In this document: piece by piece, positions 1 to 64,000 of the stretch
Numbering within the stretch: position 1 is the stretch's first letter
Layout of the letters: each line of letters starts with the position of its first letter
From: Gemmatimonas sp.
GTDB lineage: Bacteria > Gemmatimonadota > Gemmatimonadetes > Gemmatimonadales > Gemmatimonadaceae
Direction of reading: 5' to 3'
NCBI RefSeq assembly: GCF_027531815.1
Contig: NZ_JAPZSK010000009.1
Location: 1-64,000, forward strand
DNA: 64,000 bases
The notes under the pieces: generated by a model
Seen by the model: only the letters and a program-made list of their open reading frames with translations
What the model was told of the DNA's origin: nothing
Database searches by the model: none
Position numbers and translations under genes: made by a program

Positions 1-582
1 GCACCGGCGTGGCCTTTCATTTCCCGCACTTCGCCATCCTCACCTCGACGGCGATCCTCGCGGGGCAAGGGGCCCGCGGTGGCCAGGGCGGATCCGGGTT
101 GCCCATGCCGCCGGCGCCCAAGGACTCGGCCCCATGACCGACGCGACCGATCTTCCCGAGCTTCTTGATGTCGAGGTGCACAAGTTCCCCAGGTCGCTCG
201 CGCTCGTACCGCACCACCGGACGGGGCGGCTCCAGCGACGCCAGCCGATTCAGGCCCAGTCGCCGAATCTCGGTCACCACCGTGGAGATCGGCAGTTTGT
301 CGTACTGGGCGATACGCCGACTGCTCAAGCGCTGCCGACGCCGCTTCTCGATCTGGCGGCGCCGGTAGCGGACGAGCCGCTGTGGCGAATGAGGCGGCGT
401 CGACGCGCGGTCCTGCAGCGCCTCCGGGGTTTCTCCTCGGCCCGCCGGCACCACGTGTACACAGTCTGACGAGAGACGCCGGCCTCGCGGGCGACCACCG
501 TCACGGGTACGCCGGTCGCGACACGCTGCACCAGCACCTCTCGCCCAACCGGGGTGAGACGTGCCAACTTGTGGATGTTCAT
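1..582 (-). pseudogene. IS481-family transposase, frameshifted and cut by the window edge
   Basis: Remnant of a DDE transposase. The start MNIHKLARLTPVGRE is at 582 and is followed by a helix-turn-helix segment (VVAREAGVSRQTVYTW). Near 435-440 the frame shifts. The second frame continues with RRLGLNRLASLEPPRPVVRY and RPGELVHLDIKKLGKIGRVGH, the usual IS481 stretch that carries the first catalytic Asp (in LDIKKL). After GRVGH the similarity fades, so the rest of the catalytic core is missing or lies beyond the window. A candidate outer IS end, reading TGTAAATGACAGGGAGG on the minus strand, begins near 668, only about 50 bp from the neighbouring glycosyltransferase start. The family call is firm; the exact IS border is inference. 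Confidence 0.8.
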
Positions 583-715
583 GGGGGCTCTGATGGTTGT
601 GGATTGATGTCTCGACAACCTCAGCGTGCAGCCATTATCCCCTGTGAACAACCTCCCTGTCATTTACACCTAGATGTACCCCCCTGCCTACGGGATACGA
701 GGTGTATTCTCACTG

Positions 716-1645
716 ATGCAGAAAGTCAGCATATGCATTCCGGTGTTCAACGGTGGGCCGTATTTGTCCGATGCGTTGCATTCGGCGGCGGCACAAAGCT
801 ATGAGCACATCGAGATTCTGATCTCAGACAACGGCTCAACCGATGACAGCCCGGAGATCATCGAGCAGTTTGTGAGGAACTGCGGGCGTCCGGCGCGCCG
901 CGTGCGCGGCGCGCTACCGGGAATGGTACAGAACTGGAATCATCTGGGCTTTAGCGCGCAGGGCGTATGGATCAAGTATCTCTTCCATGACGACATGCTA
1001 CAGCCAAACTGCGTGGAAAGGATGGTTGCCGCAGCGAACCGAGACCCACGGGTTGCGCTTGTCTTCAGCAGGCGCCACGTCGCGGCAAGTGGCGATAGCT
1101 CTGATCCTCTCTTTCAACAGTTGGTCAGAGATCTGGAGCAGCTTCATTCGATCTCGTATCCCTTCCGACGTGATGGAGGGTGGTATCTCGGCCGTCGCGA
1201 CCTCTTGTGGCACAGAACCACGAATTTCATCGGTGAACCAACAAGCGTGCTGATGTCGCGATCGGCGTTTCTGGCTGCAAACGGGTTTTCACTGCGACTG
1301 CGGCAGCTGGTTGACTATGAGCTGTGGCTGCGCCTCATGACCATGGGGAACGTGGTCTTTGTCGATGAGGCACTTGCAACGTTTCGAGTGCACGCATCTC
1401 AGATGAGTATGTCCAATCTTCGCGACACAGAGAACGCGCGCCGGGCCGAGCGTCGCTGCTTTATGGAGTCACTCACAGGTCCTCTCCTCTTCGGAAGATT
1501 GCATCCGCGCGTACAGTCAGAGCTGCGACGCGAGGTCGGCGCGTTGCACGATCCGTGGACCCTTCCACGTGCACGACTCGAAGAACTGCTGTGGAACGCT
1601 ACTGCGTACAGCCTGCGCTTTATTCGCCGTCGCCGATCAGCGTGA
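716..1645 (+). CDS. Glycosyltransferase family 2
   Basis: Predicted cytoplasmic GT-A glycosyltransferase of 309 residues that moves a sugar from a nucleotide sugar to an unknown acceptor, probably in surface polysaccharide synthesis. The N-terminus MQKVSICIPVFNGGPYL and the segment ILISDNGSTDDSPEI are the classic GT2 nucleotide-binding motifs; FHDDM near residue 95 fits the metal-binding DxD region. The start at 716 is preferred over an upstream ATG at 674 because family similarity begins at MQKVSI. A TATTCT hexamer ends only five bases before this ATG, so a very short or absent leader is possible. No polysaccharide genes are adjacent. The gene stands alone between IS remnants, which suggests it was acquired or isolated by rearrangement. 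Confidence 0.85.
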   Translation: MQKVSICIPVFNGGPYLSDALHSAAAQSYEHIEILISDNGSTDDSPEIIEQFVRNCGRPARRVRGALPGMVQNWNHLGFSAQGVWIKYLFHDDMLQPNCVERMVAAANRDPRVALVFSRRHVAASGDSSDPLFQQLVRDLEQLHSISYPFRRDGGWYLGRRDLLWHRTTNFIGEPTSVLMSRSAFLAANGFSLRLRQLVDYELWLRLMTMGNVVFVDEALATFRVHASQMSMSNLRDTENARRAERRCFMESLTGPLLFGRLHPRVQSELRREVGALHDPWTLPRARLEELLWNATAYSLRFIRRRRSA

Positions 1646-1759
1646 AGTGGTATGGATAGCGCGCTGCATCGTACGACTGCCCAGTTCGCCCCCCATAGTG
1701 AGCGCTGAGAAGACCTCTGGCACCTCAGCCCCGGCGGCGGCAGACCACTCCGACCAGGG

Positions 1760-2377
1760 GTGATGATCGACAGCTTCGAGCGCCTCGCGCCCCTGGCCGA
1801 GTTGGTCGCGCAGTTGCGCGAGCGCCCGTTCGACGAGATCGCGCTGATCCTGCTCGTCACCGACGGCGGCTTTCGGCCGGATGGGACCTTTGTGTCGTGG
1901 CCCGCCCACGACACGGCGTGCTTGACCGAGGCGTTCCGCCACGCCGTGCTCCGTCTCTTCGTGCGTCTCGAGCTGTTTGGTGAGGAGCAGGCCGCCGGCA
2001 GGCTCACCTGGCCACACTCGCGGTTCCACGTCTACATCGCCGTGTGGGTGCCGAAGGAGGACCGGGCGTTCGCCACTCGGCTCGCCCGGTGCTGTGCGCG
2101 GAATCCGGTCGCGCTGGAGCGCTTGACGTACGACCGCGTCGCGAGGGCGGTGACGTACCGGTCGGACGAGTCCGACGGACCCACGGCGGGCACGGAGACG
2201 ATGAACCCGCTGGAGTTCCTGGCGCGAGTGCTCGTGCACATTCCGGAGAAGGGGCACGTCACGACTCTGGCCGAGGTGGACCTGACGCCGGCGTCCCCCC
2301 CGCGCATCGTGCGCTTCCGGGCGATGGTGCCGGGCCTGACGTCCAATCCGCAGGCGCTCTGGCTGGAGTCGCGGTAG
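1760..2377 (+). pseudogene. Chimeric ORF containing an internal IS91-family transposase fragment
   Basis: Open frame of 205 codons. Residues about 31-169 (LLVTDGGFRPDGTFVSWPAH through LVHIPEKGHVTT) match the middle-to-late part of IS91-type transposases (Transposase_32), including the block CARNPVALERLTYDR. The first 30 residues and the last 36 residues (from LAEVDLTPASPP on) do not look like transposase and are fused in frame. The catalytic N-terminal part and the normal C-terminal tail are absent, so it cannot transpose. The fragment 2157-2266 repeats almost exactly at 4583-4700. It is most likely a decayed remnant; an expressed fusion protein cannot be excluded because the frame is intact. 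Confidence 0.75.
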
Positions 2378-2932
2378 CGCCGGTTTTCGCCGGACGTCCT
2401 CCGGCCCGGCGACGTAGCGGGTGGGGGGCGTGAACCGGTTGCCCCGGTCGGGTTGAGCGCACGACTGATGCCCATTCGCCGCGCCCATCGCGAGCACGAA
2501 GCCAACGGGCAACGAAGCAGCTGCCCAGGTACCCAGCACGTGCATCCGGCCACCCAATGACCCGAGGGCGCGTTCGTCGAATGTTTCGGCCGCGCGTCGG
2601 AGTGAGCGCCACGAGATGACGCCGCCGCGCGGCCTCCACGTACGACGCACTACGACCACGCTTCACGGTCGCCGGTGCCGTCGGATGGCGGCTCGCGCGG
2701 CGGATTGGCATGCGTGCGTTGAGCTGCAGCGTGCCGTGATCGGCCAGTGGAAACGACCGCACCATGATGGCGGAGCGTGATGACACTGGCGCGGTTGATC
2801 GTTCGGGGCGTGGCGCTGGCCGGAACCCGCCGCGCGACGGTCGGCGAACCGCGCTGAACGGCAGGGCGCCCATACCGCCCACGTCGGGCAGACTGTTCCG
2901 GTCCTCGTGGGCGCCGCCCGCCGTACTGGCGT
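2378..2932. other. 555-bp stretch without a supportable gene
   Basis: All six frames are open in places because of the high GC content, but none shows a recognisable motif or a credible start with a ribosome-binding site. The stretch lies between the IS91 chimera and the end of the minus-strand diguanylate cyclase and is probably degraded sequence from the same rearranged region. Confidence 0.5.
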
Positions 2933-4060
2933 TTAGAGCGCCGCCAGTGGCTGCGTCGCCGGCACGAGGGCCGGAACCCCCGCCGACGGCGCCCCGCCCG
3001 TCGCCACCCCCGGACGTGCGCGCACCACCCGGTTCCGCCCCTCGGCCTTGGCCACGTACAGCGCCGCGTCCGCCCGGGTCAGCCACTCCGACGGCTCCTC
3101 ACCGGGCGCCAGCTCCGCGCACCCGAACGACGCCGTGACCACCCCGCCCGGCGACGTGAGCTGGGACGCCAGGAGCGCGCGTAGCTCCTCCGCCATCCGC
3201 GCCGCCCCTTCCAGCGGCGTGTGCCGCAGCAGCAGCACGAACTCCTCGCCGCCATAGCGGAACAGCTGGTCCGCGTCGCGGATGCGCGACCGCACCAGTC
3301 GCGTCAGTTCCACCAGCAGCTGGTCCCCCACCTCATGGCCGTGCCGGTCGTTCACGGCCTTGAAGTGGTCGACGTCCAGCAGCACCAGGCTGGCCTGTTC
3401 CCGCTGCCGGGCCAGCTGCCGACGGGCATGGGAGAGCGCTTCGGTCAGCGCGCGCCGGTTCCCCGTACCGGTCAGCGGATCACTCGTGGCGAGCCGCTCG
3501 ATCTCGCGCTGCTTCTGCTCCACCTCGGTCACCAGCGCGATCATCAGCCCCACTGTCCAGCTGGCTGCCACCAGCAGCACCACCAGCTGGACTACCGGCG
3601 CCCGCAGCACCACTGCCGTGAGTACCCCGAGCACCGCCAGGTTCACCGCCGCCATCAGCGTCGCCGTGCGACGCCCGAAGATCACGAAATAGGTGACCAG
3701 GCAGGGAAACACCCACGCAGCCACGGTGTCGCGCTCCATGAGCTGCGTGACCACCGAACCCATGAACGGGACGACGGCGATCGCCCACCCCAGCATTCTC
3801 AGCCGCTTCGCCCGACGCAGCCCCACCGCGAGCGCGAAACACACGGCGGCAATGGAGAGGTTGAACAGCGCCCGCGTATGCGCCCCGGCACTCCACCGGA
3901 AGGCCGCCAGCGGCAGCATCAGTGCCGCGCAGCCGGCGGCAATGAAGAACAGAACCTTGATGCGCAGCCGATCCTCGTCCGCCACACCGGCGGGCCGTGG
4001 CGCGCCGTCCGGAGCGAGCGGCGCAGTGTGTTCGGACGCGGGGAACGAAGAGGGGATCAC
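2933..4060 (-). CDS. Membrane-anchored GGDEF diguanylate cyclase
   Basis: Predicted to make cyclic di-GMP from two GTP at the inner membrane. About six hydrophobic segments fill the first 190 residues (for example VLFFIAAGCAALMLPL and VVQLVVLLVAASWTVGLMIA). A short coiled linker ending in EIERLATSDPLTGTGNRR leads into a complete GGDEF domain: DVDHFKAVNDRHGH, then the active-site motif GGEEF in RYGGEEFVLLL, so catalytic activity is expected. RIRD lies upstream at the position of the RxxD inhibitory site. The GTG start at 4060 is chosen because the frame upstream lacks family-like sequence and runs into IS-associated DNA; an ATG at 4243 is the alternative. The gene is bracketed by two IS91 fragments and has no operon partner. 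Confidence 0.87.
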   Translation of the reverse strand: MIPSSFPASEHTAPLAPDGAPRPAGVADEDRLRIKVLFFIAAGCAALMLPLAAFRWSAGAHTRALFNLSIAAVCFALAVGLRRAKRLRMLGWAIAVVPFMGSVVTQLMERDTVAAWVFPCLVTYFVIFGRRTATLMAAVNLAVLGVLTAVVLRAPVVQLVVLLVAASWTVGLMIALVTEVEQKQREIERLATSDPLTGTGNRRALTEALSHARRQLARQREQASLVLLDVDHFKAVNDRHGHEVGDQLLVELTRLVRSRIRDADQLFRYGGEEFVLLLRHTPLEGAARMAEELRALLASQLTSPGGVVTASFGCAELAPGEEPSEWLTRADAALYVAKAEGRNRVVRARPGVATGGAPSAGVPALVPATQPLAAL

Positions 4061-4319
4061 GCGGAGGCGACAGCAGGTGAGGACACACCGGGGGACCCTC
4101 ACGGACGACTGACGGAGGGGCGGGGTCACCCCACGCCCGGATCGCCCCGCCAGCACCGGACCCCCAGCGCGTCGCGCACCACCGGCACGCATCCAGACGC
4201 CTGTACCTCCAGCACGGCCCGGCGCGACAGCGTATCGTGCCACTCCACGTGCAGGTCTTGCCGTGCGGCCAGGACCACGGCCTGCAGTACGCCGGCATAG
4301 GGCGTACGGTGCGCCGACG

Positions 4320-4774
4320 CAGCGCCTGCATACCGTCTACGACGAGCGCTTTGCGCGCGCGTACGGCCCCTGGCGCGCCGTGGTCGTGCAGGTGACCAAT
4401 ACGTTCCTGGCCGGCGACGTGTTCGAGTTGCCACGCGAAGCGGCTCGCCATCTGGACGCAGTGGCTCGACACCACGCCCCTCGCGCCCGTGCCGCACCGG
4501 CAGGTGGTGCTCACCATTCCCACGCGCCTCCGGGCGTATTGTCTGTACCGCCGCCTGCTCGGCGAACCGGACCGCGAAGGCCGTGACGTACCGGTCGGAC
4601 AAGTCCGACGGTCCGACGGCGGGCACGGAGACCGTGGACCCGCTGGAGTTCCTGGCCCGGTTGCTCGTGCACATTCCGGAGAAGGGGCACGTCACGACTC
4701 GGCAGTATGGCTGGTATGCCCATCGCGCGCGGGGCATGCGAGGTCGGCGATCGCGCCACACGTTCGACGAATAG
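4320..4774 (+). pseudogene. IS91-family transposase remnant with internal deletions
   Basis: Three transposase pieces lie in three different frames. Positions 4333-4428 encode VYDERFARAYGPWRAVVVQV. Positions about 4434-4560 encode KRLAIWTQWLDTTPLAP and then PHRQVVLTIPTRLRAYCLYR. Positions 4583-4771 encode YRSDKSDGPTAGTETVDPLE through GWYAHRARGMRG. The zinc-finger part between the first two pieces and the large middle section are deleted. The last piece is nearly identical to positions 2157-2266, so both derive from the same or closely related elements. Opposite this copy, between 4126 and about 4310 on the minus strand, a frame reading LHVEWHDTLSRRAVLEV might be the tail of an interrupted host gene; that is speculative. 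Confidence 0.8.
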
Positions 4775-4822
4775 TTGACCGACCCCGATTGACATTCCTC
4801 TCCCGCGCGGATCGCGAGCCGC

Positions 4823-5608
4823 CTACCTCCGGCAACGACGCCGGACCACGACGACCCCCAGCAGGCCCGCCCCCATGAGCGCGAAGGTGGCCGGCTCCGG
4901 CACGGTGCTCTGGACCTGGCTCGCATCCGCGACGGTGAGATCGTCGAAGGCAAACACGTCGGCGTCATAATCCAGACCGGTCAGGGTGAAATCCACACGG
5001 TCAATGGTGTTGCTGCCGAAGAGCACGCCCCAGTAGCGCAGGCCACCGTTCAGCTCCGGCACGAACGTGCCCGACGGCGCCACCTGTGGCTGGATCACCA
5101 GCGTGTTCAGCTTGACGCCACCGCCGAAGAGATCGAGTCCGACCGAACCCCCGACGTCGCCGAAGTCGATGCCGTAGAAGCCGAAGCCGGCAACCAGTTG
5201 GCTGAAGACGATGGAAAAGTTGGCGACACCGGCGGCCTGCGTCTGGTAGTACTGGCTGCCGCTGATGGCGAACCGGCCGAAGGGGATGATGTCGAGCGGA
5301 TCCTCGGTCTCGATGTTGCCCGAGCCGGTGAGCGTGGCGATGCCGGCGAAGCCGAAGTCGAGGGCGAGCGGCGCCCCCAGGCCAGGCGCAAAGCTCTCAA
5401 GGTTCTGCGTGCCGACGTTATTGGTGAGGTTGCTGAAGAAGGCGTTGCGGGCGGTGAGCGCCGCACCCTGCGGCGCGATCTTCTGCGCGCACATGTTGGG
5501 GCCGTTCACGACGCAGCCGGGGTTCTGCGTGAACCCGGTGTAGATCGTCTGCGCGCCGAGGGGTGCCGCGACCAGCAGAAGCGTGGAAAGTGCGATGCAC
5601 GAGCGCAT
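4823..5608 (-). CDS. PEP-CTERM sorting-domain secreted protein
   Basis: Exported protein of 261 residues. MRSCIALSTLLLVAAPLGAQ is a signal peptide. The C-terminus reads VPEPATFALMGAGLLGVVVV followed by RRRCRR, the tripartite PEP-CTERM signal (VPEP, hydrophobic helix, basic tail). In other bacteria this signal is recognised by an exosortase, which removes the tail during export to the surface or extracellular matrix. The body is rich in G, N, F and T, as expected of a beta-rich surface protein, and has no recognised enzyme domain. The ATG at 5608 is preceded by GGAG five bases upstream, which fixes the start. No exosortase gene is in the window, so it must be encoded elsewhere. The ligand or matrix role is unknown. 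Confidence 0.88.
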   Translation of the reverse strand: MRSCIALSTLLLVAAPLGAQTIYTGFTQNPGCVVNGPNMCAQKIAPQGAALTARNAFFSNLTNNVGTQNLESFAPGLGAPLALDFGFAGIATLTGSGNIETEDPLDIIPFGRFAISGSQYYQTQAAGVANFSIVFSQLVAGFGFYGIDFGDVGGSVGLDLFGGGVKLNTLVIQPQVAPSGTFVPELNGGLRYWGVLFGSNTIDRVDFTLTGLDYDADVFAFDDLTVADASQVQSTVPEPATFALMGAGLLGVVVVRRRCRR

Positions 5609-6230
5609 GGGAGCTCCGTTTGAAAGAGGAAGTACGGTCGAGCCGATGATTCCGCTTCCACTCACCCGCAAGAGCCGATCCAGCCTGACGTGCGAAAGAG
5701 GCGGTCGCCAGTCCGTCAACGAGTCGCGCGATACCGCACCTCGCGGTGCGTTGCCTCACTCGGGTCCTGAATCCGAAGTTCGTTGACACGACCGGGCAAC
5801 GTCGTCGCGGAGCCCCTCGGCGCGTAGACTCCGCCGATCAGGGGTGGCTCCCGTTCTCGTGGGTCGACGCCCCGTTCGGCGACTTCTTCAGCGGACCCGA
5901 CGGGACGATCGCGATCTTCCCCTTCACCCCGACGCGGCCGCCCGCGAACGCGCGACGGGTCGCGCTCCCCATCTGCCTCCTGATCCGTTCCACCTGCCGC
6001 GCAGCGGGCTGAGCGGTCAGGTCTCGAGTGCGCGCTTCATCCTGGACGAGGCCCCCATGGGCGATCGGCGCGGCGTGCAGCCGCACCTGCGCGTGGTGCC
6101 GACGCGCGAGGAGATTGTACGGGGCCACGACCCCGTGATGGAGCGGGCGAAGGGATGCGGGCGCATGGCGACCACCGATCACCCGAAGGCGTCCGCCGGA
6201 CCTTCCTGATCGCCCGCATGCCCTTGCCGA
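5609..6230. other. 622-bp stretch, possible S41 peptidase tail remnant
   Basis: No complete gene is supported. On the plus strand around 6060-6160 one frame reads GVQPHLRVVPTREEIVRGHD followed by PVMERA. This resembles the extreme C-terminus of secreted S41 (C-terminal processing) peptidases, where a proximal GIGVxPDV segment is followed by a GRDPVLERAL tail. The catalytic Ser-Lys part is not present. It may be a gene scrap left by rearrangement; the assignment is weak. Confidence 0.3.
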
Positions 6231-7949
6231 TCACCCCGGCGGCAGCGGATCGGGCCACGCCAGCGGGATGCCTCCTGCCACAAGCTGCCGCTGGTAGTTG
6301 GCCAATAACGCAGGGGTGTGGCGCACGGCGCGCGGCGTGGTGCCGTGCCGCCTCGCGACCGCCACCAGGTGCCCCACCGCCTCTCCCACGTTCCACTCGA
6401 TGGGGTGCAGGCGGTAGCAGCCGTTGGTGAGGTGCGTGACCCCCAGGTTCTTGCCGGCGGGGAGGAGGTTCTCCATGCGCCGCGGCAGCAGCGCCCCCAG
6501 CGGGATCTGGAAGGGGAGCGTGTCGCCGTAGCGGCCGCGGTCGCCGCGCGTGGAGACGTGCAGGTCCATGGAGTAGTGCCCGATCCCCACGCTGTCGGGC
6601 CACGGGTACGCCCGCGCCGCCTCCTGTGACGCCCCGGTGTCCGCCATGCGCCCCTCCAGCGTCACGTGCTGCTCCAGCACCGTGGCCTCCGCGAGGATGC
6701 GCCGCCCCTCGCGGATGTACGGCGCCTTGGCCAGCCCGTCGGCGGTGCCCACCACGTCGGGGCGCAGCCGAAGCCCGCGCCACCCCTGGCCCCCATCGGG
6801 GCGCGGGCACTCCACCTGCAGCCAATACAGCAGCGACAGGCTGAGCTGCCGTGCCGCCTCCAGGTGCCGCGCGGCATCGGCCGCGGTGCCGTCGGTGAGC
6901 GACCCCCACGCGTAGTCATTCTGGATCCAGTTGACGATGGTGCAGTCCTGGTCGAACGCGCCCCCCGCGCTCCCCGGCGTGAACAGGTCGCGGTCCACGA
7001 TGCGGCGATAGCTCCAGAACCCCTTCCGCGCCACGGGATCGAAGCCGATGGGGCGGCTGTCGGGGTCGTCGAAAGAGAGCAGCGGCGCCCCCGCCACCTC
7101 GTCGGAGCGCATGCGCTGCGCGCGCCACCGGTCGTACTGCGCCGGGCGCGCGATGGTGTGGTCCTCCCCCGGGCGCCAGTCCATGGCGAAGCACACGGTG
7201 AACCCCTGCACGTTGTCGGGCTCCGGCGCGTCCTTGGCGTGCGGCTCGCCGGTTTGTGCGCGCGACTCGGCGCCCACCATGTACTCGGTGCCGGTGAGCG
7301 GGAGCAGGTCCCCCAACTCGGTGGCGTCGGCAAACCAGGGGGCCTCGAGCACCACGTCGCGACCCGTCTCCAGCGACCGGGCCCGCAGGGCGCGCACGCG
7401 GTCGCCCTGCACGTCGGCGTCCACCACGCGGTGCCGCCGCAGGATGCGCAGCATGCCCGCGCCCTCGTGCGGCGCCAGCAGCACCTCCAGCTCGGCCAGC
7501 CACGCGCGCGGGTCGGCGCAGAGGCGGGAGACCCAGCCGCTGCCGGGGTTGAGGCGCGCGATGGTGCGGGCGCGCGCGGTGAGCGGGTAGTCGCGGCGGT
7601 AGCGCGCGCGGACCGCCTCGCGCAGCGCGCGGTAGCTGGCGGTGCCGCCGATGGTCTCGATCCACCGGTTCTCGTCGGGGGGGACGGCCTGCGCGGTGAG
7701 CTGCCCACCGATCCAGTCGGTCTCCTCGGTGAGGATCACGCGGAGGCCGTTGGCGCAGGCGGCCAGCGCGGCGGCGCACCCGCCCAGCCCGCCGCCGGCA
7801 ATGACGAGGTCGGCGCGCGTCCCCCCCACCGGCGCCCCGCGCGGACGCAGCGGCCGGCAGGCGGGGGCCAGCAGCACCAGCGGTGCGCCGAGGGCCAGCT
7901 GGCGGATGACGTCGCGACGGGAGGGCATGGGAAGGCTGGGCGGGCTCAT
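6231..7949 (-). CDS. Secreted FAD-dependent oxidoreductase (FAD_oxidored family)
   Basis: Periplasmic flavoprotein of 572 residues; the substrate is unknown. The N-terminus has a twin-arginine motif (SRRDVI) followed by a hydrophobic stretch ending LLAPAC, a lipobox, so it is probably a Tat-exported lipoprotein. The FAD-binding Rossmann motif DLVIAGGGLGGCAAAL starts near residue 38, followed by TEETDWIGGQLTAQAVPPDE. The conserved block FADATELGDLLPL and the C-terminal LTNGCYRLHPIEWNVGEA are typical of the family. The ATG at 7949 overlaps the stop codon of an upstream gene remnant (ATGA), showing that it was once the second gene of an operon now broken by an insertion sequence. A close paralogue lies at 31760-33484. 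Confidence 0.87.
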   Translation of the reverse strand: MSPPSLPMPSRRDVIRQLALGAPLVLLAPACRPLRPRGAPVGGTRADLVIAGGGLGGCAAALAACANGLRVILTEETDWIGGQLTAQAVPPDENRWIETIGGTASYRALREAVRARYRRDYPLTARARTIARLNPGSGWVSRLCADPRAWLAELEVLLAPHEGAGMLRILRRHRVVDADVQGDRVRALRARSLETGRDVVLEAPWFADATELGDLLPLTGTEYMVGAESRAQTGEPHAKDAPEPDNVQGFTVCFAMDWRPGEDHTIARPAQYDRWRAQRMRSDEVAGAPLLSFDDPDSRPIGFDPVARKGFWSYRRIVDRDLFTPGSAGGAFDQDCTIVNWIQNDYAWGSLTDGTAADAARHLEAARQLSLSLLYWLQVECPRPDGGQGWRGLRLRPDVVGTADGLAKAPYIREGRRILAEATVLEQHVTLEGRMADTGASQEAARAYPWPDSVGIGHYSMDLHVSTRGDRGRYGDTLPFQIPLGALLPRRMENLLPAGKNLGVTHLTNGCYRLHPIEWNVGEAVGHLVAVARRHGTTPRAVRHTPALLANYQRQLVAGGIPLAWPDPLPPG

Positions 7950-8162
7950 CGGGTCCAGAACACCAGGCTGCCGCACCCCGACATCCCTGGCTCGACCTGC
8001 GGCGGCACCAGTCCGGCGGCGTACACCTCCACCCCCGGCAGCGTCTCGGGTTTCACCAGCAGGTCGATGTCGGTGAGCGACGCGGCGCCCGGGGGGAAGC
8101 CGTTGAGGTAGACCGCGGGGGTGCACCGGTCGGCGATCACCCCATCATGGTGAGCACCGGGT
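7946..8162 (-). pseudogene. C-terminal tail of a carboxypeptidase-like regulatory domain protein
   Basis: Only the last 60 or so residues remain: DRCTPAVYLNGFPPG, TDIDLLVKPETLPGVEVY, and the terminal CGSLVFWTR. This pattern (Cys-Pro-Ala-x-Tyr-Leu-Asp/Asn-Gly, then GVEVY, then a CGxxxxWTR end) is the plug-like tail of secreted beta-sandwich proteins common in Gemmatimonadota. The stop codon overlaps the start of the FAD oxidoreductase by ATGA, so the two genes formed a coupled pair. The upstream part of the gene ends exactly where the deleted IS481 element begins at 8163 and does not reappear on the other side of that element. Confidence 0.6.
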
Positions 8163-8208
8163 AGATGGGCAACAGCACTAACCGGTAGCATGGGTAACAG
8201 CCATTCAA
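8163..8208 (+). repeat. Left terminal inverted repeat of the deleted IS481
   Basis: Begins AGATGGGCAAC and contains the nonamer ATGGGYAAC twice, at 8165 and 8190, 25 bp apart. The same pair with the same spacing occurs in the right end on the opposite strand. The doubled nonamer is a likely transposase-binding site; binding is inference. Confidence 0.8.
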
Positions 8209-8681
8209 ACTGCATCTTCGCTTCAACTCCCGCGAGGAGCGACGATGCCGTGGTCGGAGACCGCACCGGTGGAGCAGCGCCCGCAGTTTATCGAAGACTA
8301 TCAGGGGGCTTCTATCCCCTGTCCGCATCGCATCCGCGACGTCGTGGCGAGCATTTACGTCAGGCGCGAAAGAAGCATCAGGACTGGGGACCGGCGAAGC
8401 TGCTCGATTGGCTTGCCGCCCGTCATCCGCACATCGAGTGGCCGGCGACGACTACCGCGGGGGACTTGCTGGCACGCCGCGGCTTGGTGGTCAAGCGACG
8501 GCGCCGGCGCCACATCGGCACCCTGGGGTGGTGGCGCCCGTGACCACGACGCCGAACGATCGGTAGACGGCCGACTTCAAGGGGCAGTTCACCACGCGAG
8601 ACGGCATCTGGTCCATCATCTTCACCACCGTCCTCTTGGCCAAGCTCGACGAACGGGACCGCATCATTCGCGGGTAACCCG

Positions 8682-8726
8682 TTCAACAGTGTTGCCCATG
8701 TTGCCGGTTTACTCCGTTACCCATCT
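8682..8726 (-). repeat. Right terminal inverted repeat of the deleted IS481
   Basis: On the minus strand it reads AGATGGGTAAC with ATGGGYAAC copies at 8724-8716 and 8699-8691, mirroring the left end. It starts six bases after the stop codon of the transposase remnant. Confidence 0.8.
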
Positions 8727-8915
8727 CCCCCCGGTTGCTCATGGCCCCGCGTTCGCGGACAGAGCGCACGTCGCTACTGCAAGTCCGCCGGTGACGTTGC
8801 GGTGGTGTTTCGAAGCTGCTCTCGGCCTGCCGCAGCGTCTTGGCGATCGGCTTCGGGCGGAACTGGCCCGTACGGCGCGCCCTGCCCCCACGAACGGCCG
8901 GGGCCCCTACCGCCC

Positions 8916-11900
8916 CTACCGCTTCACCTCCCGCGTGTTGTCCCCCGGGTTGCGGTCGATCAGCAGGGAGTAGGGATCGATCCCCGCGCGTGTGGGCGGC
9001 TTCGGCACCACGAAGGTGTGCCGGCTCATCCCCGTCGTGACCTTCACGCGCCGGATGGCCAGCGGCCGCCCGAGCCGCGCACCGGACTCGGGCGCGTCGA
9101 ACACTCCCACATCCACGTAGTCCGCCATCGGGATCGCGGTCTCGTTCCCCAGCGAGTCGGCGCGGAACTTCTTCGCCGTGGCCACCACGGTCACCTCGTA
9201 CTGCCCATCGGCACGCTGGCGACTGGTCGCGCTGTCCGCCCGCACGTCCCACAGGGTGATCGTGTCGAAGTAGTCGGTGAGGGCATAGCGCAGCGAGTCC
9301 GGCGTGGCCGCGGTCAGGTGCCGCATGAGGTCGAACGTCGTCGCGTACGGGGGGCCGGTGAAGCGCCCCTCGTCGAGGTACGCGCGAATGGCCCGGTGCA
9401 GCGTCGCCTCACCAATGAGCTCCCGCAGCGCGAAGAGCGCGAGCGAGCCCTTCTGGTACCACACGTACGACTCGCGATCCACCCGCGTGAGCGGGCGCTC
9501 GCTGCGGGTCTCCGACGCGCGCCCGCGCAGGTAGCGGTCGAGCTCCGACCGCAGGAACTTCTGCGTGAACGGCAGCCCGTGCCTGCGCGCGGTCGCCACG
9601 AGGGCTGCGTACTCCGACAGCGCTTCCGACAGCGCCTGCGCCCCCTCCACGTCGGCGGGCATGCGCTGGTACGGGAACCACTGGTGCGCGATCTCGTGCG
9701 CGGTCACGAAGTACGGCAGGTCGGTATCCTCCACGTCGGTGCTGTCCACGCGCGCGACGAAGCCGATCCCCTCCGAGTAGGGCACCGTGTTCGGGAACGA
9801 CTGCGCGAACCCCTGATACCGGGGGAACTCCACGATGCGCAACTGCCGGTGCTGGTAGGGCCCGAACTCCTGCGTGTAGAGCGCCAGCGACGCCTGCGAC
9901 GCCTCGATCATGCGCGCCACGTTGAAGCGGTGGGCGGGATGGTGATACACCTCGATGGGCACCTGCCCCCACTTGCCCCGCGTCACGGTCCATCGCGCCG
10001 AGAGCACCGCGAAGAAGTTGGGCATCGGGGCGTCCATCACGTAGCGGAAGTACCGGCGCCCGTCCGCCGTCCACTCCCGCTCGAGGTAGCCGGGCGCCAT
10101 CGCGATCTGGTCGGGGTCGGTGCTCACGGTGGCGTCGAACGCCACGAAGTCGGCGTCGGCGGTGAAGCTCTGGCGCTGCAGCCCGGCCACATCGGTGCGC
10201 GGGAGCGCACGACGCGTTGGGGGCAGGCCGTACTTCTTTCGCAGTTCGTCGCTGCCGAGTTCGCCCCCCTGGCTGTAGCCAAGCGTCGGGAACCAGTCGC
10301 GGTTGAGGAAGGTGCCGTTCTCGACCAGCGAGCGGTCGGGGGCCCCGTTGGGGAAGCCGCGCGCGGCGAGGCGCTGGACGACGTGCAGGCGCAACGTGTC
10401 ACCCGGCGCCAAGGGCTGCGCCAGGCGCAGCAGCCGGACCCCGAACGCGGTGTCGGCGGCGAGGAGGGTGGCCCCCCGGTCGAAGACGAGCGAATCGAGC
10501 GTCACGGCGAGCCCCGGCGCGTCGCTCGCGACGTTCACCAGCACGCTGTCGAGCGCGCGGTCGGTGCGGTTGACCATGGTGTAGCGGGTCGAGAGCCGCG
10601 CCGTGCGCGCGGTCGGGGCGAGGTCCACGGCGAGGCTCGTCGCCACGACCTTCGGCACGCGAAGCGCCTCGAGCGGCCGCCAGCGGCGCTCGTACTCCAC
10701 CTGTCGCCGTTCGGTGCTCTTCCGCGACTCGTACCGGTTGAGGACGTTCGCGTTGTAGAAGAAGGTGCCGCCGAAGGCCGCCATGCCGAACACGCCACCG
10801 GCCGTGGCCACGCGGGCCGGCCGGCGGAAGCGGGTCGCGAGCCGCACGCCGAGCGGCGCGGCCGCGGTCCCGCGCGGCCACGCCACGTACGCCACCGCGA
10901 GCAGCACCGCCGCGAGCGAGAGCGAGTATCCGTGCAGCGTCACCAGCGCCGGCAGCACGTCGCCCAGCCCATTGAGGTCGGTCCAGGTGAAGTCGGGCGA
11001 CGTCCCCACCTGCAGCAGCTGGTGTGTGTACCCGAGGTTGCTCAGCGCGATGTTGGCCACGAAGACGAGGATGACAACCACGTGCCCGATCGCCTTGCGC
11101 GGCACGAGCGCCTGCGCGAGGAACGCGAGCGCCGTCATCGCGATCCACCCCGGGAAGTCGTAGGGATACGTGTGCCACAAGTACACCGGCACGTCCACCA
11201 CGGGAAAGCCCTTGAGCAGGGGCACGGCCATCCCGGCGAGCATCACCGCCGTCGCATACGCGAACAGGACACCGAGCATGGCCGTGTACTTGCCGAGCAG
11301 CACGGCGGCGGTGGGCACGGGCGTCGCATCCGCGACCTGGTCGGCGCGGAGCTGGCGCTCGCGCCAGACCAGTTCCCCGGCGTAGAACGTCAGCAGCACG
11401 ATCATGAACAGCGCGTTGCCCCCGATCACGCTCTCCGACACGATCCAGCTCATCGGCCAGCTGCGGCTGATGCCGCTCTGGTCGGCGAACCACGCGTTCA
11501 TGATGGTGTTGATCATCCCGATCGCCGCGATCGCGAGGAACGGGACCGACCGGATCATGGCCGTGGCCTGGAAGCGGGTCACGTCCCACCACGCCGTCCC
11601 GAGCGACGGCGCGCGCCGCCGCCCGGTCGCGGCGGCCGGTGCGCTCGAGGGCACCGGGACCGGCACCGCGCCGCTCGCGGCCGTCGCGGCCGGTGCCGCC
11701 TTGCGGCGCCGCCCGGTGAGGGGCGCCCCGACTTCGAGCCGCGTGAACCGGAACGCGACCGCAAGCAGCACGGCGCCGATCGCCGCCCAGAGGGCACGGT
11801 TCGCGAGCAGGAAGCTGCCCAGCGGCAGCAGCCGGGTGTTGCGCTCGGCAGGCGTCCAGTAGCGCGTCTCGAGGCTGATCGAGCGGATGGCGAACGGATC

Positions 11901-12524
11901 GACCAGGTTCGCGATCTGGTCGTAATCCAGCGTGCGGATGAGATTGGCCGCAATGGAGTAGCCGACCAGCAGCAGGATTCCGGCGACATACACGGTGAAC
12001 GCACTGCGGGTGAGCGTGCCCGTCGTGAAGATCAGCGCACTCAGGAAGAACACCCCAGGCACGCCGATCACCAGAAAGGGCTGCACGTAATCCCAGACCC
12101 GGATCGCCTGCACCGTCTCGGGGTTCACCCACGGCATGGCGGTGCCCAGCAGCGCTCCCACGGGCAGCGCCGCGAACACCAGCAGCATCGCGGCGAAGGC
12201 GGCGAGGTACTTGGCGCCGAGGTAGCCGCGCCGCGTGAGTCGCGTGGTGAAGAGCAGCTCGTGGACGCCAACGTCCACGTCGCGGAGCACGGTCGTTCCC
12301 ACGAGGGCACTGGTGATGATCTGCCCGATCGCGAGCATGATGCCGTACATCTGCGCGAGCGAATAGGGGCTGTTCTTCTTGACTTTCCCGAGCGACTCCC
12401 CGATCAGGATCGCGTCGGTGCTGATCGCAAAGAAGGCCAGCAGGAACATGATGGCCACGTAGAGCCACGTGACGGGGCGACGGAAGTGGCTCCGCAGTTC
12501 GAAGGCGAGGAGGTGGCCGAACAT
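8916..12524 (-). CDS. ABC-2 type permease fused to an M1-family metallopeptidase
   Basis: Protein of 1202 residues. The N-terminal half holds two sets of transmembrane helices of the ABC-2 type (MFGHLLAFELRSHFRRPVTW onward, and a second set from about residue 300 to 560), separated by an Ala-rich linker. From about residue 600 a periplasmic M1 peptidase module follows, with zinc motif HEIAHQW near residue 941 and the third ligand Glu in ALSEALSEY. The usual GxMEN exopeptidase motif is not seen; FAQSFPNTVPYSE stands in its place. The start codon overlaps the stop of the upstream ATPase gene (ATGA), so the two form a transporter. The transported substrate and the use of the peptidase are unknown. 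Confidence 0.88.
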   Translation of the reverse strand: MFGHLLAFELRSHFRRPVTWLYVAIMFLLAFFAISTDAILIGESLGKVKKNSPYSLAQMYGIMLAIGQIITSALVGTTVLRDVDVGVHELLFTTRLTRRGYLGAKYLAAFAAMLLVFAALPVGALLGTAMPWVNPETVQAIRVWDYVQPFLVIGVPGVFFLSALIFTTGTLTRSAFTVYVAGILLLVGYSIAANLIRTLDYDQIANLVDPFAIRSISLETRYWTPAERNTRLLPLGSFLLANRALWAAIGAVLLAVAFRFTRLEVGAPLTGRRRKAAPAATAASGAVPVPVPSSAPAAATGRRRAPSLGTAWWDVTRFQATAMIRSVPFLAIAAIGMINTIMNAWFADQSGISRSWPMSWIVSESVIGGNALFMIVLLTFYAGELVWRERQLRADQVADATPVPTAAVLLGKYTAMLGVLFAYATAVMLAGMAVPLLKGFPVVDVPVYLWHTYPYDFPGWIAMTALAFLAQALVPRKAIGHVVVILVFVANIALSNLGYTHQLLQVGTSPDFTWTDLNGLGDVLPALVTLHGYSLSLAAVLLAVAYVAWPRGTAAAPLGVRLATRFRRPARVATAGGVFGMAAFGGTFFYNANVLNRYESRKSTERRQVEYERRWRPLEALRVPKVVATSLAVDLAPTARTARLSTRYTMVNRTDRALDSVLVNVASDAPGLAVTLDSLVFDRGATLLAADTAFGVRLLRLAQPLAPGDTLRLHVVQRLAARGFPNGAPDRSLVENGTFLNRDWFPTLGYSQGGELGSDELRKKYGLPPTRRALPRTDVAGLQRQSFTADADFVAFDATVSTDPDQIAMAPGYLEREWTADGRRYFRYVMDAPMPNFFAVLSARWTVTRGKWGQVPIEVYHHPAHRFNVARMIEASQASLALYTQEFGPYQHRQLRIVEFPRYQGFAQSFPNTVPYSEGIGFVARVDSTDVEDTDLPYFVTAHEIAHQWFPYQRMPADVEGAQALSEALSEYAALVATARRHGLPFTQKFLRSELDRYLRGRASETRSERPLTRVDRESYVWYQKGSLALFALRELIGEATLHRAIRAYLDEGRFTGPPYATTFDLMRHLTAATPDSLRYALTDYFDTITLWDVRADSATSRQRADGQYEVTVVATAKKFRADSLGNETAIPMADYVDVGVFDAPESGARLGRPLAIRRVKVTTGMSRHTFVVPKPPTRAGIDPYSLLIDRNPGDNTREVKR

Positions 12525-13420
12525 CAGGCCTCCGCCGGCACGCGCCCGCCCGCGGCCGTGGCGAGGCGATGGAAGTACACATCCTCGAGCACCGGTTCGA
12601 CGGCCTCGAAGCCGTCACCCGGGTCGGATTCGGCGTACACGTGGAGCACGGTGCTGCCGGCGGCGAGCCGCGCCGAAATGACCTCGTGGCGCGCGCGGTA
12701 CGCCTCGGCCTGCGCGCGGGGGACGGTACGGCGCCAGATGCGCCCACGCACCTCGTCGAGGATGCGCTGCGGGGCCCCGTGCACGATCACGCGCCCCTGA
12801 TTGATGATCGCCATCTGCGAGCAGAGCTCGCGCACATCCTCGACGATGTGCGTGGAGAGGATGACCACGACCTCCTCGCTGATGTCGGCAAGAAGGTTGA
12901 GGAAGCGGTTGCGTTCCGTGGGGTCGAGGCCGGCGGTGGGCTCGTCCACGATGAGCAGGCGGGGGCTGCCAGCGAGGGCAATCGCGATGCCGAGGCGCTG
13001 CTTCATGCCGCCGGAGAACCCGCCCACGCTCTTCCCACGGACCTCGTGGAGATTCACCTGGTGCAGCAAGCGATCGACGAGCGCCTTGCGCTCGGCGCGA
13101 TCACCGACCCCCTTGAGCGACGCGAAGTGATCGAGCACCGCGTCGGCCGGCATGTTGGGATAGAGCCCGAACTCCTGGGGCAGGTAGCCGAGCTGGGCGC
13201 GCAGGCGCTCCGGTTCCGCAAGAACGTCGATGTCGCCGAAGTGGATGGTCCCGGCGTCGGGCGGCTGCAGCGTCGCGATGGTGCGCATCAGCGAGGATTT
13301 TCCCGCCCCATTTGGCCCAAGGAGCCCGAACATCCCCGGCTCGATGGTGAGCGAGATGCCGCGGAGGGCGTGCACACCATTGGGATAGGTCTTCGACAGT
13401 TCTTGAATGCGGAGCGACAT
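12524..13420 (-). CDS. ABC transporter ATP-binding protein
   Basis: ATPase subunit of 298 residues partnering the downstream permease-peptidase. All nucleotide-binding motifs are present: Walker A GPNGAGKSS, Q-loop LPQEFGLYPNM, signature FSGGMKQRLGIA, Walker B LLIVDEPTAGLD and the switch STHI. The domain covers residues 1-225; the last 70 residues form an accessory domain typical of ABC-2 exporter ATPases. The start MSLRIQELSKTYP at 13420 is chosen because the fold begins there; the frame stays open upstream without family similarity. The downstream gene is joined by a four-base ATGA overlap, which implies translational coupling and equal production. Confidence 0.92.
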   Translation of the reverse strand: MSLRIQELSKTYPNGVHALRGISLTIEPGMFGLLGPNGAGKSSLMRTIATLQPPDAGTIHFGDIDVLAEPERLRAQLGYLPQEFGLYPNMPADAVLDHFASLKGVGDRAERKALVDRLLHQVNLHEVRGKSVGGFSGGMKQRLGIAIALAGSPRLLIVDEPTAGLDPTERNRFLNLLADISEEVVVILSTHIVEDVRELCSQMAIINQGRVIVHGAPQRILDEVRGRIWRRTVPRAQAEAYRARHEVISARLAAGSTVLHVYAESDPGDGFEAVEPVLEDVYFHRLATAAGGRVPAEA

Positions 13421-13654
13421 AGGGCGGACCACGCGTCGGGAGTGAGGTGAGGGGCGCACGCGGAACAGCGTGCCGTCGCCTACGAGAAGGTTTCGGGAAC
13501 GGTTTCACGCCGCCCCGAGGTGACCGCGGTGCCAACGGTAGGGCGCGGACAGCTGGGCGACCCGGTGTCCGGGTCGTCGGCAGGTAATGGAGGTGGCAGC
13601 GCAGCCGGGGACCGGCGGCATGCGGCGGCTCATGGCGGCCGCGACGCCCCGCGC

Positions 13655-14665
13655 TCAGGTCAGCGTGAACGCCAGCTCGCCAAGTCCCTGCACCGAGCAG
13701 GCCACCGCATCGCCCGGCTTCAGCCACTGCCGCCGCTCTGGCGCCATGCCCTGAATGACGCCGGCCGGCGTGCCGGTGAAGATGAGATCGCCCGGCTTGA
13801 GCGTGAAATACTGTGAGATGTAGCTCACCATCTGCCGCGTACCGAAGATGAAGTCGGACGTGCTGGACGACTGCCGCGTCTCGCCATTGACGCGGCACTC
13901 GATGGTGAGGTTGTCGGGATCCACCTGGTCGGCGGTGACGAGATACGGACCAATCGGCGCGAAGCCGTCGAGCGCCTTCCCCACCATCCATTGCCCGCCG
14001 CGGCCGTTCTGCAGGTCGCGCGCCGTGAAGTCGTTGCCGGTGGCGTACCCGGCCACGTGCGAGAGCGCCTCGGCTTCGGAGACGCGCTTCGCCGTCCGCC
14101 CGATCACGATGACCAGCTCCACCTCGTAGTCGTACTGGGTGGCCAGATCGACGGGCAGCGTCACCGTGCCGCCGTGGTTGTTGAGCGAGGCGTTGAACTT
14201 GTTGAAGAGGACCGGATGCGCCGGGATCGCTGCGCCGACCTCCTCGGCGTGCCGGCGATAGTTGAGACCGACGCAGACGATCTTGTCCGGACGGCGCACC
14301 AGCGGCCCGTACACGAGGCCCTCCTCGGGGCGGAACGCCGGGGCAGCCGCCGGCGTCGTGAGCGCTGCCTCCACCACGGCCTGCACGCTCGGCCCGTCCT
14401 CCTGCTGCAGCAGGTCGTCCAGCGTCGACGGCGCGTACAGGCGCAGCAGCTCCGCCGCACGCGCGACGTCGAGGATGCCCTTGGCGGTCTTCGCGCCGAG
14501 GCGGTCGAGGGTGCCGTCGCGGAACGAGAGCAGCGTGAGCCCCCGCGCGAGGCCGGTGCCCAGCGTCCGCGCCGGCGTGGTGGACGGACCCGGCGCACAG
14601 CCGGCGGCGGCCAGCGCGCCAATCGCGCCAGCGGATTTCAGGAAGTCGCGGCGATCGAAGCTCAT
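13655..14665 (-). CDS. Fumarylacetoacetate hydrolase-family protein with Tat/lipoprotein signal
   Basis: Member of the FAH superfamily (336 residues), which hydrolyses or decarboxylates C-C bonds of 1,3-dicarbonyl or 2-hydroxy-keto acids using a divalent metal. The C-terminal domain has the expected markers: VCVGLNYRRHAEEVG, the metal-binding YEVELVIVIG (ExE), GNDFTARDLQ, and GDLIFTGTPAGVIQG. Unusually, the N-terminus is DRRDFLKSAGAIGALAAAGC, a twin-arginine signal ending in a lipobox, so the enzyme is predicted to be exported although most FAH proteins are cytoplasmic. A TATATT hexamer lies about 12 bases upstream of the start on the minus strand and may be its -10 box. The exact substrate cannot be read from the sequence. 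Confidence 0.85.
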   Translation of the reverse strand: MSFDRRDFLKSAGAIGALAAAGCAPGPSTTPARTLGTGLARGLTLLSFRDGTLDRLGAKTAKGILDVARAAELLRLYAPSTLDDLLQQEDGPSVQAVVEAALTTPAAAPAFRPEEGLVYGPLVRRPDKIVCVGLNYRRHAEEVGAAIPAHPVLFNKFNASLNNHGGTVTLPVDLATQYDYEVELVIVIGRTAKRVSEAEALSHVAGYATGNDFTARDLQNGRGGQWMVGKALDGFAPIGPYLVTADQVDPDNLTIECRVNGETRQSSSTSDFIFGTRQMVSYISQYFTLKPGDLIFTGTPAGVIQGMAPERRQWLKPGDAVACSVQGLGELAFTLT

Positions 14666-14817
14666 GACGCGCGAATATACGCCGCGTACGGAACGGTGCC
14701 GGCGGGGGGCCGGAAAACTTTCCGACGTCGAGGCCCGTACGACGCCTATGGCATGCCGGGCCGAGCCCCGGCACGTCGGCGGACCACCGCCGCTTGTACC
14801 CTCAACCAGAGTTCCGT

Positions 14818-15585
14818 ATGGCATCATCACCCACGCCCGGTACGCGCCGCGGCTTCCTCGCCCGCCTCGCCACACTCGTCGGCGGAACCTCGCTCGGCGC
14901 CGGGGCGCTGACCTCGCTCGGTGCACAACCGCCTCGCCGTGCGGGCAGAGGGGCCGCGCCCGGGCCAGCGGCTGCACAGCCGCCCGCGCCTCCGGCCCCA
15001 CCGGCCACGCCGCTCGTGCACGCCGAAGACGCCTGGCTCGACACGCTACCGCGCGGCCACCGCATGGTGTTCGACGCCTTCACGCTACCGGGCGTCCTGA
15101 ACGCCGGACGCTACTGCAACAACTGGATCCGCTCGAATGAATCCGGCTACGGGCTCACACCGGCCCAGCTCGGAGCGGTGATCGTCCTGCGGGCAGGGGC
15201 AACGATCTTCGCCTTCGACGACACGATCTGGAGCAAGTATCCGCTGGTTGCCCAGCAGACGCGGGTCGACCCCGCCACAGGGAAGCCCTTCGCGTTCAAC
15301 CCGTTCCTGCGCACGCCCGGCGGCGACGCGCTGACGCAGGGCGTCCAGTGGAAGGAGCTCGTGGACCTCGGGGTGCACTTCGCCGTCTGCAACGGAACGA
15401 CGACCGGGCTTGCCTCGGCAATTGCGGGCGCGACCGCGGGTGGGAGCCCCGACGCCGCGGCGGTTGAAGCAGTACGGCAGGAGCTGGCCGCCCACCTCGT
15501 GCCGAACGGGCATCTCATGGCGACCGGGATCGTCGCCCTCGGGCGCGCGCAGGAGAAGGGCTACGCCTTCGGCTGCGGCGGGTAA
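14818..15585 (+). CDS. Tat-exported DsrE/DsrF-like protein
   Basis: Secreted protein of 255 residues. TRRGFLARLATLVGG is a twin-arginine signal, followed by a Pro/Ala-rich linker (residues 40-65). The mature part resembles periplasmic DsrE/F-like proteins: HRMVFDAFTLPGVLNAGRYC, then AVIVLRAGATIFAFDDTIW, and a C-terminal half with LVDLGVHFAVCN and LVPNGHLMATGIVALGRAQE ending GYAF. The single Cys in HFAVCN occupies the position of the DsrE-family cysteine. A related role in sulfur transfer is possible but not shown. It reads divergently from the FAH-family gene with about 150 bp between starts, so the two may share a control region. Confidence 0.75.
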   Translation: MASSPTPGTRRGFLARLATLVGGTSLGAGALTSLGAQPPRRAGRGAAPGPAAAQPPAPPAPPATPLVHAEDAWLDTLPRGHRMVFDAFTLPGVLNAGRYCNNWIRSNESGYGLTPAQLGAVIVLRAGATIFAFDDTIWSKYPLVAQQTRVDPATGKPFAFNPFLRTPGGDALTQGVQWKELVDLGVHFAVCNGTTTGLASAIAGATAGGSPDAAAVEAVRQELAAHLVPNGHLMATGIVALGRAQEKGYAFGCGG

Positions 15586-15658
15586 GGCGCGGGGGCCGTT
15601 TGCGGGCCCCACCGCCATCAGCCCCACGCTGCCCTTCTTCCCGGCGCGGCACGGGCGA

Positions 15659-15664
15659 TAGCTT
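15659..15664 (+). promoter_or_regulatory. Candidate -10 element TAGCTT upstream of the SDR gene
   Basis: TAGCTTTG lies 37 bases before the SDR start codon. The same hexamer recurs upstream of four other genes in the window. It fits the sigma-70 TAnnnT pattern and also the TAnnTTTG element known from Bacteroidota; no clear -35 box is visible. Confidence 0.3.
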
Positions 15665-15701
15665 TGTCGCTTGGCTCCCTCCCCCCTCGCCCCCGTTCGC
15701 C

Positions 15702-16523
15702 ATGTCGTGGACCAACGCAGTCGCCTTCATCACCGGAGCGGGCTCCGGCATTGGTCGGGCGCTTGCCCTCGCGCTGGCCCGACATGGCGCACAGGTCACC
15801 GTCGCCGATATCAACCGGGACGCCGCCGAGCGGGTGGCGGCGGAGGCCGGGCCAACCGCCAGCGCCGTCGTGGTGGATGTGCGGAATGCGGAGGAGGTGC
15901 GCGCGGCCATCGAGGCGGCTGCCGCCGGCGGGCGGCTCGACCTGCTGGTCAACAACGCGGGCATCGGCGTCTCGGGGGAAACGCACGAGATTCCGCTCGC
16001 CCACTGGGAGCACATCCTCGACATCAACGTGCGTGGGGTTATCCACGGGGTGGCCGCTGGCTACCCGATCATGGTGCGTCAGGGGCACGGGCACATCCTG
16101 AACGTCGCGTCGCTTGCCGGTCTGGGTCCGGCGCCGCTCTTCACGCCGTACGCCATGACCAAGCACGCCGTGGTTGGCCTGAGCACGAGCCTGCGCATCG
16201 AGGCCGCGGTACACGGCGTGAAGGTGCACGTGCTCTGCCCGTCGGCGATCGAGACGCCGCTGCTCGACTCCACGCCGCCGGCTGATCTGCCTGGGATCCC
16301 CTGGCGCCCCGACACACGCCGCCTGCTCGAGGCGTTCGCCGGACCGCCCTATGGGGTCGAGGCGTTGGCGCGGGAAACGCTCGACGCGGTCGAACGGAAC
16401 GAAGGCATCATCGTGCGCCCGTCGCGGGCCCGTTTCCTCTGGCGCCTGGGGCGCTGGTTCCCGGCGCTCGTCGAGCGCGGCGGCCTCGCCGCCGTTGAAC
16501 GGGAGCGCCGCGCGCGGCGGTGA
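15702..16523 (+). CDS. Short-chain dehydrogenase/reductase (SDR)
   Basis: Classical SDR of 273 residues catalysing NAD(P)-dependent oxidation or reduction of an alcohol or ketone. The cofactor motif TGAGSGIG is at residues 10-17. VADIN follows the second beta strand, where an acidic residue favours NAD(H). NNAG is near 86, the catalytic Ser lies in NVASLAG, and the Tyr-Lys pair in YAMTK. The C-terminal 60 residues (from AFAGPPYGVEALARETL) are typical of lipid- or steroid-type SDRs and include a basic, Trp-rich stretch FLWRLGRWFPALVERGG. The gene stands alone; a TAGCTT promoter candidate lies just upstream. The substrate is unknown. Confidence 0.9.
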   Translation: MSWTNAVAFITGAGSGIGRALALALARHGAQVTVADINRDAAERVAAEAGPTASAVVVDVRNAEEVRAAIEAAAAGGRLDLLVNNAGIGVSGETHEIPLAHWEHILDINVRGVIHGVAAGYPIMVRQGHGHILNVASLAGLGPAPLFTPYAMTKHAVVGLSTSLRIEAAVHGVKVHVLCPSAIETPLLDSTPPADLPGIPWRPDTRRLLEAFAGPPYGVEALARETLDAVERNEGIIVRPSRARFLWRLGRWFPALVERGGLAAVERERRARR

Positions 16524-16553
16524 CACGCCACCGGGGCCGGACAAGTGCCGAAG

Positions 16554-16589
16554 CCCCTGCAACCGCCCCTGCAACCGCCCCTGCGACCA
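16554..16589. repeat. Three tandem 12-bp units between convergent genes
   Basis: CCCCTGCAACCG occurs twice in succession and is followed by CCCCTGCGACCA. The array lies after the SDR stop and ends four bases before the stop of the opposing small membrane protein. Confidence 0.85.
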
Positions 16590-16592
16590 GTC

Positions 16593-16877
16593 CTACGACC
16601 GCCGCGACGCCCGCAGTCGCATCAGCGCGTACGCGTTGTTCAGGACGGTCAGCAGCAGCACCGCCACGAAGCCGGCGAGGGCATCGAAGTGGTTCAGGAC
16701 GGTAATGAGGACCGCAGCACCCGCGACGTAGACGACGACGAAGCCCGTTACCCCCGCGCGCGCGATCACTGCGCGGTGCAATCCGTTGTCCTCGATGGCC
16801 GCGCCCGCCAGGCGGACACCGATGACCGTGGTGATGAGATCAAGTAGCGCGAGACCGGTGGCGAGGCGAAGCAGCAT
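16593..16877 (-). CDS. Small three-helix membrane protein (DUF5658-like)
   Basis: Membrane protein of 94 residues with three hydrophobic helices: LLRLATGLALLDLITTVIGV, VTGFVVVYVAGAAVLITVL, and ALAGFVAVLLLTVLNNAYAL. The first helix has LLDLITTVIG followed by an acidic residue and Asn (IEDNGL), the arrangement seen in DUF5658 proteins; that similarity is by eye. Its function is unknown. It is followed by the C-terminal RLRASRRS and converges with the SDR gene. Confidence 0.65.
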   Translation of the reverse strand: MLLRLATGLALLDLITTVIGVRLAGAAIEDNGLHRAVIARAGVTGFVVVYVAGAAVLITVLNHFDALAGFVAVLLLTVLNNAYALMRLRASRRS

Positions 16878-16912
16878 GGGTGGTGAGGAGAAGGGGAACG
16901 ACAGCCGCCCGG

Positions 16913-17665
16913 TTACCCACGTCGCTCCGGCGACGCATCCTGCGCGAGCACCTCGCGCACACGCCGCTCGGCCTCATGAATGGGCAACGCCACGCGCGCG
17001 AGATCCGGCGCCCCGGACACCCCGAGCACCTCCAGCACCCGGTCTGGGCCAGACTCCCCTCGATCATCGAGCCCCTCGATGCGCCGAATGGGCTTCCGTC
17101 GTCCGGAGAAGCGAGCACCCTGGACGCGCCCGGCACAGTAGTGCAGTCGCCAGTGCATCGCCTGGCGGGTTCGTCGCGCCTGCGATTCGCGCGGATCATC
17201 GGCGATCGTGGACACGTCGAGCAAGACCGTGCCGCCGTGCCCATCGTCGACGCCGTAGAACACGCCATGCTCGTGCGGCACCACGAAACTCGTCTCGTCG
17301 AACTCGACCACCACCACCCGCTCCCGGCCGTCCGCCAACGCCGCCGTGGCGCGCGCCTTCTGCTCGGCGAGCGCCTCGTGCGAGTATCGGCTGTCCCTGA
17401 GCGACACGATCAGCAGGAAGCCGTACAGGAGGCCCAGCGCCCAGAGGGCGGCAGGCATTCGCCGCTGCAGATCCGGGAGCGCATCGAACCACCAGAACGC
17501 CGCCACCATGATGCCGGCGACGCCGCACAACAGCACCACAAAGACCCCGGTCATGTTCGCCACCAAGCTCCAGCGCAGCCTCGTCAGCGAGCCGTGATAG
17601 GTCGCCGCCGCTCGCAGGCGTGTACTGGCCTGAGATGACAGCGGGACATCCGTCATGGAGAACAT
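16913..17665 (-). CDS. Hypothetical membrane protein with two N-terminal helices
   Basis: Protein of 250 residues, not recognised. Helix one is near residues 36-62 (MTGVFVVLLCGVAGIMVAAF) and helix two near 70-90 (ALWALGLLYGFLLIVSL). A cytoplasmic or periplasmic domain of about 160 residues follows, beginning with a helical stretch EALAEQKARATAALADG and then strand-rich sequence (RVVVVEFDETSFVVPHEHGV). No catalytic motif is obvious. Thirty-five bases separate it from the downstream small membrane gene on the same strand, so the two may be co-transcribed. Confidence 0.65.
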   Translation of the reverse strand: MFSMTDVPLSSQASTRLRAAATYHGSLTRLRWSLVANMTGVFVVLLCGVAGIMVAAFWWFDALPDLQRRMPAALWALGLLYGFLLIVSLRDSRYSHEALAEQKARATAALADGRERVVVVEFDETSFVVPHEHGVFYGVDDGHGGTVLLDVSTIADDPRESQARRTRQAMHWRLHYCAGRVQGARFSGRRKPIRRIEGLDDRGESGPDRVLEVLGVSGAPDLARVALPIHEAERRVREVLAQDASPERRG

Positions 17666-17698
17666 CGTGGGCGCCCCCCTGTCAGTACCGGCCGAGCA

Positions 17699-18301
17699 TC
17701 ACGGCGCCAGCGACGAGGCCGACGCCGCCACGGTGCGATCACGGTGCACACGGAAATCGTAACGGCAGTCTTCACGCATGGAGGCCAGGACGGTCCGCAA
17801 CGGCGCCGTCTCCCGGCCCAGGGCAACGATCTGACGACCGGTGAGGGCAACGCCCGCATCCACGGGCCCCTCGTAGTCGTGCAGGACGAGGCCGACGTAG
17901 GCCACACCGGACTCCAGGAGCGCCACGAGGAAGCCTTCCCAGCGGGCCAGGTCCGTGTCGGCCTGCGCCGTCGACGTGGCGGTGTGGCGCGCTCGGGCCT
18001 TCTCACGCTGGGCCAGCGAGCGCGCGATCCTGGCGCTGCTCCAGCCCTTGGCGGCCAGTCTTCGGGCCGCGTCGTCGTGCGGGCGCTCGGCCTGTCGGGA
18101 CGCCCGCACCTGGTGCCCCAGCGCGGTGTCGCAGTCGCAGGGTCCTGCCGTGGTCAGCACGTACTGTTCGCCCGGCGCGAGGTAGGCGCCGAGCCCGGGG
18201 CCCGCGAGCGGCGTCAGCTGACGCCTGTACTGCGCGGCGATGGGAGCGAGCGAGGCCAGGGAGACCTTGGGCGGGAGGATCGCCGTGACGTAATGGCACA
18301 T
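17699..18301 (-). CDS. Hypothetical protein with Cys-containing N-terminus
   Basis: Soluble protein of 200 residues, not recognised. The start MCHYVTAILPP is taken at 18301 because the preceding frame is compositionally biased and begins without a ribosome-binding site. The N-terminal 70 residues contain MCHY and GPCDCDTALG, suggesting metal or disulfide chemistry. A highly charged helical middle follows (RRLAAKGWSSARIARSLAQR), then the strand-rich GVAYVGLVLHDYEGPV. No partner gene suggests a role. It is followed on the same strand, 33 bp on, by the two-helix membrane protein. Confidence 0.6.
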   Translation of the reverse strand: MCHYVTAILPPKVSLASLAPIAAQYRRQLTPLAGPGLGAYLAPGEQYVLTTAGPCDCDTALGHQVRASRQAERPHDDAARRLAAKGWSSARIARSLAQREKARARHTATSTAQADTDLARWEGFLVALLESGVAYVGLVLHDYEGPVDAGVALTGRQIVALGRETAPLRTVLASMREDCRYDFRVHRDRTVAASASSLAP

Positions 18302-18702
18302 GCGGACGCCGTGGGACGGTGAGTTGCGCGGGGCGCCGACGGGGCGCGGCGCCCCGAGCCGGGGCGACGGAAAGGTATCAGCGCCACGGCGCGAGCCGGT
18401 GCTGGTGAAACGCGGCTTCGCGGGACGCCTCGACAGGGATTGCGCCGCCGCGCCGGTCCTGTATTCTTCCAGCGCCGCGTGTGTGACCCGCGGCCGCACG
18501 AGACGCGCCACCCGTGTAACACGGTGTTTCAGCGCTGGCCAAGAGCTTCAGAATGTCCGAGCCTGTACGTGCGGCATGACAGTGCAGTCGCGTGGAGCGC
18601 CCCACTCTTCGTCCACGCCAAGAGCGGCCGGGTGGTGAATTGCTGCTCACGGAGGAGTTCTCTCCACCCCACGGCGCACCACATCTCTCACCGAGTACGT
18701 CT
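18302..18702. other. 401-bp divergent intergenic region
   Basis: Lies between the starts of the minus-strand hypothetical gene and the plus-strand ZU5 lipoprotein gene. No gene is supported. A TATTCT hexamer near 18461 and the palindrome at 18512-18524 are the only signals seen. Confidence 0.5.
18512..18524. promoter_or_regulatory. 13-bp perfect palindrome, operator candidate
   Basis: CCGTGT-A-ACACGG, six-base arms around one central base, 178 bp upstream of the ZU5 lipoprotein. No regulator gene is adjacent, so the binding protein is unknown. Confidence 0.3.
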
Positions 18703-19308
18703 ATGTTCAATTCGCTTCGCGCGCGGCTCTCCCCGCGCCTGGCCCGCACGCTGCTGTTCGTCGGCGCTGCCGGACTGGCGCTGGGCACCGCCGCGTGTAC
18801 CTCCGACGGGCCGACCAGCCTGCCCTCGCAAACGGCCAGCTTCAACAAGGCGGCGGGTGGCAACGGTGGCCTGGCCACAGAAGTGACGGCGCTGGCGTGG
18901 ACGAAGCCCGTCAAAGAACGAACGGCGTCGGCCGTGATTGGCAGGGCTGGCGGTGTGCTCCGCATTCCGAGCGGCGCGCGTCTGGTCGTACCCGCGGGTG
19001 CCGTCAGCGCCAACGTCACGTTCCGCGTCACGCAGGTTGCCGGTTCGATCGTGGCCTACGACTTCGAGCCGCACGGCATCACCTTCGCGGTGCCGCTGAC
19101 GCTCGAGCAGCCGATCAACGGTACGAACTTCGCAGGCTTCACTAACCCGAAGGTTCAGGGCGCGTATTTCAAGGACGTGAAGCAGCTCAACGATGCCACT
19201 GGCAAGGCCATTGTCGACGAGTTCCGACCGACCCTGCTCTCGATCGACAAGAAGTGGATCCGGTTCTCGGTCGATCACTTCTCCGGTTACATCGTGGCGA
19301 TGGACTAA
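18703..19308 (+). CDS. ZU5-type domain lipoprotein
   Basis: Exported lipoprotein of 201 residues. The N-terminus has basic residues, a hydrophobic core LLFVGAAGLALGTAAC and a lipobox Cys at about residue 32. From residue 70 the sequence reads GRAGGVLRIPSGARLVVPAG followed by AVSANVTFRVTQV. This is the ZU5 pattern (GGxLxxP, then a VPxGA turn), continued by YDFEPHGITFAVPLTLEQPI and a final strand-rich FSVDHFSGYIV. Such proteins are common outer-surface proteins in Gemmatimonadota; their role, probably protein-protein contact, is not established. The ATG at 18703 is chosen because it starts the signal peptide. Confidence 0.75.
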   Translation: MFNSLRARLSPRLARTLLFVGAAGLALGTAACTSDGPTSLPSQTASFNKAAGGNGGLATEVTALAWTKPVKERTASAVIGRAGGVLRIPSGARLVVPAGAVSANVTFRVTQVAGSIVAYDFEPHGITFAVPLTLEQPINGTNFAGFTNPKVQGAYFKDVKQLNDATGKAIVDEFRPTLLSIDKKWIRFSVDHFSGYIVAMD

Positions 19309-19347
19309 GCGGTGACCTTCGCCGGTCTTCCCTTTCTCCCAACACCC

Positions 19348-19560
19348 ATGCGCCTTCGCACTTCGTCGTACCCCCGCTGCCGGTCCGCCCTTGGCGGATT
19401 GGCGCTGGTGGCCGCGACCACGATGGCGGCGCCGGAGTCGCTCCCGCTCGGACCTGATGTTGCGGCCGATGCCGGGCGCAAGGCTCCGGGACGGCTCGCC
19501 GGGTGGCGCCACGTTACCGGCCACGCCGTGCTCGCGGGATATACCGTGCTCGCCGATTAG
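19348..19560 (+). CDS. Small putative secreted protein
   Basis: An open frame of 70 codons starting MRLRTSSYPRCRSALGGLAL, which could be a signal peptide (ALVAATTMAAP). The rest is short and unrecognised. The stop codon lies inside a strong hairpin. It is 39 bp downstream of the ZU5 lipoprotein and might be co-transcribed. It could equally be a non-coding 3' leader to the hairpin, so confidence is low. Confidence 0.3.
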   Translation: MRLRTSSYPRCRSALGGLALVAATTMAAPESLPLGPDVAADAGRKAPGRLAGWRHVTGHAVLAGYTVLAD

Positions 19561-19569
19561 GCGAGCACG
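19545..19569 (+). terminator. 10-bp perfect hairpin, terminator candidate
   Basis: CGTGCTCGCC-GATTA-GGCGAGCACG forms a 10-bp perfect stem with a five-base loop. It would end the transcript of the ZU5 lipoprotein and the small frame after it. There is no T-rich run after the stem. Confidence 0.5.
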
Positions 19570-19850
19570 TTCCTGACGGTGCCCGCTGCCGCACCGATGG
19601 CCGGCGAAACTCCTCGCCGTGCCGTCGGTGCGGTTGCCGTAGCTACGGGAACCGGTCGTGCAGGAACCGGTCGATCGGTAGCCGGTGGGGCGTGACGTCC
19701 CGCGGAACGTCGGCGTCTTACTGAGCAAAGATTCCGCGTCATCGTGCCAACACTCCCTGCCATGCTCTTACGCTCCGCACCCGCTCTGCTTGCTCTCCGG
19801 CCCGGTAACCGCCTTGCGCCGTGCGCGCTCGGCGCCGGGAGTGAGACGTC

Positions 19851-22800
19851 GTGAGCCGCCAGGCGGAGACGCGACGCCCGAAGCTGGCCCTGTTGGCCGA
19901 CGCGCCCCTGGTGCCGGTCACCTCGAGCGAGGGCGAGCTCCTGCTCGAGGAAGGACAGGCTGCCGAACGACGCGGGCAGCGCGCGGAGGCCCGGGCCCTG
20001 TACGAACGGGCGCTCGCGTCGCTCCGCACCGAAGCCGACGGACGACGGGCCTCGATGATCCTCCGCTGGATCGCCCGCACGCATGTAGGCGACGCACAGA
20101 TGGACGCGGCGCTCGAATGCCTGAACGCCGCGGTCACGATGGCCGAGGCCTGTGGCGACGAAAGCGCCGCCGGCAGTGCCATCAACATTCAGGCGGTCGT
20201 GCACTGGCAGCTGGGCGACCTCGATGAGGCCGAGCGCCTGTACCTCACCGCGCGGACGCGCGCGCTCCGGGCGGGCGATGCGAAGCTGGCCGCGATGACC
20301 GCGCAGAACCTCGGGGTCATCGCCAACGTGCGCGGTGATCTCGCAGAGGCTCGCCGGCACTACGAGGCGAGCCTCGAGGAGTATCGCGCGCTCGGATCGG
20401 CGAAGGACATGATCGGCGCCCTCAACAACCTGGGGCTGCTGCACACCCACGCGCAGGACTGGGCGGCGGCGGAGTATGCCTTCGGGGAGGCGGTCCGGAT
20501 CAGCGACGTCCAGCATGACACGAGCGCGCGCATGCTGCTCGATGTGAACCTCGCGGAGATGTGGGTGGCGCGGCAGGACTTCGGGCGCGCTCACGCCGCC
20601 GTCCAGCACGCCATGGACCTCGCCGTTCACTCCGGCGACGGCAGCTCCATGGGACAGGTGAGCAAGCTCCTGGGGGTCATCGCGCGCGAAACGGGGGACC
20701 CGACGGACGCCGAGGAGCACTTCCGTCGCGCCGAGGAGATCGCGGAGACGCGTCAGGACGTACTGTTGCAGGCCGAGGTGGCCCGTGAGGCCGGTGAGCT
20801 CGCCCGGCGCAAAGGGCAGAACAAGGACGTCCTCCGGCACCTGAATCGGGCCCATCGCCTGTTCGGGCAGCTGCGCGCCCGCCGGGACCTGGCCGACATT
20901 GACCGACGCAATAGCCAGCTCGAGGCCGAGTTCCTGCAGGTGGCGCGGCGCTGGGGTGAATCGATCGAAGCCAAGGACCGCTACACGCAGGGCCATTGCC
21001 TGCGCGTGGCCGACCTGGCCTGCGCGATGGCCGCGGATCTGGGGATGGCGAATCAGGACCTCTTCTGGTTCCGCATCGGCGCGCTGCTGCATGACGTGGG
21101 CAAGCTTGTCATTCCCGAAGAGGTGCTGAACAAGGCGGGGAAGCTGACCGACGCCGAGTGGGCGCTCATGCGGAGCCATACCACGGCGGGGGTGGAGATC
21201 CTCGCCGGCGTGGAGTTCCCGTGGGACGTGCTGCCCATCATTCGCTCGCATCATGAGAAGTGGGACGGTACCGGCTACCCCGATCAGCTCCGGGGCGAGG
21301 CGATTCCGCTCGTTGCCCGCATCCTGTGCGTGGCCGATGTCTACGATGCGCTGACCAGCACACGCAGCTACAAGCGGGCGTTCACGCACGAGGAGGCGGT
21401 CGACATCATGCGGCGCGATGTCGGCACAATGTTCGACCCGGCCGTCTTCACGTCGTTCGAACGGGTGGTCTCAACGCGGGCGGCCCGTGCGGAGCCTGAG
21501 GTCGCGGCCCCGGTGTCCCACGAGCCCCCGCCGACACCGGCGCTGGTCGCGGAGCTCGACGATCTGACGGGGCTGCCGCTGCGTCGGGCCTTTCGCGAGG
21601 CGGCCGAGCGGGTGCTGGACGCGCGTCGGACCACCGAACGCCCGGTGTCGCTGCTGGTCATGGACATCGATCACTTCAAGCTGGTGAATGATGCCTTCGG
21701 GCACCTGCAGGGGGACGATACGCTCCGGATGGTCGCGGCGCTGCTGCAGCAGGTCGCGCGCGCCAGCGACTTCATCGCCCGGTATGCGGGTGACGAGCTG
21801 GTGGCGCTCCTGCCGGGGAGCACCCTCGAGGAGGCAGTCGCCGTGGCGGAGCGGCTGCGGGCGGTCGTGGCGGGCGCGTCCTGCGCCCGACGCGATGGGT
21901 CGCCGGATCCGGTGCGGGTGACGCTGTCGATCGGCGTCGCCTCGGCCCCGGCCCATGGGCAATCGCTCGACCAATTGTTCGCCGCCGCCGACGGGGCGCT
22001 GTACAGCGCGAAGCGCCGCGGTCGCAATGCGGTCGCCGTCGCCAGCTCCGTGACTGCCGCGCGTGATGCCGTGCTACTCCTCGACGGCTTCGTTGGCCGC
22101 CACGCGGAGCGGCAGCGGCTGCGCCGCTTGCTCGACGCGGCCGCCAGCGGCGCGCCGCAGGTGGTCGCGGTCGTGGGCGAAGCGGGGATTGGCAAGTCAA
22201 CGCTGTTGCGCCAGCTCGGTCCGGAGATCAGCGTGCGCGCCGGGGCACTGCTGGTGGGACGCTGCCTCGAGGCCGATGTGCGGCCCCCCTACGGACCGTG
22301 GGCCGACGTGATCGGGGCCATCCACGCCCTCGGCATCGTGCCGACGCGCGCGTGGCGCGAGCTCGGTCGGCTGGTGCCGGCGCTGGGCGCGGCGACCGAT
22401 CGGTCGGAGACCGGCGCGGCACCACCAGCAGCCCGCTATACGCTCATGCACGAGATCGAGGAGTATCTCACCGCGGCGGCCGCCGAGCGGCCGTTGGTGA
22501 TCGTGCTCGACGATATGCACTGGGGCGACCGCGAAACATGGGACGTGCTCGAGCTGCTGGTGCCACGCCTGTCCGGTCAACGCCTGCTGGTCTGCCTCGC
22601 CCTGCGCCGCGAGGATATCCCGGCGGACATCACGCAACGGCGGGCCCGCCTGTCGCGGCACGAGTGCGTCAGCGAACTGACGCTGGGTCGCCTGTCGCGC
22701 GAGGAACTCGAGCACTGGTTGCGCACCGCCCTCGGCGGTCGCCCGCTCGATTCGGCACTGATCGACTATGTGGCGGAACACACCGAGGGGAACCCGCTGT

Positions 22801-24686
22801 TTGCCGTGCAGGCGCTGCAGATGCTGCTCGAGGAGGGCGGGCTGTCATTCGACGATGGGGGATGGCGGTATCACCCCCACCCGGACCGACCGATGCCGAC
22901 TGCCGTGCGCGAGTTGCTCACCCGGCGGCTTGCGCGATTGTCCGATGCCGCGCGGGAGGTGCTCACTGCCGCCGCGATTGTCGGCAGCCGGTTCGACGCC
23001 GACCTACTGCTCGCGGCCACCACGCGCGACGAGGAGGCGGTCATCGATGCCCTCGACGAAGGTGTGCGTACGCAAGTGCTCACGTCGTGCGCCCCATACG
23101 GCCTCACCACGTACGAGTTCACGCACGGGCTGCTGGCGGACGTGCTCCGCCGTTCAGGGAATCCGCTGCGCATGCGGCGCATCCACGAGCGCGTGGCGCG
23201 GCTGCTCGCCTCCCGCCCGGCGTCGGCCCCCGCCGACATCGCCGCCCACTTCGACAAGGCGGGGTGTGGCCCCGAGGCGCTCAGTCATGCCCTGCGCGCT
23301 GCCGATCGGGCCATGGCGGTGTATGCCTTCGATGCCGCGGCGACCTGCCTGACGCTGGCTGCACGGCACACGGTGACCCCCGTGGAGTGCGCCGAAGTGG
23401 CCTGGCGCCAGGCGACGCTCGAGGAAACCGTGGGACGCTACGAGGACGCTGAGCGACGCTGCGGGTCGCTGCTCACCGACCACGAAGGGGGCGCGGCAGA
23501 GATCGGCGTCGCCCGAAAGGCCCGCCGCATGGTGCAGCGCCTGCGCCTGCTGCGTGGTGCCTCGGCGGCCGACGTGTGTGCCAGCTGCGAGCAGCTGTAC
23601 GACGCGGCGCTCGCCGCGGAGGATCACGCGGAGGCGGTCACGCTGCTGATGATGCTGTCGCAGGTACACAGCCGGTTGGGAAACGATGCCGAAGCCAAGC
23701 GCACGGCGGACGCGGCGGTGACCGTAGCCCGCACGTTGGGCGACACCGCCCTGCTGGCGGACGCCATCATGCGCCAGGGCTCTGCCGTGCTGACCACGGC
23801 CCCGGCCGATACCGTGCGCCACTATCGCCAGGCACTCGACCTGTTCCGGCAGCGTCAGGACCGGCGCGGTCAGTTGCGCGGCCAGATCAACATCGGCGTG
23901 GCCTGTGACCGGGCCGGAAATCACCCGGCCGCCGAGCTGGCCTACGCCAGCGCGCTCGAGATCGGCACCGAGGTGAAGGCCGCCGACCTCACGGCGCTGG
24001 CGTCCATGAACCTCGGCGTGCTCCTCATGAAGCTGGGGCGCTTTGAGGAGGCGAGCCACCGTTTCGAGCAGACGTTACGGAGCATGAGCGCCGCGCATCA
24101 CGAACCACACCGGCTGGGTGCGCTGTACAATCTCGCGCACCTGGCGCGCGAGCGCGGCGACGCAGCCGGCGCCACCGAGCTGTACAGCGCGGCGATCCAG
24201 CTGGCGCGCCAGCTCGGGCAGCTCGACATTCACGCGGGGGCGACCTGCGGCATCGGGCTCGCCGAGCTGACCCTCGGGCACGTTGCCTCGGCCCGTGCAC
24301 AGCTGCAGGCCGCGCAGGCGATTCTCGATGGGCGTGAGCAGTGGTTCCAGGGACGCGAACTGTTCGTGGCCCTCGCGGTACGGCTGCAGCTCGCGGCGGG
24401 GGCAGCCGACGACGCGGTGCAGGTGCTCTGCGACGCGCTGGCAGTCGCCGATCGATTCGATTCGTATGCCGCCGTCTGGCTCGCCGCTGAGTGCGCCACG
24501 GCTATGCACACCGTCGGTACGCCCCCGGACCGGTGGCAGGAGGTTGTCGCCCGGTACACCGTGAACGCGAGGGCGCTGGGATATGCGCCGCTCCTGGACC
24601 GACTGGTGGGGACCCAGTCGGCACAACGGGGGCCCGAGGGAGGTCTGGCGGACAGCGGATCCTCGTCGGGGCGCTTCGCGGCGTAG
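19851..24686 (+). CDS. TPR / HD-GYP / GGDEF / AAA ATPase / TPR signalling protein
   Basis: Giant cytoplasmic protein of 1611 residues starting at a GTG. Residues 20-360 are TPR-like helical repeats. HD-GYP (366-550) carries LLHDVGK near 412 and HHEKWDGTGYP near 466, so c-di-GMP hydrolysis is expected. GGDEF (565-730) has DIDHFKLVNDAFGH, an RASD inhibitory site and an active-site variant YAGDEL near 645. A MalT/STAND-like ATPase follows, with GRHAERQRLRR, Walker A GEAGIGKST near 775 and Walker B LVIVLDDMHWGD near 885. About 600 residues of further TPR repeats finish the protein. The order puts HD-GYP before GGDEF, the reverse of most dual enzymes. It stands alone and may be an ATP-gated c-di-GMP switch; that role is inference. 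Confidence 0.9.
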   Translation: MSRQAETRRPKLALLADAPLVPVTSSEGELLLEEGQAAERRGQRAEARALYERALASLRTEADGRRASMILRWIARTHVGDAQMDAALECLNAAVTMAEACGDESAAGSAINIQAVVHWQLGDLDEAERLYLTARTRALRAGDAKLAAMTAQNLGVIANVRGDLAEARRHYEASLEEYRALGSAKDMIGALNNLGLLHTHAQDWAAAEYAFGEAVRISDVQHDTSARMLLDVNLAEMWVARQDFGRAHAAVQHAMDLAVHSGDGSSMGQVSKLLGVIARETGDPTDAEEHFRRAEEIAETRQDVLLQAEVAREAGELARRKGQNKDVLRHLNRAHRLFGQLRARRDLADIDRRNSQLEAEFLQVARRWGESIEAKDRYTQGHCLRVADLACAMAADLGMANQDLFWFRIGALLHDVGKLVIPEEVLNKAGKLTDAEWALMRSHTTAGVEILAGVEFPWDVLPIIRSHHEKWDGTGYPDQLRGEAIPLVARILCVADVYDALTSTRSYKRAFTHEEAVDIMRRDVGTMFDPAVFTSFERVVSTRAARAEPEVAAPVSHEPPPTPALVAELDDLTGLPLRRAFREAAERVLDARRTTERPVSLLVMDIDHFKLVNDAFGHLQGDDTLRMVAALLQQVARASDFIARYAGDELVALLPGSTLEEAVAVAERLRAVVAGASCARRDGSPDPVRVTLSIGVASAPAHGQSLDQLFAAADGALYSAKRRGRNAVAVASSVTAARDAVLLLDGFVGRHAERQRLRRLLDAAASGAPQVVAVVGEAGIGKSTLLRQLGPEISVRAGALLVGRCLEADVRPPYGPWADVIGAIHALGIVPTRAWRELGRLVPALGAATDRSETGAAPPAARYTLMHEIEEYLTAAAAERPLVIVLDDMHWGDRETWDVLELLVPRLSGQRLLVCLALRREDIPADITQRRARLSRHECVSELTLGRLSREELEHWLRTALGGRPLDSALIDYVAEHTEGNPLFAVQALQMLLEEGGLSFDDGGWRYHPHPDRPMPTAVRELLTRRLARLSDAAREVLTAAAIVGSRFDADLLLAATTRDEEAVIDALDEGVRTQVLTSCAPYGLTTYEFTHGLLADVLRRSGNPLRMRRIHERVARLLASRPASAPADIAAHFDKAGCGPEALSHALRAADRAMAVYAFDAAATCLTLAARHTVTPVECAEVAWRQATLEETVGRYEDAERRCGSLLTDHEGGAAEIGVARKARRMVQRLRLLRGASAADVCASCEQLYDAALAAEDHAEAVTLLMMLSQVHSRLGNDAEAKRTADAAVTVARTLGDTALLADAIMRQGSAVLTTAPADTVRHYRQALDLFRQRQDRRGQLRGQINIGVACDRAGNHPAAELAYASALEIGTEVKAADLTALASMNLGVLLMKLGRFEEASHRFEQTLRSMSAAHHEPHRLGALYNLAHLARERGDAAGATELYSAAIQLARQLGQLDIHAGATCGIGLAELTLGHVASARAQLQAAQAILDGREQWFQGRELFVALAVRLQLAAGAADDAVQVLCDALAVADRFDSYAAVWLAAECATAMHTVGTPPDRWQEVVARYTVNARALGYAPLLDRLVGTQSAQRGPEGGLADSGSSSGRFAA

Positions 24687-24697
24687 CCCCAGGGCGG

Positions 24698-24733
24698 CAC
24701 CGCGCCCCGGCACCGCGCCCCGGCACCGCGCCT
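24698..24733. repeat. Tandem 13-bp units between convergent genes
   Basis: GCACCGCGCCCCG occurs twice in succession, followed by a partial third copy (GCACCGCGCC). It fills the gap between the giant signalling gene and the opposing permease gene. Confidence 0.85.
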
Positions 24734-25577
24734 ACCGTGCGGTCAGCCGGTCGGCTAGGCGGGCCACCCCGAGCACGGTGAACACCAGCAGGAGCGCCGG
24801 CGCCGTCGCAACCCACCACGCGCTCCCCAGGTAGGCCACGCCGTCCTGCAGGATGGTGCCCCAGCTGGGCGTAGGCGGACGGACCCCGAGCCCGAGGAAG
24901 GAGACGCCCGCCTCCACCGCCAGCAGGTCAGCGAGCAGCGTGGCGCTGGCGGCGGCCACGACCTGGGTGAGATGCGGGGCCACGTGACGAACCAGCAGAC
25001 GTTGCGGTGGCACGCCGAGTGCCTCGGCGGCGCGCACGAATTCGCGGGCGCGCACCGTGCGCGCTTCGGTGTAGATCACCTGCGCGAGCGCCGTCCAGCT
25101 ACCGGCACCAAGGAGAAGCGCCAGCATTGGTACCGACGGATGCGGGACCACCAGCATGATGGCCAGCAGCACCAGTTTCCGTGGTATGGCCCGCAGCGCA
25201 TCGGCCACGTCCATCAACACCCCACCAACGACAGGCCCGCTCGCGGCGGCGATCCCTCCCCAAACCATCGCCAGGAGCGCGGCGACTACTGTGGCCAACC
25301 CGCTCACCGCGAGCGACACGCGGCCCCCGTACAGCAGGCGGCTCAGCAGGTCGCGCGAGTAGGGATCGGTGCCCAGCAGATGCACGGGACTGGGCGGGGC
25401 ATTCTTGAGCGCCACGATGTCCAGCTGCTGCGTGGGGTCGTAGGGGGCGATCCACGGGGCGGCGAGGGCAGACAGGACGATCAGCAACAGCAGCGCCGTC
25501 GACAGCGGCAGGCGCGGAGCCCGCCATCGCGGGCGCGCCAGCGGCGCTGCGTACCGGGCACGCAGTACGACGCTCAT
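24732..25577 (-). CDS. Peptide-type ABC importer permease, DppC-like
   Basis: Inner-membrane permease of 281 residues of the DppC/OppC family. It has an N-terminal helix (TALLLLIVLSALAAPWIAPY), the conserved LLGTDPYSRDLLSRLLYGGR and SL motif, about five further helices, and the EAA-type loop REFVRAAEALGVPPQRLLVRH. The C-terminal VEAGVSFLGLGVRPPTPSWG is diagnostic for the family. The start at 25577 overlaps the stop of the upstream DppB-like gene (ATGA), so the two permeases are translationally coupled. The substrate class (di- or oligopeptides, or nickel) is not determined by the permease sequence. Confidence 0.9.
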   Translation of the reverse strand: MSVVLRARYAAPLARPRWRAPRLPLSTALLLLIVLSALAAPWIAPYDPTQQLDIVALKNAPPSPVHLLGTDPYSRDLLSRLLYGGRVSLAVSGLATVVAALLAMVWGGIAAASGPVVGGVLMDVADALRAIPRKLVLLAIMLVVPHPSVPMLALLLGAGSWTALAQVIYTEARTVRAREFVRAAEALGVPPQRLLVRHVAPHLTQVVAAASATLLADLLAVEAGVSFLGLGVRPPTPSWGTILQDGVAYLGSAWWVATAPALLLVFTVLGVARLADRLTAR

Positions 25578-26563
25578 GATCGGCGTACGTCGGCGGCGGT
25601 ACGCAGCCGCGGATCGAGCCGCGACGCCAGCAGCTCGGTGAGCAGCGATCCCGCCGCCACGGCGGCCGACACGAGAATGACGATACCGGCCACCAGCGGC
25701 GCGTCGCGCAGCGTCACGGCCCGCACCAGCAGTGACCCCATGCCGGGCCACGAGAAGAGTGTTTCCACGACGATGGTGCCCCCGGCCACGACCGGGAGCA
25801 TCGTCCCCAGCAGCGCCACGCTCCCCGCCATCGAGGGGCGCAGCACATGCTGCAGCAGCAGCCGCAACGGGGTAACGCCTCGCGCCTGCGCCGCCTGCAC
25901 GTGGGGCTCACCCGCCGTGGCGCGCACCGCCTGGCGCTGCTGCCGCACGATCACGGCGCTCCACGACAGCGCCAGCGCGCTGGCCGGCAGCACCACATGC
26001 CAGCCCCGATCGCGCCAGCGGGCCATCGCGGAGCCGGTGAGCGCCACCAGCGGATCGTCGAGTCCACCGGCGGGAAAGAGGCCAGCATGCAAGGCGAAGA
26101 CGGCCAGCAGCGCGGTGCCAAGCACGACCTCGGGCACGGCATAGCCGGCGGTGAGCGCCGTGGCGGCCAGACGGACCCCTCGGCTCTCCGGGCGCCAGCC
26201 GTGCAGCGTACCGACGCTTACCCCGAGGAGGGCCGCAAGAAGCAGGGCGGTGCCGGAGAGCAGGACCGTCGCCGGCAGCGCGTCGCCCATGACGTCGATG
26301 ACCGGTCGGCCTTCACTGCTGGAGACGCCCAGCCGGCCACGCAGCACGTCGCCGACATACCGGGCGAGCTGCACCGGCAGCGGCTGCTGCAGCCCCAGCT
26401 GCTGAGCGAGCACCGCCCGCTCGCTCGCCGTGCGCCCGCGCCCCTCCACCGATCCGGTCGTGGCATCCCCCGGGGCCAGACGCAGCAGCGCGAAGCTGGC
26501 CGTCGTCGCCAGCAGGACGACCAGCACTGATCGGCTCAGCCGCCGAATGATCGACACGCGCAT
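25574..26563 (-). CDS. Peptide-type ABC importer permease, DppB-like
   Basis: Permease of 329 residues of the DppB/OppB family. The N-terminal helix (RSVLVVLLATTASFALLRLA) is followed by PGD, then a periplasmic segment with QLGLQQPLPVQLARYVGDVL, the usual LGLDxPLxxQY region. The coupling loop is AAQARGVTPLRLLLQHVLRP, and VVETLFSWPGMGSLL is the family hallmark near the C-terminus. It is the first gene of the coupled pair. About 100 bp separate its start from the divergent substrate-binding lipoprotein gene, so both transcripts may be controlled from the same interval. Confidence 0.9.
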   Translation of the reverse strand: MRVSIIRRLSRSVLVVLLATTASFALLRLAPGDATTGSVEGRGRTASERAVLAQQLGLQQPLPVQLARYVGDVLRGRLGVSSSEGRPVIDVMGDALPATVLLSGTALLLAALLGVSVGTLHGWRPESRGVRLAATALTAGYAVPEVVLGTALLAVFALHAGLFPAGGLDDPLVALTGSAMARWRDRGWHVVLPASALALSWSAVIVRQQRQAVRATAGEPHVQAAQARGVTPLRLLLQHVLRPSMAGSVALLGTMLPVVAGGTIVVETLFSWPGMGSLLVRAVTLRDAPLVAGIVILVSAAVAAGSLLTELLASRLDPRLRTAADVRRS

Positions 26564-26664
26564 GGACGAAAGTCTCGGCCGGATGCGGCCGATACTTCAT
26601 CGAGGAGCGTGTGTCCGCACGCCCCGCGCCTGGCCATCATCGTTCCCGATTCACCGACCTTGCC

Positions 26665-28347
26665 ATGAAGATGTCCGTTCGCACGCGCCTCGTTCACGCG
26701 GTCCCCGCGCCCAGCGCGCTCCTGCTCGGCCTCCTGCTCGCCGCCGCGTGCGGTGAACCGGCCGCGGACGACGCGACCGCGGATCTGGCCAGCACGGCCG
26801 GCGTCGTGATCGCCACGGCCGCCGATGCCGATGCCCTGGTGCCGCCGCTCGTCGCCACGACGGCGGGCAAGCAGGTCGTCGATCTGCTCTTCGATCATCT
26901 CGCCGAGCCGACGTCAACCCGCGTCCGGACCGATGGCGACGCCGGCTTCGCGCCGCGCCTCGCCCACCGTTGGCTGTGGTCGACCGACTCGCTGTCGATT
27001 GCCTTCGAGATCGATTCGGCGGCGCGCTGGCACGACGGGCGCCCGGTGACCGCGGCCGATGTGCAGTTCTCGTTCGCGCTCTACACCGATCCAGCCGTGG
27101 GGTCGATGCATGCGCGCGGCTTCGACGGCATCGATTCCGTGACCGTGCGGGACGCCCGCACCGCGGTGGCGTGGTGGCACCGGCGGCACCCCGAGCAGTT
27201 CTTTCAGCTCGTCTACAATCTCGCCATCATGCCGAAGCACCTGCTCGACACCGTGCCGCGCGACGGCCTGCTGGCGTCGGCGTACGCGAGCGCCCCGGTG
27301 GGGAGCGGGCGCTACCGATTCGGCACGTGGGAGCGCAAGCAGCGGCTGGTGCTGGTGGCCGACAGCGTCAACTATCGCGGGCGCCCGCGCTTCGATCGGG
27401 TGATCTGGTCGGTGGCGCCCGATCCCAACACGGCCACGATGGCGGTCATCACCGGTCAGGCCGATGTACTGGAGGTGTTGCGCGGTGATGCGGTCGGCAA
27501 GGTGGCGGCGACGCCGACGCTCAAGGCCGTCGAATACGGGAGCCTCGATTACGGCTATCTCGCGCTCAATCACCGGACGCCGCGTGGGCGGTCGTCGCTG
27601 TTCGCCGATCGGGCGTTGCGGCTCGCGTTGACGCAAGCCATCGATCGTGGCGCCGTGGTGCGGAATGCGCTGGATTCGCTGGGGCGGGTAGCGCTGGGGC
27701 CCTTCACGCGCGCCGATGTCACGGTCGACACGACGGCGCCCGGCATCGCCTTCGATTCCGTGGCCGCAGGCCGGGCCCTCGACTCGCTCGGGTGGCGTCG
27801 GGTGGCTGGGAATCCGGTGCGGATGAAGAACGGCCGCCCGCTGCGCTTCGCCATTCTGGTGCCCGCCTCGAGCGGCACCCGCAAGAAGCTGGCGGTGCTG
27901 CTCCAGGGCCAGCTCGCCGCGGCCGGCGTGGGCGTGGAGATCGAGCCGGTGGACGCGGGCGTGTTCGCCAGCCGGCTGCAGCAGGGCGACTTCGAGGCCG
28001 CGCTCAACGTGTGGCGGAACGATCCCAGCCCCTCGGCGCTGCGGCAGGCCTGGGGCGCGCCCAAGGGGGATGATGTCGGGGCCAACTTCGGGCGGTATGC
28101 GAGCGCGGCGTTCGACGCCACGATCGACAGCGCGATCGCGACCTTCGAGCCGGCCGCGCGCACGGCGCTGTTTCGACGCGCCCACGCCCTCCTCGTGGCC
28201 GATGCGCCAGCGATCTGGCTTTACGAGCCGCGCAACCTGGCCGCCGTGCACGCCCGGCTGGTGCCGGTGGGAGTGCGCCCCGATGCCTGGCTGGCGCAGC
28301 TCGGTGACTGGCGAGCCGATGGAACGCGGACAACGGCGCTGCGGTAG
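26665..28347 (+). CDS. ABC importer substrate-binding lipoprotein (SBP_bac_5)
   Basis: Periplasmic binding protein of 560 residues for the adjacent peptide-type importer. The signal ends in a lipobox LLAAAC near residue 29. The family signature is seen in PPLVATTAGKQVVDLLFDHL, then DSAARWHDGRPVTAADVQFS near residue 125, and FADRALRLALTQAIDRGAVV near 320. The sequence VWRNDPSPSALRQAWGAPKG in the second lobe matches the hinge region before the C-terminal helices. The start at 26665 is chosen as the first Met before the signal peptide. It is divergent from the permeases; no ATPase genes are nearby. The ligand is unknown. Confidence 0.88.
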   Translation: MKMSVRTRLVHAVPAPSALLLGLLLAAACGEPAADDATADLASTAGVVIATAADADALVPPLVATTAGKQVVDLLFDHLAEPTSTRVRTDGDAGFAPRLAHRWLWSTDSLSIAFEIDSAARWHDGRPVTAADVQFSFALYTDPAVGSMHARGFDGIDSVTVRDARTAVAWWHRRHPEQFFQLVYNLAIMPKHLLDTVPRDGLLASAYASAPVGSGRYRFGTWERKQRLVLVADSVNYRGRPRFDRVIWSVAPDPNTATMAVITGQADVLEVLRGDAVGKVAATPTLKAVEYGSLDYGYLALNHRTPRGRSSLFADRALRLALTQAIDRGAVVRNALDSLGRVALGPFTRADVTVDTTAPGIAFDSVAAGRALDSLGWRRVAGNPVRMKNGRPLRFAILVPASSGTRKKLAVLLQGQLAAAGVGVEIEPVDAGVFASRLQQGDFEAALNVWRNDPSPSALRQAWGAPKGDDVGANFGRYASAAFDATIDSAIATFEPAARTALFRRAHALLVADAPAIWLYEPRNLAAVHARLVPVGVRPDAWLAQLGDWRADGTRTTALR

Positions 28348-28399
28348 CGGGGGCGTTGGCGGGGGCACGATGTCACCCGGGCGGCGCCTATCGCCAACA

Positions 28400-28825
28400 T
28401 CAGGCGTTCACGTGCGGCGGCAAGGACGTCTCGTGGGCGGCCTTGGCGCGGCGCCGGGCCCGGTGGAGCAGCACGGCCTGCGCGCCGGACAGGAGCGCCG
28501 TGTCGGCAAGCAGGGCGAGCGATGCCGGCGCGCGGAACGCTGCGTGTCCGGCGAGGAGATAGGCGGCGTGGAACGTCACGGCGAACAGCCCGGCAGCGAC
28601 CAGCCCCCACGAGTAGGCGACGGCCGAGGGCCGACGCGCCACGACCGCGCCGTAGCCCGCCAGCACCAGCAGGACGAGGGGGATGTTCAGCACGAGGTAG
28701 AGGGCGAGGCCACCGGGCAAATGGAAGAGCTGCCATTCCTGCCAGTAGGCCGCGTCCATCTGGTGGACGATCAGCACCACGGCATTCGCCAGGTAGAGCC
28801 GCTCGAGTGTCGGCGTCAGTCGCAC
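28400..28825 (-). CDS. Small membrane protein, DUF6713-like
   Basis: Membrane protein of 141 residues with four predicted helices. The block LYLANAVVLIVHQMDAAYWQ followed by EWQLFHLPGG matches DUF6713-type proteins of unknown function, including the His, Asp and Trp residues of that block. A GTG start at 28825 is preferred because AGGAGG sits five bases upstream; an upstream ATG at 28864 has no such site. It is divergent from the HELGH membrane protein gene, with 119 bp between the starts. Confidence 0.7.
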   Translation of the reverse strand: MRLTPTLERLYLANAVVLIVHQMDAAYWQEWQLFHLPGGLALYLVLNIPLVLLVLAGYGAVVARRPSAVAYSWGLVAAGLFAVTFHAAYLLAGHAAFRAPASLALLADTALLSGAQAVLLHRARRRAKAAHETSLPPHVNA

Positions 28826-28944
28826 ATGCGCCTCCTGTGGGCACGGTTCCGGAGACCCGCTCACGCCGAGCGCCCCCCCTGCGCTTCAACATACTGCGCG
28901 CCCCCTGTCCAGCGGGCCAGTTGGCCTGGCCTGGTCTTGCCTCC

Positions 28945-29463
28945 GTGACCCGCGCCCGCCCGACGCTCTATGCCGGCCTCGCGCTCGCGCTGGCCTACGA
29001 CGCCCAGCGGGTCATTCGGATGGCGCCCGAGGCCGCCGGGCTGTTCGGTGGCATCACGCTGGCGTTTCATGAGCTGGGGCATGTGCTCTGGAGTCCGCTC
29101 GGCGAGTGGTGTGCCGTCGCTGGTGGGAGCCTCACGCAGCTGCTGGTGCCGATCGCCGCGGGGCTGCTGCTCCGCCGGCAGGGGGATGCGCTGGGGGCCA
29201 TCATGCCCCTGTTCTGGCTGGCGTCGAGTCTGGGCAACCTTGCCGCCTACATCGGCGATGCCCGCACGCTCGACCTGCCGCTCGTGTCGATCGGGGATGG
29301 CGAGGAGATCATCCACGACTGGAACTACCTGTTGGCGCACGCGGGGGTCCTGGCCCGGGAAGCGCAACTGGCCGCGTGGTGCCGGATGACGGCCTGGCTC
29401 GTGCTGGGTGCTGCGGTGGTGCTGTTCGCGCGACAGTGGCGGCAGGAGACGCGGCGCCGGTAG
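28945..29463 (+). CDS. Membrane protein with HELGH zinc-binding-like motif
   Basis: Protein of 172 residues with about four helices. FHELGHVLW near residue 33 has the HExxH arrangement of zinc metallopeptidases, placed inside or next to a membrane helix as in site-2 protease relatives. A second acidic/His cluster, DGEEIIHDWNYLLAHAG near 115, could supply the third ligand. A canonical M50 NPDG motif is not present, so proteolytic activity is uncertain and a DUF with a conserved HELGH is the safer description. The GTG start at 28945 is chosen since the frame upstream is Arg/Pro-rich shadow sequence. Confidence 0.65.
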   Translation: MTRARPTLYAGLALALAYDAQRVIRMAPEAAGLFGGITLAFHELGHVLWSPLGEWCAVAGGSLTQLLVPIAAGLLLRRQGDALGAIMPLFWLASSLGNLAAYIGDARTLDLPLVSIGDGEEIIHDWNYLLAHAGVLAREAQLAAWCRMTAWLVLGAAVVLFARQWRQETRRR

Positions 29464-29486
29464 GAAGTCGAGCCCTCCGCCGGGTA

Positions 29487-29948
29487 TCACGGCGTGGTCG
29501 ATGCCGGGTACTCGAACAGGCGCTTCGAGTCGACGATTGCACCGAGGTCTCGCAGCTCCTTCCCATCGATACGTACCGGGACATGGGCGCGACGAATCCG
29601 CTCGAACGCGTCGGCGATCCCGTCGTAGCCCTTGTCGTTCATGTAGGTCACCGAGACGAGGACGTTCCAGGCGCCCTCGTCGGTGCCGGTGTCCATGACG
29701 GTGAAGGCGCTGAGCAGCCCCTGTTCCCTGGCGATCCGGTCCATGGCGAACCAGTTCCGGATGATGAACGTCTTCAGCTGCTCCCGCTGCCCTGTCTTCG
29801 CTTTCAGGAAGGTCAGCTCAACGGCCCGCCGCTCGACCGGCGGTGCGGCCAGGGCGAGGGTGGCCACGAGCGCCAGGAGCACGATGCCCAGACCCCAGGT
29901 GACCATGCTGAAGCGGGGAGTGGCGGCCATGACGAGTTGTCGCTTCAT
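29487..29948 (-). CDS. Hypothetical exported protein
   Basis: Protein of 153 residues with a hydrophobic N-terminal segment (MVTWGLGIVLLALVATLALA) that is either a signal peptide or an anchor. The mature part begins VELTFLKAKTGQREQLKTFI and continues SVTYMNDKGYDGIADAFERI. This strand-helix pattern resembles dimeric alpha/beta-barrel (ferredoxin-fold) proteins. No catalytic residue is obvious. The start MKRQLV at 29948 follows the basic residues expected before a signal peptide. It converges with the HELGH gene and lies downstream of the AlkB gene on the same strand, 112 bp away. Confidence 0.6.
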   Translation of the reverse strand: MKRQLVMAATPRFSMVTWGLGIVLLALVATLALAAPPVERRAVELTFLKAKTGQREQLKTFIIRNWFAMDRIAREQGLLSAFTVMDTGTDEGAWNVLVSVTYMNDKGYDGIADAFERIRRAHVPVRIDGKELRDLGAIVDSKRLFEYPASTTP

Positions 29949-30060
29949 CGTGATGGTGTACGGGAAGCGTGTATGGGGGACGTGGTGGTCCATGGGTGAA
30001 CATCGCTCGTACCCGCCGGATGCACCGGGGTGCCCGCCTCGTCGGCCAGCCGCGCCATGG

Positions 30061-31515
30061 TCAGGCGGGTCCGGTCTCCACTTGTGGTGCGACTGACGCC
30101 AGCGGCACGAAGTCCGCCTTCTCGCGCACCCCGCAGTCGGGACAGGGCCAATCGGCGGGCAGGGCGGCCCACGGCGTACCGACCGGGTACCCTTCGCGCG
30201 GGGCACCGCGCCGTGGGGCGTACACATAGCCGCATCCCGGGCAGCCGTATGCGTCCGTGTGCGGCGGCGTGTGCGCTGACGTGTGTGACGAAGTGTGCGG
30301 CGTCATGTGCTCCGCGCTGCCGGCAGCTCGTGCCCCGAGGTCGCGCAGTGACGGCGCCGTGCCGGACGAGGACGGGTAGCGCGCCAGCAGTCGCGCCCGG
30401 GCGTGTGGCGCAAGGTTGGCGAGACGTACGTCACCGCCATAGTGCGCGAGTACCCGCGGATCGACGACGCGAAACCACAGCGGCGGGATCAGGGCCAGCA
30501 GGATCATGCCGGCGTAGCCGGCGGGGAGCACCGGCGCCTCCGCGTGATCGCGCAGCGCCTGATAGCGCCGGGTGGGGTGGGCATGGTGGTCGCTGTGCCG
30601 CTGCAGGTGATACAGCAGCAGGTTGGTCGTGAGGTGATTGGCATTCCACGAGTGACGCGGGGCCACCTGCTCGTACCGCTCGCGTCCCGGGGCCCCGACG
30701 CGCTGGCGCAGCAGGCCATAGTGTTCGAGATAGTTCACCGCTTCGAGCAGGGTGAACCCGATCACGCCCTGCAGCAGGAGGTACGGCAGCACCCCGACGC
30801 CCAGCCAGAGGACCATGGCCGTCCAGAGCGCGGCGGACATCAGCCACGCGTGCAGCACGTGGTTCCCCGGCCGAAACGGGTGCTGGCCCAGGCGCGCATG
30901 GCGTCGCGCTTCGAGCTGCCACGCACTGCGCAGTGATCCGACCACGGTGCGTGGCCAGAACCGGTAGAACGACTCCCCCAGCCGGCTGCTGGCCGGGTCG
31001 TCCGGCGTGGCGACGCGCACGTGATGGCCGCGGTTGTGCTCGATGTAGAAGTGGCCGTACCAGCACTGGGCGAGAGCGATCTTGGACAGCCAGCGCTCCA
31101 CACCTTCCTTTTTGTGGCCGAGTTCGTGGGCGGTGTTGATGCCGAGGCCGCCGATGCAACCCACCGTGACGGAGAGGCCGAGGCATTCGGCGACCGAGAG
31201 GTCACCGCTGGCGATGGCGCGGAAGGCAACGACGAAGCCGGCGTACTGCAACGGCAGAAAGAGATACGTGACCCACCGGTAGTAGCGGTCTCCCTCGAGC
31301 GCGGCCGTCATCTCTGCCGGCGGGTTGGCCCGGTCGAGGCCCACGACGAGGTCGACCAGCGGGACCACGCCAAGCACGACCAGCGGGCCAAGCCAGAGCC
31401 AGAGGCTCGCACCGGTGACCGCGTGGAGCCCCAAGGCCAGAAACGGCAGGAGCGGCATGGCCAGCGCCATGGCCCAGAGATACCGCTTGTGATCGGTCCA
31501 GACGATCGGCGTCAT
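30061..31515 (-). CDS. alkB: Alkane 1-monooxygenase fused to C-terminal rubredoxin
   Basis: Integral membrane di-iron hydroxylase (484 residues) that oxidises the terminal carbon of alkanes with O2. The AlkB domain (residues 1-375) has the expected His boxes: HELGHKK near 130, EHNRGHH near 157, NYLEHYGL near 250 and QRHSDHHAHPTRRYQ near 305. After a His/Thr-rich linker (MTPHTSSHTSAHTPPHTD), the last 65 residues form a rubredoxin: CPGCGYVY then CPDCGVREKADF, with both CxxCG iron-binding pairs. The electron donor is therefore supplied in the same chain; rubredoxin reductase is not encoded nearby. It is divergent from a secreted FAD oxidoreductase, with 244 bp between starts. Confidence 0.9.
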   Translation of the reverse strand: MTPIVWTDHKRYLWAMALAMPLLPFLALGLHAVTGASLWLWLGPLVVLGVVPLVDLVVGLDRANPPAEMTAALEGDRYYRWVTYLFLPLQYAGFVVAFRAIASGDLSVAECLGLSVTVGCIGGLGINTAHELGHKKEGVERWLSKIALAQCWYGHFYIEHNRGHHVRVATPDDPASSRLGESFYRFWPRTVVGSLRSAWQLEARRHARLGQHPFRPGNHVLHAWLMSAALWTAMVLWLGVGVLPYLLLQGVIGFTLLEAVNYLEHYGLLRQRVGAPGRERYEQVAPRHSWNANHLTTNLLLYHLQRHSDHHAHPTRRYQALRDHAEAPVLPAGYAGMILLALIPPLWFRVVDPRVLAHYGGDVRLANLAPHARARLLARYPSSSGTAPSLRDLGARAAGSAEHMTPHTSSHTSAHTPPHTDAYGCPGCGYVYAPRRGAPREGYPVGTPWAALPADWPCPDCGVREKADFVPLASVAPQVETGPA

Positions 31516-31759
31516 GATCAACAGCTTATCGTCCCGTTCCGCGGCCGGGGGTGCGGCTCGGAGCGGCGGCGGCCGAGCCGGGTGCGGATTGGGCGCCGGC
31601 AATCCGGCCACTGCGACATCCGGGGCGACGCGAGCCTTCGAAATCACCCGTCCATCGTGAAACCGCGTAGACTCCTGCGGACGATTGCCCGGGGCGTACG
31701 CCGCTGGCGGTCGTCCCGAACCCATTCATGACCGCATCCGCGCAGGCACCCGCGAGCAC

Positions 31760-33484
31760 ATGACCCGTCACGGCCAGTCGACCGGCAACGTGGGCCGACG
31801 CGACTTTCTCCAGCGATTGGCCGTGGCCGCGCCAGTGATGCTGGCCGTCCCCGGGTGTCTTGCTCCAACCCGGCGCACGTGGCCCGGTGGCGACCCCCCC
31901 GGCATGGCCGGTGAACTGACCGCCGATCTCGTGATCATTGGCGGCGGCCTGGGCGGCTGTGCCGCCGCGCTGGCCGCCGCGCGGCGTGGGCTCCGGGTGA
32001 TCATGACCGAGCAGACCGATTGGATCGGCGGACAACTCACCCAGCAGGCGGTGCCGCCCGACGAGAATGCGTGGATCGAAACCATCGGGAGTACCCGCAG
32101 TTACCTGACGCTGCGCTCCGGCATGCGCGATTACTATCGCACGCAAACCCCGCTCACCGCGCGGGCCAGGGCGAACGTCCGTCTCAATCCCGGCAACTGC
32201 TGGGTGTCGCGCATTGGCTGCGAACCGCGCGTCGCACTGGCCGTGATCGAAGCGATGCTCGCCCCCTACGTGCACAGCGGGCAGCTGCGCATCCTGCGCG
32301 AGCACACCGCCGTGGCCGCCGACGTGCACCGTGACCGCGTACAGGCGGTGCGCGTGCGGCATGGTGACACCGCACGCGATGTCGTGCTCCATGCGCCCTA
32401 CTTCGCCGACGCCACCGAACTCGGCGATCTGCTGCCGCTGACGCGCACGGAGTACGTCACGGGCGCCGAGTCAGTCGCCCAGACCGGCGAGCCGCATGCC
32501 AAGCGCGACGCGGAGCCTGACAACGTGCAGGCGTTCACGATGTGCTTCGCCCTCGAGTATCGCCCGGGAGAGCACCACGTGATCGAGCGGCCGAGTGACT
32601 ATGCACACTGGCGCGACCTGGCGATTCCCGCCGCCGACGGGGTGACGTATCGGCTGCTCAGCTTCGACGAGCCGGCCAACCGGCGCATCGGCTTCGATCC
32701 CGAGCGGCGCACCGGCTATTGGTCGTACCGTCGCGTGATCGACCGCGACCTCTTTGCTCCGCAACCGACCGTCGATGCGCGGTACCGGCACGATGTCAGC
32801 ATCATCAACTGGGGGCTGAACGACTATTCGTTCGGGTCGCTCATCGACGTGGCGCCGGCGACGGCACAGCAGCAGATCACCCGCGCGAAGGAACAGGGCC
32901 TTGCGCTGTTTTACTGGCTGCAGACGGAGGCCCCGCGCCCCGATGGCGGTGCCGGCTGGCCGGGGCTGCGACTGCGGCCGGACATCATGGGCACCGACGA
33001 CGGGTTCGCGAAGTATCCGTACATCCGCGAAAGCCGTCGCGTTGCCGCCGAGTTCACCGTGCGCGAACAGCACGTCACCGCCGCGGCCCGTCCCGACGCC
33101 ACGCACGCGGCGGCCTTCCCCGACAGTGTGGGGATCGGGCACTACAGCATGGACCTGCACCGCACCACCCGTGGTGACTACGGACGCTACGGCACCACCC
33201 TGCCCTTTCAGATTCCGTTGGGCGCACTGCTACCGACGCGCATGGAGAACCTGCTGCCGGCGTGCAAGAACCTTGGCGTCACCCACCTCACCAACGGCTG
33301 CTACCGGCTGCATCCAATCGAATGGAACATCGGGGAGAGCGTGGGGAGCCTGGTGGCGTTCTGCCTGGCCCGCCGCTGCCTGCCGCGCGCCGTGCGTCGG
33401 CAGGAGCGCCTGCTCCGGGATTTTCAGCGGGAACTCGAACGCGACGGCGTGCCGCAGCACTGGCCGCGCGATCTGCCACGATGA
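31760..33484 (+). CDS. Secreted FAD-dependent oxidoreductase (FAD_oxidored family), second copy
   Basis: Protein of 574 residues, similar along its length to 6231-7949 (roughly 60 percent identical by eye). The N-terminus has a twin-arginine motif (GRRDFLQRL) and a lipobox-like LAVPGC, so Tat export with lipid anchoring is likely. The FAD motif DLVIIGGGLGGCAAAL is followed by TEQTDWIGGQLTQQAVPPDE; FADATELGDLLPL and LTNGCYRLHPIEWNIGESVG are shared with the first copy. The start at 31760 is the nearest Met before the Tat signal. The natural substrate is unknown; nothing ties it functionally to the divergent alkane hydroxylase apart from position. Confidence 0.87.
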   Translation: MTRHGQSTGNVGRRDFLQRLAVAAPVMLAVPGCLAPTRRTWPGGDPPGMAGELTADLVIIGGGLGGCAAALAAARRGLRVIMTEQTDWIGGQLTQQAVPPDENAWIETIGSTRSYLTLRSGMRDYYRTQTPLTARARANVRLNPGNCWVSRIGCEPRVALAVIEAMLAPYVHSGQLRILREHTAVAADVHRDRVQAVRVRHGDTARDVVLHAPYFADATELGDLLPLTRTEYVTGAESVAQTGEPHAKRDAEPDNVQAFTMCFALEYRPGEHHVIERPSDYAHWRDLAIPAADGVTYRLLSFDEPANRRIGFDPERRTGYWSYRRVIDRDLFAPQPTVDARYRHDVSIINWGLNDYSFGSLIDVAPATAQQQITRAKEQGLALFYWLQTEAPRPDGGAGWPGLRLRPDIMGTDDGFAKYPYIRESRRVAAEFTVREQHVTAAARPDATHAAAFPDSVGIGHYSMDLHRTTRGDYGRYGTTLPFQIPLGALLPTRMENLLPACKNLGVTHLTNGCYRLHPIEWNIGESVGSLVAFCLARRCLPRAVRRQERLLRDFQRELERDGVPQHWPRDLPR

Positions 33485-33544
33485 TCACCCCCGCGCGCGA
33501 CTCGACCCGCTCCTCAGCCACCACCGCATCCGCGCGACCCCGGC

Positions 33545-35899
33545 TCAGAACTTCAGGTTGAGGCCCAGCACCGGCAGCAACCCTGCCTGTTCGGTGAAGG
33601 CGAGCCGGTTGGTCTTCGAGTTCCAGTCGAATCCGGCCACGTTGCGGCGGTTGGTCACGTTCTGCACGTCGAGGTACACCGCCAGCGTCCGCCCGCCGAG
33701 GGCGACCCGCCGCTCGGCGCGCATATCGACGCGCAGGTAGTCGGCCGACCGGTCTTCGTTGAGCCGCATGGCGTCCAGCACGAGGCGCTGCTGCGCCGTC
33801 GAGAGGTCGGTGCGCACGGGCGTCGTCGGCCGGCCCGCGGCCCACGAGGCACGGGTCGAGAGGTCCCAGCGTTGGCGGACGCGCCGGCCGGCGATGACCG
33901 TCGCCGAGAACGGCGCGTCATACGCCCCGCGGCGCAGCACGCCGTCGAGCGCCGCCTGCCGCGAGTGTGTGGTGGAGACCGCCGCCTGCCAGTACGTCCC
34001 CTGCACCAGCTGGCGCTGCGCGAAGAGCTCGAGGCCGCGCACGCGTCCCACCCCGCGGGCGGTCAGCGGCACCAGCGCGCCGACCACGTCGTAGCTGTCG
34101 CCAGCATTCGCGAGAGTGAACTGCGGAAGGTCGGTGGAGACCGGGTAGTCGGCGTAGCGCTTCTCGTAGGCCTCGAGCGTGACGCGCAGCGCGGGGGCGG
34201 GCGTCCACGCCAGGCCGACGACTGCGTGGTCGGCACGCATTGGCGGCAGCGCGCGGTTGCGGGGGATCGCGGCGACGTAGACCAACGGCACCTGCTGGTG
34301 ATAGCGCCCCGCCCCGCCGGTGAGCTCGAGCGTCGGCGCGACGCGGAACGCGGCGGCGATGCGCGGGCCGACGCGAACCGCCTCGGACATCCCGAAGCGG
34401 TCGGCCCGCACGCCGGCCGTCACCTGCGCGGGCCCCACCGCCCGGCTCAGCTGCAGGTGCAGGCCGTCAACGTCGCCGCGCGTGGTCGCGTCGCTGGCGA
34501 ACGGGTTCACGCGCCCCGACGGCGCCAGCGGCAGGAAGCTGCCGAACGGGGCCTCCATGCGCGTCCGGGTCGCCAGCCGCCGCCGCACCGCCCCGGCGTT
34601 GAGCTCGCCCAACCCCGGAAGCTGCATGGTCAGGTCATACTTTGCCGTGACCTCCGATTCGCGCGACCGGTTGAACCACGCTCGCGCGCCGCCGAGCCGC
34701 GCCTCATTGACTTCCTCGCCGTAGCCCAGCCCGGAGCGACTCACGGTGAATCGGCCGACCCCGCGCCCGCCGAGCGGATGCTGCCAGCCGAGGCCCGCCA
34801 TGTGGCGGTCACCTCGCACGATCTCCGAACCGGTCGGGTCGAGGTTCTCGAGGTCGGTGGGGAGACTCTCGAAGTCGATGCCGTCCCGGCCGGCAATGGC
34901 CGAAAGCCAGACGCGGTGACCGGCGCCAGGCTCCCAGGACGCACGCAACTGACCATTAGTGGTGCGCGGCACGGCCGTGAGTCCGAACGGGCCGGCCAGG
35001 AGGCCGAAGTACCCCTCGCGCGCCGAGGCGATGACCGACGCACGACGGCCGATCGGTCCCTCGACGATCAGCCCCAGCCCGGCGAGGCTCATGTCGGCCT
35101 GGCTCCGCCAGCGCTCGCGATCGCCGTCCCGCTGCCGGAGGTCGAGCACCGCCGACAGCCGGTTGCCGTACTGCGAGGGGAAGGCGCCCGCATGGAACGT
35201 GGCCTGCGCAAGGAGCTCGTTGTGAAACATCCCGATCCCGCCGCCGGACGTCCCCTGGGCGCCGAAGTGGTTGATGCCGGGCACCTCGAAGCCGTCAATC
35301 AGGAACAGGTTCTCGCTCGGCGCCCCGCCCCGGGCGATGATGTCGTTGCGCTGGTCGTTGCCGGCGGCCACGCCCGGCAGCGACTGCACGAGGCGACTCA
35401 CATCGGCCAGCGCGCCCGGGGCGCGCCGCACGAGGTCGGCTGTCAGCGTGATCGTCGTGACCGGGGCATCGGGCGGCGGCGCGAGTGCGGCGGCGTCGCT
35501 GCCCACGCGGACCGCCGCGAGGGTCGTCTCGAGTCGTTGCAGCTCGAAGCGCACCTGCGCCGGATACCCCGCGCTCACCGAGACATCGGGCGCGAGCCCG
35601 GGCCGGTACCCGACGAGAACGGCCCGCACGCGATGCGTCCCGGCGGGGACGCCGCGGAGCGTGAACCCCCCGTTGGCGTCGCTGCGGGCCTCGAGGTCAA
35701 GCTCGGCGATCGTGACCCGGACGTCCGGGATCGGCCGCTGCGAGACGCGGTCGACGACGCGACCGCTCACCGTACCGGTCCGCCTCGACTCGGCAACGGA
35801 CGGCGGCGGGGTTGGGGCCTGCGCACCGGCCCGGACCGCGGCCGACGGGAGGGCGGTGACGAGGAGCGCGAGCGGGCACGCGCGGACGAGGGATCGCAT
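33545..35899 (-). CDS. TonB-dependent outer-membrane receptor with carboxypeptidase-like domain
   Basis: Outer-membrane transporter of 784 residues. A signal peptide (LALLVTALPSAAVRAGA) precedes a CarboxypepD_reg-like domain (residues 40-120: TVSGRVVDRVSQRPIPDVRV and GGFTLRGVPAGTHRVRAVLV). A plug domain follows (ADVSRLVQSLPGVAAGNDQR, IIARGGAPSENLFLIDGFEV), then a long beta-barrel ending in an aromatic LGLNLKF, the usual C-terminal Phe. No plain TonB box is evident at the N-terminus. It is divergent from a TetR regulator and an M19 dipeptidase, with a palindromic operator candidate between, suggesting regulated uptake of peptides or another nutrient. Confidence 0.88.
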   Translation of the reverse strand: MRSLVRACPLALLVTALPSAAVRAGAQAPTPPPSVAESRRTGTVSGRVVDRVSQRPIPDVRVTIAELDLEARSDANGGFTLRGVPAGTHRVRAVLVGYRPGLAPDVSVSAGYPAQVRFELQRLETTLAAVRVGSDAAALAPPPDAPVTTITLTADLVRRAPGALADVSRLVQSLPGVAAGNDQRNDIIARGGAPSENLFLIDGFEVPGINHFGAQGTSGGGIGMFHNELLAQATFHAGAFPSQYGNRLSAVLDLRQRDGDRERWRSQADMSLAGLGLIVEGPIGRRASVIASAREGYFGLLAGPFGLTAVPRTTNGQLRASWEPGAGHRVWLSAIAGRDGIDFESLPTDLENLDPTGSEIVRGDRHMAGLGWQHPLGGRGVGRFTVSRSGLGYGEEVNEARLGGARAWFNRSRESEVTAKYDLTMQLPGLGELNAGAVRRRLATRTRMEAPFGSFLPLAPSGRVNPFASDATTRGDVDGLHLQLSRAVGPAQVTAGVRADRFGMSEAVRVGPRIAAAFRVAPTLELTGGAGRYHQQVPLVYVAAIPRNRALPPMRADHAVVGLAWTPAPALRVTLEAYEKRYADYPVSTDLPQFTLANAGDSYDVVGALVPLTARGVGRVRGLELFAQRQLVQGTYWQAAVSTTHSRQAALDGVLRRGAYDAPFSATVIAGRRVRQRWDLSTRASWAAGRPTTPVRTDLSTAQQRLVLDAMRLNEDRSADYLRVDMRAERRVALGGRTLAVYLDVQNVTNRRNVAGFDWNSKTNRLAFTEQAGLLPVLGLNLKF

Positions 35900-35970
35900 G
35901 GTCGTCTGGGTGGGGGGCGGCGCGCTTGCCCGACCCCGGGGTTGCGCGCCGCCCGACACCGGAAGTATTT

Positions 35971-35986
35971 GCGAGCAATTACTCGC
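35971..35986. promoter_or_regulatory. Operator candidate between TonB receptor and TetR genes
   Basis: GCGAGCAATTACTCGC is a 16-bp inverted repeat with five-base perfect arms (GCGAG/CTCGC) and an AATT centre; only one inner pair fails to match. A further ACTCGC half-site occurs at 35992. It lies 23 bp upstream of the TetR start and 72 bp upstream of the receptor start, an expected place for autoregulation by the TetR protein. Confidence 0.5.
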
Positions 35987-36008
35987 GTACTACTCGCATT
36001 CTCCGGCC

Positions 36009-36524
36009 ATGCGCGGTCGCCGCAACTCTCCCCCCATCCTCCCTCGGAAAGCCCCACGTCAGGACCGCTCGCGCGAGCTGGTCGAGTGGATCCTCGAGGC
36101 CGCGACTCGCATTCTCGCAGCCGATGGACTTGCCGGGCTCACCACCAACCGCGTCGCGGCGGTGGCCGGCATCAGCGTGGGGTCGCTGTACCAGTACTTT
36201 CCCAACAAGGACGCGCTCGTGGTTGCGCTCATCGAGCGCACCCAGCGCGGCGTGGCCGAGGCGGTCGAGGCGGTCGCGGCGCAGGTGCGCGACGCACCGC
36301 TGCCCGCGGCGATCGCGGCGTTCGTGGATCTGGCGCTGCACGCCCAGTACGACCGCAGCACCCTCGCCGTCGCACTGGACCACGAGGAGCAGCGCCTCGC
36401 GCTGCGCACCGAGCTCGTGGCGGTGCATGGGCGCATTCGCCGGGCGGTGGCGGACACCATCCGGCCGCGCGTGCTCCGCGCCGCCCTCGGTTACCTCGAG
36501 GCGTGCCGGGCGGAGGTGCGATAG
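36009..36524 (+). CDS. TetR-family transcriptional regulator
   Basis: DNA-binding regulator of 171 residues. The N-terminal helix-turn-helix is clear: ILEAATRILAADGLAGLTTN followed by RVAAVAGISVGSLYQYFPNK. The ligand-binding domain is short: family members usually reach 190-210 residues, while this one ends at LRAALGYLEACRAEVR. The GGAGG that precedes the next gene lies within its last codons. The stop TAG shares a base with the GTG of the dipeptidase gene, so the two are co-translated. It probably controls the divergent TonB receptor and its own operon through the palindrome at 35971; that regulation is inferred from position. Confidence 0.85.
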   Translation: MRGRRNSPPILPRKAPRQDRSRELVEWILEAATRILAADGLAGLTTNRVAAVAGISVGSLYQYFPNKDALVVALIERTQRGVAEAVEAVAAQVRDAPLPAAIAAFVDLALHAQYDRSTLAVALDHEEQRLALRTELVAVHGRIRRAVADTIRPRVLRAALGYLEACRAEVR

Positions 36525-37606
36525 TGCCTGCGGTGACGTCGCGTCGCGCGTTCGTGCGATCGTCACTGGCGGCGGCAGCGGGGCTCGCGGCAGGGGCGTC
36601 GCCGCTGCCGGCGCTGGGCGAGCTGCTGCAGCCGCCGCCCGACCCGATGACGTTCGACCTGCACCTGCATCCTGGGCAGCTGTTCGCGCGCGGCACGGCA
36701 GGGTATCCGGGCGACGAGGCGGTGCTGCGCACGCTGCGCGAGATGCGCGCGGGCGGCGTGGGCGCCGGCTTCGTGAGTCTCGTCGCCGACGCCCCGCTGC
36801 TGACGATCGGTCGCGAGGGCGTGTCCGTCACCGGCGCCTTCGCCCCAGGCGAGGCCGACGCCGAGTTCCGGCGTCAACTCGCGGCGGCGCGTGACGTGCT
36901 GCCCCGCGCCGAGGCGCGCATCGTCTCGTCCATGGCCGAGTGGCACACGGCGCGGCGTCAGGGCCAGACGGCCGCGTGGCTCGCCTGCGAGGGGAGCGAA
37001 TTCCTCGACGGCGACCCCGGTCGCGTGGACGTGCTGTGGGAGGCGGGGATCCGCTCGATCCAGCTCGTGCACTACGCCCCGAATGCCGCCGGCGACCTGC
37101 AGACGCACGCGCCGCAGCACGGCGGCCTGTCGGCCTTCGGCGCGGCGGTGGTGCGCCGCATGACGGCACGCCGCATGCTGGTGGACGTCGCGCACGCCAC
37201 GTTCGAGACGGTGCGCGACGTCGCGCGCCTCGAGCCGGGACCGCTGCTCCTGAGCCACTCGCTGCTCCGACGCGACGAGGTGCGCCCGCTGGCCGCGCGG
37301 ACGATCAGCCCCGCGCACGCGCGGCTGGTGGCAGCAACGGGCGGGGTCGTGGGCGCCTGGCCCAGCGCCACGAACGCGAGCTTCGCGGAGTTCGTCGAGA
37401 ACACCAAGCGGCTTGCCGACGTGGTCGGCGTGGCGCACGTCGGGCTTGGCACGGACATGGACGCCAACCTGCGCCCGGTGCTGTCGCGCTACGCGCAGGT
37501 CCGCGACTGGACGGCCGGCCTGACGGCATCCGGCTTCTCGGCCGCCGAGGTCGCGCAGATGGCCGGCGGAAACATGGCGCGCGTGCTGGCGCAGGTGGTG
37601 GGCTAG
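36524..37606 (+). CDS. Exported M19 (renal-type) membrane dipeptidase
   Basis: Zinc dipeptidase of 360 residues. A Tat-like signal (TSRRAFVRSSLAAAAGLAAG) precedes the catalytic domain. The first metal site DLHLHPG is at residues 45-51. The bridging Glu lies in LACEGSEFL, VDVAHATFETV and LLLSHSLLR supply the His ligands, and VGLGTDMDAN near 308 corresponds to the family HxGxGSDFDG motif. The GTG start at 36524 overlaps the last base of the TetR stop and has GGAGG seven bases upstream. It would split dipeptides or D-amino acid dipeptides in the periplasm, consistent with a neighbouring TonB receptor. Confidence 0.85.
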   Translation: MPAVTSRRAFVRSSLAAAAGLAAGASPLPALGELLQPPPDPMTFDLHLHPGQLFARGTAGYPGDEAVLRTLREMRAGGVGAGFVSLVADAPLLTIGREGVSVTGAFAPGEADAEFRRQLAAARDVLPRAEARIVSSMAEWHTARRQGQTAAWLACEGSEFLDGDPGRVDVLWEAGIRSIQLVHYAPNAAGDLQTHAPQHGGLSAFGAAVVRRMTARRMLVDVAHATFETVRDVARLEPGPLLLSHSLLRRDEVRPLAARTISPAHARLVAATGGVVGAWPSATNASFAEFVENTKRLADVVGVAHVGLGTDMDANLRPVLSRYAQVRDWTAGLTASGFSAAEVAQMAGGNMARVLAQVVG

Positions 37607-37626
37607 GGCCGGTGCGCCGCGGCCGG

Positions 37627-38472
37627 TCAGCGCCGCGCGGCGGCGGGCAGCCAGTTCCGCAACGCCTCGATCTGCCGTGCAAACTCGTCGCGGAGGCAGG
37701 CGGCAACGTCGGCGGCGGCACCGCACCGCTCGTCGCGGCGCCGACGCCACGCGTCGTGGAACGCGACGAGCTCGCGACGCGCGTCCTGCGTGGAATGTGC
37801 ACGCCGGACCTCCTCCGCCTGCCGCCAGGTCCGCAGGTCGAGCTCGCTGAGCACCGGGTCGGCGCACGTCGCCCGTGCGACCGGTGCCGTCTCCGCAGCA
37901 CAGTCGAACGACGGACCACCTGGCGGGGGGCGGAACCGGCGCTCGGGCGGGAAGGCCGACGCGGGAAGCCGCGTGCGGGTCCCGCGCGGACCGGTGAAGC
38001 GCACCACCGACGGCTCGGCCCCGAGTTCGGCGAGCCACACCGCAAGTGCCGCGCGCGCAGGCCCGGGCACGACGCCGGGCACGAAGGTGCGTGAGCCGAG
38101 TCGCAGGGTCCGCCCGTCGAGGATCGCCCCGATGCCCCGCCCGTTCGCCGCGTCGAGCCAGAGGAACCCCTTCACGTGGCACGCGCGGGGCATGCAGGCC
38201 GACATCGACACATGGCGCCCGTCGGTGACGAGCAGCGGATCCGGCGGGCCGCCGAGGGCGGCGAGCAACTCGGGCCCGAGCGCGCTCGGCACTACGCGCG
38301 AGACCGCATCCCTCAGGCGACGGTCGTGCACCACCGCGTTCGTGGAGGCGCCGTCGAAGGCGAGCAGCCAGCGGTCCCGTCCCGCGGGGGCCGACTGCGC
38401 GCCGGCCACCGAGGCGCCCGGAGCCCACGTCCACGCCAGCACGAGCAGGGCGACGGTCGCGACGTGATGCAT
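37627..38472 (-). CDS. Secreted protein with LprI-like (DUF1311) C-terminal segment
   Basis: Protein of 281 residues with a signal peptide (MHHVATVALLVLAWTWAPGA). The middle 150 residues are not recognised but contain MSACMPRACHVKGFLWLDAA, seen in small periplasmic proteins that bind protein partners. The last 80 residues (SFDCAAETAPVARATCADPV then LSELDLRTWRQAEEV, with C pairs and a DERCG turn) resemble the LprI/DUF1311 fold of lysozyme-inhibitor-like proteins. Function is not proven. It converges with the dipeptidase gene across a 20-bp gap that contains a direct repeat. Confidence 0.65.
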   Translation of the reverse strand: MHHVATVALLVLAWTWAPGASVAGAQSAPAGRDRWLLAFDGASTNAVVHDRRLRDAVSRVVPSALGPELLAALGGPPDPLLVTDGRHVSMSACMPRACHVKGFLWLDAANGRGIGAILDGRTLRLGSRTFVPGVVPGPARAALAVWLAELGAEPSVVRFTGPRGTRTRLPASAFPPERRFRPPPGGPSFDCAAETAPVARATCADPVLSELDLRTWRQAEEVRRAHSTQDARRELVAFHDAWRRRRDERCGAAADVAACLRDEFARQIEALRNWLPAAARR

Positions 38473-38751
38473 GCGGAAGGGACGATTCGGGAAGGCGATA
38501 CGGCGAGGGCGCGTCAGAAACGACCCAGCGGTCAGTCCAGCGGACACGGACAACCTACCGCGCCCGCTCGGCGCCAGGCAGGGTCGCTTCCCACGCTGGC
38601 GATGCCTGTGGCACAGCGGAGCGAACAGCCAGACGCACGGCGTTGGCTGGACAACGGGGGCCGCAACGAAGTCCTGCACCAGACCCTCGCCCACCGCCGC
38701 GTCCGCGCCGCCCGTCTCCCGAATAGCGGGCCGGACGGCATATTCCCCGGT

Positions 38752-40293
38752 ATGACGACGCGCTCCGCCGCCCCGATCACGGGCGCCTTCCGCGGTAGCG
38801 ATTGCCCGATCGCGCGAGCGGAAGCGCCGGCGCATGTGGACGTCCTCATCGTGGGGGCCGGCCTGTCGGGCATCAGCGCCGCGTGGCATCTGCAGCGCGC
38901 GATGCCCGACCAGTCGTATGCCATCGTGGAGGCGCGGGCGGCCATGGGCGGCACCTGGGACCTGTTCCGGTATCCCGGCATCCGCTCCGACTCCGACATG
39001 TACACGCTGGGCTATCGCTTCCGGCCGTGGCGCGAGGCCAAGGCGATTGCCGACGGCCCCAGCATCAAGCGCTACATCGAGGAGACGGCCCGCGACGCGG
39101 GGATCGACCGGCGCATCCGCTTCCAGCACCGGCTGGTACGCGCCGAGTGGTCGTCGACGTCGGCGCGCTGGACGGTGACGCTGGCTGTGGGGCCTGACGC
39201 GCACGAAGAGGTGATGACGTGCGACTTCGTCTTCAACTGCAGCGGCTACTACGACTACCGTGCCGGCTACACGCCCACCTGGGAGGGCATGGAGCGGTAT
39301 CGTGGGCGCGTCGTGCATCCGCAGCAGTGGCCGGCGGATCTCAACTACGCAGGGAAGCGGGTGCTGGTGATTGGCAGTGGCGCGACGGCGGTGACGCTGG
39401 TGCCGGCCATGGCCAGCGGCCCTGGCGCCGCTGCCACGGTGACCATGCTGCAGCGTTCGCCCACGTACATCGCCTCGCTCCCCACCGAGGATTGGCTGGC
39501 GAATGTGGTGCGTCGCGTGCTGCCGGCGCGGGTGGCGCACCCGCTCATCCGCTGGAAGAACATCAGCCGCAGCATGTTCTACTTCTGGCTGGCGCGCACC
39601 TACCCGGGGGTGTTCAAGCGTGGGCTGCGCACCGAGGCGGTGCGGGAGCTGGGGCCATCGTATCCGGTGGACGAACACTTCTCGCCCCACTACAACCCGT
39701 GGGACGAGCGGCTGTGCATCGTGCCCGACGGGAACCTGTTCCACGTGCTGCGCGATGGCCGGGCCAAGATCGTGACCGACACCATCGCGCGCTTCACCGA
39801 AACCGGGGTGGAGCTGGCCTCGGGGGCGCGGATCGAGGCCGACGTGATCGTCACCGCCACCGGGCTGCAGATGTCCATCCTCACGGGCGTCGAACTCGTG
39901 GTGGATGGCGAGCCGGTGGAGCTGAGCCGGCAGTTCGTGTACAAGGGGCTCATGCTCAGCAGCCTCCCCAATTTTGCGATGGCGGTGGGCTACACGAACG
40001 CCTCCTGGACGCTCAAGAGCGATCTCATTGCCCAGTATGTATGCCGGCTGCTGCGCTACATGCGCGCGCAGGGCTATGCGCAGGTGACGCCGCGGGCCGA
40101 GCCGGGAATGCCGGCCCGGTCGGTGTTCGACTTCACCTCGGGCTATGTGCGCCGGGCCGAGACGATGCTCCCCAAGCAGGGGCCAGCGCGCCCGTGGCGC
40201 ATTTACCAGAACTACGTGAAGGACCTGCTGGGGCTCCGGTACGGTTCACTGGCCGATCCGGCGCTCGAATTCCGCCCGAGGGAGATGGCATGA
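38752..40293 (+). CDS. Flavin-containing/Baeyer-Villiger type monooxygenase
   Basis: FAD- and NAD(P)H-dependent monooxygenase of 513 residues. VDVLIVGAGLSGISAAWHLQ near residue 28 binds FAD. GGTWDLFRYPGIRSDSDMYT is the typical next block, and YRGRVVHPQQWP near 183-194 fits the Baeyer-Villiger fingerprint FxGxxxHxxxWP with Tyr for Phe. VLVIGSGATAVTL near 204 is the NADPH Rossmann motif. Such enzymes insert one oxygen into a ketone to make an ester, or oxidise heteroatoms. The stop overlaps the next start (ATGA), coupling it to an alpha/beta hydrolase able to cleave the ester product. Confidence 0.88.
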   Translation: MTTRSAAPITGAFRGSDCPIARAEAPAHVDVLIVGAGLSGISAAWHLQRAMPDQSYAIVEARAAMGGTWDLFRYPGIRSDSDMYTLGYRFRPWREAKAIADGPSIKRYIEETARDAGIDRRIRFQHRLVRAEWSSTSARWTVTLAVGPDAHEEVMTCDFVFNCSGYYDYRAGYTPTWEGMERYRGRVVHPQQWPADLNYAGKRVLVIGSGATAVTLVPAMASGPGAAATVTMLQRSPTYIASLPTEDWLANVVRRVLPARVAHPLIRWKNISRSMFYFWLARTYPGVFKRGLRTEAVRELGPSYPVDEHFSPHYNPWDERLCIVPDGNLFHVLRDGRAKIVTDTIARFTETGVELASGARIEADVIVTATGLQMSILTGVELVVDGEPVELSRQFVYKGLMLSSLPNFAMAVGYTNASWTLKSDLIAQYVCRLLRYMRAQGYAQVTPRAEPGMPARSVFDFTSGYVRRAETMLPKQGPARPWRIYQNYVKDLLGLRYGSLADPALEFRPREMA

Positions 40294-41252
40294 ACCCGCT
40301 GTGGCTGGGTGTCTTGATGGCCCTGCTGGCGGTGTACGCCGGGCTCGTGTGGTTTGCGTTCAGCACGGCCCGCACGGTGGAGCGGCTGGTACCGCCCCTC
40401 GGCCAATTCGTGGAGGTGCAGGGGGTGCGCCTGCACTACGTCGAGCACGGCAACGGGCCGGTGACGGTGCTGTGCATTCACGGGCTGGCCGGCAACGCAC
40501 GGCATTTCGCGGCGCGGGTGCTGGAGCCGTTGAGTCGCCACTTCCGTGTGGTGGCCCTCGACCGGCCGGGCGCCGGCTATTCGGCGCCGCTCGGTGCCCC
40601 CCCCACCCCGCAGGCGCAGGCGGCCCTGGTGGCGGCCTTCATCGACGCGCTGGGTCTCGGGCAGCCGGTCGTGGTGGGGCACTCCCTCGGGGGCGCCGTG
40701 GCGCTCGCGCTCGCCAGCGGTCACCCCGAGCGGGTAGGTGCGCTGGCGCTGCTCGCGCCCCTCACGCAGCACCCCAAGTCGGTGCCGCCGGTGTTCGCGG
40801 CGCTGGCCATCCGCAGTCCGCTCGTGCGCACGGTGATCGGGTGGACGCTGGCCGTGCCACTGTCCATCGCCCGGCGCGATGCGGTGCTCAGTGTGGTGTT
40901 CGGCCCCGAGCCGGTCCCCGACGATTTCGGTCTCGCCGCCGGCGGCCTGCTCGGGATGCGCCCGTCGGCCTTCACCTCGGCGTCCACCGACCTCGCCGCG
41001 GCCGACGTGGGGATGAGCACGCTGGTCGAGCGCCACGCCACCGTGCAGGCGCCAGTGGGCATCCTGTACGGCACGCACGACCGGATCCTGCAGCCCGCGA
41101 TGCATGGCCATGGCCTGCTCACGCAGATCCCGCACGCCACGCTCGAGCTGGTGGAGCGCGCTGGCCACATGCTGCCGCTCACGGTGCCGGAGCGGGTGGT
41201 CGCCTTCGTGCACGAGGTGGCGGGGCGCCGCACCGCTGCCGCGTCGGTGTAG
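40290..41252 (+). CDS. Alpha/beta-hydrolase, probable esterase
   Basis: Hydrolase of 320 residues with an N-terminal membrane anchor (LWLGVLMALLAVYAGLVW). The oxyanion motif LCIHGLAGNARHF is near residue 66 and the nucleophile elbow GHSLGG places Ser at 132. The acid is in GTHDRI and the His in ERAGHMLPL near the end, so the catalytic triad is complete. It starts four bases inside the upstream monooxygenase (ATGA) with a GGGAG site nearby. The pair suggests ketone-to-ester-to-acid-plus-alcohol conversion at the membrane; the substrate is unknown. Confidence 0.87.
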   Translation: MNPLWLGVLMALLAVYAGLVWFAFSTARTVERLVPPLGQFVEVQGVRLHYVEHGNGPVTVLCIHGLAGNARHFAARVLEPLSRHFRVVALDRPGAGYSAPLGAPPTPQAQAALVAAFIDALGLGQPVVVGHSLGGAVALALASGHPERVGALALLAPLTQHPKSVPPVFAALAIRSPLVRTVIGWTLAVPLSIARRDAVLSVVFGPEPVPDDFGLAAGGLLGMRPSAFTSASTDLAAADVGMSTLVERHATVQAPVGILYGTHDRILQPAMHGHGLLTQIPHATLELVERAGHMLPLTVPERVVAFVHEVAGRRTAAASV

Positions 41253-41481
41253 GTCACCGCGAGGTCCCGCGCGGCCGCCCCACCAGCGCGGCCGACGGGT
41301 CTCCGCCGGCCTTGGCCACCCCACGGTGACCGCCGCGCGCACGAGGCGCACGGTGCCCGAGCGAGACGGCGGGCACGCCCCGCCCGTCACGCGACGATGG
41401 CAAGGGTGACGAACGCACCGTATGCTCTTCGGACCGTCGACTCCCCCCGACCGCCGTTCCCATCCCCCACCTCGGATCGCC

Positions 41482-43437
41482 ATGACCCGGACTCGTGCAC
41501 TCGCCCTCGGCGCCCTCACGCTCGTCTGTGCATCGACGCTCGCGGCCCAGGGGGCCACGCCGCCGACGATCGATCAACTCCAGTCGGTGGTGTCCCCGAT
41601 CGGTGCCGGCGAACCTGCGGTCTGGTCCGTCGATGGCACTCGCCTCATCTACGTCGGCGGCGATGGCCTCCTCGCGTCGGTGGGGGTGAACGGTGGCGCG
41701 CCCATGCGGTACGCGCCGGCGCTGCAGGACGAGCGTCAGATGGAGCGGATGCTGCATGCGCCGTCGCTGGGCGGGGCCTCGCAACTGCGGCGATCGCCTG
41801 ACGGACGGATGGTGACGTATGTGAAGGGGGTGGCCGGAGGGAACGACATCTTCGGCTTCGACATCGCCGCCGGCACCGAACGGCGCATCACGCGCCTCTC
41901 CGGCCATGTGCGATCGTACGCCTTCTCGCCCACGGGCGACCGCATCGCCCTCGCGAATGACCGCAATGGCAGCGAAGACGTGTACGTGGTGGATGTCGCG
42001 ACCGGCGTGGCCACGCGCCTGACGTCGTCGCCGCTCTACGAGGGTTTCCCCTCGTTCACGCCGGATGGCAACCGCGTGATCTACACGCGCCTCGATTCGC
42101 GCTGGGTCGATCACGAGGTCTTCTCCATCCCTGCCGAGGGCGGGGTGGCGCGCCTCGTGCTCACCGACCGGGACTATTTCGACTATCGCCAGGGGGCAGC
42201 GTTCGGCGTGGCGCGCGTCTCACCCGACGGGAAGACGATGCTGTTCCGTTCACAGCGGAGCGGGTGGGCCAACTATTGGCTGGCGCCACTGGCCGGAGGG
42301 CCGCCGCGCCCGCTGGCGGCAGAGCAGGCCGACCAGAGCGAGGCGCGCTGGTCGCCCGACGGAAGCCAGGTGCTCTTTCTCTCGATCACGAACGGGACGC
42401 AGTCACTGAAGGTGGCACCGGCCGCCGGGGGGGCGGCCCGTACCGTGGTGGCTCCGCCAGTGGGGATGGTGTCACGGGCCGAGTGGTCGCCGAACGGTCA
42501 GATGATCTCCTACGCCTTCGGCACCCCGACGCGGGCGCCCGATCTGTTCGTCGTGCCCGCCAGCGGTGGGGTGCCGCGCCGGCTCACTGACGCCGACCCC
42601 GGAGGCACCATCGCCTCGCAGCTCATCGAGCCGGAGAAAGTCGCCTGGACCAACGAGGGATTCACGATCAACGCCTACCTCTACAAGCCGAGGGGGCTGC
42701 GCGCCGGTGACAAGGCGCCGGTGATCATGTTGCTGCATGGCGGCCCCACCTCGCAGTTCTCGGACAACTACCAGTTGCAGCCGCAGTTCTTCGCCAGCCG
42801 CGGCTATGTCGTGATCGCGCCCAACGTGCGTGGCAGCTCGGGCTACGGCAAGCGGTTCGAGGACGCCAACAACCGCGACTGGGGCCATGGTGACCTGCGC
42901 GACGTGCTCGCGGGCGTGACGTGGGCCAAGCAGCAGGCGTACGTGAATCCGGAGAAGATCGGGATCACGGGGATCAGCTACGGCGGGATGCTCACGATGT
43001 ACGCCACCTCGTTCGCTCCCGGCGTGTTTCAGGCCGCGATCTCGGGCTCGGGCTACGGCGACGTGACCGACTTCCACACGGTGGTGCCGGTACTGCAGCA
43101 CAGCCAGTTGCTCCACTACGAGCTTGGGCGCTGGCCCTCCACGCGGGCCGTGGATTCGATCTATCGGCGCAGCTCGGCGATCCACAGGGCGAAGGACGCC
43201 ACCGCCCCCACGATGCTCATTCATGGCTACGGCCTCGACGTGCTCGACACCGAGTACGCGGCGTGGAAGTACGCGCGTGAGCTGGCCAAGCACTCGAAGG
43301 TGGTGGAGTACCGGAAGTACCCCAACGAGACCTACTACGTGTACGGCCGCGAGAACACGAAGGCCATGCTGGAGGAGATGCTCGACTTCTTCGATCGCTA
43401 CCTGAAGGACGGCTCGGTGGACCGCAGCGCGCGGTAG
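41482..43437 (+). CDS. Secreted S9-family serine peptidase (prolyl oligopeptidase type)
   Basis: Exported peptidase of 651 residues. The signal ends CASTLAAQ. Residues 40-390 form a WD40/TolB-like propeller (repeated WSPDG, RVSPDGKTM and VTYVKGV blades). The C-terminal hydrolase has HGGPTSQFSDNYQLQPQFFA and the nucleophile GISYGGM with Ser near residue 498. The acidic residue is probably the Asp in HGYGLDVLD. The region where the catalytic His normally sits (GEGHGF in relatives) reads YPNETYYVYGRENTKAML instead, with no His. It may be catalytically altered or belong to a divergent subgroup; see findings. Confidence 0.85.
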   Translation: MTRTRALALGALTLVCASTLAAQGATPPTIDQLQSVVSPIGAGEPAVWSVDGTRLIYVGGDGLLASVGVNGGAPMRYAPALQDERQMERMLHAPSLGGASQLRRSPDGRMVTYVKGVAGGNDIFGFDIAAGTERRITRLSGHVRSYAFSPTGDRIALANDRNGSEDVYVVDVATGVATRLTSSPLYEGFPSFTPDGNRVIYTRLDSRWVDHEVFSIPAEGGVARLVLTDRDYFDYRQGAAFGVARVSPDGKTMLFRSQRSGWANYWLAPLAGGPPRPLAAEQADQSEARWSPDGSQVLFLSITNGTQSLKVAPAAGGAARTVVAPPVGMVSRAEWSPNGQMISYAFGTPTRAPDLFVVPASGGVPRRLTDADPGGTIASQLIEPEKVAWTNEGFTINAYLYKPRGLRAGDKAPVIMLLHGGPTSQFSDNYQLQPQFFASRGYVVIAPNVRGSSGYGKRFEDANNRDWGHGDLRDVLAGVTWAKQQAYVNPEKIGITGISYGGMLTMYATSFAPGVFQAAISGSGYGDVTDFHTVVPVLQHSQLLHYELGRWPSTRAVDSIYRRSSAIHRAKDATAPTMLIHGYGLDVLDTEYAAWKYARELAKHSKVVEYRKYPNETYYVYGRENTKAMLEEMLDFFDRYLKDGSVDRSAR

Positions 43438-43563
43438 CGACCCGTACCGGAGCCTCCGGGCGATCCCTCCGTTGCGAACGATCGATCGCGGGCCGGCCGC
43501 CGGTCGTGCGCGCTCACCAGCCCCGTCGGCAGTGGCGCGCCGACACATGGCACGACCGGCTAG

Positions 43564-43579
43564 CCCGGATTTCTCACCA
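43564..43579 (+). repeat. Left inverted repeat of the IS1380 remnant
   Basis: CCCGGATTTCTCACCA, matching 14 of 16 bases of the right end on the opposite strand. Confidence 0.8.
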
Positions 43580-43680
43580 CGCTATTGCACGACGGCCGCT
43601 CCGCGTGGCATAAGGTGTTTGTCGAGCACAACCTATGCGCGCACCAGAAGACGGCCATTGTGTCTGCAGGGTGTATTCCC

Positions 43681-44560
43681 GAATCGTTGCCGGCTCAAGC
43701 CGCCGCGCGGCGCGAGGTGGTGGCCCGCTTCGATGGGGGGACGCTGACGTCGGATGGCGGCGCCCTGTTGCTGCGCGAGGTGGAGCGAGTCACGGGCATC
43801 GTCCGAGCCGACCCGCTCCTCGCGGTGGTGGCGGGCCGCGCGGATCCCGTCGGGCAGCAGCGCCGCCGCGCGTGCGACTCCGGGGCGCGGGCATCGACGC
43901 GAGCGCGGGCGCGACCGACGAGCTTGCGCGCATCATCCCCCAGCTCCGCGCGGCGTGGTCCGAGGTCCGCCTGACGGTGCGCGCCGACTCGGGCTCCTGT
44001 CGCGACGAGCTCCTCACCTGGTGCGAAGCGCAGGGCGTGGACTATGTGATCGGGCTTCCACGCAACAGCCGCGTGGTCGCGGCGGTCGACGACGCACCGC
44101 GCGAGGGCGCGGGGGCGGGGGCGGGGGCGCCCGCGCGCGCCTTTCGCGACCTGACGTATCGCACACACCGCGGTTGGTGCCGCGCGCGCCGCGTCGTCGC
44201 CAAGGCCGAAGCGCTGCCCGGCCTCGACGGCCCCAAGGTGAATCCGCGCGTCGTGGTCACCACGCTCCCGGCCGACGTGCTCGACGCGCAGCCGCTCTAT
44301 GAGATGCGGTATTGCGCGCGCGGCGACGTGGAGAATCGGATCAAGGAACAGCAGCTGATCCTCTTCGCCGACCGCACGAGCGCGGCGACGCTGCGGGCGA
44401 ATCAGCGGCAGCTCACCTTTTCGTCCATCGCCTACACCCTGCTCGCGGCCCTGCGCCGCCGTGGCCCGCGAGCCCCCCGCCGCGGCCCGGTCCGCCGCGA
44501 CCCCGACAACAATCAGGCCCGCAATGCCGCCGACCGCGACGCCCCACCCACCAACACGTC
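43681..44560 (+). pseudogene. IS1380-family transposase, internally deleted and frameshifted
   Basis: The N-terminal part (ARFDGGTLTSDGGALLLREV, 43681-43850) is in one frame. From about 43885 another frame resumes with RADSGSCRDELLTWCEAQGV and YCARGDVENRIKEQQLILFA, ending near SSIAYTLLAALRRRG. The second catalytic Asp (RADSG) and the Glu (DVENRIKEQQ) are present. The segment with the first catalytic Asp, normally between these pieces, is deleted, so it is inactive. A run of GGGGGC repeats at 44110-44128 adds a Gly-Ala stretch (GAGAGAGA) not expected in the family. Its open frame continues past the IS end into the next gene. Confidence 0.8.
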
Positions 44561-44593
44561 GCATCGCCCCCACTGCCGCCGAGAAATCAACGC

Positions 44594-44609
44594 TGGTGAG
44601 AAATGCAGG
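44594..44609 (-). repeat. Right inverted repeat of the IS1380 remnant
   Basis: On the minus strand it reads CCTGCATTTCTCACCA. It is followed by the CTAG target duplicate at 44610-44613. Confidence 0.8.
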
Positions 44610-44610
44610 C

Positions 44611-44616
44611 TAGCTT
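44611..44616 (+). promoter_or_regulatory. Candidate -10 element TAGCTT at the IS1380 right junction
   Basis: TAGCTTTC lies 26 bases before the start at 44643. The first three bases belong to the CTAG target duplication, so the hexamer existed before the insertion and was regenerated by it. Confidence 0.3.
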
Positions 44617-44642
44617 TCCACGGACACCATCCCGGAGGCGGC

Positions 44643-44915
44643 ATGTCCATGGCATTCCTGCGCGACGACGCCGAAGGCGAGAAGCCGCGCCGCAACTACG
44701 GCCTCCCCGACAGGACCGACCCCGACTACGACCGCATTGCCGCCCGCGCGCTCCTCGAGGCGGCGCGCGTGGGGGAAACGGAATTGGCCGAACGCGCCAC
44801 CGGATACTACTGGGGCGAGCCCGGCCTCAAGCCGTATGTCGAGGTCATCGTGCGTGAGGCCGAAGTGGCCGGGGATGACCGGTTGGAGCAGGTGGGGCGG
44901 CGGTTTTTGCGCTGA
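44643..44915 (+). CDS. Small conserved hypothetical protein
   Basis: Soluble protein of 90 residues with a charged, disordered N-terminus (RDDAEGEKPRRNYGLPDRTD) and a helical remainder (YDRIAARALLEAARVGETEL, then GYYWGEPGLKPYVEVIVREA). GGAGG lies four bases before the ATG at 44643; an in-frame ATG two codons later is possible. The function is unknown. An IS1380 remnant ends 33 bp upstream, and the reading frame is open from the transposase through to this gene, so a read-through fusion could be made. It converges with the PH-domain gene. Confidence 0.7.
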   Translation: MSMAFLRDDAEGEKPRRNYGLPDRTDPDYDRIAARALLEAARVGETELAERATGYYWGEPGLKPYVEVIVREAEVAGDDRLEQVGRRFLR

Positions 44916-45002
44916 GACTGGAGCGGCGTGAGACGCGGGAGTGTCGAGTGCCTGGCTCCGAGTCCTTGGTTCCAAGTTCTGGTTTTCAGTTTTCAGCTGC
45001 GA

Positions 45003-45611
45003 TCACGCGTGAATGTACTTCTCGAAGACCGCACTGAAATCCTTGCGCAGATGACGCTGCAGCACGGCGTCGTTGAGCTCGTCCAGCAGTGAGCGGTAGT
45101 GCGCCGACACGGCGGCGGGGTCCGACGCCGAGTTGAGCTTGAGCATGCTGCCCAGCACCGACGCGGCCGACATGGCGTTCGACCGACCCTGCTCGTCGTG
45201 CCGCTGCAGCTTCCCGATGGTGTGCAGCGCCTTGTAGATGTCCTTCAGCTGCTCGATGTGGTCCTTGCGCACATCGATGCTGAACACATGGTCGCCGATC
45301 GTGAACTTGAGCTCGATGTCGAGGTCGATCGTGCCCGCCGTCTCGATCGTGACGTTTGCAATGGGGTACTGCGCGTAGTCGTAGCGCTTGATCACGCGCT
45401 TGCTGGAGATGGCCGACTCGCCGTCCACGTGAATGAGCGCGACGTTCGTGAAGCAGTACTCGTCCTTCTTGCTCTTGATGAGGAAGAAGATGCGCTCCTG
45501 ATCCTCGTGAAAGAGGTAGTCGTCGGCGTCGACCTTGTCGTAGTCCTTCGCCGACACGATGATGCCGATATCGCTCAGCCCCAGCGCTTCGGCGGCGAAT
45601 TTCTTGAACAT
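45003..45611 (-). CDS. PH-domain protein of the YvbH type (bPH)
   Basis: Cytoplasmic protein of 202 residues. The first 130 residues align well with the bacterial PH-like proteins related to Bacillus YvbH: FKKFAAEALGLSDIGIIVSA, LIKSKKDEYCFTNVALIHVD and TIDLDIELKFTIGDHVFSID. The last 70 residues are helical and end in LRKDFSAVFEKYIHA. The family role is not established; a stress-related or membrane-associated function has been proposed. GGGGAG five bases upstream of the ATG at 45611 fixes the start. It is divergent from the KASIII gene, with 172 bp between them. Confidence 0.88.
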   Translation of the reverse strand: MFKKFAAEALGLSDIGIIVSAKDYDKVDADDYLFHEDQERIFFLIKSKKDEYCFTNVALIHVDGESAISSKRVIKRYDYAQYPIANVTIETAGTIDLDIELKFTIGDHVFSIDVRKDHIEQLKDIYKALHTIGKLQRHDEQGRSNAMSAASVLGSMLKLNSASDPAAVSAHYRSLLDELNDAVLQRHLRKDFSAVFEKYIHA

Positions 45612-45783
45612 GCTGTCTCCCCAGGTGAAATGCGAAGGAACCGTGGATGCCGTACAGTATGCGCGGCTCTCTCCGCATGGCAGCCGGTGGGGGGACCCGC
45701 TTGTCACTTTTTCGCCCCATCCGTACCCTTCTTTCGGACCCGCCTCCCTCCCGCGGGCCGTGCTCACCCTCCGGCGACTTCCC

Positions 45784-46929
45784 GTGACCCGATATGCTGC
45801 CATCACCGGCTGGGGCGAAGGCCTCCCCCCCGCGGTGCTCACCAACGACGACCTCTCGACCTTCCTCGAGACCTCCGACGAGTGGATCACCCAGCGCACC
45901 GGCATGAAGGAACGGCGCATTTCCCACGTGTCGGCCATCGAGATGGCCACCCTCGCCAGCCGGCGGGCTCTGGCTTGCGCCGGCCTCGACGCGGGGGCCC
46001 TCGAACTTATCGTTTACGGCAGCTGCTCCCCCGATGAGCAGGTCCCCAACTGCGCCTCCGGGGTCCAGTTGGCGCTTGGCGCCACCCGCGCCGCCGCCAT
46101 GGACGTGAACACCGCCTGCACCAGCTTCCTGTACGGACTGTCCAGCGCCACCGCCATGATCCAAAGCGGCATGGTGCAGAACGCGCTGGTGATTGGCGTG
46201 GAGTACATCAGCCCCTTCATGGACTGGAGCAACCGCAACGTGGCCGTGCTCTTCGGCGACGGCGCGGCAGCGGTGGTGCTGCAGGCCAGCGACACGCCGG
46301 GGGGCGTGATCGGCACGGTGCTGGGGTGCGACGCCGAGGCGCGGCAGACGCTACGCGTGCGCGGCATGGGGTGCTCGTATGTGCAGGGGGACCTGCATTA
46401 CGGCGACACGCTCTGGGATTTCGACGGGCAGGCCATCTTCAAGCGCGCCGTGCACGGCATGAGCGACGCCTGCGGCCGCGTCATGCAGGCCGCCGGGGTC
46501 ACCGCCGACGACATCGATCTGGTGGTGCCGCACCAGGCCAACCTCCGCATCATCGAGGCAGTGGCCAAGTACGCCGGGGTGCCCATGGAGCGGGTCATGC
46601 TCACCGTGCAGCGCTACGGCAACATGAGCGCGGCCACGGTACCGGTGAGTCTGGTGGACGCCCTCAAGGAAGGGCGGGTGAAGCCGGGCAGCCTCATTCT
46701 CATGCCGGGCTTCGGCGGCGGCCTCACCTTCGGCGCGCTGCTCGTGCGCTGGGGGAACCGCGTGACCCCGCTGGGGGAAAGCGACGCCCAGCACCCGCCC
46801 GCGGCACACACGGCGCTCGAGATGGTCAACGCCATTCGCGCCCGCCAGGACCCCCACGGCCGCTCGTACGACGCCCTCACCAACACCCGCTTCATCGAAA
46901 CGCCGCTGGGGGGCCGCCCCTCCGCCTGA
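45784..46929 (+). CDS. 3-oxoacyl-ACP synthase III-like (KASIII) enzyme
   Basis: Thiolase-fold condensing enzyme of 381 residues. The catalytic triad of FabH is intact: Cys112 in NTACTSF, His250 in VPHQAN and Asn280 in RYGNMSAAT, at almost the same positions as in E. coli FabH (112, 244, 274). It could start fatty-acid chains or make a specialised acyl product. A tail of about 40 residues (GESDAQHPPAAHTALEMVNA onward) follows the normal end. The GTG start at 45784 is taken because homology starts at TRYAAITGWG. No other fatty-acid genes are adjacent, so it is an orphan copy and a role outside basic fatty-acid initiation is possible. Confidence 0.88.
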   Translation: MTRYAAITGWGEGLPPAVLTNDDLSTFLETSDEWITQRTGMKERRISHVSAIEMATLASRRALACAGLDAGALELIVYGSCSPDEQVPNCASGVQLALGATRAAAMDVNTACTSFLYGLSSATAMIQSGMVQNALVIGVEYISPFMDWSNRNVAVLFGDGAAAVVLQASDTPGGVIGTVLGCDAEARQTLRVRGMGCSYVQGDLHYGDTLWDFDGQAIFKRAVHGMSDACGRVMQAAGVTADDIDLVVPHQANLRIIEAVAKYAGVPMERVMLTVQRYGNMSAATVPVSLVDALKEGRVKPGSLILMPGFGGGLTFGALLVRWGNRVTPLGESDAQHPPAAHTALEMVNAIRARQDPHGRSYDALTNTRFIETPLGGRPSA

Positions 46930-46971
46930 GCCACGCCGGAGGGGCCGGAACGGCGCGCTTCCTGGCGCCGT

Positions 46972-46977
46972 TAGCTT
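46972..46977 (+). promoter_or_regulatory. Candidate -10 element TAGCTT, leaderless arrangement
   Basis: The hexamer ends six bases before the ATG at 46984, so transcription would begin at or very near the start codon. There is no Shine-Dalgarno sequence in that space. Confidence 0.35.
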
Positions 46978-46983
46978 GGCGCC

Positions 46984-47409
46984 ATGCGTGTCGCCTTCAA
47001 TCCCGACGATCGGGTCGTCCTCCGCCGCATCCCCCTCGCCACCCTCGTGGCGGCGGTGGGGAGCACGGCGTGCAATATGGGCGTGTACTACGCCGCCCTG
47101 CGCTACGGTCGCCTGACCATCGGCCTCACCGAGACCATCATCGCCAGCGTCATCGGTGCCCTGCTGGCGGGCATCGTGTACTGGCTGCTGGCCCGGTTCA
47201 CCCAGCACGCCGTGCGCTGGTTTGCGGTCATCACCTCCATCGCCATCGGCGTGTACGGCCTTGGCCCCGTCATGGCCGCCTACGAGCCCTACATGGAAGG
47301 GGCCGAGCTGTTCACGCTCACGACCATCGTCGCCACCGAGATCATGCACATCGTGAGCGGCGCCTGGGTACTGTGGGCACTGCTGCGGCTGGCGAGAGAG
47401 TCGCGATAA
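46984..47409 (+). CDS. Four-helix membrane protein, DUF6069-like
   Basis: Membrane protein of 141 residues with four predicted helices: PLATLVAAVGSTACNMGVYY, TIIASVIGALLAGIVYWLLA, AVRWFAVITSIAIGVYGLG and the last helix VSGAWVLWALLRLA. The pattern of helices and the EIMHIVSG segment before the last helix fit DUF6069 proteins, which have no known function. A TAGCTT hexamer six bases before the ATG suggests a leaderless transcript. A very long hairpin directly follows the stop codon. Confidence 0.7.
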   Translation: MRVAFNPDDRVVLRRIPLATLVAAVGSTACNMGVYYAALRYGRLTIGLTETIIASVIGALLAGIVYWLLARFTQHAVRWFAVITSIAIGVYGLGPVMAAYEPYMEGAELFTLTTIVATEIMHIVSGAWVLWALLRLARESR

Positions 47410-47412
47410 AGG

Positions 47413-47474
47413 GAGGCGCGGAGGAGGGGAGGCCCAGGGACTGCGGTCCCAGCGTCTCCCCTTCTCCGCGCCTC
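47413..47474. terminator. Long bidirectional hairpin between convergent genes
   Basis: Arms 47413-47431 and 47456-47474 pair over 19 positions with no gap; the only non-Watson-Crick pair is a G-T. A second inner stem GGGAC-TGCG-GTCCC occupies 47437-47450. It begins after the stop of the DUF6069-like gene and ends seven bases before the stop of the minus-strand metalloprotease, so it can terminate both. There is no T tract. Confidence 0.75.
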
Positions 47475-47480
47475 GTTACC

Positions 47481-49928
47481 TCACGGCCACGGCAGCACGA
47501 TCACCGGGAAGCGCGGACGACGCGTGGGTTGGTCGTCGCCATCGAAGAAACGCTCGAGGTCCACTCGCGCCGTCTCGATGTGCGCGCGCTGCATGTCGTC
47601 GGTCACGATCGCGCGGGCCAGCCGCGTCTCCAGCTTGCGCAGCTCGTGCATCGCCGCGGCGCGGACGTCGGGCAGGGCGCGACCATCCCCCGCGAGATCC
47701 AGCAGCATGTCGAGTGCCGCCCGCTGCGAGGCGCGCAGCATGGCACGTTCGGCCGGGTTCGCGGGCAACGCGGCGCCCCAGGTGCGCCGCACGATGGCGT
47801 CAGTCACCTCGGAGAGGGTGAGCGCCTTGGCGTCGCTGGCCGCCGTGTGCACCAGGCGCGCCGCCCGCTCGCGATCGAGGATGTAACCGATCACCTCGGT
47901 GGCCAGCCCGCCGCCCAGCGTGATGGCATCGAACATTGTCTCGCCGCTCCCCTCGATCCACGTCTGGTCGGTGTTGAACCCCGGCGGTGGCGGCGGAATG
48001 AGGCGCTGCACCTTCTCCGGCACCGTCAGCTCCTTGGGCGCGATGGCATCGAGCAGCAGCTCCAGCGCCTTCCGCTGGTCAGCCACCGGCACGATGCGGG
48101 TGGGCGTCTGCCCGTCACCGCGCAGCGCGAAGGCGAAGTCCATACCACCGATGTACTTCGACAGCGCCTCCAGTGAGTACCGGTGATGCAGATACACGTG
48201 CGCAAAGCGCATGTTGAGCAGCGCCATGGGCTCGCCCGGCTTGATGGCGCGCTCGTCGAAGCTGTTCATGAGCACGCGGCGCACCGCCGCCGAGCGCTGC
48301 ACCGCTTCGAAGGGCGTCGCGCCCTCCTCCCAGCGCGTCACCAGCGGGTTGGAGCCGCTGGCGTTGGCGTACGTGTCGTTGATGAAGCGCACGTTCTTCG
48401 CGATGCCGTCGGCCATGATCGCCGCCAGTCCGCTGCGTTCCGCCGCCGGCGTGGGGAACCACGTGTACCCCAGCCGAATGGCGAGCGTATCCCACGCGCC
48501 CGGCCCGTCGCGATAGGCGTTACGCAGGTCGGGGCGGCCGCTCGCGTCGAGGGTGATGAGCGGGAACGGATAGTCCATCACGCTCGAGCGGTTCTGCGCC
48601 GAGGCGATGTAGTTGTGCTGCAGCCCCAGCGTGTGGCCGATCTCGTGGGCTGTGTGCTGACGGCGCCGCGCCATGGCGAACGACTCGGCGTCCACATTGG
48701 GGCCGCTGGTGCCCGACGCCGGCACGGTGCCCGCCCAGATGTTGTAGTCGATGAGTGAACGCCAGGCATCCATGCGCACGACGGCGCGCACGATCTCCCC
48801 GGTGCGCGGATCGCTGTAGCTGGGTCCCACGCTCGGGCCGGGCCCTGAGCGGTGCACCCACATGAGCATGTTGTAGCGCGCGTCCATGGGGTCGGCGCCG
48901 GCGGGCAGGTCGAGCACGCGGAAGGCGTTCTTGAAGCCCGCCGCCTCGTATACCTTGGCCCACCAGTTGCCCCCCTCGCGGAAGGCCTCGCGATACGGCG
49001 CCGGAGTGCCGGGGTCGAGGTAGTAGGTGATGGGGGTGACCGGCTCCACCAGCTCGCCGCGCGCGTAGGCGGCCGGGTCCTTGGGCACCAGACGCCAGCG
49101 GTTGATGAAGCCGCCGCGGTAGTCGCCGTCGAAGCCCTTGGAGAGGTCGAAGAACGACGTCCCGCCGTAGCCGAAGCGCGGGTCGTAGTTGCGCGGGCGG
49201 AACCCCGCGGTGTCGGGGAGCACGATGAGCGAGTGGTGCTGCTCGAAGGTCATGGCCCGCGCGTCCGGGGCCAGCCCGCCGCGCCCACGGGCGGCCTGGT
49301 CGGTGACGAAGGTGAGCACCGCGTGCACCTCGGCGTTACGCGGGAAGGCGCGCGTACGCTCGGGGTCGAGGTAGCTGCGCGCCACGTCCAGCCGGTAGCT
49401 CCCCACCCCGGGCGCCGACGCCGCCGTGCCGCCGGCACTGCCGCCGGCGCGTAACCCGTCGGCCACCCCGTAGGCATCGGCCAGGAACACCGACGTCGCA
49501 TCGACGAGCAACAGGCCGGCGGTATCCCGCTCGATGGGCATGGAGGCCACGATGGAGCGGGGGAACGCCTCGGTGGCTGCGCGCTGGTTGGCAGGGTCGC
49601 CGTTGGGCGCGCGCACCGTCCAGTTGTCGCGCACCATGAGCACCCGGCTGCCGCGGCGCTCGAGGCGCACGATGCCACTGGGGCCGGTCTGGCCACGATC
49701 GAGCGCCCCATTGCCGAGCCCGGTGGCGAGCGTCACGGTGTGCAGGAAGTCCCTGTTGAGCTGCCCGGCCGGAATCTCCAGCAGCGCCCGGTTACGCGCC
49801 TCGTCCACGCGTACCCGAAGGAACGGGGCCTCCCCCTGCGCTGGCAGGACGAATGGCGACAGGGCCTGGAGGGCTGCGGCAACGGCCACGAAGCGGCGGA
49901 GCGGCCGGAACGGAGTAGCGCTGGGCAT
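47481..49928 (-). CDS. Secreted zinc-dependent metalloprotease (DUF5117/DUF4953 type)
   Basis: Exported protein of 815 residues. The signal is RRFVAVAAALQALSPFVLPA. Near residue 440 is HEIGHTLGLQHN, the extended zinc motif HExxHxxGxxH of metzincin-like peptidases. It is preceded by the conserved blocks LNRDFLHTVTLATGLGNGAL, RNYDPRFGYGGTSFFDLSKG and ITYYLDPGTP. After the motif, SVMDYPFP supplies the Met-turn-like Met. The arrangement matches the DUF5118/DUF5117/DUF4953 proteins of Bacteroidota and Gemmatimonadota. ATG 49928 is chosen as the first Met with a basic N-terminus; a GTG at 49958 is an alternative. The substrate is unknown. Confidence 0.87.
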   Translation of the reverse strand: MPSATPFRPLRRFVAVAAALQALSPFVLPAQGEAPFLRVRVDEARNRALLEIPAGQLNRDFLHTVTLATGLGNGALDRGQTGPSGIVRLERRGSRVLMVRDNWTVRAPNGDPANQRAATEAFPRSIVASMPIERDTAGLLLVDATSVFLADAYGVADGLRAGGSAGGTAASAPGVGSYRLDVARSYLDPERTRAFPRNAEVHAVLTFVTDQAARGRGGLAPDARAMTFEQHHSLIVLPDTAGFRPRNYDPRFGYGGTSFFDLSKGFDGDYRGGFINRWRLVPKDPAAYARGELVEPVTPITYYLDPGTPAPYREAFREGGNWWAKVYEAAGFKNAFRVLDLPAGADPMDARYNMLMWVHRSGPGPSVGPSYSDPRTGEIVRAVVRMDAWRSLIDYNIWAGTVPASGTSGPNVDAESFAMARRRQHTAHEIGHTLGLQHNYIASAQNRSSVMDYPFPLITLDASGRPDLRNAYRDGPGAWDTLAIRLGYTWFPTPAAERSGLAAIMADGIAKNVRFINDTYANASGSNPLVTRWEEGATPFEAVQRSAAVRRVLMNSFDERAIKPGEPMALLNMRFAHVYLHHRYSLEALSKYIGGMDFAFALRGDGQTPTRIVPVADQRKALELLLDAIAPKELTVPEKVQRLIPPPPPGFNTDQTWIEGSGETMFDAITLGGGLATEVIGYILDRERAARLVHTAASDAKALTLSEVTDAIVRRTWGAALPANPAERAMLRASQRAALDMLLDLAGDGRALPDVRAAAMHELRKLETRLARAIVTDDMQRAHIETARVDLERFFDGDDQPTRRPRFPVIVLPWP

Positions 49929-50024
49929 GCGGCGAGGGGAAGGCAGGTGAATGGGCACGCGGGCCGACGTGAACGGAACGTAGGGCCAACCCGCAGTGTT
50001 GGGCGCACGGCTTGCAGCGTTGCG

Positions 50025-50030
50025 AAGCTA
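50025..50030 (-). promoter_or_regulatory. Candidate -10 element TAGCTT upstream of the metalloprotease
   Basis: On the minus strand the sequence GGCTAGCTTCGC lies 96 bases before the ATG at 49928. It implies a long leader if used. Confidence 0.25.
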
Positions 50031-50164
50031 GCCTGTAGTTGGTGGGGTCGCGACCATGCGTTGGGTCGACGCCGGCGGCAATGAGGTCCGAGTCCTGCGC
50101 CCTGCGGGTGCGCCTCCTGCTCACGGCGTTGGTGGGGCGCCGGGCACTGCCGACACCGTGGCGC

Positions 50165-52081
50165 TCAGGCCAGCCGGGCCGTGAGCCCCGAGACGCGGGC
50201 CACGCTGCGCGAAATGGCCAGGCGCAACAGCTCGTCGGTGCCACTGATGGTCACCGCGCGGCGGGCGCGCGTAATGCCGGTGTACACCAGCTCGCGCGTG
50301 AGAATGCGGGAGTCGGTGTCGGGGAGCACCAGCAGCACGTGATCGAACTCCGACCCCTGCGACTTGTGTACCGTCATGGCCCACGCGGTTTCGTGCGCCG
50401 GCAGTCGTGACGGTGCCAGCGACCGGTAGCCGCCCCCCGAAAGCGGGAAATGCACCAGCGGCACCCCATCCACGGCCAGCGTGGTCCCCACGTCGCCGTT
50501 GAAGAGCTGCGTGGCTGGATCGTTGGCGGTGATGAGTACGGGACGGTGATCGTACCACCCCGCCACCGTACGCCCCCGCTGCTGCAGCCACCGTTCGATG
50601 CGCAGGTTGAGCCCCGTCACCCCCGCCTCGCCGTCGCGCAGGGCGCACAGCACGCGGAACTGTGCCAGCGCCCCCAGCGCCTCCGCCGGCGTGCTGCTGG
50701 CCAGATAGTGCTCCAGCTGCGGCAGCACGGGCCCCAGCTGCTCGACCAGGCTGCGCGCCGGCGCGTGCATGGCCACGTCGGACAGCGCGCCATCGTGCAG
50801 CACCTGCACCGCCGCCGCCGCATTGCCCGCCTGCGTGGCCACGGCCAGCGCCCCAATGCCCGGCTGCGCCCCGAAGCGATACGACGTACGCAACCGGATG
50901 ACGGCATCGTGCAACGCGGTGGCCTGAGGTGACACCGGCAGCAGCGACGGATCGGCGCCGCTCAGCGTCGCGTACGCGGCCGCCAGCGATGCTGAATGCC
51001 CCCCTTCGTTGCCGTGGCTGCGCGCCGCCCGCGCGATGTCCCCCAGCACGAAGCCGGTATCGACGCTCGCCAGCTGGTCGGGATCGCCCAGCACGATGAG
51101 GCGCGCCGACGGCTTCACCGCGGCGAAGAGCGCGTCCATCATGAGCACGTCCACCATGCTGGCTTCGTCCACCACGATGATGTCATCGGCCAGTGGATGT
51201 GCGGCATGGTGCGTGAAGCGATCAGCCCACGGCTGGTAACCCAACAGACGGTGCAGTGTGCTGCCCGTGGCAGGCAGATGCTGCGTGACGACAGGGCCCA
51301 GCTGCTCGCGCGCCGCCGCCGCCCCAATGGCCTCGGCCAGGCGGGCGGCCGCACGGCCGGTGGGCGCCGCCACGGCAATGCGCAGCGTGGCGTCCCCCTG
51401 GAGCAGCAGCGCCAACAGCTTGGCGGCCACCGTGGTTTTCCCGGTACCGGGCCCACCCGTGATGAAGGTGAGCGACGAGCGCAGCGCCGCCGTGGCCGCG
51501 AGCGCCTGCCAGTCCATGGCCTGGGCGGCGTGCGGAAAGAGCTGGCGGAAGAGCGGGACGACCGCCTCGAACGACGCCATCGGCGGCTCAGCAAGCCGCG
51601 CGCGAATGGCCGCCGCCAGCCGGCATTCCGCGGCGAAGTAACGCGCCAGGTACAGCTGCGTGCCGTCGAGCACGAACAACGCACCCTCGTACGCTGCCGC
51701 GTGGTGGCCCACGCCCGCGTTTGCACACACCCCGCTGGCCAGCAGCGCGCTCTGCCATACGGCCACCGGCGGAAAGAGCCACGGGGCGGGAGCCTCGCCG
51801 GCGCCGTGCGTAGTGGGGAGCGGCTGGGCCACATCGGGAGACGGCTGCCCGGCATGCTGGCGCAGGTCGATGCAGCTGTTGCCCATGGCCCGCTCGGCAC
51901 TCACGAGCAGGGCCGTATGGCGCAGCAGTTCGGCGGTGGCCGCCGCGTTGCCACCGTCGTGCCCCGGCGACGCCAGCGCCCCGTGTCGTTGCACCGCACG
52001 CGCCACCATGCGACCGAACGCCAGATCGATGGCCGCCAGCTCCACCGCGGGCGCATGGCGCAATGGTTCGGTGCTGGTCAT
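50165..52081 (-). CDS. recD: Exodeoxyribonuclease V subunit RecD
   Basis: 5'-3' helicase subunit of RecBCD, 638 residues (E. coli RecD has 608). Walker A ITGGPGTGKTT is near residue 205, Walker B IIVVDEASMVD near 300, LGDPDQLASVDTG next, and the C-terminal UvrD-like motifs include WAMTVHKSQGSEFDHVLLVL and ELVYTGITRARR. The N-terminal 150 residues form the subunit-contact domain. The start overlaps the recB stop (ATGA), so it is the last gene of the operon. The complex processes double-strand breaks for RecA loading and degrades foreign linear DNA. Confidence 0.95.
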   Translation of the reverse strand: MTSTEPLRHAPAVELAAIDLAFGRMVARAVQRHGALASPGHDGGNAAATAELLRHTALLVSAERAMGNSCIDLRQHAGQPSPDVAQPLPTTHGAGEAPAPWLFPPVAVWQSALLASGVCANAGVGHHAAAYEGALFVLDGTQLYLARYFAAECRLAAAIRARLAEPPMASFEAVVPLFRQLFPHAAQAMDWQALAATAALRSSLTFITGGPGTGKTTVAAKLLALLLQGDATLRIAVAAPTGRAAARLAEAIGAAAAREQLGPVVTQHLPATGSTLHRLLGYQPWADRFTHHAAHPLADDIIVVDEASMVDVLMMDALFAAVKPSARLIVLGDPDQLASVDTGFVLGDIARAARSHGNEGGHSASLAAAYATLSGADPSLLPVSPQATALHDAVIRLRTSYRFGAQPGIGALAVATQAGNAAAAVQVLHDGALSDVAMHAPARSLVEQLGPVLPQLEHYLASSTPAEALGALAQFRVLCALRDGEAGVTGLNLRIERWLQQRGRTVAGWYDHRPVLITANDPATQLFNGDVGTTLAVDGVPLVHFPLSGGGYRSLAPSRLPAHETAWAMTVHKSQGSEFDHVLLVLPDTDSRILTRELVYTGITRARRAVTISGTDELLRLAISRSVARVSGLTARLA

Positions 52082-55000
52082 GTGGCCGCCTCCGATCGCG
52101 CGAGCGCAGGCGCCAACGCAGGCGCGATGGTGGGCGAGGCGCGATCCATGAGGGCACTCAGCGACTCGATGAGCGCGGGTGACGGCAGGTCGGTAAACCA
52201 CCCCTGCCCCGTGTGCACCGAGTCGGCGGTGAAGCCGCGCAGGAAGGCGTACCCCGCTCCGCCCATGTGCCGGGCATAGTCGTAGCCGGGAAGGCGAACG
52301 GTGAGGTAGCGGTGCAGCGCCACGAGATAGAGATGGTACTGCAGCGTGTAGTGACTCGTCTCCATGACCGTCTGCAGTGCCTCGTGGGTGTACGCGGCGG
52401 GGTCGACGCCCAGCTGGTTCGATTTCCAATCCACGATGTACCAGCGATCCCCATGACGGAACACGAGGTCCACAAAGCCGGTGAGAAAGCCGTGGAGCCG
52501 GCCGACCGGCAATCGTCGCAGCTGCTCGGCGTAGCGGGCCCCGTCGGGGCCACCATGCTGCTCGAAGCAGTGCGCCAGCGCATATCGACTCACCTGCTGC
52601 GTGGCGTCGGCAAAGGGGAGCAGGAACTGCCACTCGTGTCGCGTCTGCTCGTGCGTCACGCCGGCGAGGGTCAGCGGCCACGGCCGCAGTGGCGTGGCGA
52701 ACACGGTCTGCATCATCTGCACGGTGGCGTCGATGCGCGGATCCCCCTCGTCGTTGGCGAGCTGCGTACGCAGCAGCCGCAGCGCCACCCGTTCGCGCAG
52801 CCGCTCCGCCGAGTCGTCGAAGCGCGACGTTTCGAAGAGCGTATGCAGCACGGTGCCCGCGCGCCGCCCGGCGGGAAAGCTGCGGAAATCGGTGCGCGGC
52901 AGGTCGCGCACGCTGGCCGCGGGGGTCGTGCTCTCCTGCTCGTCGTCCACATCGCGTGCCACATCGGCGTTGCCGCTGGGTGGCGCGCCGGCGCGCGTGC
53001 CCTGTACCCCGTGCGCGCCGGCGGTGAGATGGGTGAAGCTGGTGACGCGGTACGTATCGAGCCGTTCTGCCAGAGGGATGTCATCGGGCAGGGTACGCGA
53101 CAGGTACGCCACGGTTGGCGCGTCAACGGTGGCGGGCGCCGGCACCACGAGACTCGTCTCCACGCGTTCGAGCGCCATGAGGTTTCCGTGCGCCTCACAG
53201 AACGCGCGCAGCGTGGGCTCCCACTCCTGGAGGTTGGCCGCGTACCACGCGGCTACGGCCGCGGGCTGCTGCTCGGTGGGGAGGGCGTTGGTGTGCGGTT
53301 CGCCATGCAGCAGGAAGGACAGCGCCGACCAGGGCGAGGGCTCCTGCCCCTTCTTGCCGCCAATGGGGCCCCAGCCCACATACGTGCGGAAGCGGGCGCG
53401 CGTGAGGGCCACGTAGGCCAGCCGGCAATCCTCGGCGAGCCGCTCCACGTCGGCCTGCTGCCGGCGCCGCGCATAGTCTGGGGAGCCGGCATCGAAGATC
53501 ACGCCGCCGTCTTCGTGCACGAGCACCGGCTTCTTGTCGGAAACGGGGTACGCGCGCCAGAGCGTGGGGCAGTAGACGATGTCGAACTGCAGCCCCTTGC
53601 TCTTGTGCATGGTCATGACCTGCACGGCATCGGCGTCGGACTCGAGCCGCAACTCCGCCACCTCGCGCTCCCGGTCGGTGTCCTGCCGTGCCTGCGTCAT
53701 CCAGCGCAGCACCCCTTCCAGGTTGAGCTCATCGGTGCTGGCCGCGCCGTGCAGCAGCTCCACCACATGACGCAGGTTGGTCATGCGTCGGTCGCCATCC
53801 ACGAGCGCCATGAACCGGTCGGCCACGGCGCGGTCGGAGAAGAGCTGCTGCAGCATGGGCAGCACGCCACGCGAGGTCCACAGGGCGCGGAGCGAATCGA
53901 GCTGGTTGAGGAGCCGTTCCCACGTTTCTTCCTGCTCGGGGTGCTGCAGCTCGAGCAGCTGCGCGTGTGAGAGCCCCCACAGCTCGGTGGCCAGCGCCGC
54001 GCGCACGCGGGACTGCTGCCGCGGGTTGGCGATGGCTTCCAGCACGAGCTGCAGCTCACTCATCTCCGCAGACTGCAGCACATTGCCCAACCCACTCACG
54101 ACGGCGGGAACGCGGGCGCGCCGCAATGTCTCGGCCATGCGGATCCCCTCCTGCGTCGTGCGCACGAGCACCGCAATCTCCCGCGGCGGACAGCCGGCGG
54201 CGATTTGCGCCACGATATGTGACACGCAAGCGGCAAAGAGCAGCGTCTCCGCCGGACCCGCCGACGTGAAGGTGTCCTTGCCGGCACGGCGATCGGGGGG
54301 CACGAAGAGCCAATGCAGCGTGTGCTCGCCCTCGAGCCGATACCCCGTGGGTGCCTTGTGATCCCTGGCCGTGGCGGGGTGGAAGGCAATGGCGGCATCG
54401 ACGAAGGCGTTGGGGCGGTGCGTGAACAGCGCATTCACGGCGCGCACCATGGGCGTCGAACTGCGGAAATTGACGTCGAGGGTGAACGCCTGCGTCGCGC
54501 GCTGCGCCGCACCGAGGTACGCCTGCACGTCGGCCCCACGAAAGGCGTAGATGGCCTGCTTGGGGTCGCCGATGAGAAAGAGTGGACGTCCGCCGAAGGC
54601 CGTGTCGAAGATGCGGAACTGGTGCTGGTCGGTGTCCTGGAACTCGTCGATGAGTGCCGCGTGGTACTGCTGGCGAATGGCCTGCGCGAGCAACCCGTGC
54701 GTACCCTGCGCGGTGAGCACCCGACTGAGTTGCTCGAGCAGGTCGTCGAAGCCCAATGCGCGGCGGCGGCGCTTCTCCGCATCCAGACGCTGGCGCACCT
54801 GCTGCAGACAGTCGAAGCGCAGGGCGTGATGGAACTGCCCGAGGGCTTCGCCAAGCGCGGTGGCGGCCTGGGCGATGGGCCACTGCGCAATGGCGGCGCG
54901 GCGCGCCTGCTGCTCCTTGCCGCGGTTGGTGGCGGCCTTGGTGAGCGCGTCCACGGCACACGCCTGACCCACGGCTTCAGCCGCCCCCAGATCGCCCACC

Positions 55001-55842
55001 GCCGCGTCGCGCGCCTGTTGCACCAACCGCTCGAGCGTGACGGGCGATTTGCAGGGGGCGTCGGCGTTCCACGCCAGCTGCCCCACCGCCTCGCGGAAGG
55101 TGCCTTCGTTCCACACGGCGGCGAAGGCGGCAACGGCCGTGTCCACGGCGCCGCGCGCGGTGTCGAGCGCCGGACTGGGGGTCACCACCACGTCGGGGAA
55201 GCGCCGCCACTGCCGATAGTCGTCGAGGAACGTCTCGGGCGTCCACCCCATGGTCACGGCATACGACGCAAGCGCGGCGTCGGTGTAGAAGCGCACTCGC
55301 CACCAGTCCTGCAACGCGCCCGTCAGGAGGGTGCTGTCGTCGTCCACGAGGGCAGCGCCAAAGGCGGTGCCGCTTTCGAGAGCGAACTCGTCGAGGATGC
55401 GTTTGCAGAAGCCATGAATGGTGAAGACCGCGAGGGTGTCCACCTCGCGCACCGCCTGCGCCAGACGCGCACGGGCGAACGGCTCCTTGCCGTTGGCCAG
55501 CCGGCGCAGCTGCTGCACGGTGGCGTTGGACTCGTCGACCTGCACGCCGCTGTACACGTCGCTCGCCAGCCGCAGCGTTTCGCGGATGCGGGTAACGAGT
55601 TCATCGGTGGCCGCCACGGTGAAGGTGACCACGAGGATGTGGCCGATGCCGCCCACCAGCGGCTGCGCCGTCTGATCCTGCTCGAGCAGCAGACGCACGA
55701 CGCTCATGGCGATGTTGTACGTCTTGCCGGTGCCCGCACTCGCTTCCACCAGCGAAATGCCGGCCGGAAAGGCGCTCTTCACCACATCGAAGCGCGCGAC
55801 GTGCGGCGCCGCGCCGGCCGCCAGCAGATGGGGGTGGCTCAT
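52078..55842 (-). CDS. recB: Exodeoxyribonuclease V subunit RecB
   Basis: 3'-5' helicase and nuclease subunit, 1254 residues. Walker A EASAGTGKT is at residues 33-41. Other SF1 motifs follow: LIDEFQDTDQHQFRIF, IGDPKQAIYAFRGAD, and VQVMTMHKSKGLQFDIVYCP. Near residue 1135 the RecB nuclease motif reads WYIVDWKSNQLG, with the catalytic Asp and Lys, so both activities are expected. It is joined by ATGA overlaps at both ends to recC and recD. It is about 70 residues longer than E. coli RecB. Confidence 0.95.
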   Translation of the reverse strand: MSHPHLLAAGAAPHVARFDVVKSAFPAGISLVEASAGTGKTYNIAMSVVRLLLEQDQTAQPLVGGIGHILVVTFTVAATDELVTRIRETLRLASDVYSGVQVDESNATVQQLRRLANGKEPFARARLAQAVREVDTLAVFTIHGFCKRILDEFALESGTAFGAALVDDDSTLLTGALQDWWRVRFYTDAALASYAVTMGWTPETFLDDYRQWRRFPDVVVTPSPALDTARGAVDTAVAAFAAVWNEGTFREAVGQLAWNADAPCKSPVTLERLVQQARDAAVGDLGAAEAVGQACAVDALTKAATNRGKEQQARRAAIAQWPIAQAATALGEALGQFHHALRFDCLQQVRQRLDAEKRRRRALGFDDLLEQLSRVLTAQGTHGLLAQAIRQQYHAALIDEFQDTDQHQFRIFDTAFGGRPLFLIGDPKQAIYAFRGADVQAYLGAAQRATQAFTLDVNFRSSTPMVRAVNALFTHRPNAFVDAAIAFHPATARDHKAPTGYRLEGEHTLHWLFVPPDRRAGKDTFTSAGPAETLLFAACVSHIVAQIAAGCPPREIAVLVRTTQEGIRMAETLRRARVPAVVSGLGNVLQSAEMSELQLVLEAIANPRQQSRVRAALATELWGLSHAQLLELQHPEQEETWERLLNQLDSLRALWTSRGVLPMLQQLFSDRAVADRFMALVDGDRRMTNLRHVVELLHGAASTDELNLEGVLRWMTQARQDTDREREVAELRLESDADAVQVMTMHKSKGLQFDIVYCPTLWRAYPVSDKKPVLVHEDGGVIFDAGSPDYARRRQQADVERLAEDCRLAYVALTRARFRTYVGWGPIGGKKGQEPSPWSALSFLLHGEPHTNALPTEQQPAAVAAWYAANLQEWEPTLRAFCEAHGNLMALERVETSLVVPAPATVDAPTVAYLSRTLPDDIPLAERLDTYRVTSFTHLTAGAHGVQGTRAGAPPSGNADVARDVDDEQESTTPAASVRDLPRTDFRSFPAGRRAGTVLHTLFETSRFDDSAERLRERVALRLLRTQLANDEGDPRIDATVQMMQTVFATPLRPWPLTLAGVTHEQTRHEWQFLLPFADATQQVSRYALAHCFEQHGGPDGARYAEQLRRLPVGRLHGFLTGFVDLVFRHGDRWYIVDWKSNQLGVDPAAYTHEALQTVMETSHYTLQYHLYLVALHRYLTVRLPGYDYARHMGGAGYAFLRGFTADSVHTGQGWFTDLPSPALIESLSALMDRASPTIAPALAPALARSEAAT

Positions 55843-58800
55843 GTGCCTGCCCTCGCCGTGAGCTGATCGAAGCGGGCCCAGAACGCATCGGCGCAGACCC
55901 GGAATGTTTCCCAGCTGTCCTGCAGCGGCTGGCGCCCGCGCCAGAGGAGCGCCACGTAGTCGTCGCAGATGTCCCCGCGTGCGCCGAAGCTGCCGTCGGC
56001 GGTGTACGCCTTCATGGCTGCCGCAACCGGATCGGCGTCGTTCTTGCGGAGCGCGGTGCGATAGGCACACGCCGCCTCGAGGAAGTACGGCAGCGGTGCC
56101 GCACGCGCGGCACGGTAGCCCTGCACCAGCAGATCGAGTTGCGGCAGGGCGTCGGGGAGCGGGTCGAGCAGGAGCTCCTCGTCCTTGGCAAATACCCGCG
56201 TGGCCACCGGGGCGCCGCCGGCGTTGCGCACCACGTGCGCCATCCACGCGCGCGCCTTGTCCTTGCCCTTGAGGGTGGCTGCGCGCACGCGCCACTGCTC
56301 GCCGTCGCGCTGATGGTCGAGCTGGCCGGTGAGCTGCCAGTCGGGGCCGGTCACATCCACCGCGAACGGCTCGCGAAACACGGGGCGACCCAGCCGCGCC
56401 AGCAGCGGGGCCACCTCGTGCTGCAGCGCATCGTACCAGTGCGGGCCGAGTGCGCCCGACGGCAGGAGTCCCGCCGCCACGACCCGCTCGCGATCGGCCG
56501 CCGCGAGCGGCTGGCCGGCCAAGGCCTGCTCCAGCATCTCCTGCTGCACGCGGATCCCCTGTAGGGTATCCACGTGCATGGGCTCGGCGTCTTCGAGAAC
56601 CGGATCATCGCTCCGTACGTGCAGCTGCAACACGCGCCGGCAGTAGAAGCGCGACGGATTGAGCCACGCGTCCATGAGATCGGCCAGCGCAACAGGTTCG
56701 CGCTCAGCGGCTGTCGCGACCATTTGCCACGGCCGCGTGAGCACGGGGACCGTGCCGTCGGCCACCACGAAGGCCGGGGCCGTGGTGCGTGTGGCCTGCG
56801 CAGTGCGGGCCACACTGCGGGCCAGTGCCGCATCGAAGCTGAACAGCCGCGCGTCACGCGCCTCGTCGGTGCGAAAGTACTCGGCGCTGAAGGGCTGCAG
56901 GCGGTGCTCCACCTGCAGATACGCGCGGGCCTTCACCGGCGTCTCCCGCGGGCCACGGCGCGCGCGCGTGACCGTCTCCGCCGGTGGCGTACACTGCCCG
57001 TCGAGGAAATCGAGCAGCTCGGCGATGACGATGGACGGCGCGATGTCGGCGTTGTTCTTCTGCGAGCGCCCCACATACGACAGCAGCAGGCGCTCACCCG
57101 CGCTCATGATCGTATCGAGCACGAGCTGCCGGTCGTCGATGCGCGCATCGCGGTCACCCAGCGTGGGCGTGCTGCCGATGAGGTCGAAGGCGGCCCGTCG
57201 CGTGCGACGCGGATACGCCGTGTCGTCGAGCCCCAGCATGGCAATGAGGCGGTGCGGAATGGCGCGCATGGGCTTCATCGCGCAGATGGTCACGCCCCCG
57301 GCCAGAAAGTTGTTGCCGTGCTCGTCGGTGCCGAGTGTGGTGTCGAGCCAGTGATGGACCACGTCGAATGCCACCGGCGCGTCGGGGGTGGCCCCGGCGC
57401 CTCGCACGTCGGCGAGTTCTCCCAGCCGCGCGAGGTCGCGCAGCAGCCGATCGTATGCTGCCAGCTCGTCGGCACCATCGGGCTTCACGAGCCAGCCCGC
57501 CACATTCAGCAGCACGGCGCTCCACTGCGCCAGCGGCCGTTCGTGACGCAGCGTGCCCAGCGTGGTGAACAGGTGGTCGGTCCAGTCGGCGAATCGCCCC
57601 AGCAGTTCCGTGTCGCCCACCAGGTCGCCCGCCACGGGGAGCATACCGGCCACCAGCCCGGTGGTGCGCCCCGTGGCGTACCCGGCGAGCAGCCGGTCGA
57701 GCCCCTGGCGCCAGCTGTTGTCGTCGATGGCAGGGAGCGCAAAGGCGGCGGCACGCGCGGCGCCGTCGTACCCCCAGCGAATGGCGGCGTCCTGGACCCA
57801 CCCCGCCACCTGATCGAGCTGGGAGGGCGTGAGCCCCGCGGCCCGGCGCACCACCGGCGCCCCCAGCAGTCCCAGGACCTCGCTGGCCGTGCACCGCGCG
57901 TTCACCAGCGCGAGGCACTGCAGCAATGCGCGCGCCGGCGCGGCTTCGCGCACCAGCGTGCGATCGGCTACGCGATAGGGAATCGCCACCCGCGCGGCGC
58001 CTTCGGTGTCGGGCTCGCCTCGGGGGCGTGCCGCGCGGGCATCACCGAAGATCGTCTCCGCCAACGGCGCGTAGAGCTCCACATCGGGGACCATGACGAG
58101 CACGTCGTGCGGACGCAGCGTGGCGTCGGCGGCGAACGCGTCCAGCAGCTGGTCGCGCAGCACCTCCATTTCACGGAGCGGCGAGTAGCACACGTGCACC
58201 GTGAGGGAGCGGTCGGTGCCGGCCAGCGCGAACGGGGCGCCGGCGCGCGCGGCCCGCAGATCGTGCTGCAGGCGATGCAGCAGCGTGTCACACGGGACCG
58301 CCGCCGAGGGCACGTGCATGACCGGCGGGCGCACACCGTGCGCGTCGGGGATGGTGAGCGTTGCGAGCAGATCGCGCGAGGCTTGGCCGAACGACTCGAA
58401 CAGGGGGTGCCGCGATGCGCCGTCGCGCCAACTGTTGGCGTCGGGAGCAAGCACGTATACGTGTACCGGCACGAACCGTGACACGGCGCGCAGCAGCCGC
58501 ACGAACAGGGGCGGCAGCGTGGACACGCCAAACACGGAGACCCGCGACGGCACGCCGGCCGGCGCGCTGGCCAGCTGCTCGAGGCGCTCGATGGTCTGCA
58601 GAAACCAGCGGGCAAAGTGCATGGGGCGCTCCCCCTGCAGCAGCGCGCGCCACAACGCCGCCTGCCACCCTTCGTGGGCATTGGCGGTGCGTGGCTCCGC
58701 ATCGGCTTCCCAGTCGAGCAGCAACTCCGGGCGGTAGAGACGGTACTCGTCGAATCGACCGGCGATGCGCTGCGCGAGTCCGTACCGCTTGGCGTCATCG

Positions 58801-59183
58801 GCGCCGTGGAGATAATGGCGCAACGGCGCAAACACCTCGTGGGCCAGCAGCGCCTCCTGCTGCAGCAGCGCAAAGACGCGCCAGATGAGCGCCTGCTCCT
58901 CGAAGCGTGCGTCGATCCCGGGCGCCCAGGCCCCATCGGCCGCGCCGCGGTGCAGCTGTTCCGACAGATGCCGGCAGAAGGCCGCCGGAAAGGGGAGATC
59001 GAGCGACGCGGCGCACCCCTGCCGCAGGGCGAGCTGCTGCCGGACCCACTTCTCCATGCCCAGCGATTGCACGACGATGCGCTCGTCCTCGAAAGGCGGC
59101 AGCGGGGCCGCGGCCAGCCGCGCCTCCATGTGCGCCAGCAGGGCATTCGGGGAGTCCCCCGTCACGATCGTCAAGAGCGACAT
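55839..59183 (-). CDS. recC: Exodeoxyribonuclease V subunit RecC
   Basis: Chi-recognition and scaffold subunit, 1114 residues (E. coli RecC has 1122). Family features include the N-terminal VVQSLGMEKWVRQQLA, RVSVFGVSTLPPLFVRLLRA and VHVCYSPLREMEVLRDQLLD near residue 330, HDVLVMVPDVELYAP, and RFYCRRVLQLHVRSDDP in the C-terminal half. It has the inactive helicase-like fold, without a Walker A motif, as expected for RecC. The Met at 59183 (MSLLTIVTG) is chosen over 59198 because the family begins there. Its stop overlaps the recB start, making recC-recB-recD one coupled operon. Confidence 0.94.
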   Translation of the reverse strand: MSLLTIVTGDSPNALLAHMEARLAAAPLPPFEDERIVVQSLGMEKWVRQQLALRQGCAASLDLPFPAAFCRHLSEQLHRGAADGAWAPGIDARFEEQALIWRVFALLQQEALLAHEVFAPLRHYLHGADDAKRYGLAQRIAGRFDEYRLYRPELLLDWEADAEPRTANAHEGWQAALWRALLQGERPMHFARWFLQTIERLEQLASAPAGVPSRVSVFGVSTLPPLFVRLLRAVSRFVPVHVYVLAPDANSWRDGASRHPLFESFGQASRDLLATLTIPDAHGVRPPVMHVPSAAVPCDTLLHRLQHDLRAARAGAPFALAGTDRSLTVHVCYSPLREMEVLRDQLLDAFAADATLRPHDVLVMVPDVELYAPLAETIFGDARAARPRGEPDTEGAARVAIPYRVADRTLVREAAPARALLQCLALVNARCTASEVLGLLGAPVVRRAAGLTPSQLDQVAGWVQDAAIRWGYDGAARAAAFALPAIDDNSWRQGLDRLLAGYATGRTTGLVAGMLPVAGDLVGDTELLGRFADWTDHLFTTLGTLRHERPLAQWSAVLLNVAGWLVKPDGADELAAYDRLLRDLARLGELADVRGAGATPDAPVAFDVVHHWLDTTLGTDEHGNNFLAGGVTICAMKPMRAIPHRLIAMLGLDDTAYPRRTRRAAFDLIGSTPTLGDRDARIDDRQLVLDTIMSAGERLLLSYVGRSQKNNADIAPSIVIAELLDFLDGQCTPPAETVTRARRGPRETPVKARAYLQVEHRLQPFSAEYFRTDEARDARLFSFDAALARSVARTAQATRTTAPAFVVADGTVPVLTRPWQMVATAAEREPVALADLMDAWLNPSRFYCRRVLQLHVRSDDPVLEDAEPMHVDTLQGIRVQQEMLEQALAGQPLAAADRERVVAAGLLPSGALGPHWYDALQHEVAPLLARLGRPVFREPFAVDVTGPDWQLTGQLDHQRDGEQWRVRAATLKGKDKARAWMAHVVRNAGGAPVATRVFAKDEELLLDPLPDALPQLDLLVQGYRAARAAPLPYFLEAACAYRTALRKNDADPVAAAMKAYTADGSFGARGDICDDYVALLWRGRQPLQDSWETFRVCADAFWARFDQLTARAGT

Positions 59184-59273
59184 GCGTACAATCTGCAAAG
59201 GGGGGCCGACAAAACAGGACAGCCGAGGAGCGCAGGCGGGACGGCGGCCGTCCCACCCGCGTCGCGCCGTGAA

Positions 59274-60599
59274 TCAGCCCAGCGCCCGATCCGCCGCCAC
59301 CACGGCGTTGAGCAGCACGTTGGCCCCGTTGGTGATGTCCGCCGCCCGCGAAAACTCCTTGGGCGAGTGCGAAATACCGCCCACGCTCGGAATGAAGATC
59401 ATCCCCATGGGCGCAATGTGCGCCACTTCCTGCGCGTCGTGCCCCGCGCCGCTGGGCATGCGCTGATGCGAGAGTCCCAACGCCGTCGCACTCCCCTGCA
59501 CCACGTCCATGATGCGCGCGTCGGACAGGGCCGGCGTGCTGTTCACCATCTGCGAGAAGGCGAACGCCGTGTTGGTGGCCGCCCCGATCTCGCGCCCGAG
59601 CCGCTCGAAGGTGGCGGTGAAGCGATCGATCTTCGCCTGTTCGAGGTCGCGCAGATCCACCGTGAGCACCACCTGCCCGGGAATCACGTTGGTCGTGTTG
59701 GGGGTCACGTTGAGCCGCCCCACCGTGGCCACCTGCCGCCCGCCTTCGCTGCGAATGGCGTCGTTCACCGCCACGGTGAACTTCGCCGCCGCCAGCATGG
59801 CATCCTGCCGCTGGTCCATGGGCGTGGCGCCGGCGTGGTTGGAGAAGCCCGTAATGGTGATCTCGAACCAGCGCAGACCCACAATGCCTTCCACCACGCC
59901 AATCTGCCGACTGGCCTTCTCCAGCAGCCCACCCTGCTCGATGTGCAGCTCGATGTAGCCGGCAATGTCCCCCTGCTTGCGCACCGCCTCGTTCAGGCGT
60001 GACACGTCGCCGCCAACAATGCCGATCCCCTCGCGCACGGTCTTGCCGCTGCGCGCCACCTTGTCGAGATCGGCCGGCGTGAGCAGCCCCACGGCAATCT
60101 TGCTGCCAATGGTGCCCCCTTCCTCATTCTGCCACACCACCACCTCGAGCGGGTGACGCAGCTGCACCTTCTGTTCGGCCAGTGACCGCGCCACCTCGAT
60201 GGCGGCGAACGAGCCCACGGGGCCGTCGAAGTTGCCGCCGTCGGTCACCGAGTCGATGTGCGACCCGATGAGAATGGGCGAGAGACGGGCATCGCTCCCC
60301 GGCACGCGCGCCAGCATGTTGCCGGCGGTGTCGAGACGCAGCGTCAGCCCGCTCTGCTCGAACAGGCGGCGCGTGAAGGCGCGACCGGCCAGATCGGCCT
60401 CCGAATACGCGACCCGGTTGATGCCACCCGCCGTGCGGCCGATGCGATCGAACTCCGTCAGCCAGCCGTTGAGCCTGGCACCATTGACCACCAGCGGCTT
60501 CGCCTGCGCGGTCCCGACATGAGAAGTACCGCCGAGGCGGCTCAACGCCGGCAGCGCGGCGAGCGCGGCGGCCTGTTGCACGAAGTGTCGACGAATCAT
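59274..60599 (-). CDS. M20-family amidohydrolase (hydantoinase/carbamoylase type)
   Basis: Zn-dependent enzyme of 441 residues of the N-carbamoyl-L-amino acid hydrolase, beta-ureidopropionase and allantoate amidohydrolase group. The metal residues are visible: GSHIDSV near 110, GGNFDGPVG next, NEEGG near 155 and IELHIEQGGLLE near 218. Substrate-site blocks are FSNHAGATPMDQRQDAML and PSGAGHDAQ. The N-terminus MIRRHFVQQAAALAALPALS has a single RR and a hydrophobic stretch, so export by Tat is likely; most relatives are cytoplasmic. It is divergent from the quinoprotein gene with 72 bp between starts. The substrate class cannot be settled from sequence. Confidence 0.88.
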   Translation of the reverse strand: MIRRHFVQQAAALAALPALSRLGGTSHVGTAQAKPLVVNGARLNGWLTEFDRIGRTAGGINRVAYSEADLAGRAFTRRLFEQSGLTLRLDTAGNMLARVPGSDARLSPILIGSHIDSVTDGGNFDGPVGSFAAIEVARSLAEQKVQLRHPLEVVVWQNEEGGTIGSKIAVGLLTPADLDKVARSGKTVREGIGIVGGDVSRLNEAVRKQGDIAGYIELHIEQGGLLEKASRQIGVVEGIVGLRWFEITITGFSNHAGATPMDQRQDAMLAAAKFTVAVNDAIRSEGGRQVATVGRLNVTPNTTNVIPGQVVLTVDLRDLEQAKIDRFTATFERLGREIGAATNTAFAFSQMVNSTPALSDARIMDVVQGSATALGLSHQRMPSGAGHDAQEVAHIAPMGMIFIPSVGGISHSPKEFSRAADITNGANVLLNAVVAADRALG

Positions 60600-60637
60600 C
60601 CCCTAATCTGCGCTTCGCACGAGGCGCGCGGGAGCCG

Positions 60638-60643
60638 TAGCTT
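60638..60643 (+). promoter_or_regulatory. Candidate -10 element TAGCTT upstream of the quinoprotein
   Basis: TAGCTTTC lies 28 bases before the ATG at 60672 in the short region divergent from the M20 hydrolase. Confidence 0.3.
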
Positions 60644-60671
60644 TCCCGTCGACCCTTCTTCCCGATCCCGC

Positions 60672-62732
60672 ATGCGTCGACTGCTCCTCCTGCCTCCCCT
60701 GCTGGCCATCGCCGCCAGCGCGGCCCACGCCCAGAACGCCGACTGGCCGGTGTATCACGGCAACGACGATCACACCCACTACTCCACGCTGTCGCAGATC
60801 TCGCCGGCCAACGTGAAGCAGCTCAAGGTGGCGTGGACCTTCGATACGGGCGACGCCTTTGCCGGCTCGGAGATGCAGGCCAACCCCATTGTCATCGACG
60901 GGGTGCTCTACGCCACCACGCCCAAGTTGCAGGTCTTTGCCCTCGATGCGGCCACTGGGCGGCAGCTTTGGCGCTTCGATCCGCAGAACGGGGCGCCCCC
61001 CACCTCCCGCATTCGGCACCGTGGGGTCGTGGTCACGGGCGACCGCGTGCTCTTCAACTACCGCAATCGCCTGTACGCCCTCGATCGCCGCACCGGGCAA
61101 CCCATTCGCAGCTTCGGCGACAGTGGGTGGGTGGATCTGCGTCAGGGGCTTGGCCGGTCCATTGAAGGGCTCTCCGTAAGCGCGTCCACGCCAGGCGTGG
61201 TGTTTGGCAACCTGCTCATCATGGGCAGCACGGTGCCGGAGCAACTGCCCAGTGCGCCGGGCGACATCCGCGCCTTCGACATCACCACCGGCAAGCAGGT
61301 ATGGAGCTTCCACACCATTCCGCACCCCGGCGAGCCGGGCTACGACACGTGGCCCCCCGATGCCTGGAAGGTGGCCGGCGGCGCGAACGCCTGGAGCGGC
61401 GTCACCCTCGACGCGCCACGCGGCATGGTCTTCGCCGCCACCGGCTCGGCCAGCTACGACTTCTACGGCGCCAACCGGCTGGGCGACAACCTGTACGCCA
61501 ACAGCGTCATCGCGCTCGATGCCCGCACCGGCCAACGGCTCTGGCACTACCAGGTGCTGCGCCACGACCTGTGGGACCGCGATTTGCCGGCCGCGCCCAT
61601 CCTCGTCACGGTGCAGCGCGGCGGGAAGGCGGTGGACGCCGTCGCGCAGATCACCAAGACGGGGCACACGTTTCTCTTCGATCGCGTCACGGGCACGCCG
61701 CTCTTCCCCATCGAGGAGCGCGCCATGCCCAAGCTGGCGCTCCCCGGCGAACATCCGTCACCGTCGCAGCCGTTTCCGGTGAGCCCGCCCCCCTTCGCGC
61801 GGCAGCAGCTCACCCGCAACGACCTCACGCGGCGCACGCCGGCCGCATATCGCGCGGCACTCAAGACGTTCAACCAATACAGCACGCCGCACCCGTTCAC
61901 GGCGCCCAACGGCAAGGGGATCATCATCTACCCCGGCGTGGATGGCGGCGGCGAATGGGGCGGCCCGGCCTTCGACCCGAAGACCGGCCTCATGTACGTG
62001 AACTCCAACGAAATGGCGTGGCTGCTCAAGCTCGTGCCGCGCAGCGATGCCTCCCTGTACGGCGCCAACTGCGCCGGCTGTCACGGGGCCAATCGCAAGG
62101 GCTCCGCGCTGGGCCCCTCCCTGCTGGACATTGCCAGCCGGCGCTCGCGCGAACAGATCGTGCAGATGGTGCGCGAAGGCACGGGACGCATGCCGGGCTT
62201 CGGCGCCGCCATGGATGGTGGGGCCATCAACGACATCGTGAACTATCTCGTCACCGGCAAGGACGAAACCAAGGCTAAGGTCGCGGCCGCGCCCAGTCCG
62301 TACGCGCTGCCCTATCGCACGGCGTACTTCGACATCTTCCTCGATCACGAGGGCTACCCTGGCGTGAAGACGCCGTGGGGCACGCTCAACGCCATCAACC
62401 TCAACACGGGCACGATCGCGTGGTCGATTCCCTTCGGTGAGTACCCCAAGCTGGCCGCCAAGGGGGTGAAGAACACGGGCACCGACAGCTACGGCGGGGC
62501 CATCGTCACCGAAAACGGGCTGCTCATCATTGCCGCCACCACCTACGACAACAAGATCCGTGCGTTCGACAAGGCCAACGGCGCCCTGCTCTGGGAAGCG
62601 ACGCTCCCCTTTGCCGGCAACGCCACCCCGAGCACGTACATGGTGAATGGCAAGCAGTACCTCGTGATCGCCTGCGGTGGCGGCAAGAACGGCGCCCCCA
62701 GCGGTGGCGTGTACGTGGCGTTCTCGCTCTGA
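60672..62732 (+). CDS. PQQ-dependent dehydrogenase with inserted cytochrome c domain
   Basis: Periplasmic quinoprotein of 686 residues. The signal is LLLPPLLAIAASAAHAQ. The beta-propeller starts with WPVYHGNDDHTHYSTLSQIS and contains repeated GxxLW/AlaLDAxTG blades such as VFALDAATGRQLWRFDP and ALDARTGQRLWHYQVLRHDL. Near residue 467 a cytochrome c domain is inserted: CAGCHGANRKGSALGPSL, followed by MPGFGAAM with the axial Met. The propeller then resumes (WGTLNAINLNTGTIAWSIPF) and closes the ring. The alcohol or sugar substrate is unknown. The stop codon shares a base with the start of the channel gene. Confidence 0.9.
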   Translation: MRRLLLLPPLLAIAASAAHAQNADWPVYHGNDDHTHYSTLSQISPANVKQLKVAWTFDTGDAFAGSEMQANPIVIDGVLYATTPKLQVFALDAATGRQLWRFDPQNGAPPTSRIRHRGVVVTGDRVLFNYRNRLYALDRRTGQPIRSFGDSGWVDLRQGLGRSIEGLSVSASTPGVVFGNLLIMGSTVPEQLPSAPGDIRAFDITTGKQVWSFHTIPHPGEPGYDTWPPDAWKVAGGANAWSGVTLDAPRGMVFAATGSASYDFYGANRLGDNLYANSVIALDARTGQRLWHYQVLRHDLWDRDLPAAPILVTVQRGGKAVDAVAQITKTGHTFLFDRVTGTPLFPIEERAMPKLALPGEHPSPSQPFPVSPPPFARQQLTRNDLTRRTPAAYRAALKTFNQYSTPHPFTAPNGKGIIIYPGVDGGGEWGGPAFDPKTGLMYVNSNEMAWLLKLVPRSDASLYGANCAGCHGANRKGSALGPSLLDIASRRSREQIVQMVREGTGRMPGFGAAMDGGAINDIVNYLVTGKDETKAKVAAAPSPYALPYRTAYFDIFLDHEGYPGVKTPWGTLNAINLNTGTIAWSIPFGEYPKLAAKGVKNTGTDSYGGAIVTENGLLIIAATTYDNKIRAFDKANGALLWEATLPFAGNATPSTYMVNGKQYLVIACGGGKNGAPSGGVYVAFSL

Positions 62733-63775
62733 TGTCCACCACGCCGCACGATCCGGGCGAGGAGGCCGCGGCACGGCCGCGCCCCAGCTCCTTCGCCACG
62801 TCCAGCCCCGCCGAGTCCGACCTGGGCTTCGGTCGCGTCGTGGCGCAGTCGGTGCGCGGGCGCTTTCTCTCCCCCGACGGTCACTCCACCGCCCGCAAGC
62901 TCGGCCTGCGCGGGCAGGCGGCTGAGCAGTTCTACCTGCGCGCGCTCGCCACACCATGGCCGCAGTTCCTGCTCTGGCTCGTGGGGGGCATCCTGCTGCT
63001 CAACGGCCTCTTCGCCCTCGCCTACCGGGCGCTCGGCGACGCCGCGCTGGTGGGCACCGACACCCTCGGCCTCACCGATCCGTTCCTGCGCGCCTTCGTG
63101 TACAGCGTGGGGGTGTTCACCACGACCGGCACCGACGGCGTACACGCAGCCGGCGCCACGGCCCACCTGCTCACCGTGACCGAGGCGCTGCTCGGGCCGC
63201 TCCTCGCCATGGTCGTGCTGGGCATCATCATTGCCCGGCTCACCCGGCCGCGCGCACAGATCCGCTTCAGCGAATCGGCGGTCATCGCGCCGTACGAAGG
63301 GGGGCGCGCGCTCATGTTTCGCATCGTGAACGAGCTGCCCAGCGAGCTCACCGATGTGCGCGCCGCCGTGAGCATGACGTGGTTCGAGAACATCGATGGG
63401 CCGCGCGAACGCAACTTCCACCAGCTCAAGCTCGAGCGGCGCGACGTCACGTTCTTTCCGCTGCACTGGACCATCGTGCACCCCATCGACGACGCGAGTC
63501 CGCTGCGCGGTGTCACGCCCGAGCGCCTGCGGCGTGGCGAGGCCGAAATCCTCATCCGCATCAGTGCGCACGAGGAGACCTTCTCCACGCAGGTGTCGGT
63601 GAGCCACTCGTACGCCTGGGACGAGGTCACCTGGGACGCGAAGTTCGCGAACGTCTTCATCGAATCCATCGACGGCGCGCTGGCCATCGATGTGGAACGC
63701 CTGAGCCGCTTCGATCGCCTCGCTGAAAACAGCACGCGGGCGCCGGCCTCGCACGAGGGGCCGCCGATCCCCTGA
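62732..63775 (+). CDS. KirBac-like inward-rectifier channel with atypical filter
   Basis: Membrane protein of 347 residues. Two transmembrane helices (PQFLLWLVGGILLLNGLFAL and the second LLGPLLAMVVLGIIIARL) flank a pore loop. ARLTRPRAQIRFSESAVIAP then leads into the Ig-like cytoplasmic domain (HQLKLERRDVTFFPLHWTIV, HPIDDASPL, THISAHEET-like region), all typical of KirBac proteins. The filter that normally reads TVGYGD is TTGTDG here (FTTTGTDGVHAAG), so potassium selectivity is doubtful. The ATG overlaps the last base of the quinoprotein stop, so the two genes are translated together. Confidence 0.83.
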   Translation: MSTTPHDPGEEAAARPRPSSFATSSPAESDLGFGRVVAQSVRGRFLSPDGHSTARKLGLRGQAAEQFYLRALATPWPQFLLWLVGGILLLNGLFALAYRALGDAALVGTDTLGLTDPFLRAFVYSVGVFTTTGTDGVHAAGATAHLLTVTEALLGPLLAMVVLGIIIARLTRPRAQIRFSESAVIAPYEGGRALMFRIVNELPSELTDVRAAVSMTWFENIDGPRERNFHQLKLERRDVTFFPLHWTIVHPIDDASPLRGVTPERLRRGEAEILIRISAHEETFSTQVSVSHSYAWDEVTWDAKFANVFIESIDGALAIDVERLSRFDRLAENSTRAPASHEGPPIP

Positions 63776-63800
63776 GCGCTCCGGCGGTGCCGCCGAGCGC
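63776..63800. terminator. GC-rich hairpin between convergent genes
   Basis: GCGCT and AGCGC outer arms enclose CGGCG-GTGC-CGCCG with one bulged C. It lies directly after the channel gene stop and could end transcripts from both sides. There is no T tract. Confidence 0.45.
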
Positions 63801-63815
63801 GGTGCCGCCGAGCGC
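63786..63815. repeat. Two tandem 15-bp units between convergent genes
   Basis: GGTGCCGCCGAGCGC is repeated exactly twice in the gap between the channel gene and the opposing antiporter gene. It overlaps the hairpin. Confidence 0.85.
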
Positions 63816-63821
63816 GAGGCC

Positions 63822-64000
63822 TCAGTGCGCGTGCGGCGCGGCCGTGGCCAACCGCAGCGCGTCGAGATCCAGCTCCTGTTCGAGCTCGCGCAGCACTTCG
63901 TCGGAAATGGCGCCCTCGTTGCGCAATCGCACGAGCATGCGTCGCTCCGCCTCCCGCATGCGTTGGCGCAGCAGGTGCCGCTCGCGTGCGCGCGAAGGGT
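63822..64000 (-). CDS. C-terminal part of a CPA1-type Na+/H+ antiporter
   Basis: Only the last 59 codons are in the window; the start lies beyond 64000. The sequence RERHLLRQRMREAERRMLVR, then LRNEGAISDEVLRELEQELD, then LDALRLATAAPHAH and stop is the cytoplasmic tail found at the end of bacterial CPA1 sodium/proton antiporters (helical, charged, with the LRxEGxISDEVLRxxExELDLE pattern). No membrane part can be checked here, so the family call rests on this tail alone. Confidence 0.65.
   Translation of the reverse strand, partial: PSRARERHLLRQRMREAERRMLVRLRNEGAISDEVLRELEQELDLDALRLATAAPHAH

Follow-up and report, generated by a model that had tools for sequence, protein, structure and literature searches.

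A 1611-residue protein encoded in a Gemmatimonas genome carries an HD-GYP phosphodiesterase domain, a GGDEF diguanylate cyclase domain and a STAND ATPase core between two TPR arrays, with conserved catalytic and switch residues, a STAND-TPR fold and recurrent gene partners. From these features we infer its activities, ATP dependence, direction of switching and signal, and we give even chances to the reading that the protein has both c-di-GMP activities and works as a STAND switch. How direction is chosen in hybrid proteins capable of both synthesis and breakdown of c-di-GMP is an old puzzle; if this reading is true, direction would be set by a mechanistically understood STAND switch, of the class of Apaf-1 and MalT, and the known outputs of STAND proteins would come to include two second-messenger enzymes that oppose each other. 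The co-inherited lipoprotein described below is an entry point to c-di-GMP signalling in Gemmatimonadota, a phylum on which we found almost no literature.

Domain architecture and integrity of the reading frame

The gene lies in a stretch of 64,000 nucleotides, here called the window. An earlier note on this DNA had described an open reading frame of 1611 residues with HD-GYP ahead of an AGDEL-type GGDEF domain with an I-site, and with TPR arrays on both ends; the frame stands with its coordinates unchanged, the order of the catalytic domains agrees with Pfam and motifs, and Pfam finds both arrays. The families recovered along the chain are, in order, TPR, HD_5, GGDEF, AAA_16 and MalT-like TPR, with TPR_12 matches in five stretches. 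The features are as follows.

19851–24686, + strand: hybrid c-di-GMP protein, 1611 aa, GTG start; TPR, HD-GYP, GGDEF, STAND ATPase, TPR
19935–20885, + strand: N-terminal TPR array, residues ~29–345; Pfam TPR_12; shared with stand-alone TPR-HD-GYP relatives
20946–21485, + strand: HD-GYP phosphodiesterase domain, residues 366–545; HD_5 at 372–532, 5e-39
21549–22055, + strand: GGDEF diguanylate cyclase domain, residues 567–735; Pfam GGDEF at 568–726, 3e-41
22083–22850, + strand: STAND nucleotide-binding domain; AAA_16 at 747–914, 1e-27; contains FVGRHAE
22851–23240, + strand: winged-helix part of the STAND core, residues ~1001–1130; AlphaFold model and Foldseek alignment to 6MFV
23241–24620, + strand: C-terminal TPR array, residues ~1131–1590; likely arm and sensor; Pfam TPR_MalT/TPR_12 and modelled helical hairpins

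An artefact or chance frame is excluded by the orthologues, by dN/dS and by a single-contig genome. In alignment, the GTG start adjoins the ATG start of an 88%-identical orthologue, and independent assemblies at 46–88% identity, one of which is the single-contig genome, carry the frame without interruption. Relative to two close orthologues, dN/dS is 0.09–0.24 for every domain, and all domains are under purifying selection; against two close relatives, constraint is looser only in the 21-residue linker between HD-GYP and GGDEF.

Two other classes of protein were considered and rejected. The 1611 residues include no transmembrane segment (maximum 19-residue mean hydropathy 1.45), which rules out a membrane receptor. 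Pfam finds no DNA-binding family, in agreement with the earlier note, and the sole winged helix is the STAND core's own, which rules out a transcription regulator.

The HD-GYP domain

The HD-GYP ligands are complete (H382, H414-D415, H443, H467-H468 and D496, with lysine K418), and both motifs are present (HDVGK at 414–418, GYP at 475–477). Among 34 complete homologues, the metal ligands and the lysine are identical in every one; two lack the GYP proline or have it out of register. The domain matches the solved structures 5z7c (3e-48) and 4mcw (2e-36), the closest being the cGAMP phosphodiesterase V-cGAP3 (5z7c), ahead of PmGH. The third metal in PmGH is held by glutamate E185, and a dinuclear site is the common HD-GYP case (PMC8177086). 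E185 aligns with Y378 in the window protein, which places it outside the trinuclear subgroup; a dinuclear enzyme is therefore expected, with c-di-GMP or cGAMP as its predicted substrate.

The GGDEF domain and the balance of the two activities

The GGDEF domain, with WspR and PleD structures among its top matches, keeps its AGDEL signature (residues 646–650, 21786–21800), D605, N613, D622 and a RASD I-site (residues 637–640, 21759–21770) exactly five residues ahead of the signature. Signatures of the AGDEF type can be active in diguanylate cyclases. N613 and D622 occupy the base-recognition positions nine residues apart, which we take to be the spacing of the guanine-recognition pair in PleD, so the expected product is c-di-GMP.

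The same aspartate bears on the possibility that the HD-GYP domain hydrolyses 3′,3′-cGAMP or pGpG, in which case the two halves would not oppose each other on one molecule. The rank of V-cGAP3 above PmGH and the expected dinuclear site both lean that way; however, the attached GGDEF domain has Asp at D622, not the Ser that cGAMP-making GGDEF enzymes carry at the equivalent position. Moreover, cGAMP specificity arises in different ways in different HD-GYPs and is unreadable from sequence (PMC8177086), and we regard this substrate assignment as quite improbable.

Across the 34 complete homologues, a signature of the form [AG]GDE[FLM] is retained in 31 and an RxxD I-site in 23. One subclade (G077, G083, G122c and G185c) has a degenerate GGDEF domain and keeps HD-GYP and STAND, and single GGDEF residues are lost in G020 and G012. 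Synthesis is thus not essential to the hybrid family, and since the GGDEF half decays in one subclade and HD-GYP never does, the two activities are unequally constrained. This pattern raises the possibility that the protein is effectively a phosphodiesterase, with HD-GYP as its output, GGDEF as mainly a GTP-sensing allosteric domain, and STAND gating hydrolysis. The invariant HD-GYP ligands (34 of 34), set against GGDEF decay in four to six homologues, argue for it, as do stand-alone TPR-HD-GYP relatives that have no GGDEF domain at all and share the lipoprotein partner. However, GGDEF is complete, I-site included, in the window's own lineage, where its dN/dS of 0.09–0.22 is in the same range as the 0.12 of HD-GYP, and we consider the phosphodiesterase reading doubtful, if well worth keeping in mind.

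Degenerate-GGDEF hybrids with intact HD-GYP and P-loop are found at L181:7135-11763, L185:6984-11690, L193:6975-11588 and L199:6876-11543. Their subclade is without lipoprotein and SBP neighbours, and a short protein starting MR-SLCPSLTEL is encoded near three of the four.

The STAND core

The nucleotide-binding domain contains a Walker A motif (GEAGIGKS, residues 776–783, 22176–22199), a Walker B motif (VIVLDD, 22497–22514) and the GxP motif of STAND proteins (EGNP, residues 979–982, 22785–22796). The Walker A lysine, K782, is present in all 34 complete homologues. The MalT-like TPR at residues 1319–1532 (Pfam, 3e-13) provides the superstructure-forming repeats expected of a STAND ATPase and is its likely sensor.

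An AlphaFold model of residues 738–1598, built with 32 sequences, has a mean pLDDT of 90.5. The suggestion that the ATPase resembles MalT and AfsR is supported by Foldseek, in which the best PDB match of the STAND half is the TPR-sensor STAND PH0952 (6MFV, E=5e-14), with Avs3 second and Apaf-1 lower. In VIA-align, more than 300 residues of the core align with the archaeal ATPases 2qen and 2fna (Z ~20), and the C-terminal TPR superhelix matches many others of its kind, among them Rap/NprR and LGN at Z 22–26, with LGN and APC/C scoring as high as Rap/NprR. A second model, of residues 345–1130 (pLDDT 76, pTM 0.50), shows the domains, not their arrangement, and leaves the mutual placement of HD-GYP, GGDEF and STAND unsettled.

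Despite the second rank of Avs3 by fold, an anti-phage STAND of the Avs type was rejected on the grounds of the second-messenger outputs of this protein and of neighbouring genes that belong to the envelope.

A lipoprotein partner and linked transporter genes

The functional unit is larger than the enzyme gene and adds a lipoprotein gene upstream and transporter genes downstream, partners that the earlier note had not mentioned.

18703–19308, + strand: ZU5-like lipoprotein, 201 aa; 543 bp upstream of the enzyme, same strand
24732–25577, − strand: OppC/DppC-type ABC permease; Pfam BPD_transp_1 and OppC_N; EAA loop kept
25574–26563, − strand: OppB/DppB-type ABC permease; Pfam BPD_transp_1; EAA loop kept
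26665–28347, + strand: SBP_bac_5 oligopeptide-type solute-binding lipoprotein; Pfam 1e-57, scanned with the longer start 26611

The family of the ZU5-like lipoprotein has an invariant Cys32 (lipobox) and a C-terminal HFSGY motif, and weak matches to Pfam ZU5 are found in 13 of 20 members. The gene is single-copy in the window's genome. Within the genus, strong matches occur in 11 of 11 genomes with the enzyme vs 0 of 19 without it (30 genomes; Fisher 1.8e-8, with genomes treated as independent and complete and shared ancestry ignored). Of 35 hybrids, 24 have a member of the lipoprotein family within 6 kb, often directly upstream on the same strand, and 33 of 42 members are within 7 kb of a gene of the enzyme's family. 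The lipoprotein gene is not always adjacent, lying 3.8–4.2 kb from the enzyme in several genomes; no lipoprotein was detected in G032, which has the enzyme, and six of the 35 hybrids lack every tested partner gene within 6 kb. The lipoprotein gene also accompanies stand-alone GGDEF-STAND-TPR genes and stand-alone TPR-HD-GYP genes, with gaps of mostly 14–77 bp in the other family of the same order in which the latter occur. The lipoprotein appears to be a dedicated, co-inherited partner of the enzyme and offers the strongest functional lead; it may tell the enzyme about the cell exterior.

Next to the Gemmatimonas hybrids, and to that of G032, are genes for the SBP_bac_5 lipoprotein and a pair of Opp-type permeases, with no ATPase gene among them. 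The SBP, permeases and enzyme run in one direction in several genomes (G032, G020, G008 and G011, with permease-enzyme gaps of 5–125 bp) and are convergent in others. An SBP_bac_5 gene is within 6 kb of 13 of the 35 hybrids; in further genera the SBP alone stands beside hybrids, and in G033 it overlaps a stand-alone TPR-HD-GYP gene by 4 bp. Because the EAA loops, read by eye, are kept and one Opp/Dpp (oligo_HPY) ATPase pair is encoded elsewhere in the window's genome, the linked SBP and permeases could possibly import using a shared ATPase.

Taken further, these genes could be read as part of an RRNPP-like system, in which an oligopeptide would enter through the linked SBP and permeases with the genome's unlinked Opp/Dpp ATPase pair, bind a TPR array and flip the enzyme; the lipoprotein might supply the peptide, just as enterococcal pheromones are supplied by lipoprotein signal peptides. 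Consistent with this are the import genes without a local ATPase, the single oligo_HPY pair elsewhere and the closeness in fold of Rap/NprR peptide-receptor TPRs to the C-terminal array (Z 23–25). However, TPR superhelices match generically, as LGN and APC/C illustrate, the transporter is linked in only 10–13 of 35 hybrids while the lipoprotein is the general partner, and the mature domain of the lipoprotein (HFSGY) shows conservation that a protein serving only to supply a peptide would not need. We therefore judge the RRNPP-like reading unlikely. Returning to the STAND switch, the secreted lipoprotein, together with the oligopeptide-binding protein and Opp-type permeases in Gemmatimonas, points to the envelope or the cell's surroundings as the most likely source of the signal, whether a peptide or the state of the envelope.

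At several loci, a sigma-54 activator ATPase with a Fis-type HTH abuts or overlaps TPR-HD-GYP genes (L043:6763-7752, L046:8725-9624, L187, L188, L189 and L191), and it also occurs near five hybrids. Elsewhere in the window are a second diguanylate cyclase with a weak MASE6 membrane domain (2933–3985, − strand); an ABC-2 membrane protein of 1202 aa that includes an M1 peptidase-like domain and adjoins an ABC ATPase (8916–12524, − strand); and a protein of the fatty acid desaturase type, with rubredoxin at its C terminus (30061–31515, − strand), presumably resembling AlkB-rubredoxin fusions. No RNA elements or tRNAs were found within the window.

Distribution and ancestry

We searched 298 Gemmatimonadota genomes with a GGDEF-AAA alignment and then read the loci. 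The five-part protein was found only in the window's own family, with 34 complete proteins in ten genera and up to three per genome. Orthologues in the window's genus are 50–88% identical over their full length, and one in another genus is 46% identical. A scan of genome contigs with the same kind of alignment was swamped by ordinary GGDEF domains and yielded one true relative, JAGWYS010000092.1; a plasmid search returned no place covering most of the query.

Partial forms also occur. TPR-HD-GYP proteins without the C-terminal half are found in another family of the same order. In the window's own family, some genomes encode TPR-HD-GYP or GGDEF-STAND-TPR as a gene standing alone. In a quick tree of the N-terminal half, stand-alone forms fall mostly outside the hybrids, with G034 inside; two of its rows labelled as solo are truncated, G011 by the contig end and G023 by a frame that stops 0.3 kb before the contig end. 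A quick tree of the STAND core separates the window's family from Acidobacteriota and Omnitrophota proteins; in it, GGDEF-STAND-TPR proteins that stand alone group into a single clade among the hybrids. Since the main subclades agree between the N-half and C-half trees, the two halves have travelled together. The simplest reading of these quick trees is that one fusion in the family was likely followed by a few losses.

In five stand-alone GGDEF-STAND-TPR proteins the GGDEF motif is gone, and so is the P-loop lysine, which is changed from K to T (L042:7879-10911, L197:7420-10161, L198:8292-11324, L200:8654-11590 and L201:8359-11334). A conserved gene with 'MKSGA' in its product lies near such forms, which are perhaps dead-enzyme scaffolds.

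Beyond Gemmatimonadota, fusions of GGDEF to this ATPase core were found in 15 of 237 genomes sampled from the phylum of an Omnitrophota genome; among 297 from the phylum of an Acidobacteria genome, about a dozen had them. According to Pfam, seven GGDEF-AAA proteins from outside Gemmatimonadota comprise three with HEAT repeats in place of the C-terminal TPRs, three with a kinase ahead of GGDEF and one plain GGDEF-AAA-TPR protein, and none has HD-GYP. The order GGDEF, AAA_16, HEAT is found at L251:994-5133 and L252:1096-5199 (Omnitrophota; small genomes) and at L258:2222-6514 (phylum of an Acidobacteria genome); kinase, GGDEF, AAA_16 and TPR form one chain at L255:1087-5277, L256:994-5238 and L257:1979-6211, all from the latter phylum. 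The phylum of a Thermoflexaceae (Chloroflexi) locus gave matches to AAA only, and the absence of GGDEF-STAND from 195 genomes of Archangium's phylum and 299 of Pseudomonas's carries little weight, having been obtained at a strict cut-off without a positive control.

Across samples of six phyla in all, the five-part order with HD-GYP was never seen outside one Gemmatimonadota family. Because GGDEF-STAND is found in the Omnitrophota and Acidobacteriota samples, with no HD-GYP in the seven proteins scanned, we regard it as a recurring module whose union with TPR-HD-GYP is particular to the window's family. The novelty proposed in the earlier note holds, as far as could be searched, for the whole architecture, which is absent from the papers we found, and does not extend to the GGDEF-STAND fusion itself.

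A proposed STAND switch between hydrolysis and synthesis

TPR-STANDs switch from an ADP-bound closed form to an ATP-bound open multimer (PMC6468293). By analogy, at rest the C-terminal TPR arm and sensor would keep the STAND core closed with ADP, the GGDEF domains would be unpaired and HD-GYP would hydrolyse c-di-GMP. An inducer at the TPRs would open the core, ATP would displace ADP, and the protomers would multimerise, pairing their GGDEF domains so that c-di-GMP is made and a phosphodiesterase is turned into a cyclase, the output of which the I-site would limit. The N-terminal TPR array could be a second regulatory or docking surface near HD-GYP.

We tentatively place this switch in a wider, lineage-specific system running from the envelope to c-di-GMP, a proposal that we hold with less confidence than the switch itself. 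In it, a secreted ZU5-like lipoprotein, accompanied in Gemmatimonas by the Opp-type SBP and permeases, would report to a cytoplasmic TPR receptor. That receptor would have been an HD-GYP enzyme first and been fused later with GGDEF-STAND. The result would be an ATP-licensed switch able to invert its own net c-di-GMP activity, possibly in response to a peptide signal.

Comparison with known systems

No paper describing this architecture or the enzyme-lipoprotein gene pair was found in the open-access literature, and several known systems share parts of it. GGDEF-EAL hybrids likewise combine synthesis and hydrolysis domains in one chain, whereas the window protein has HD-GYP in place of EAL, ahead of GGDEF, plus an ATPase core. 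GGDEF and HD-GYP were not observed in one protein in five alphaproteobacterial orders (PMC9756655). In the two-gene RcbA/RcbB system of Vibrio vulnificus, TPR domains repress and de-repress a GGDEF enzyme (PMC12282931); TPR control is thus common to both, but RcbA/RcbB lacks an ATPase and HD-GYP, and its partner is a TPR protein rather than a lipoprotein. RRNPP peptide receptors are alike in having a TPR sensor and nearby Opp-type import, a likeness of fold only, and contain neither c-di-GMP enzymes nor a STAND core.

Closer in their central part are the cyclase-AAA_16-TPR and TOMM kinase/cyclase fusions (TIGR03903), which also place a nucleotide cyclase ahead of an AAA_16/winged-helix core. 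The TIGR03903 model matches only the AAA/winged-helix part, residues 747–1166 (2.5e-44, 151.5 bits vs a cut-off of 705.75), and the window protein differs in having GGDEF rather than a class III cyclase domain, and HD-GYP in addition. The GGDEF-STAND-HEAT proteins of Omnitrophota and Acidobacteriota and the kinase-GGDEF-STAND-TPR proteins of Acidobacteriota share the GGDEF and AAA_16 core but are without HD-GYP and the N-terminal TPR array, and they are separate in the tree.

The TPR-STANDs MalT, PH0952 (6MFV) and AfsR share the nucleotide-binding domain with Walker A, Walker B and GxP motifs, the winged helix, and the TPR arm and sensor. The window protein adds a second, N-terminal TPR array, and its output, in contrast to the DNA-binding domain of MalT and AfsR, is a pair of c-di-GMP enzymes. 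The lipoprotein partner is one for which we found no description, and the enzyme belongs with STAND-regulated signalling enzymes.
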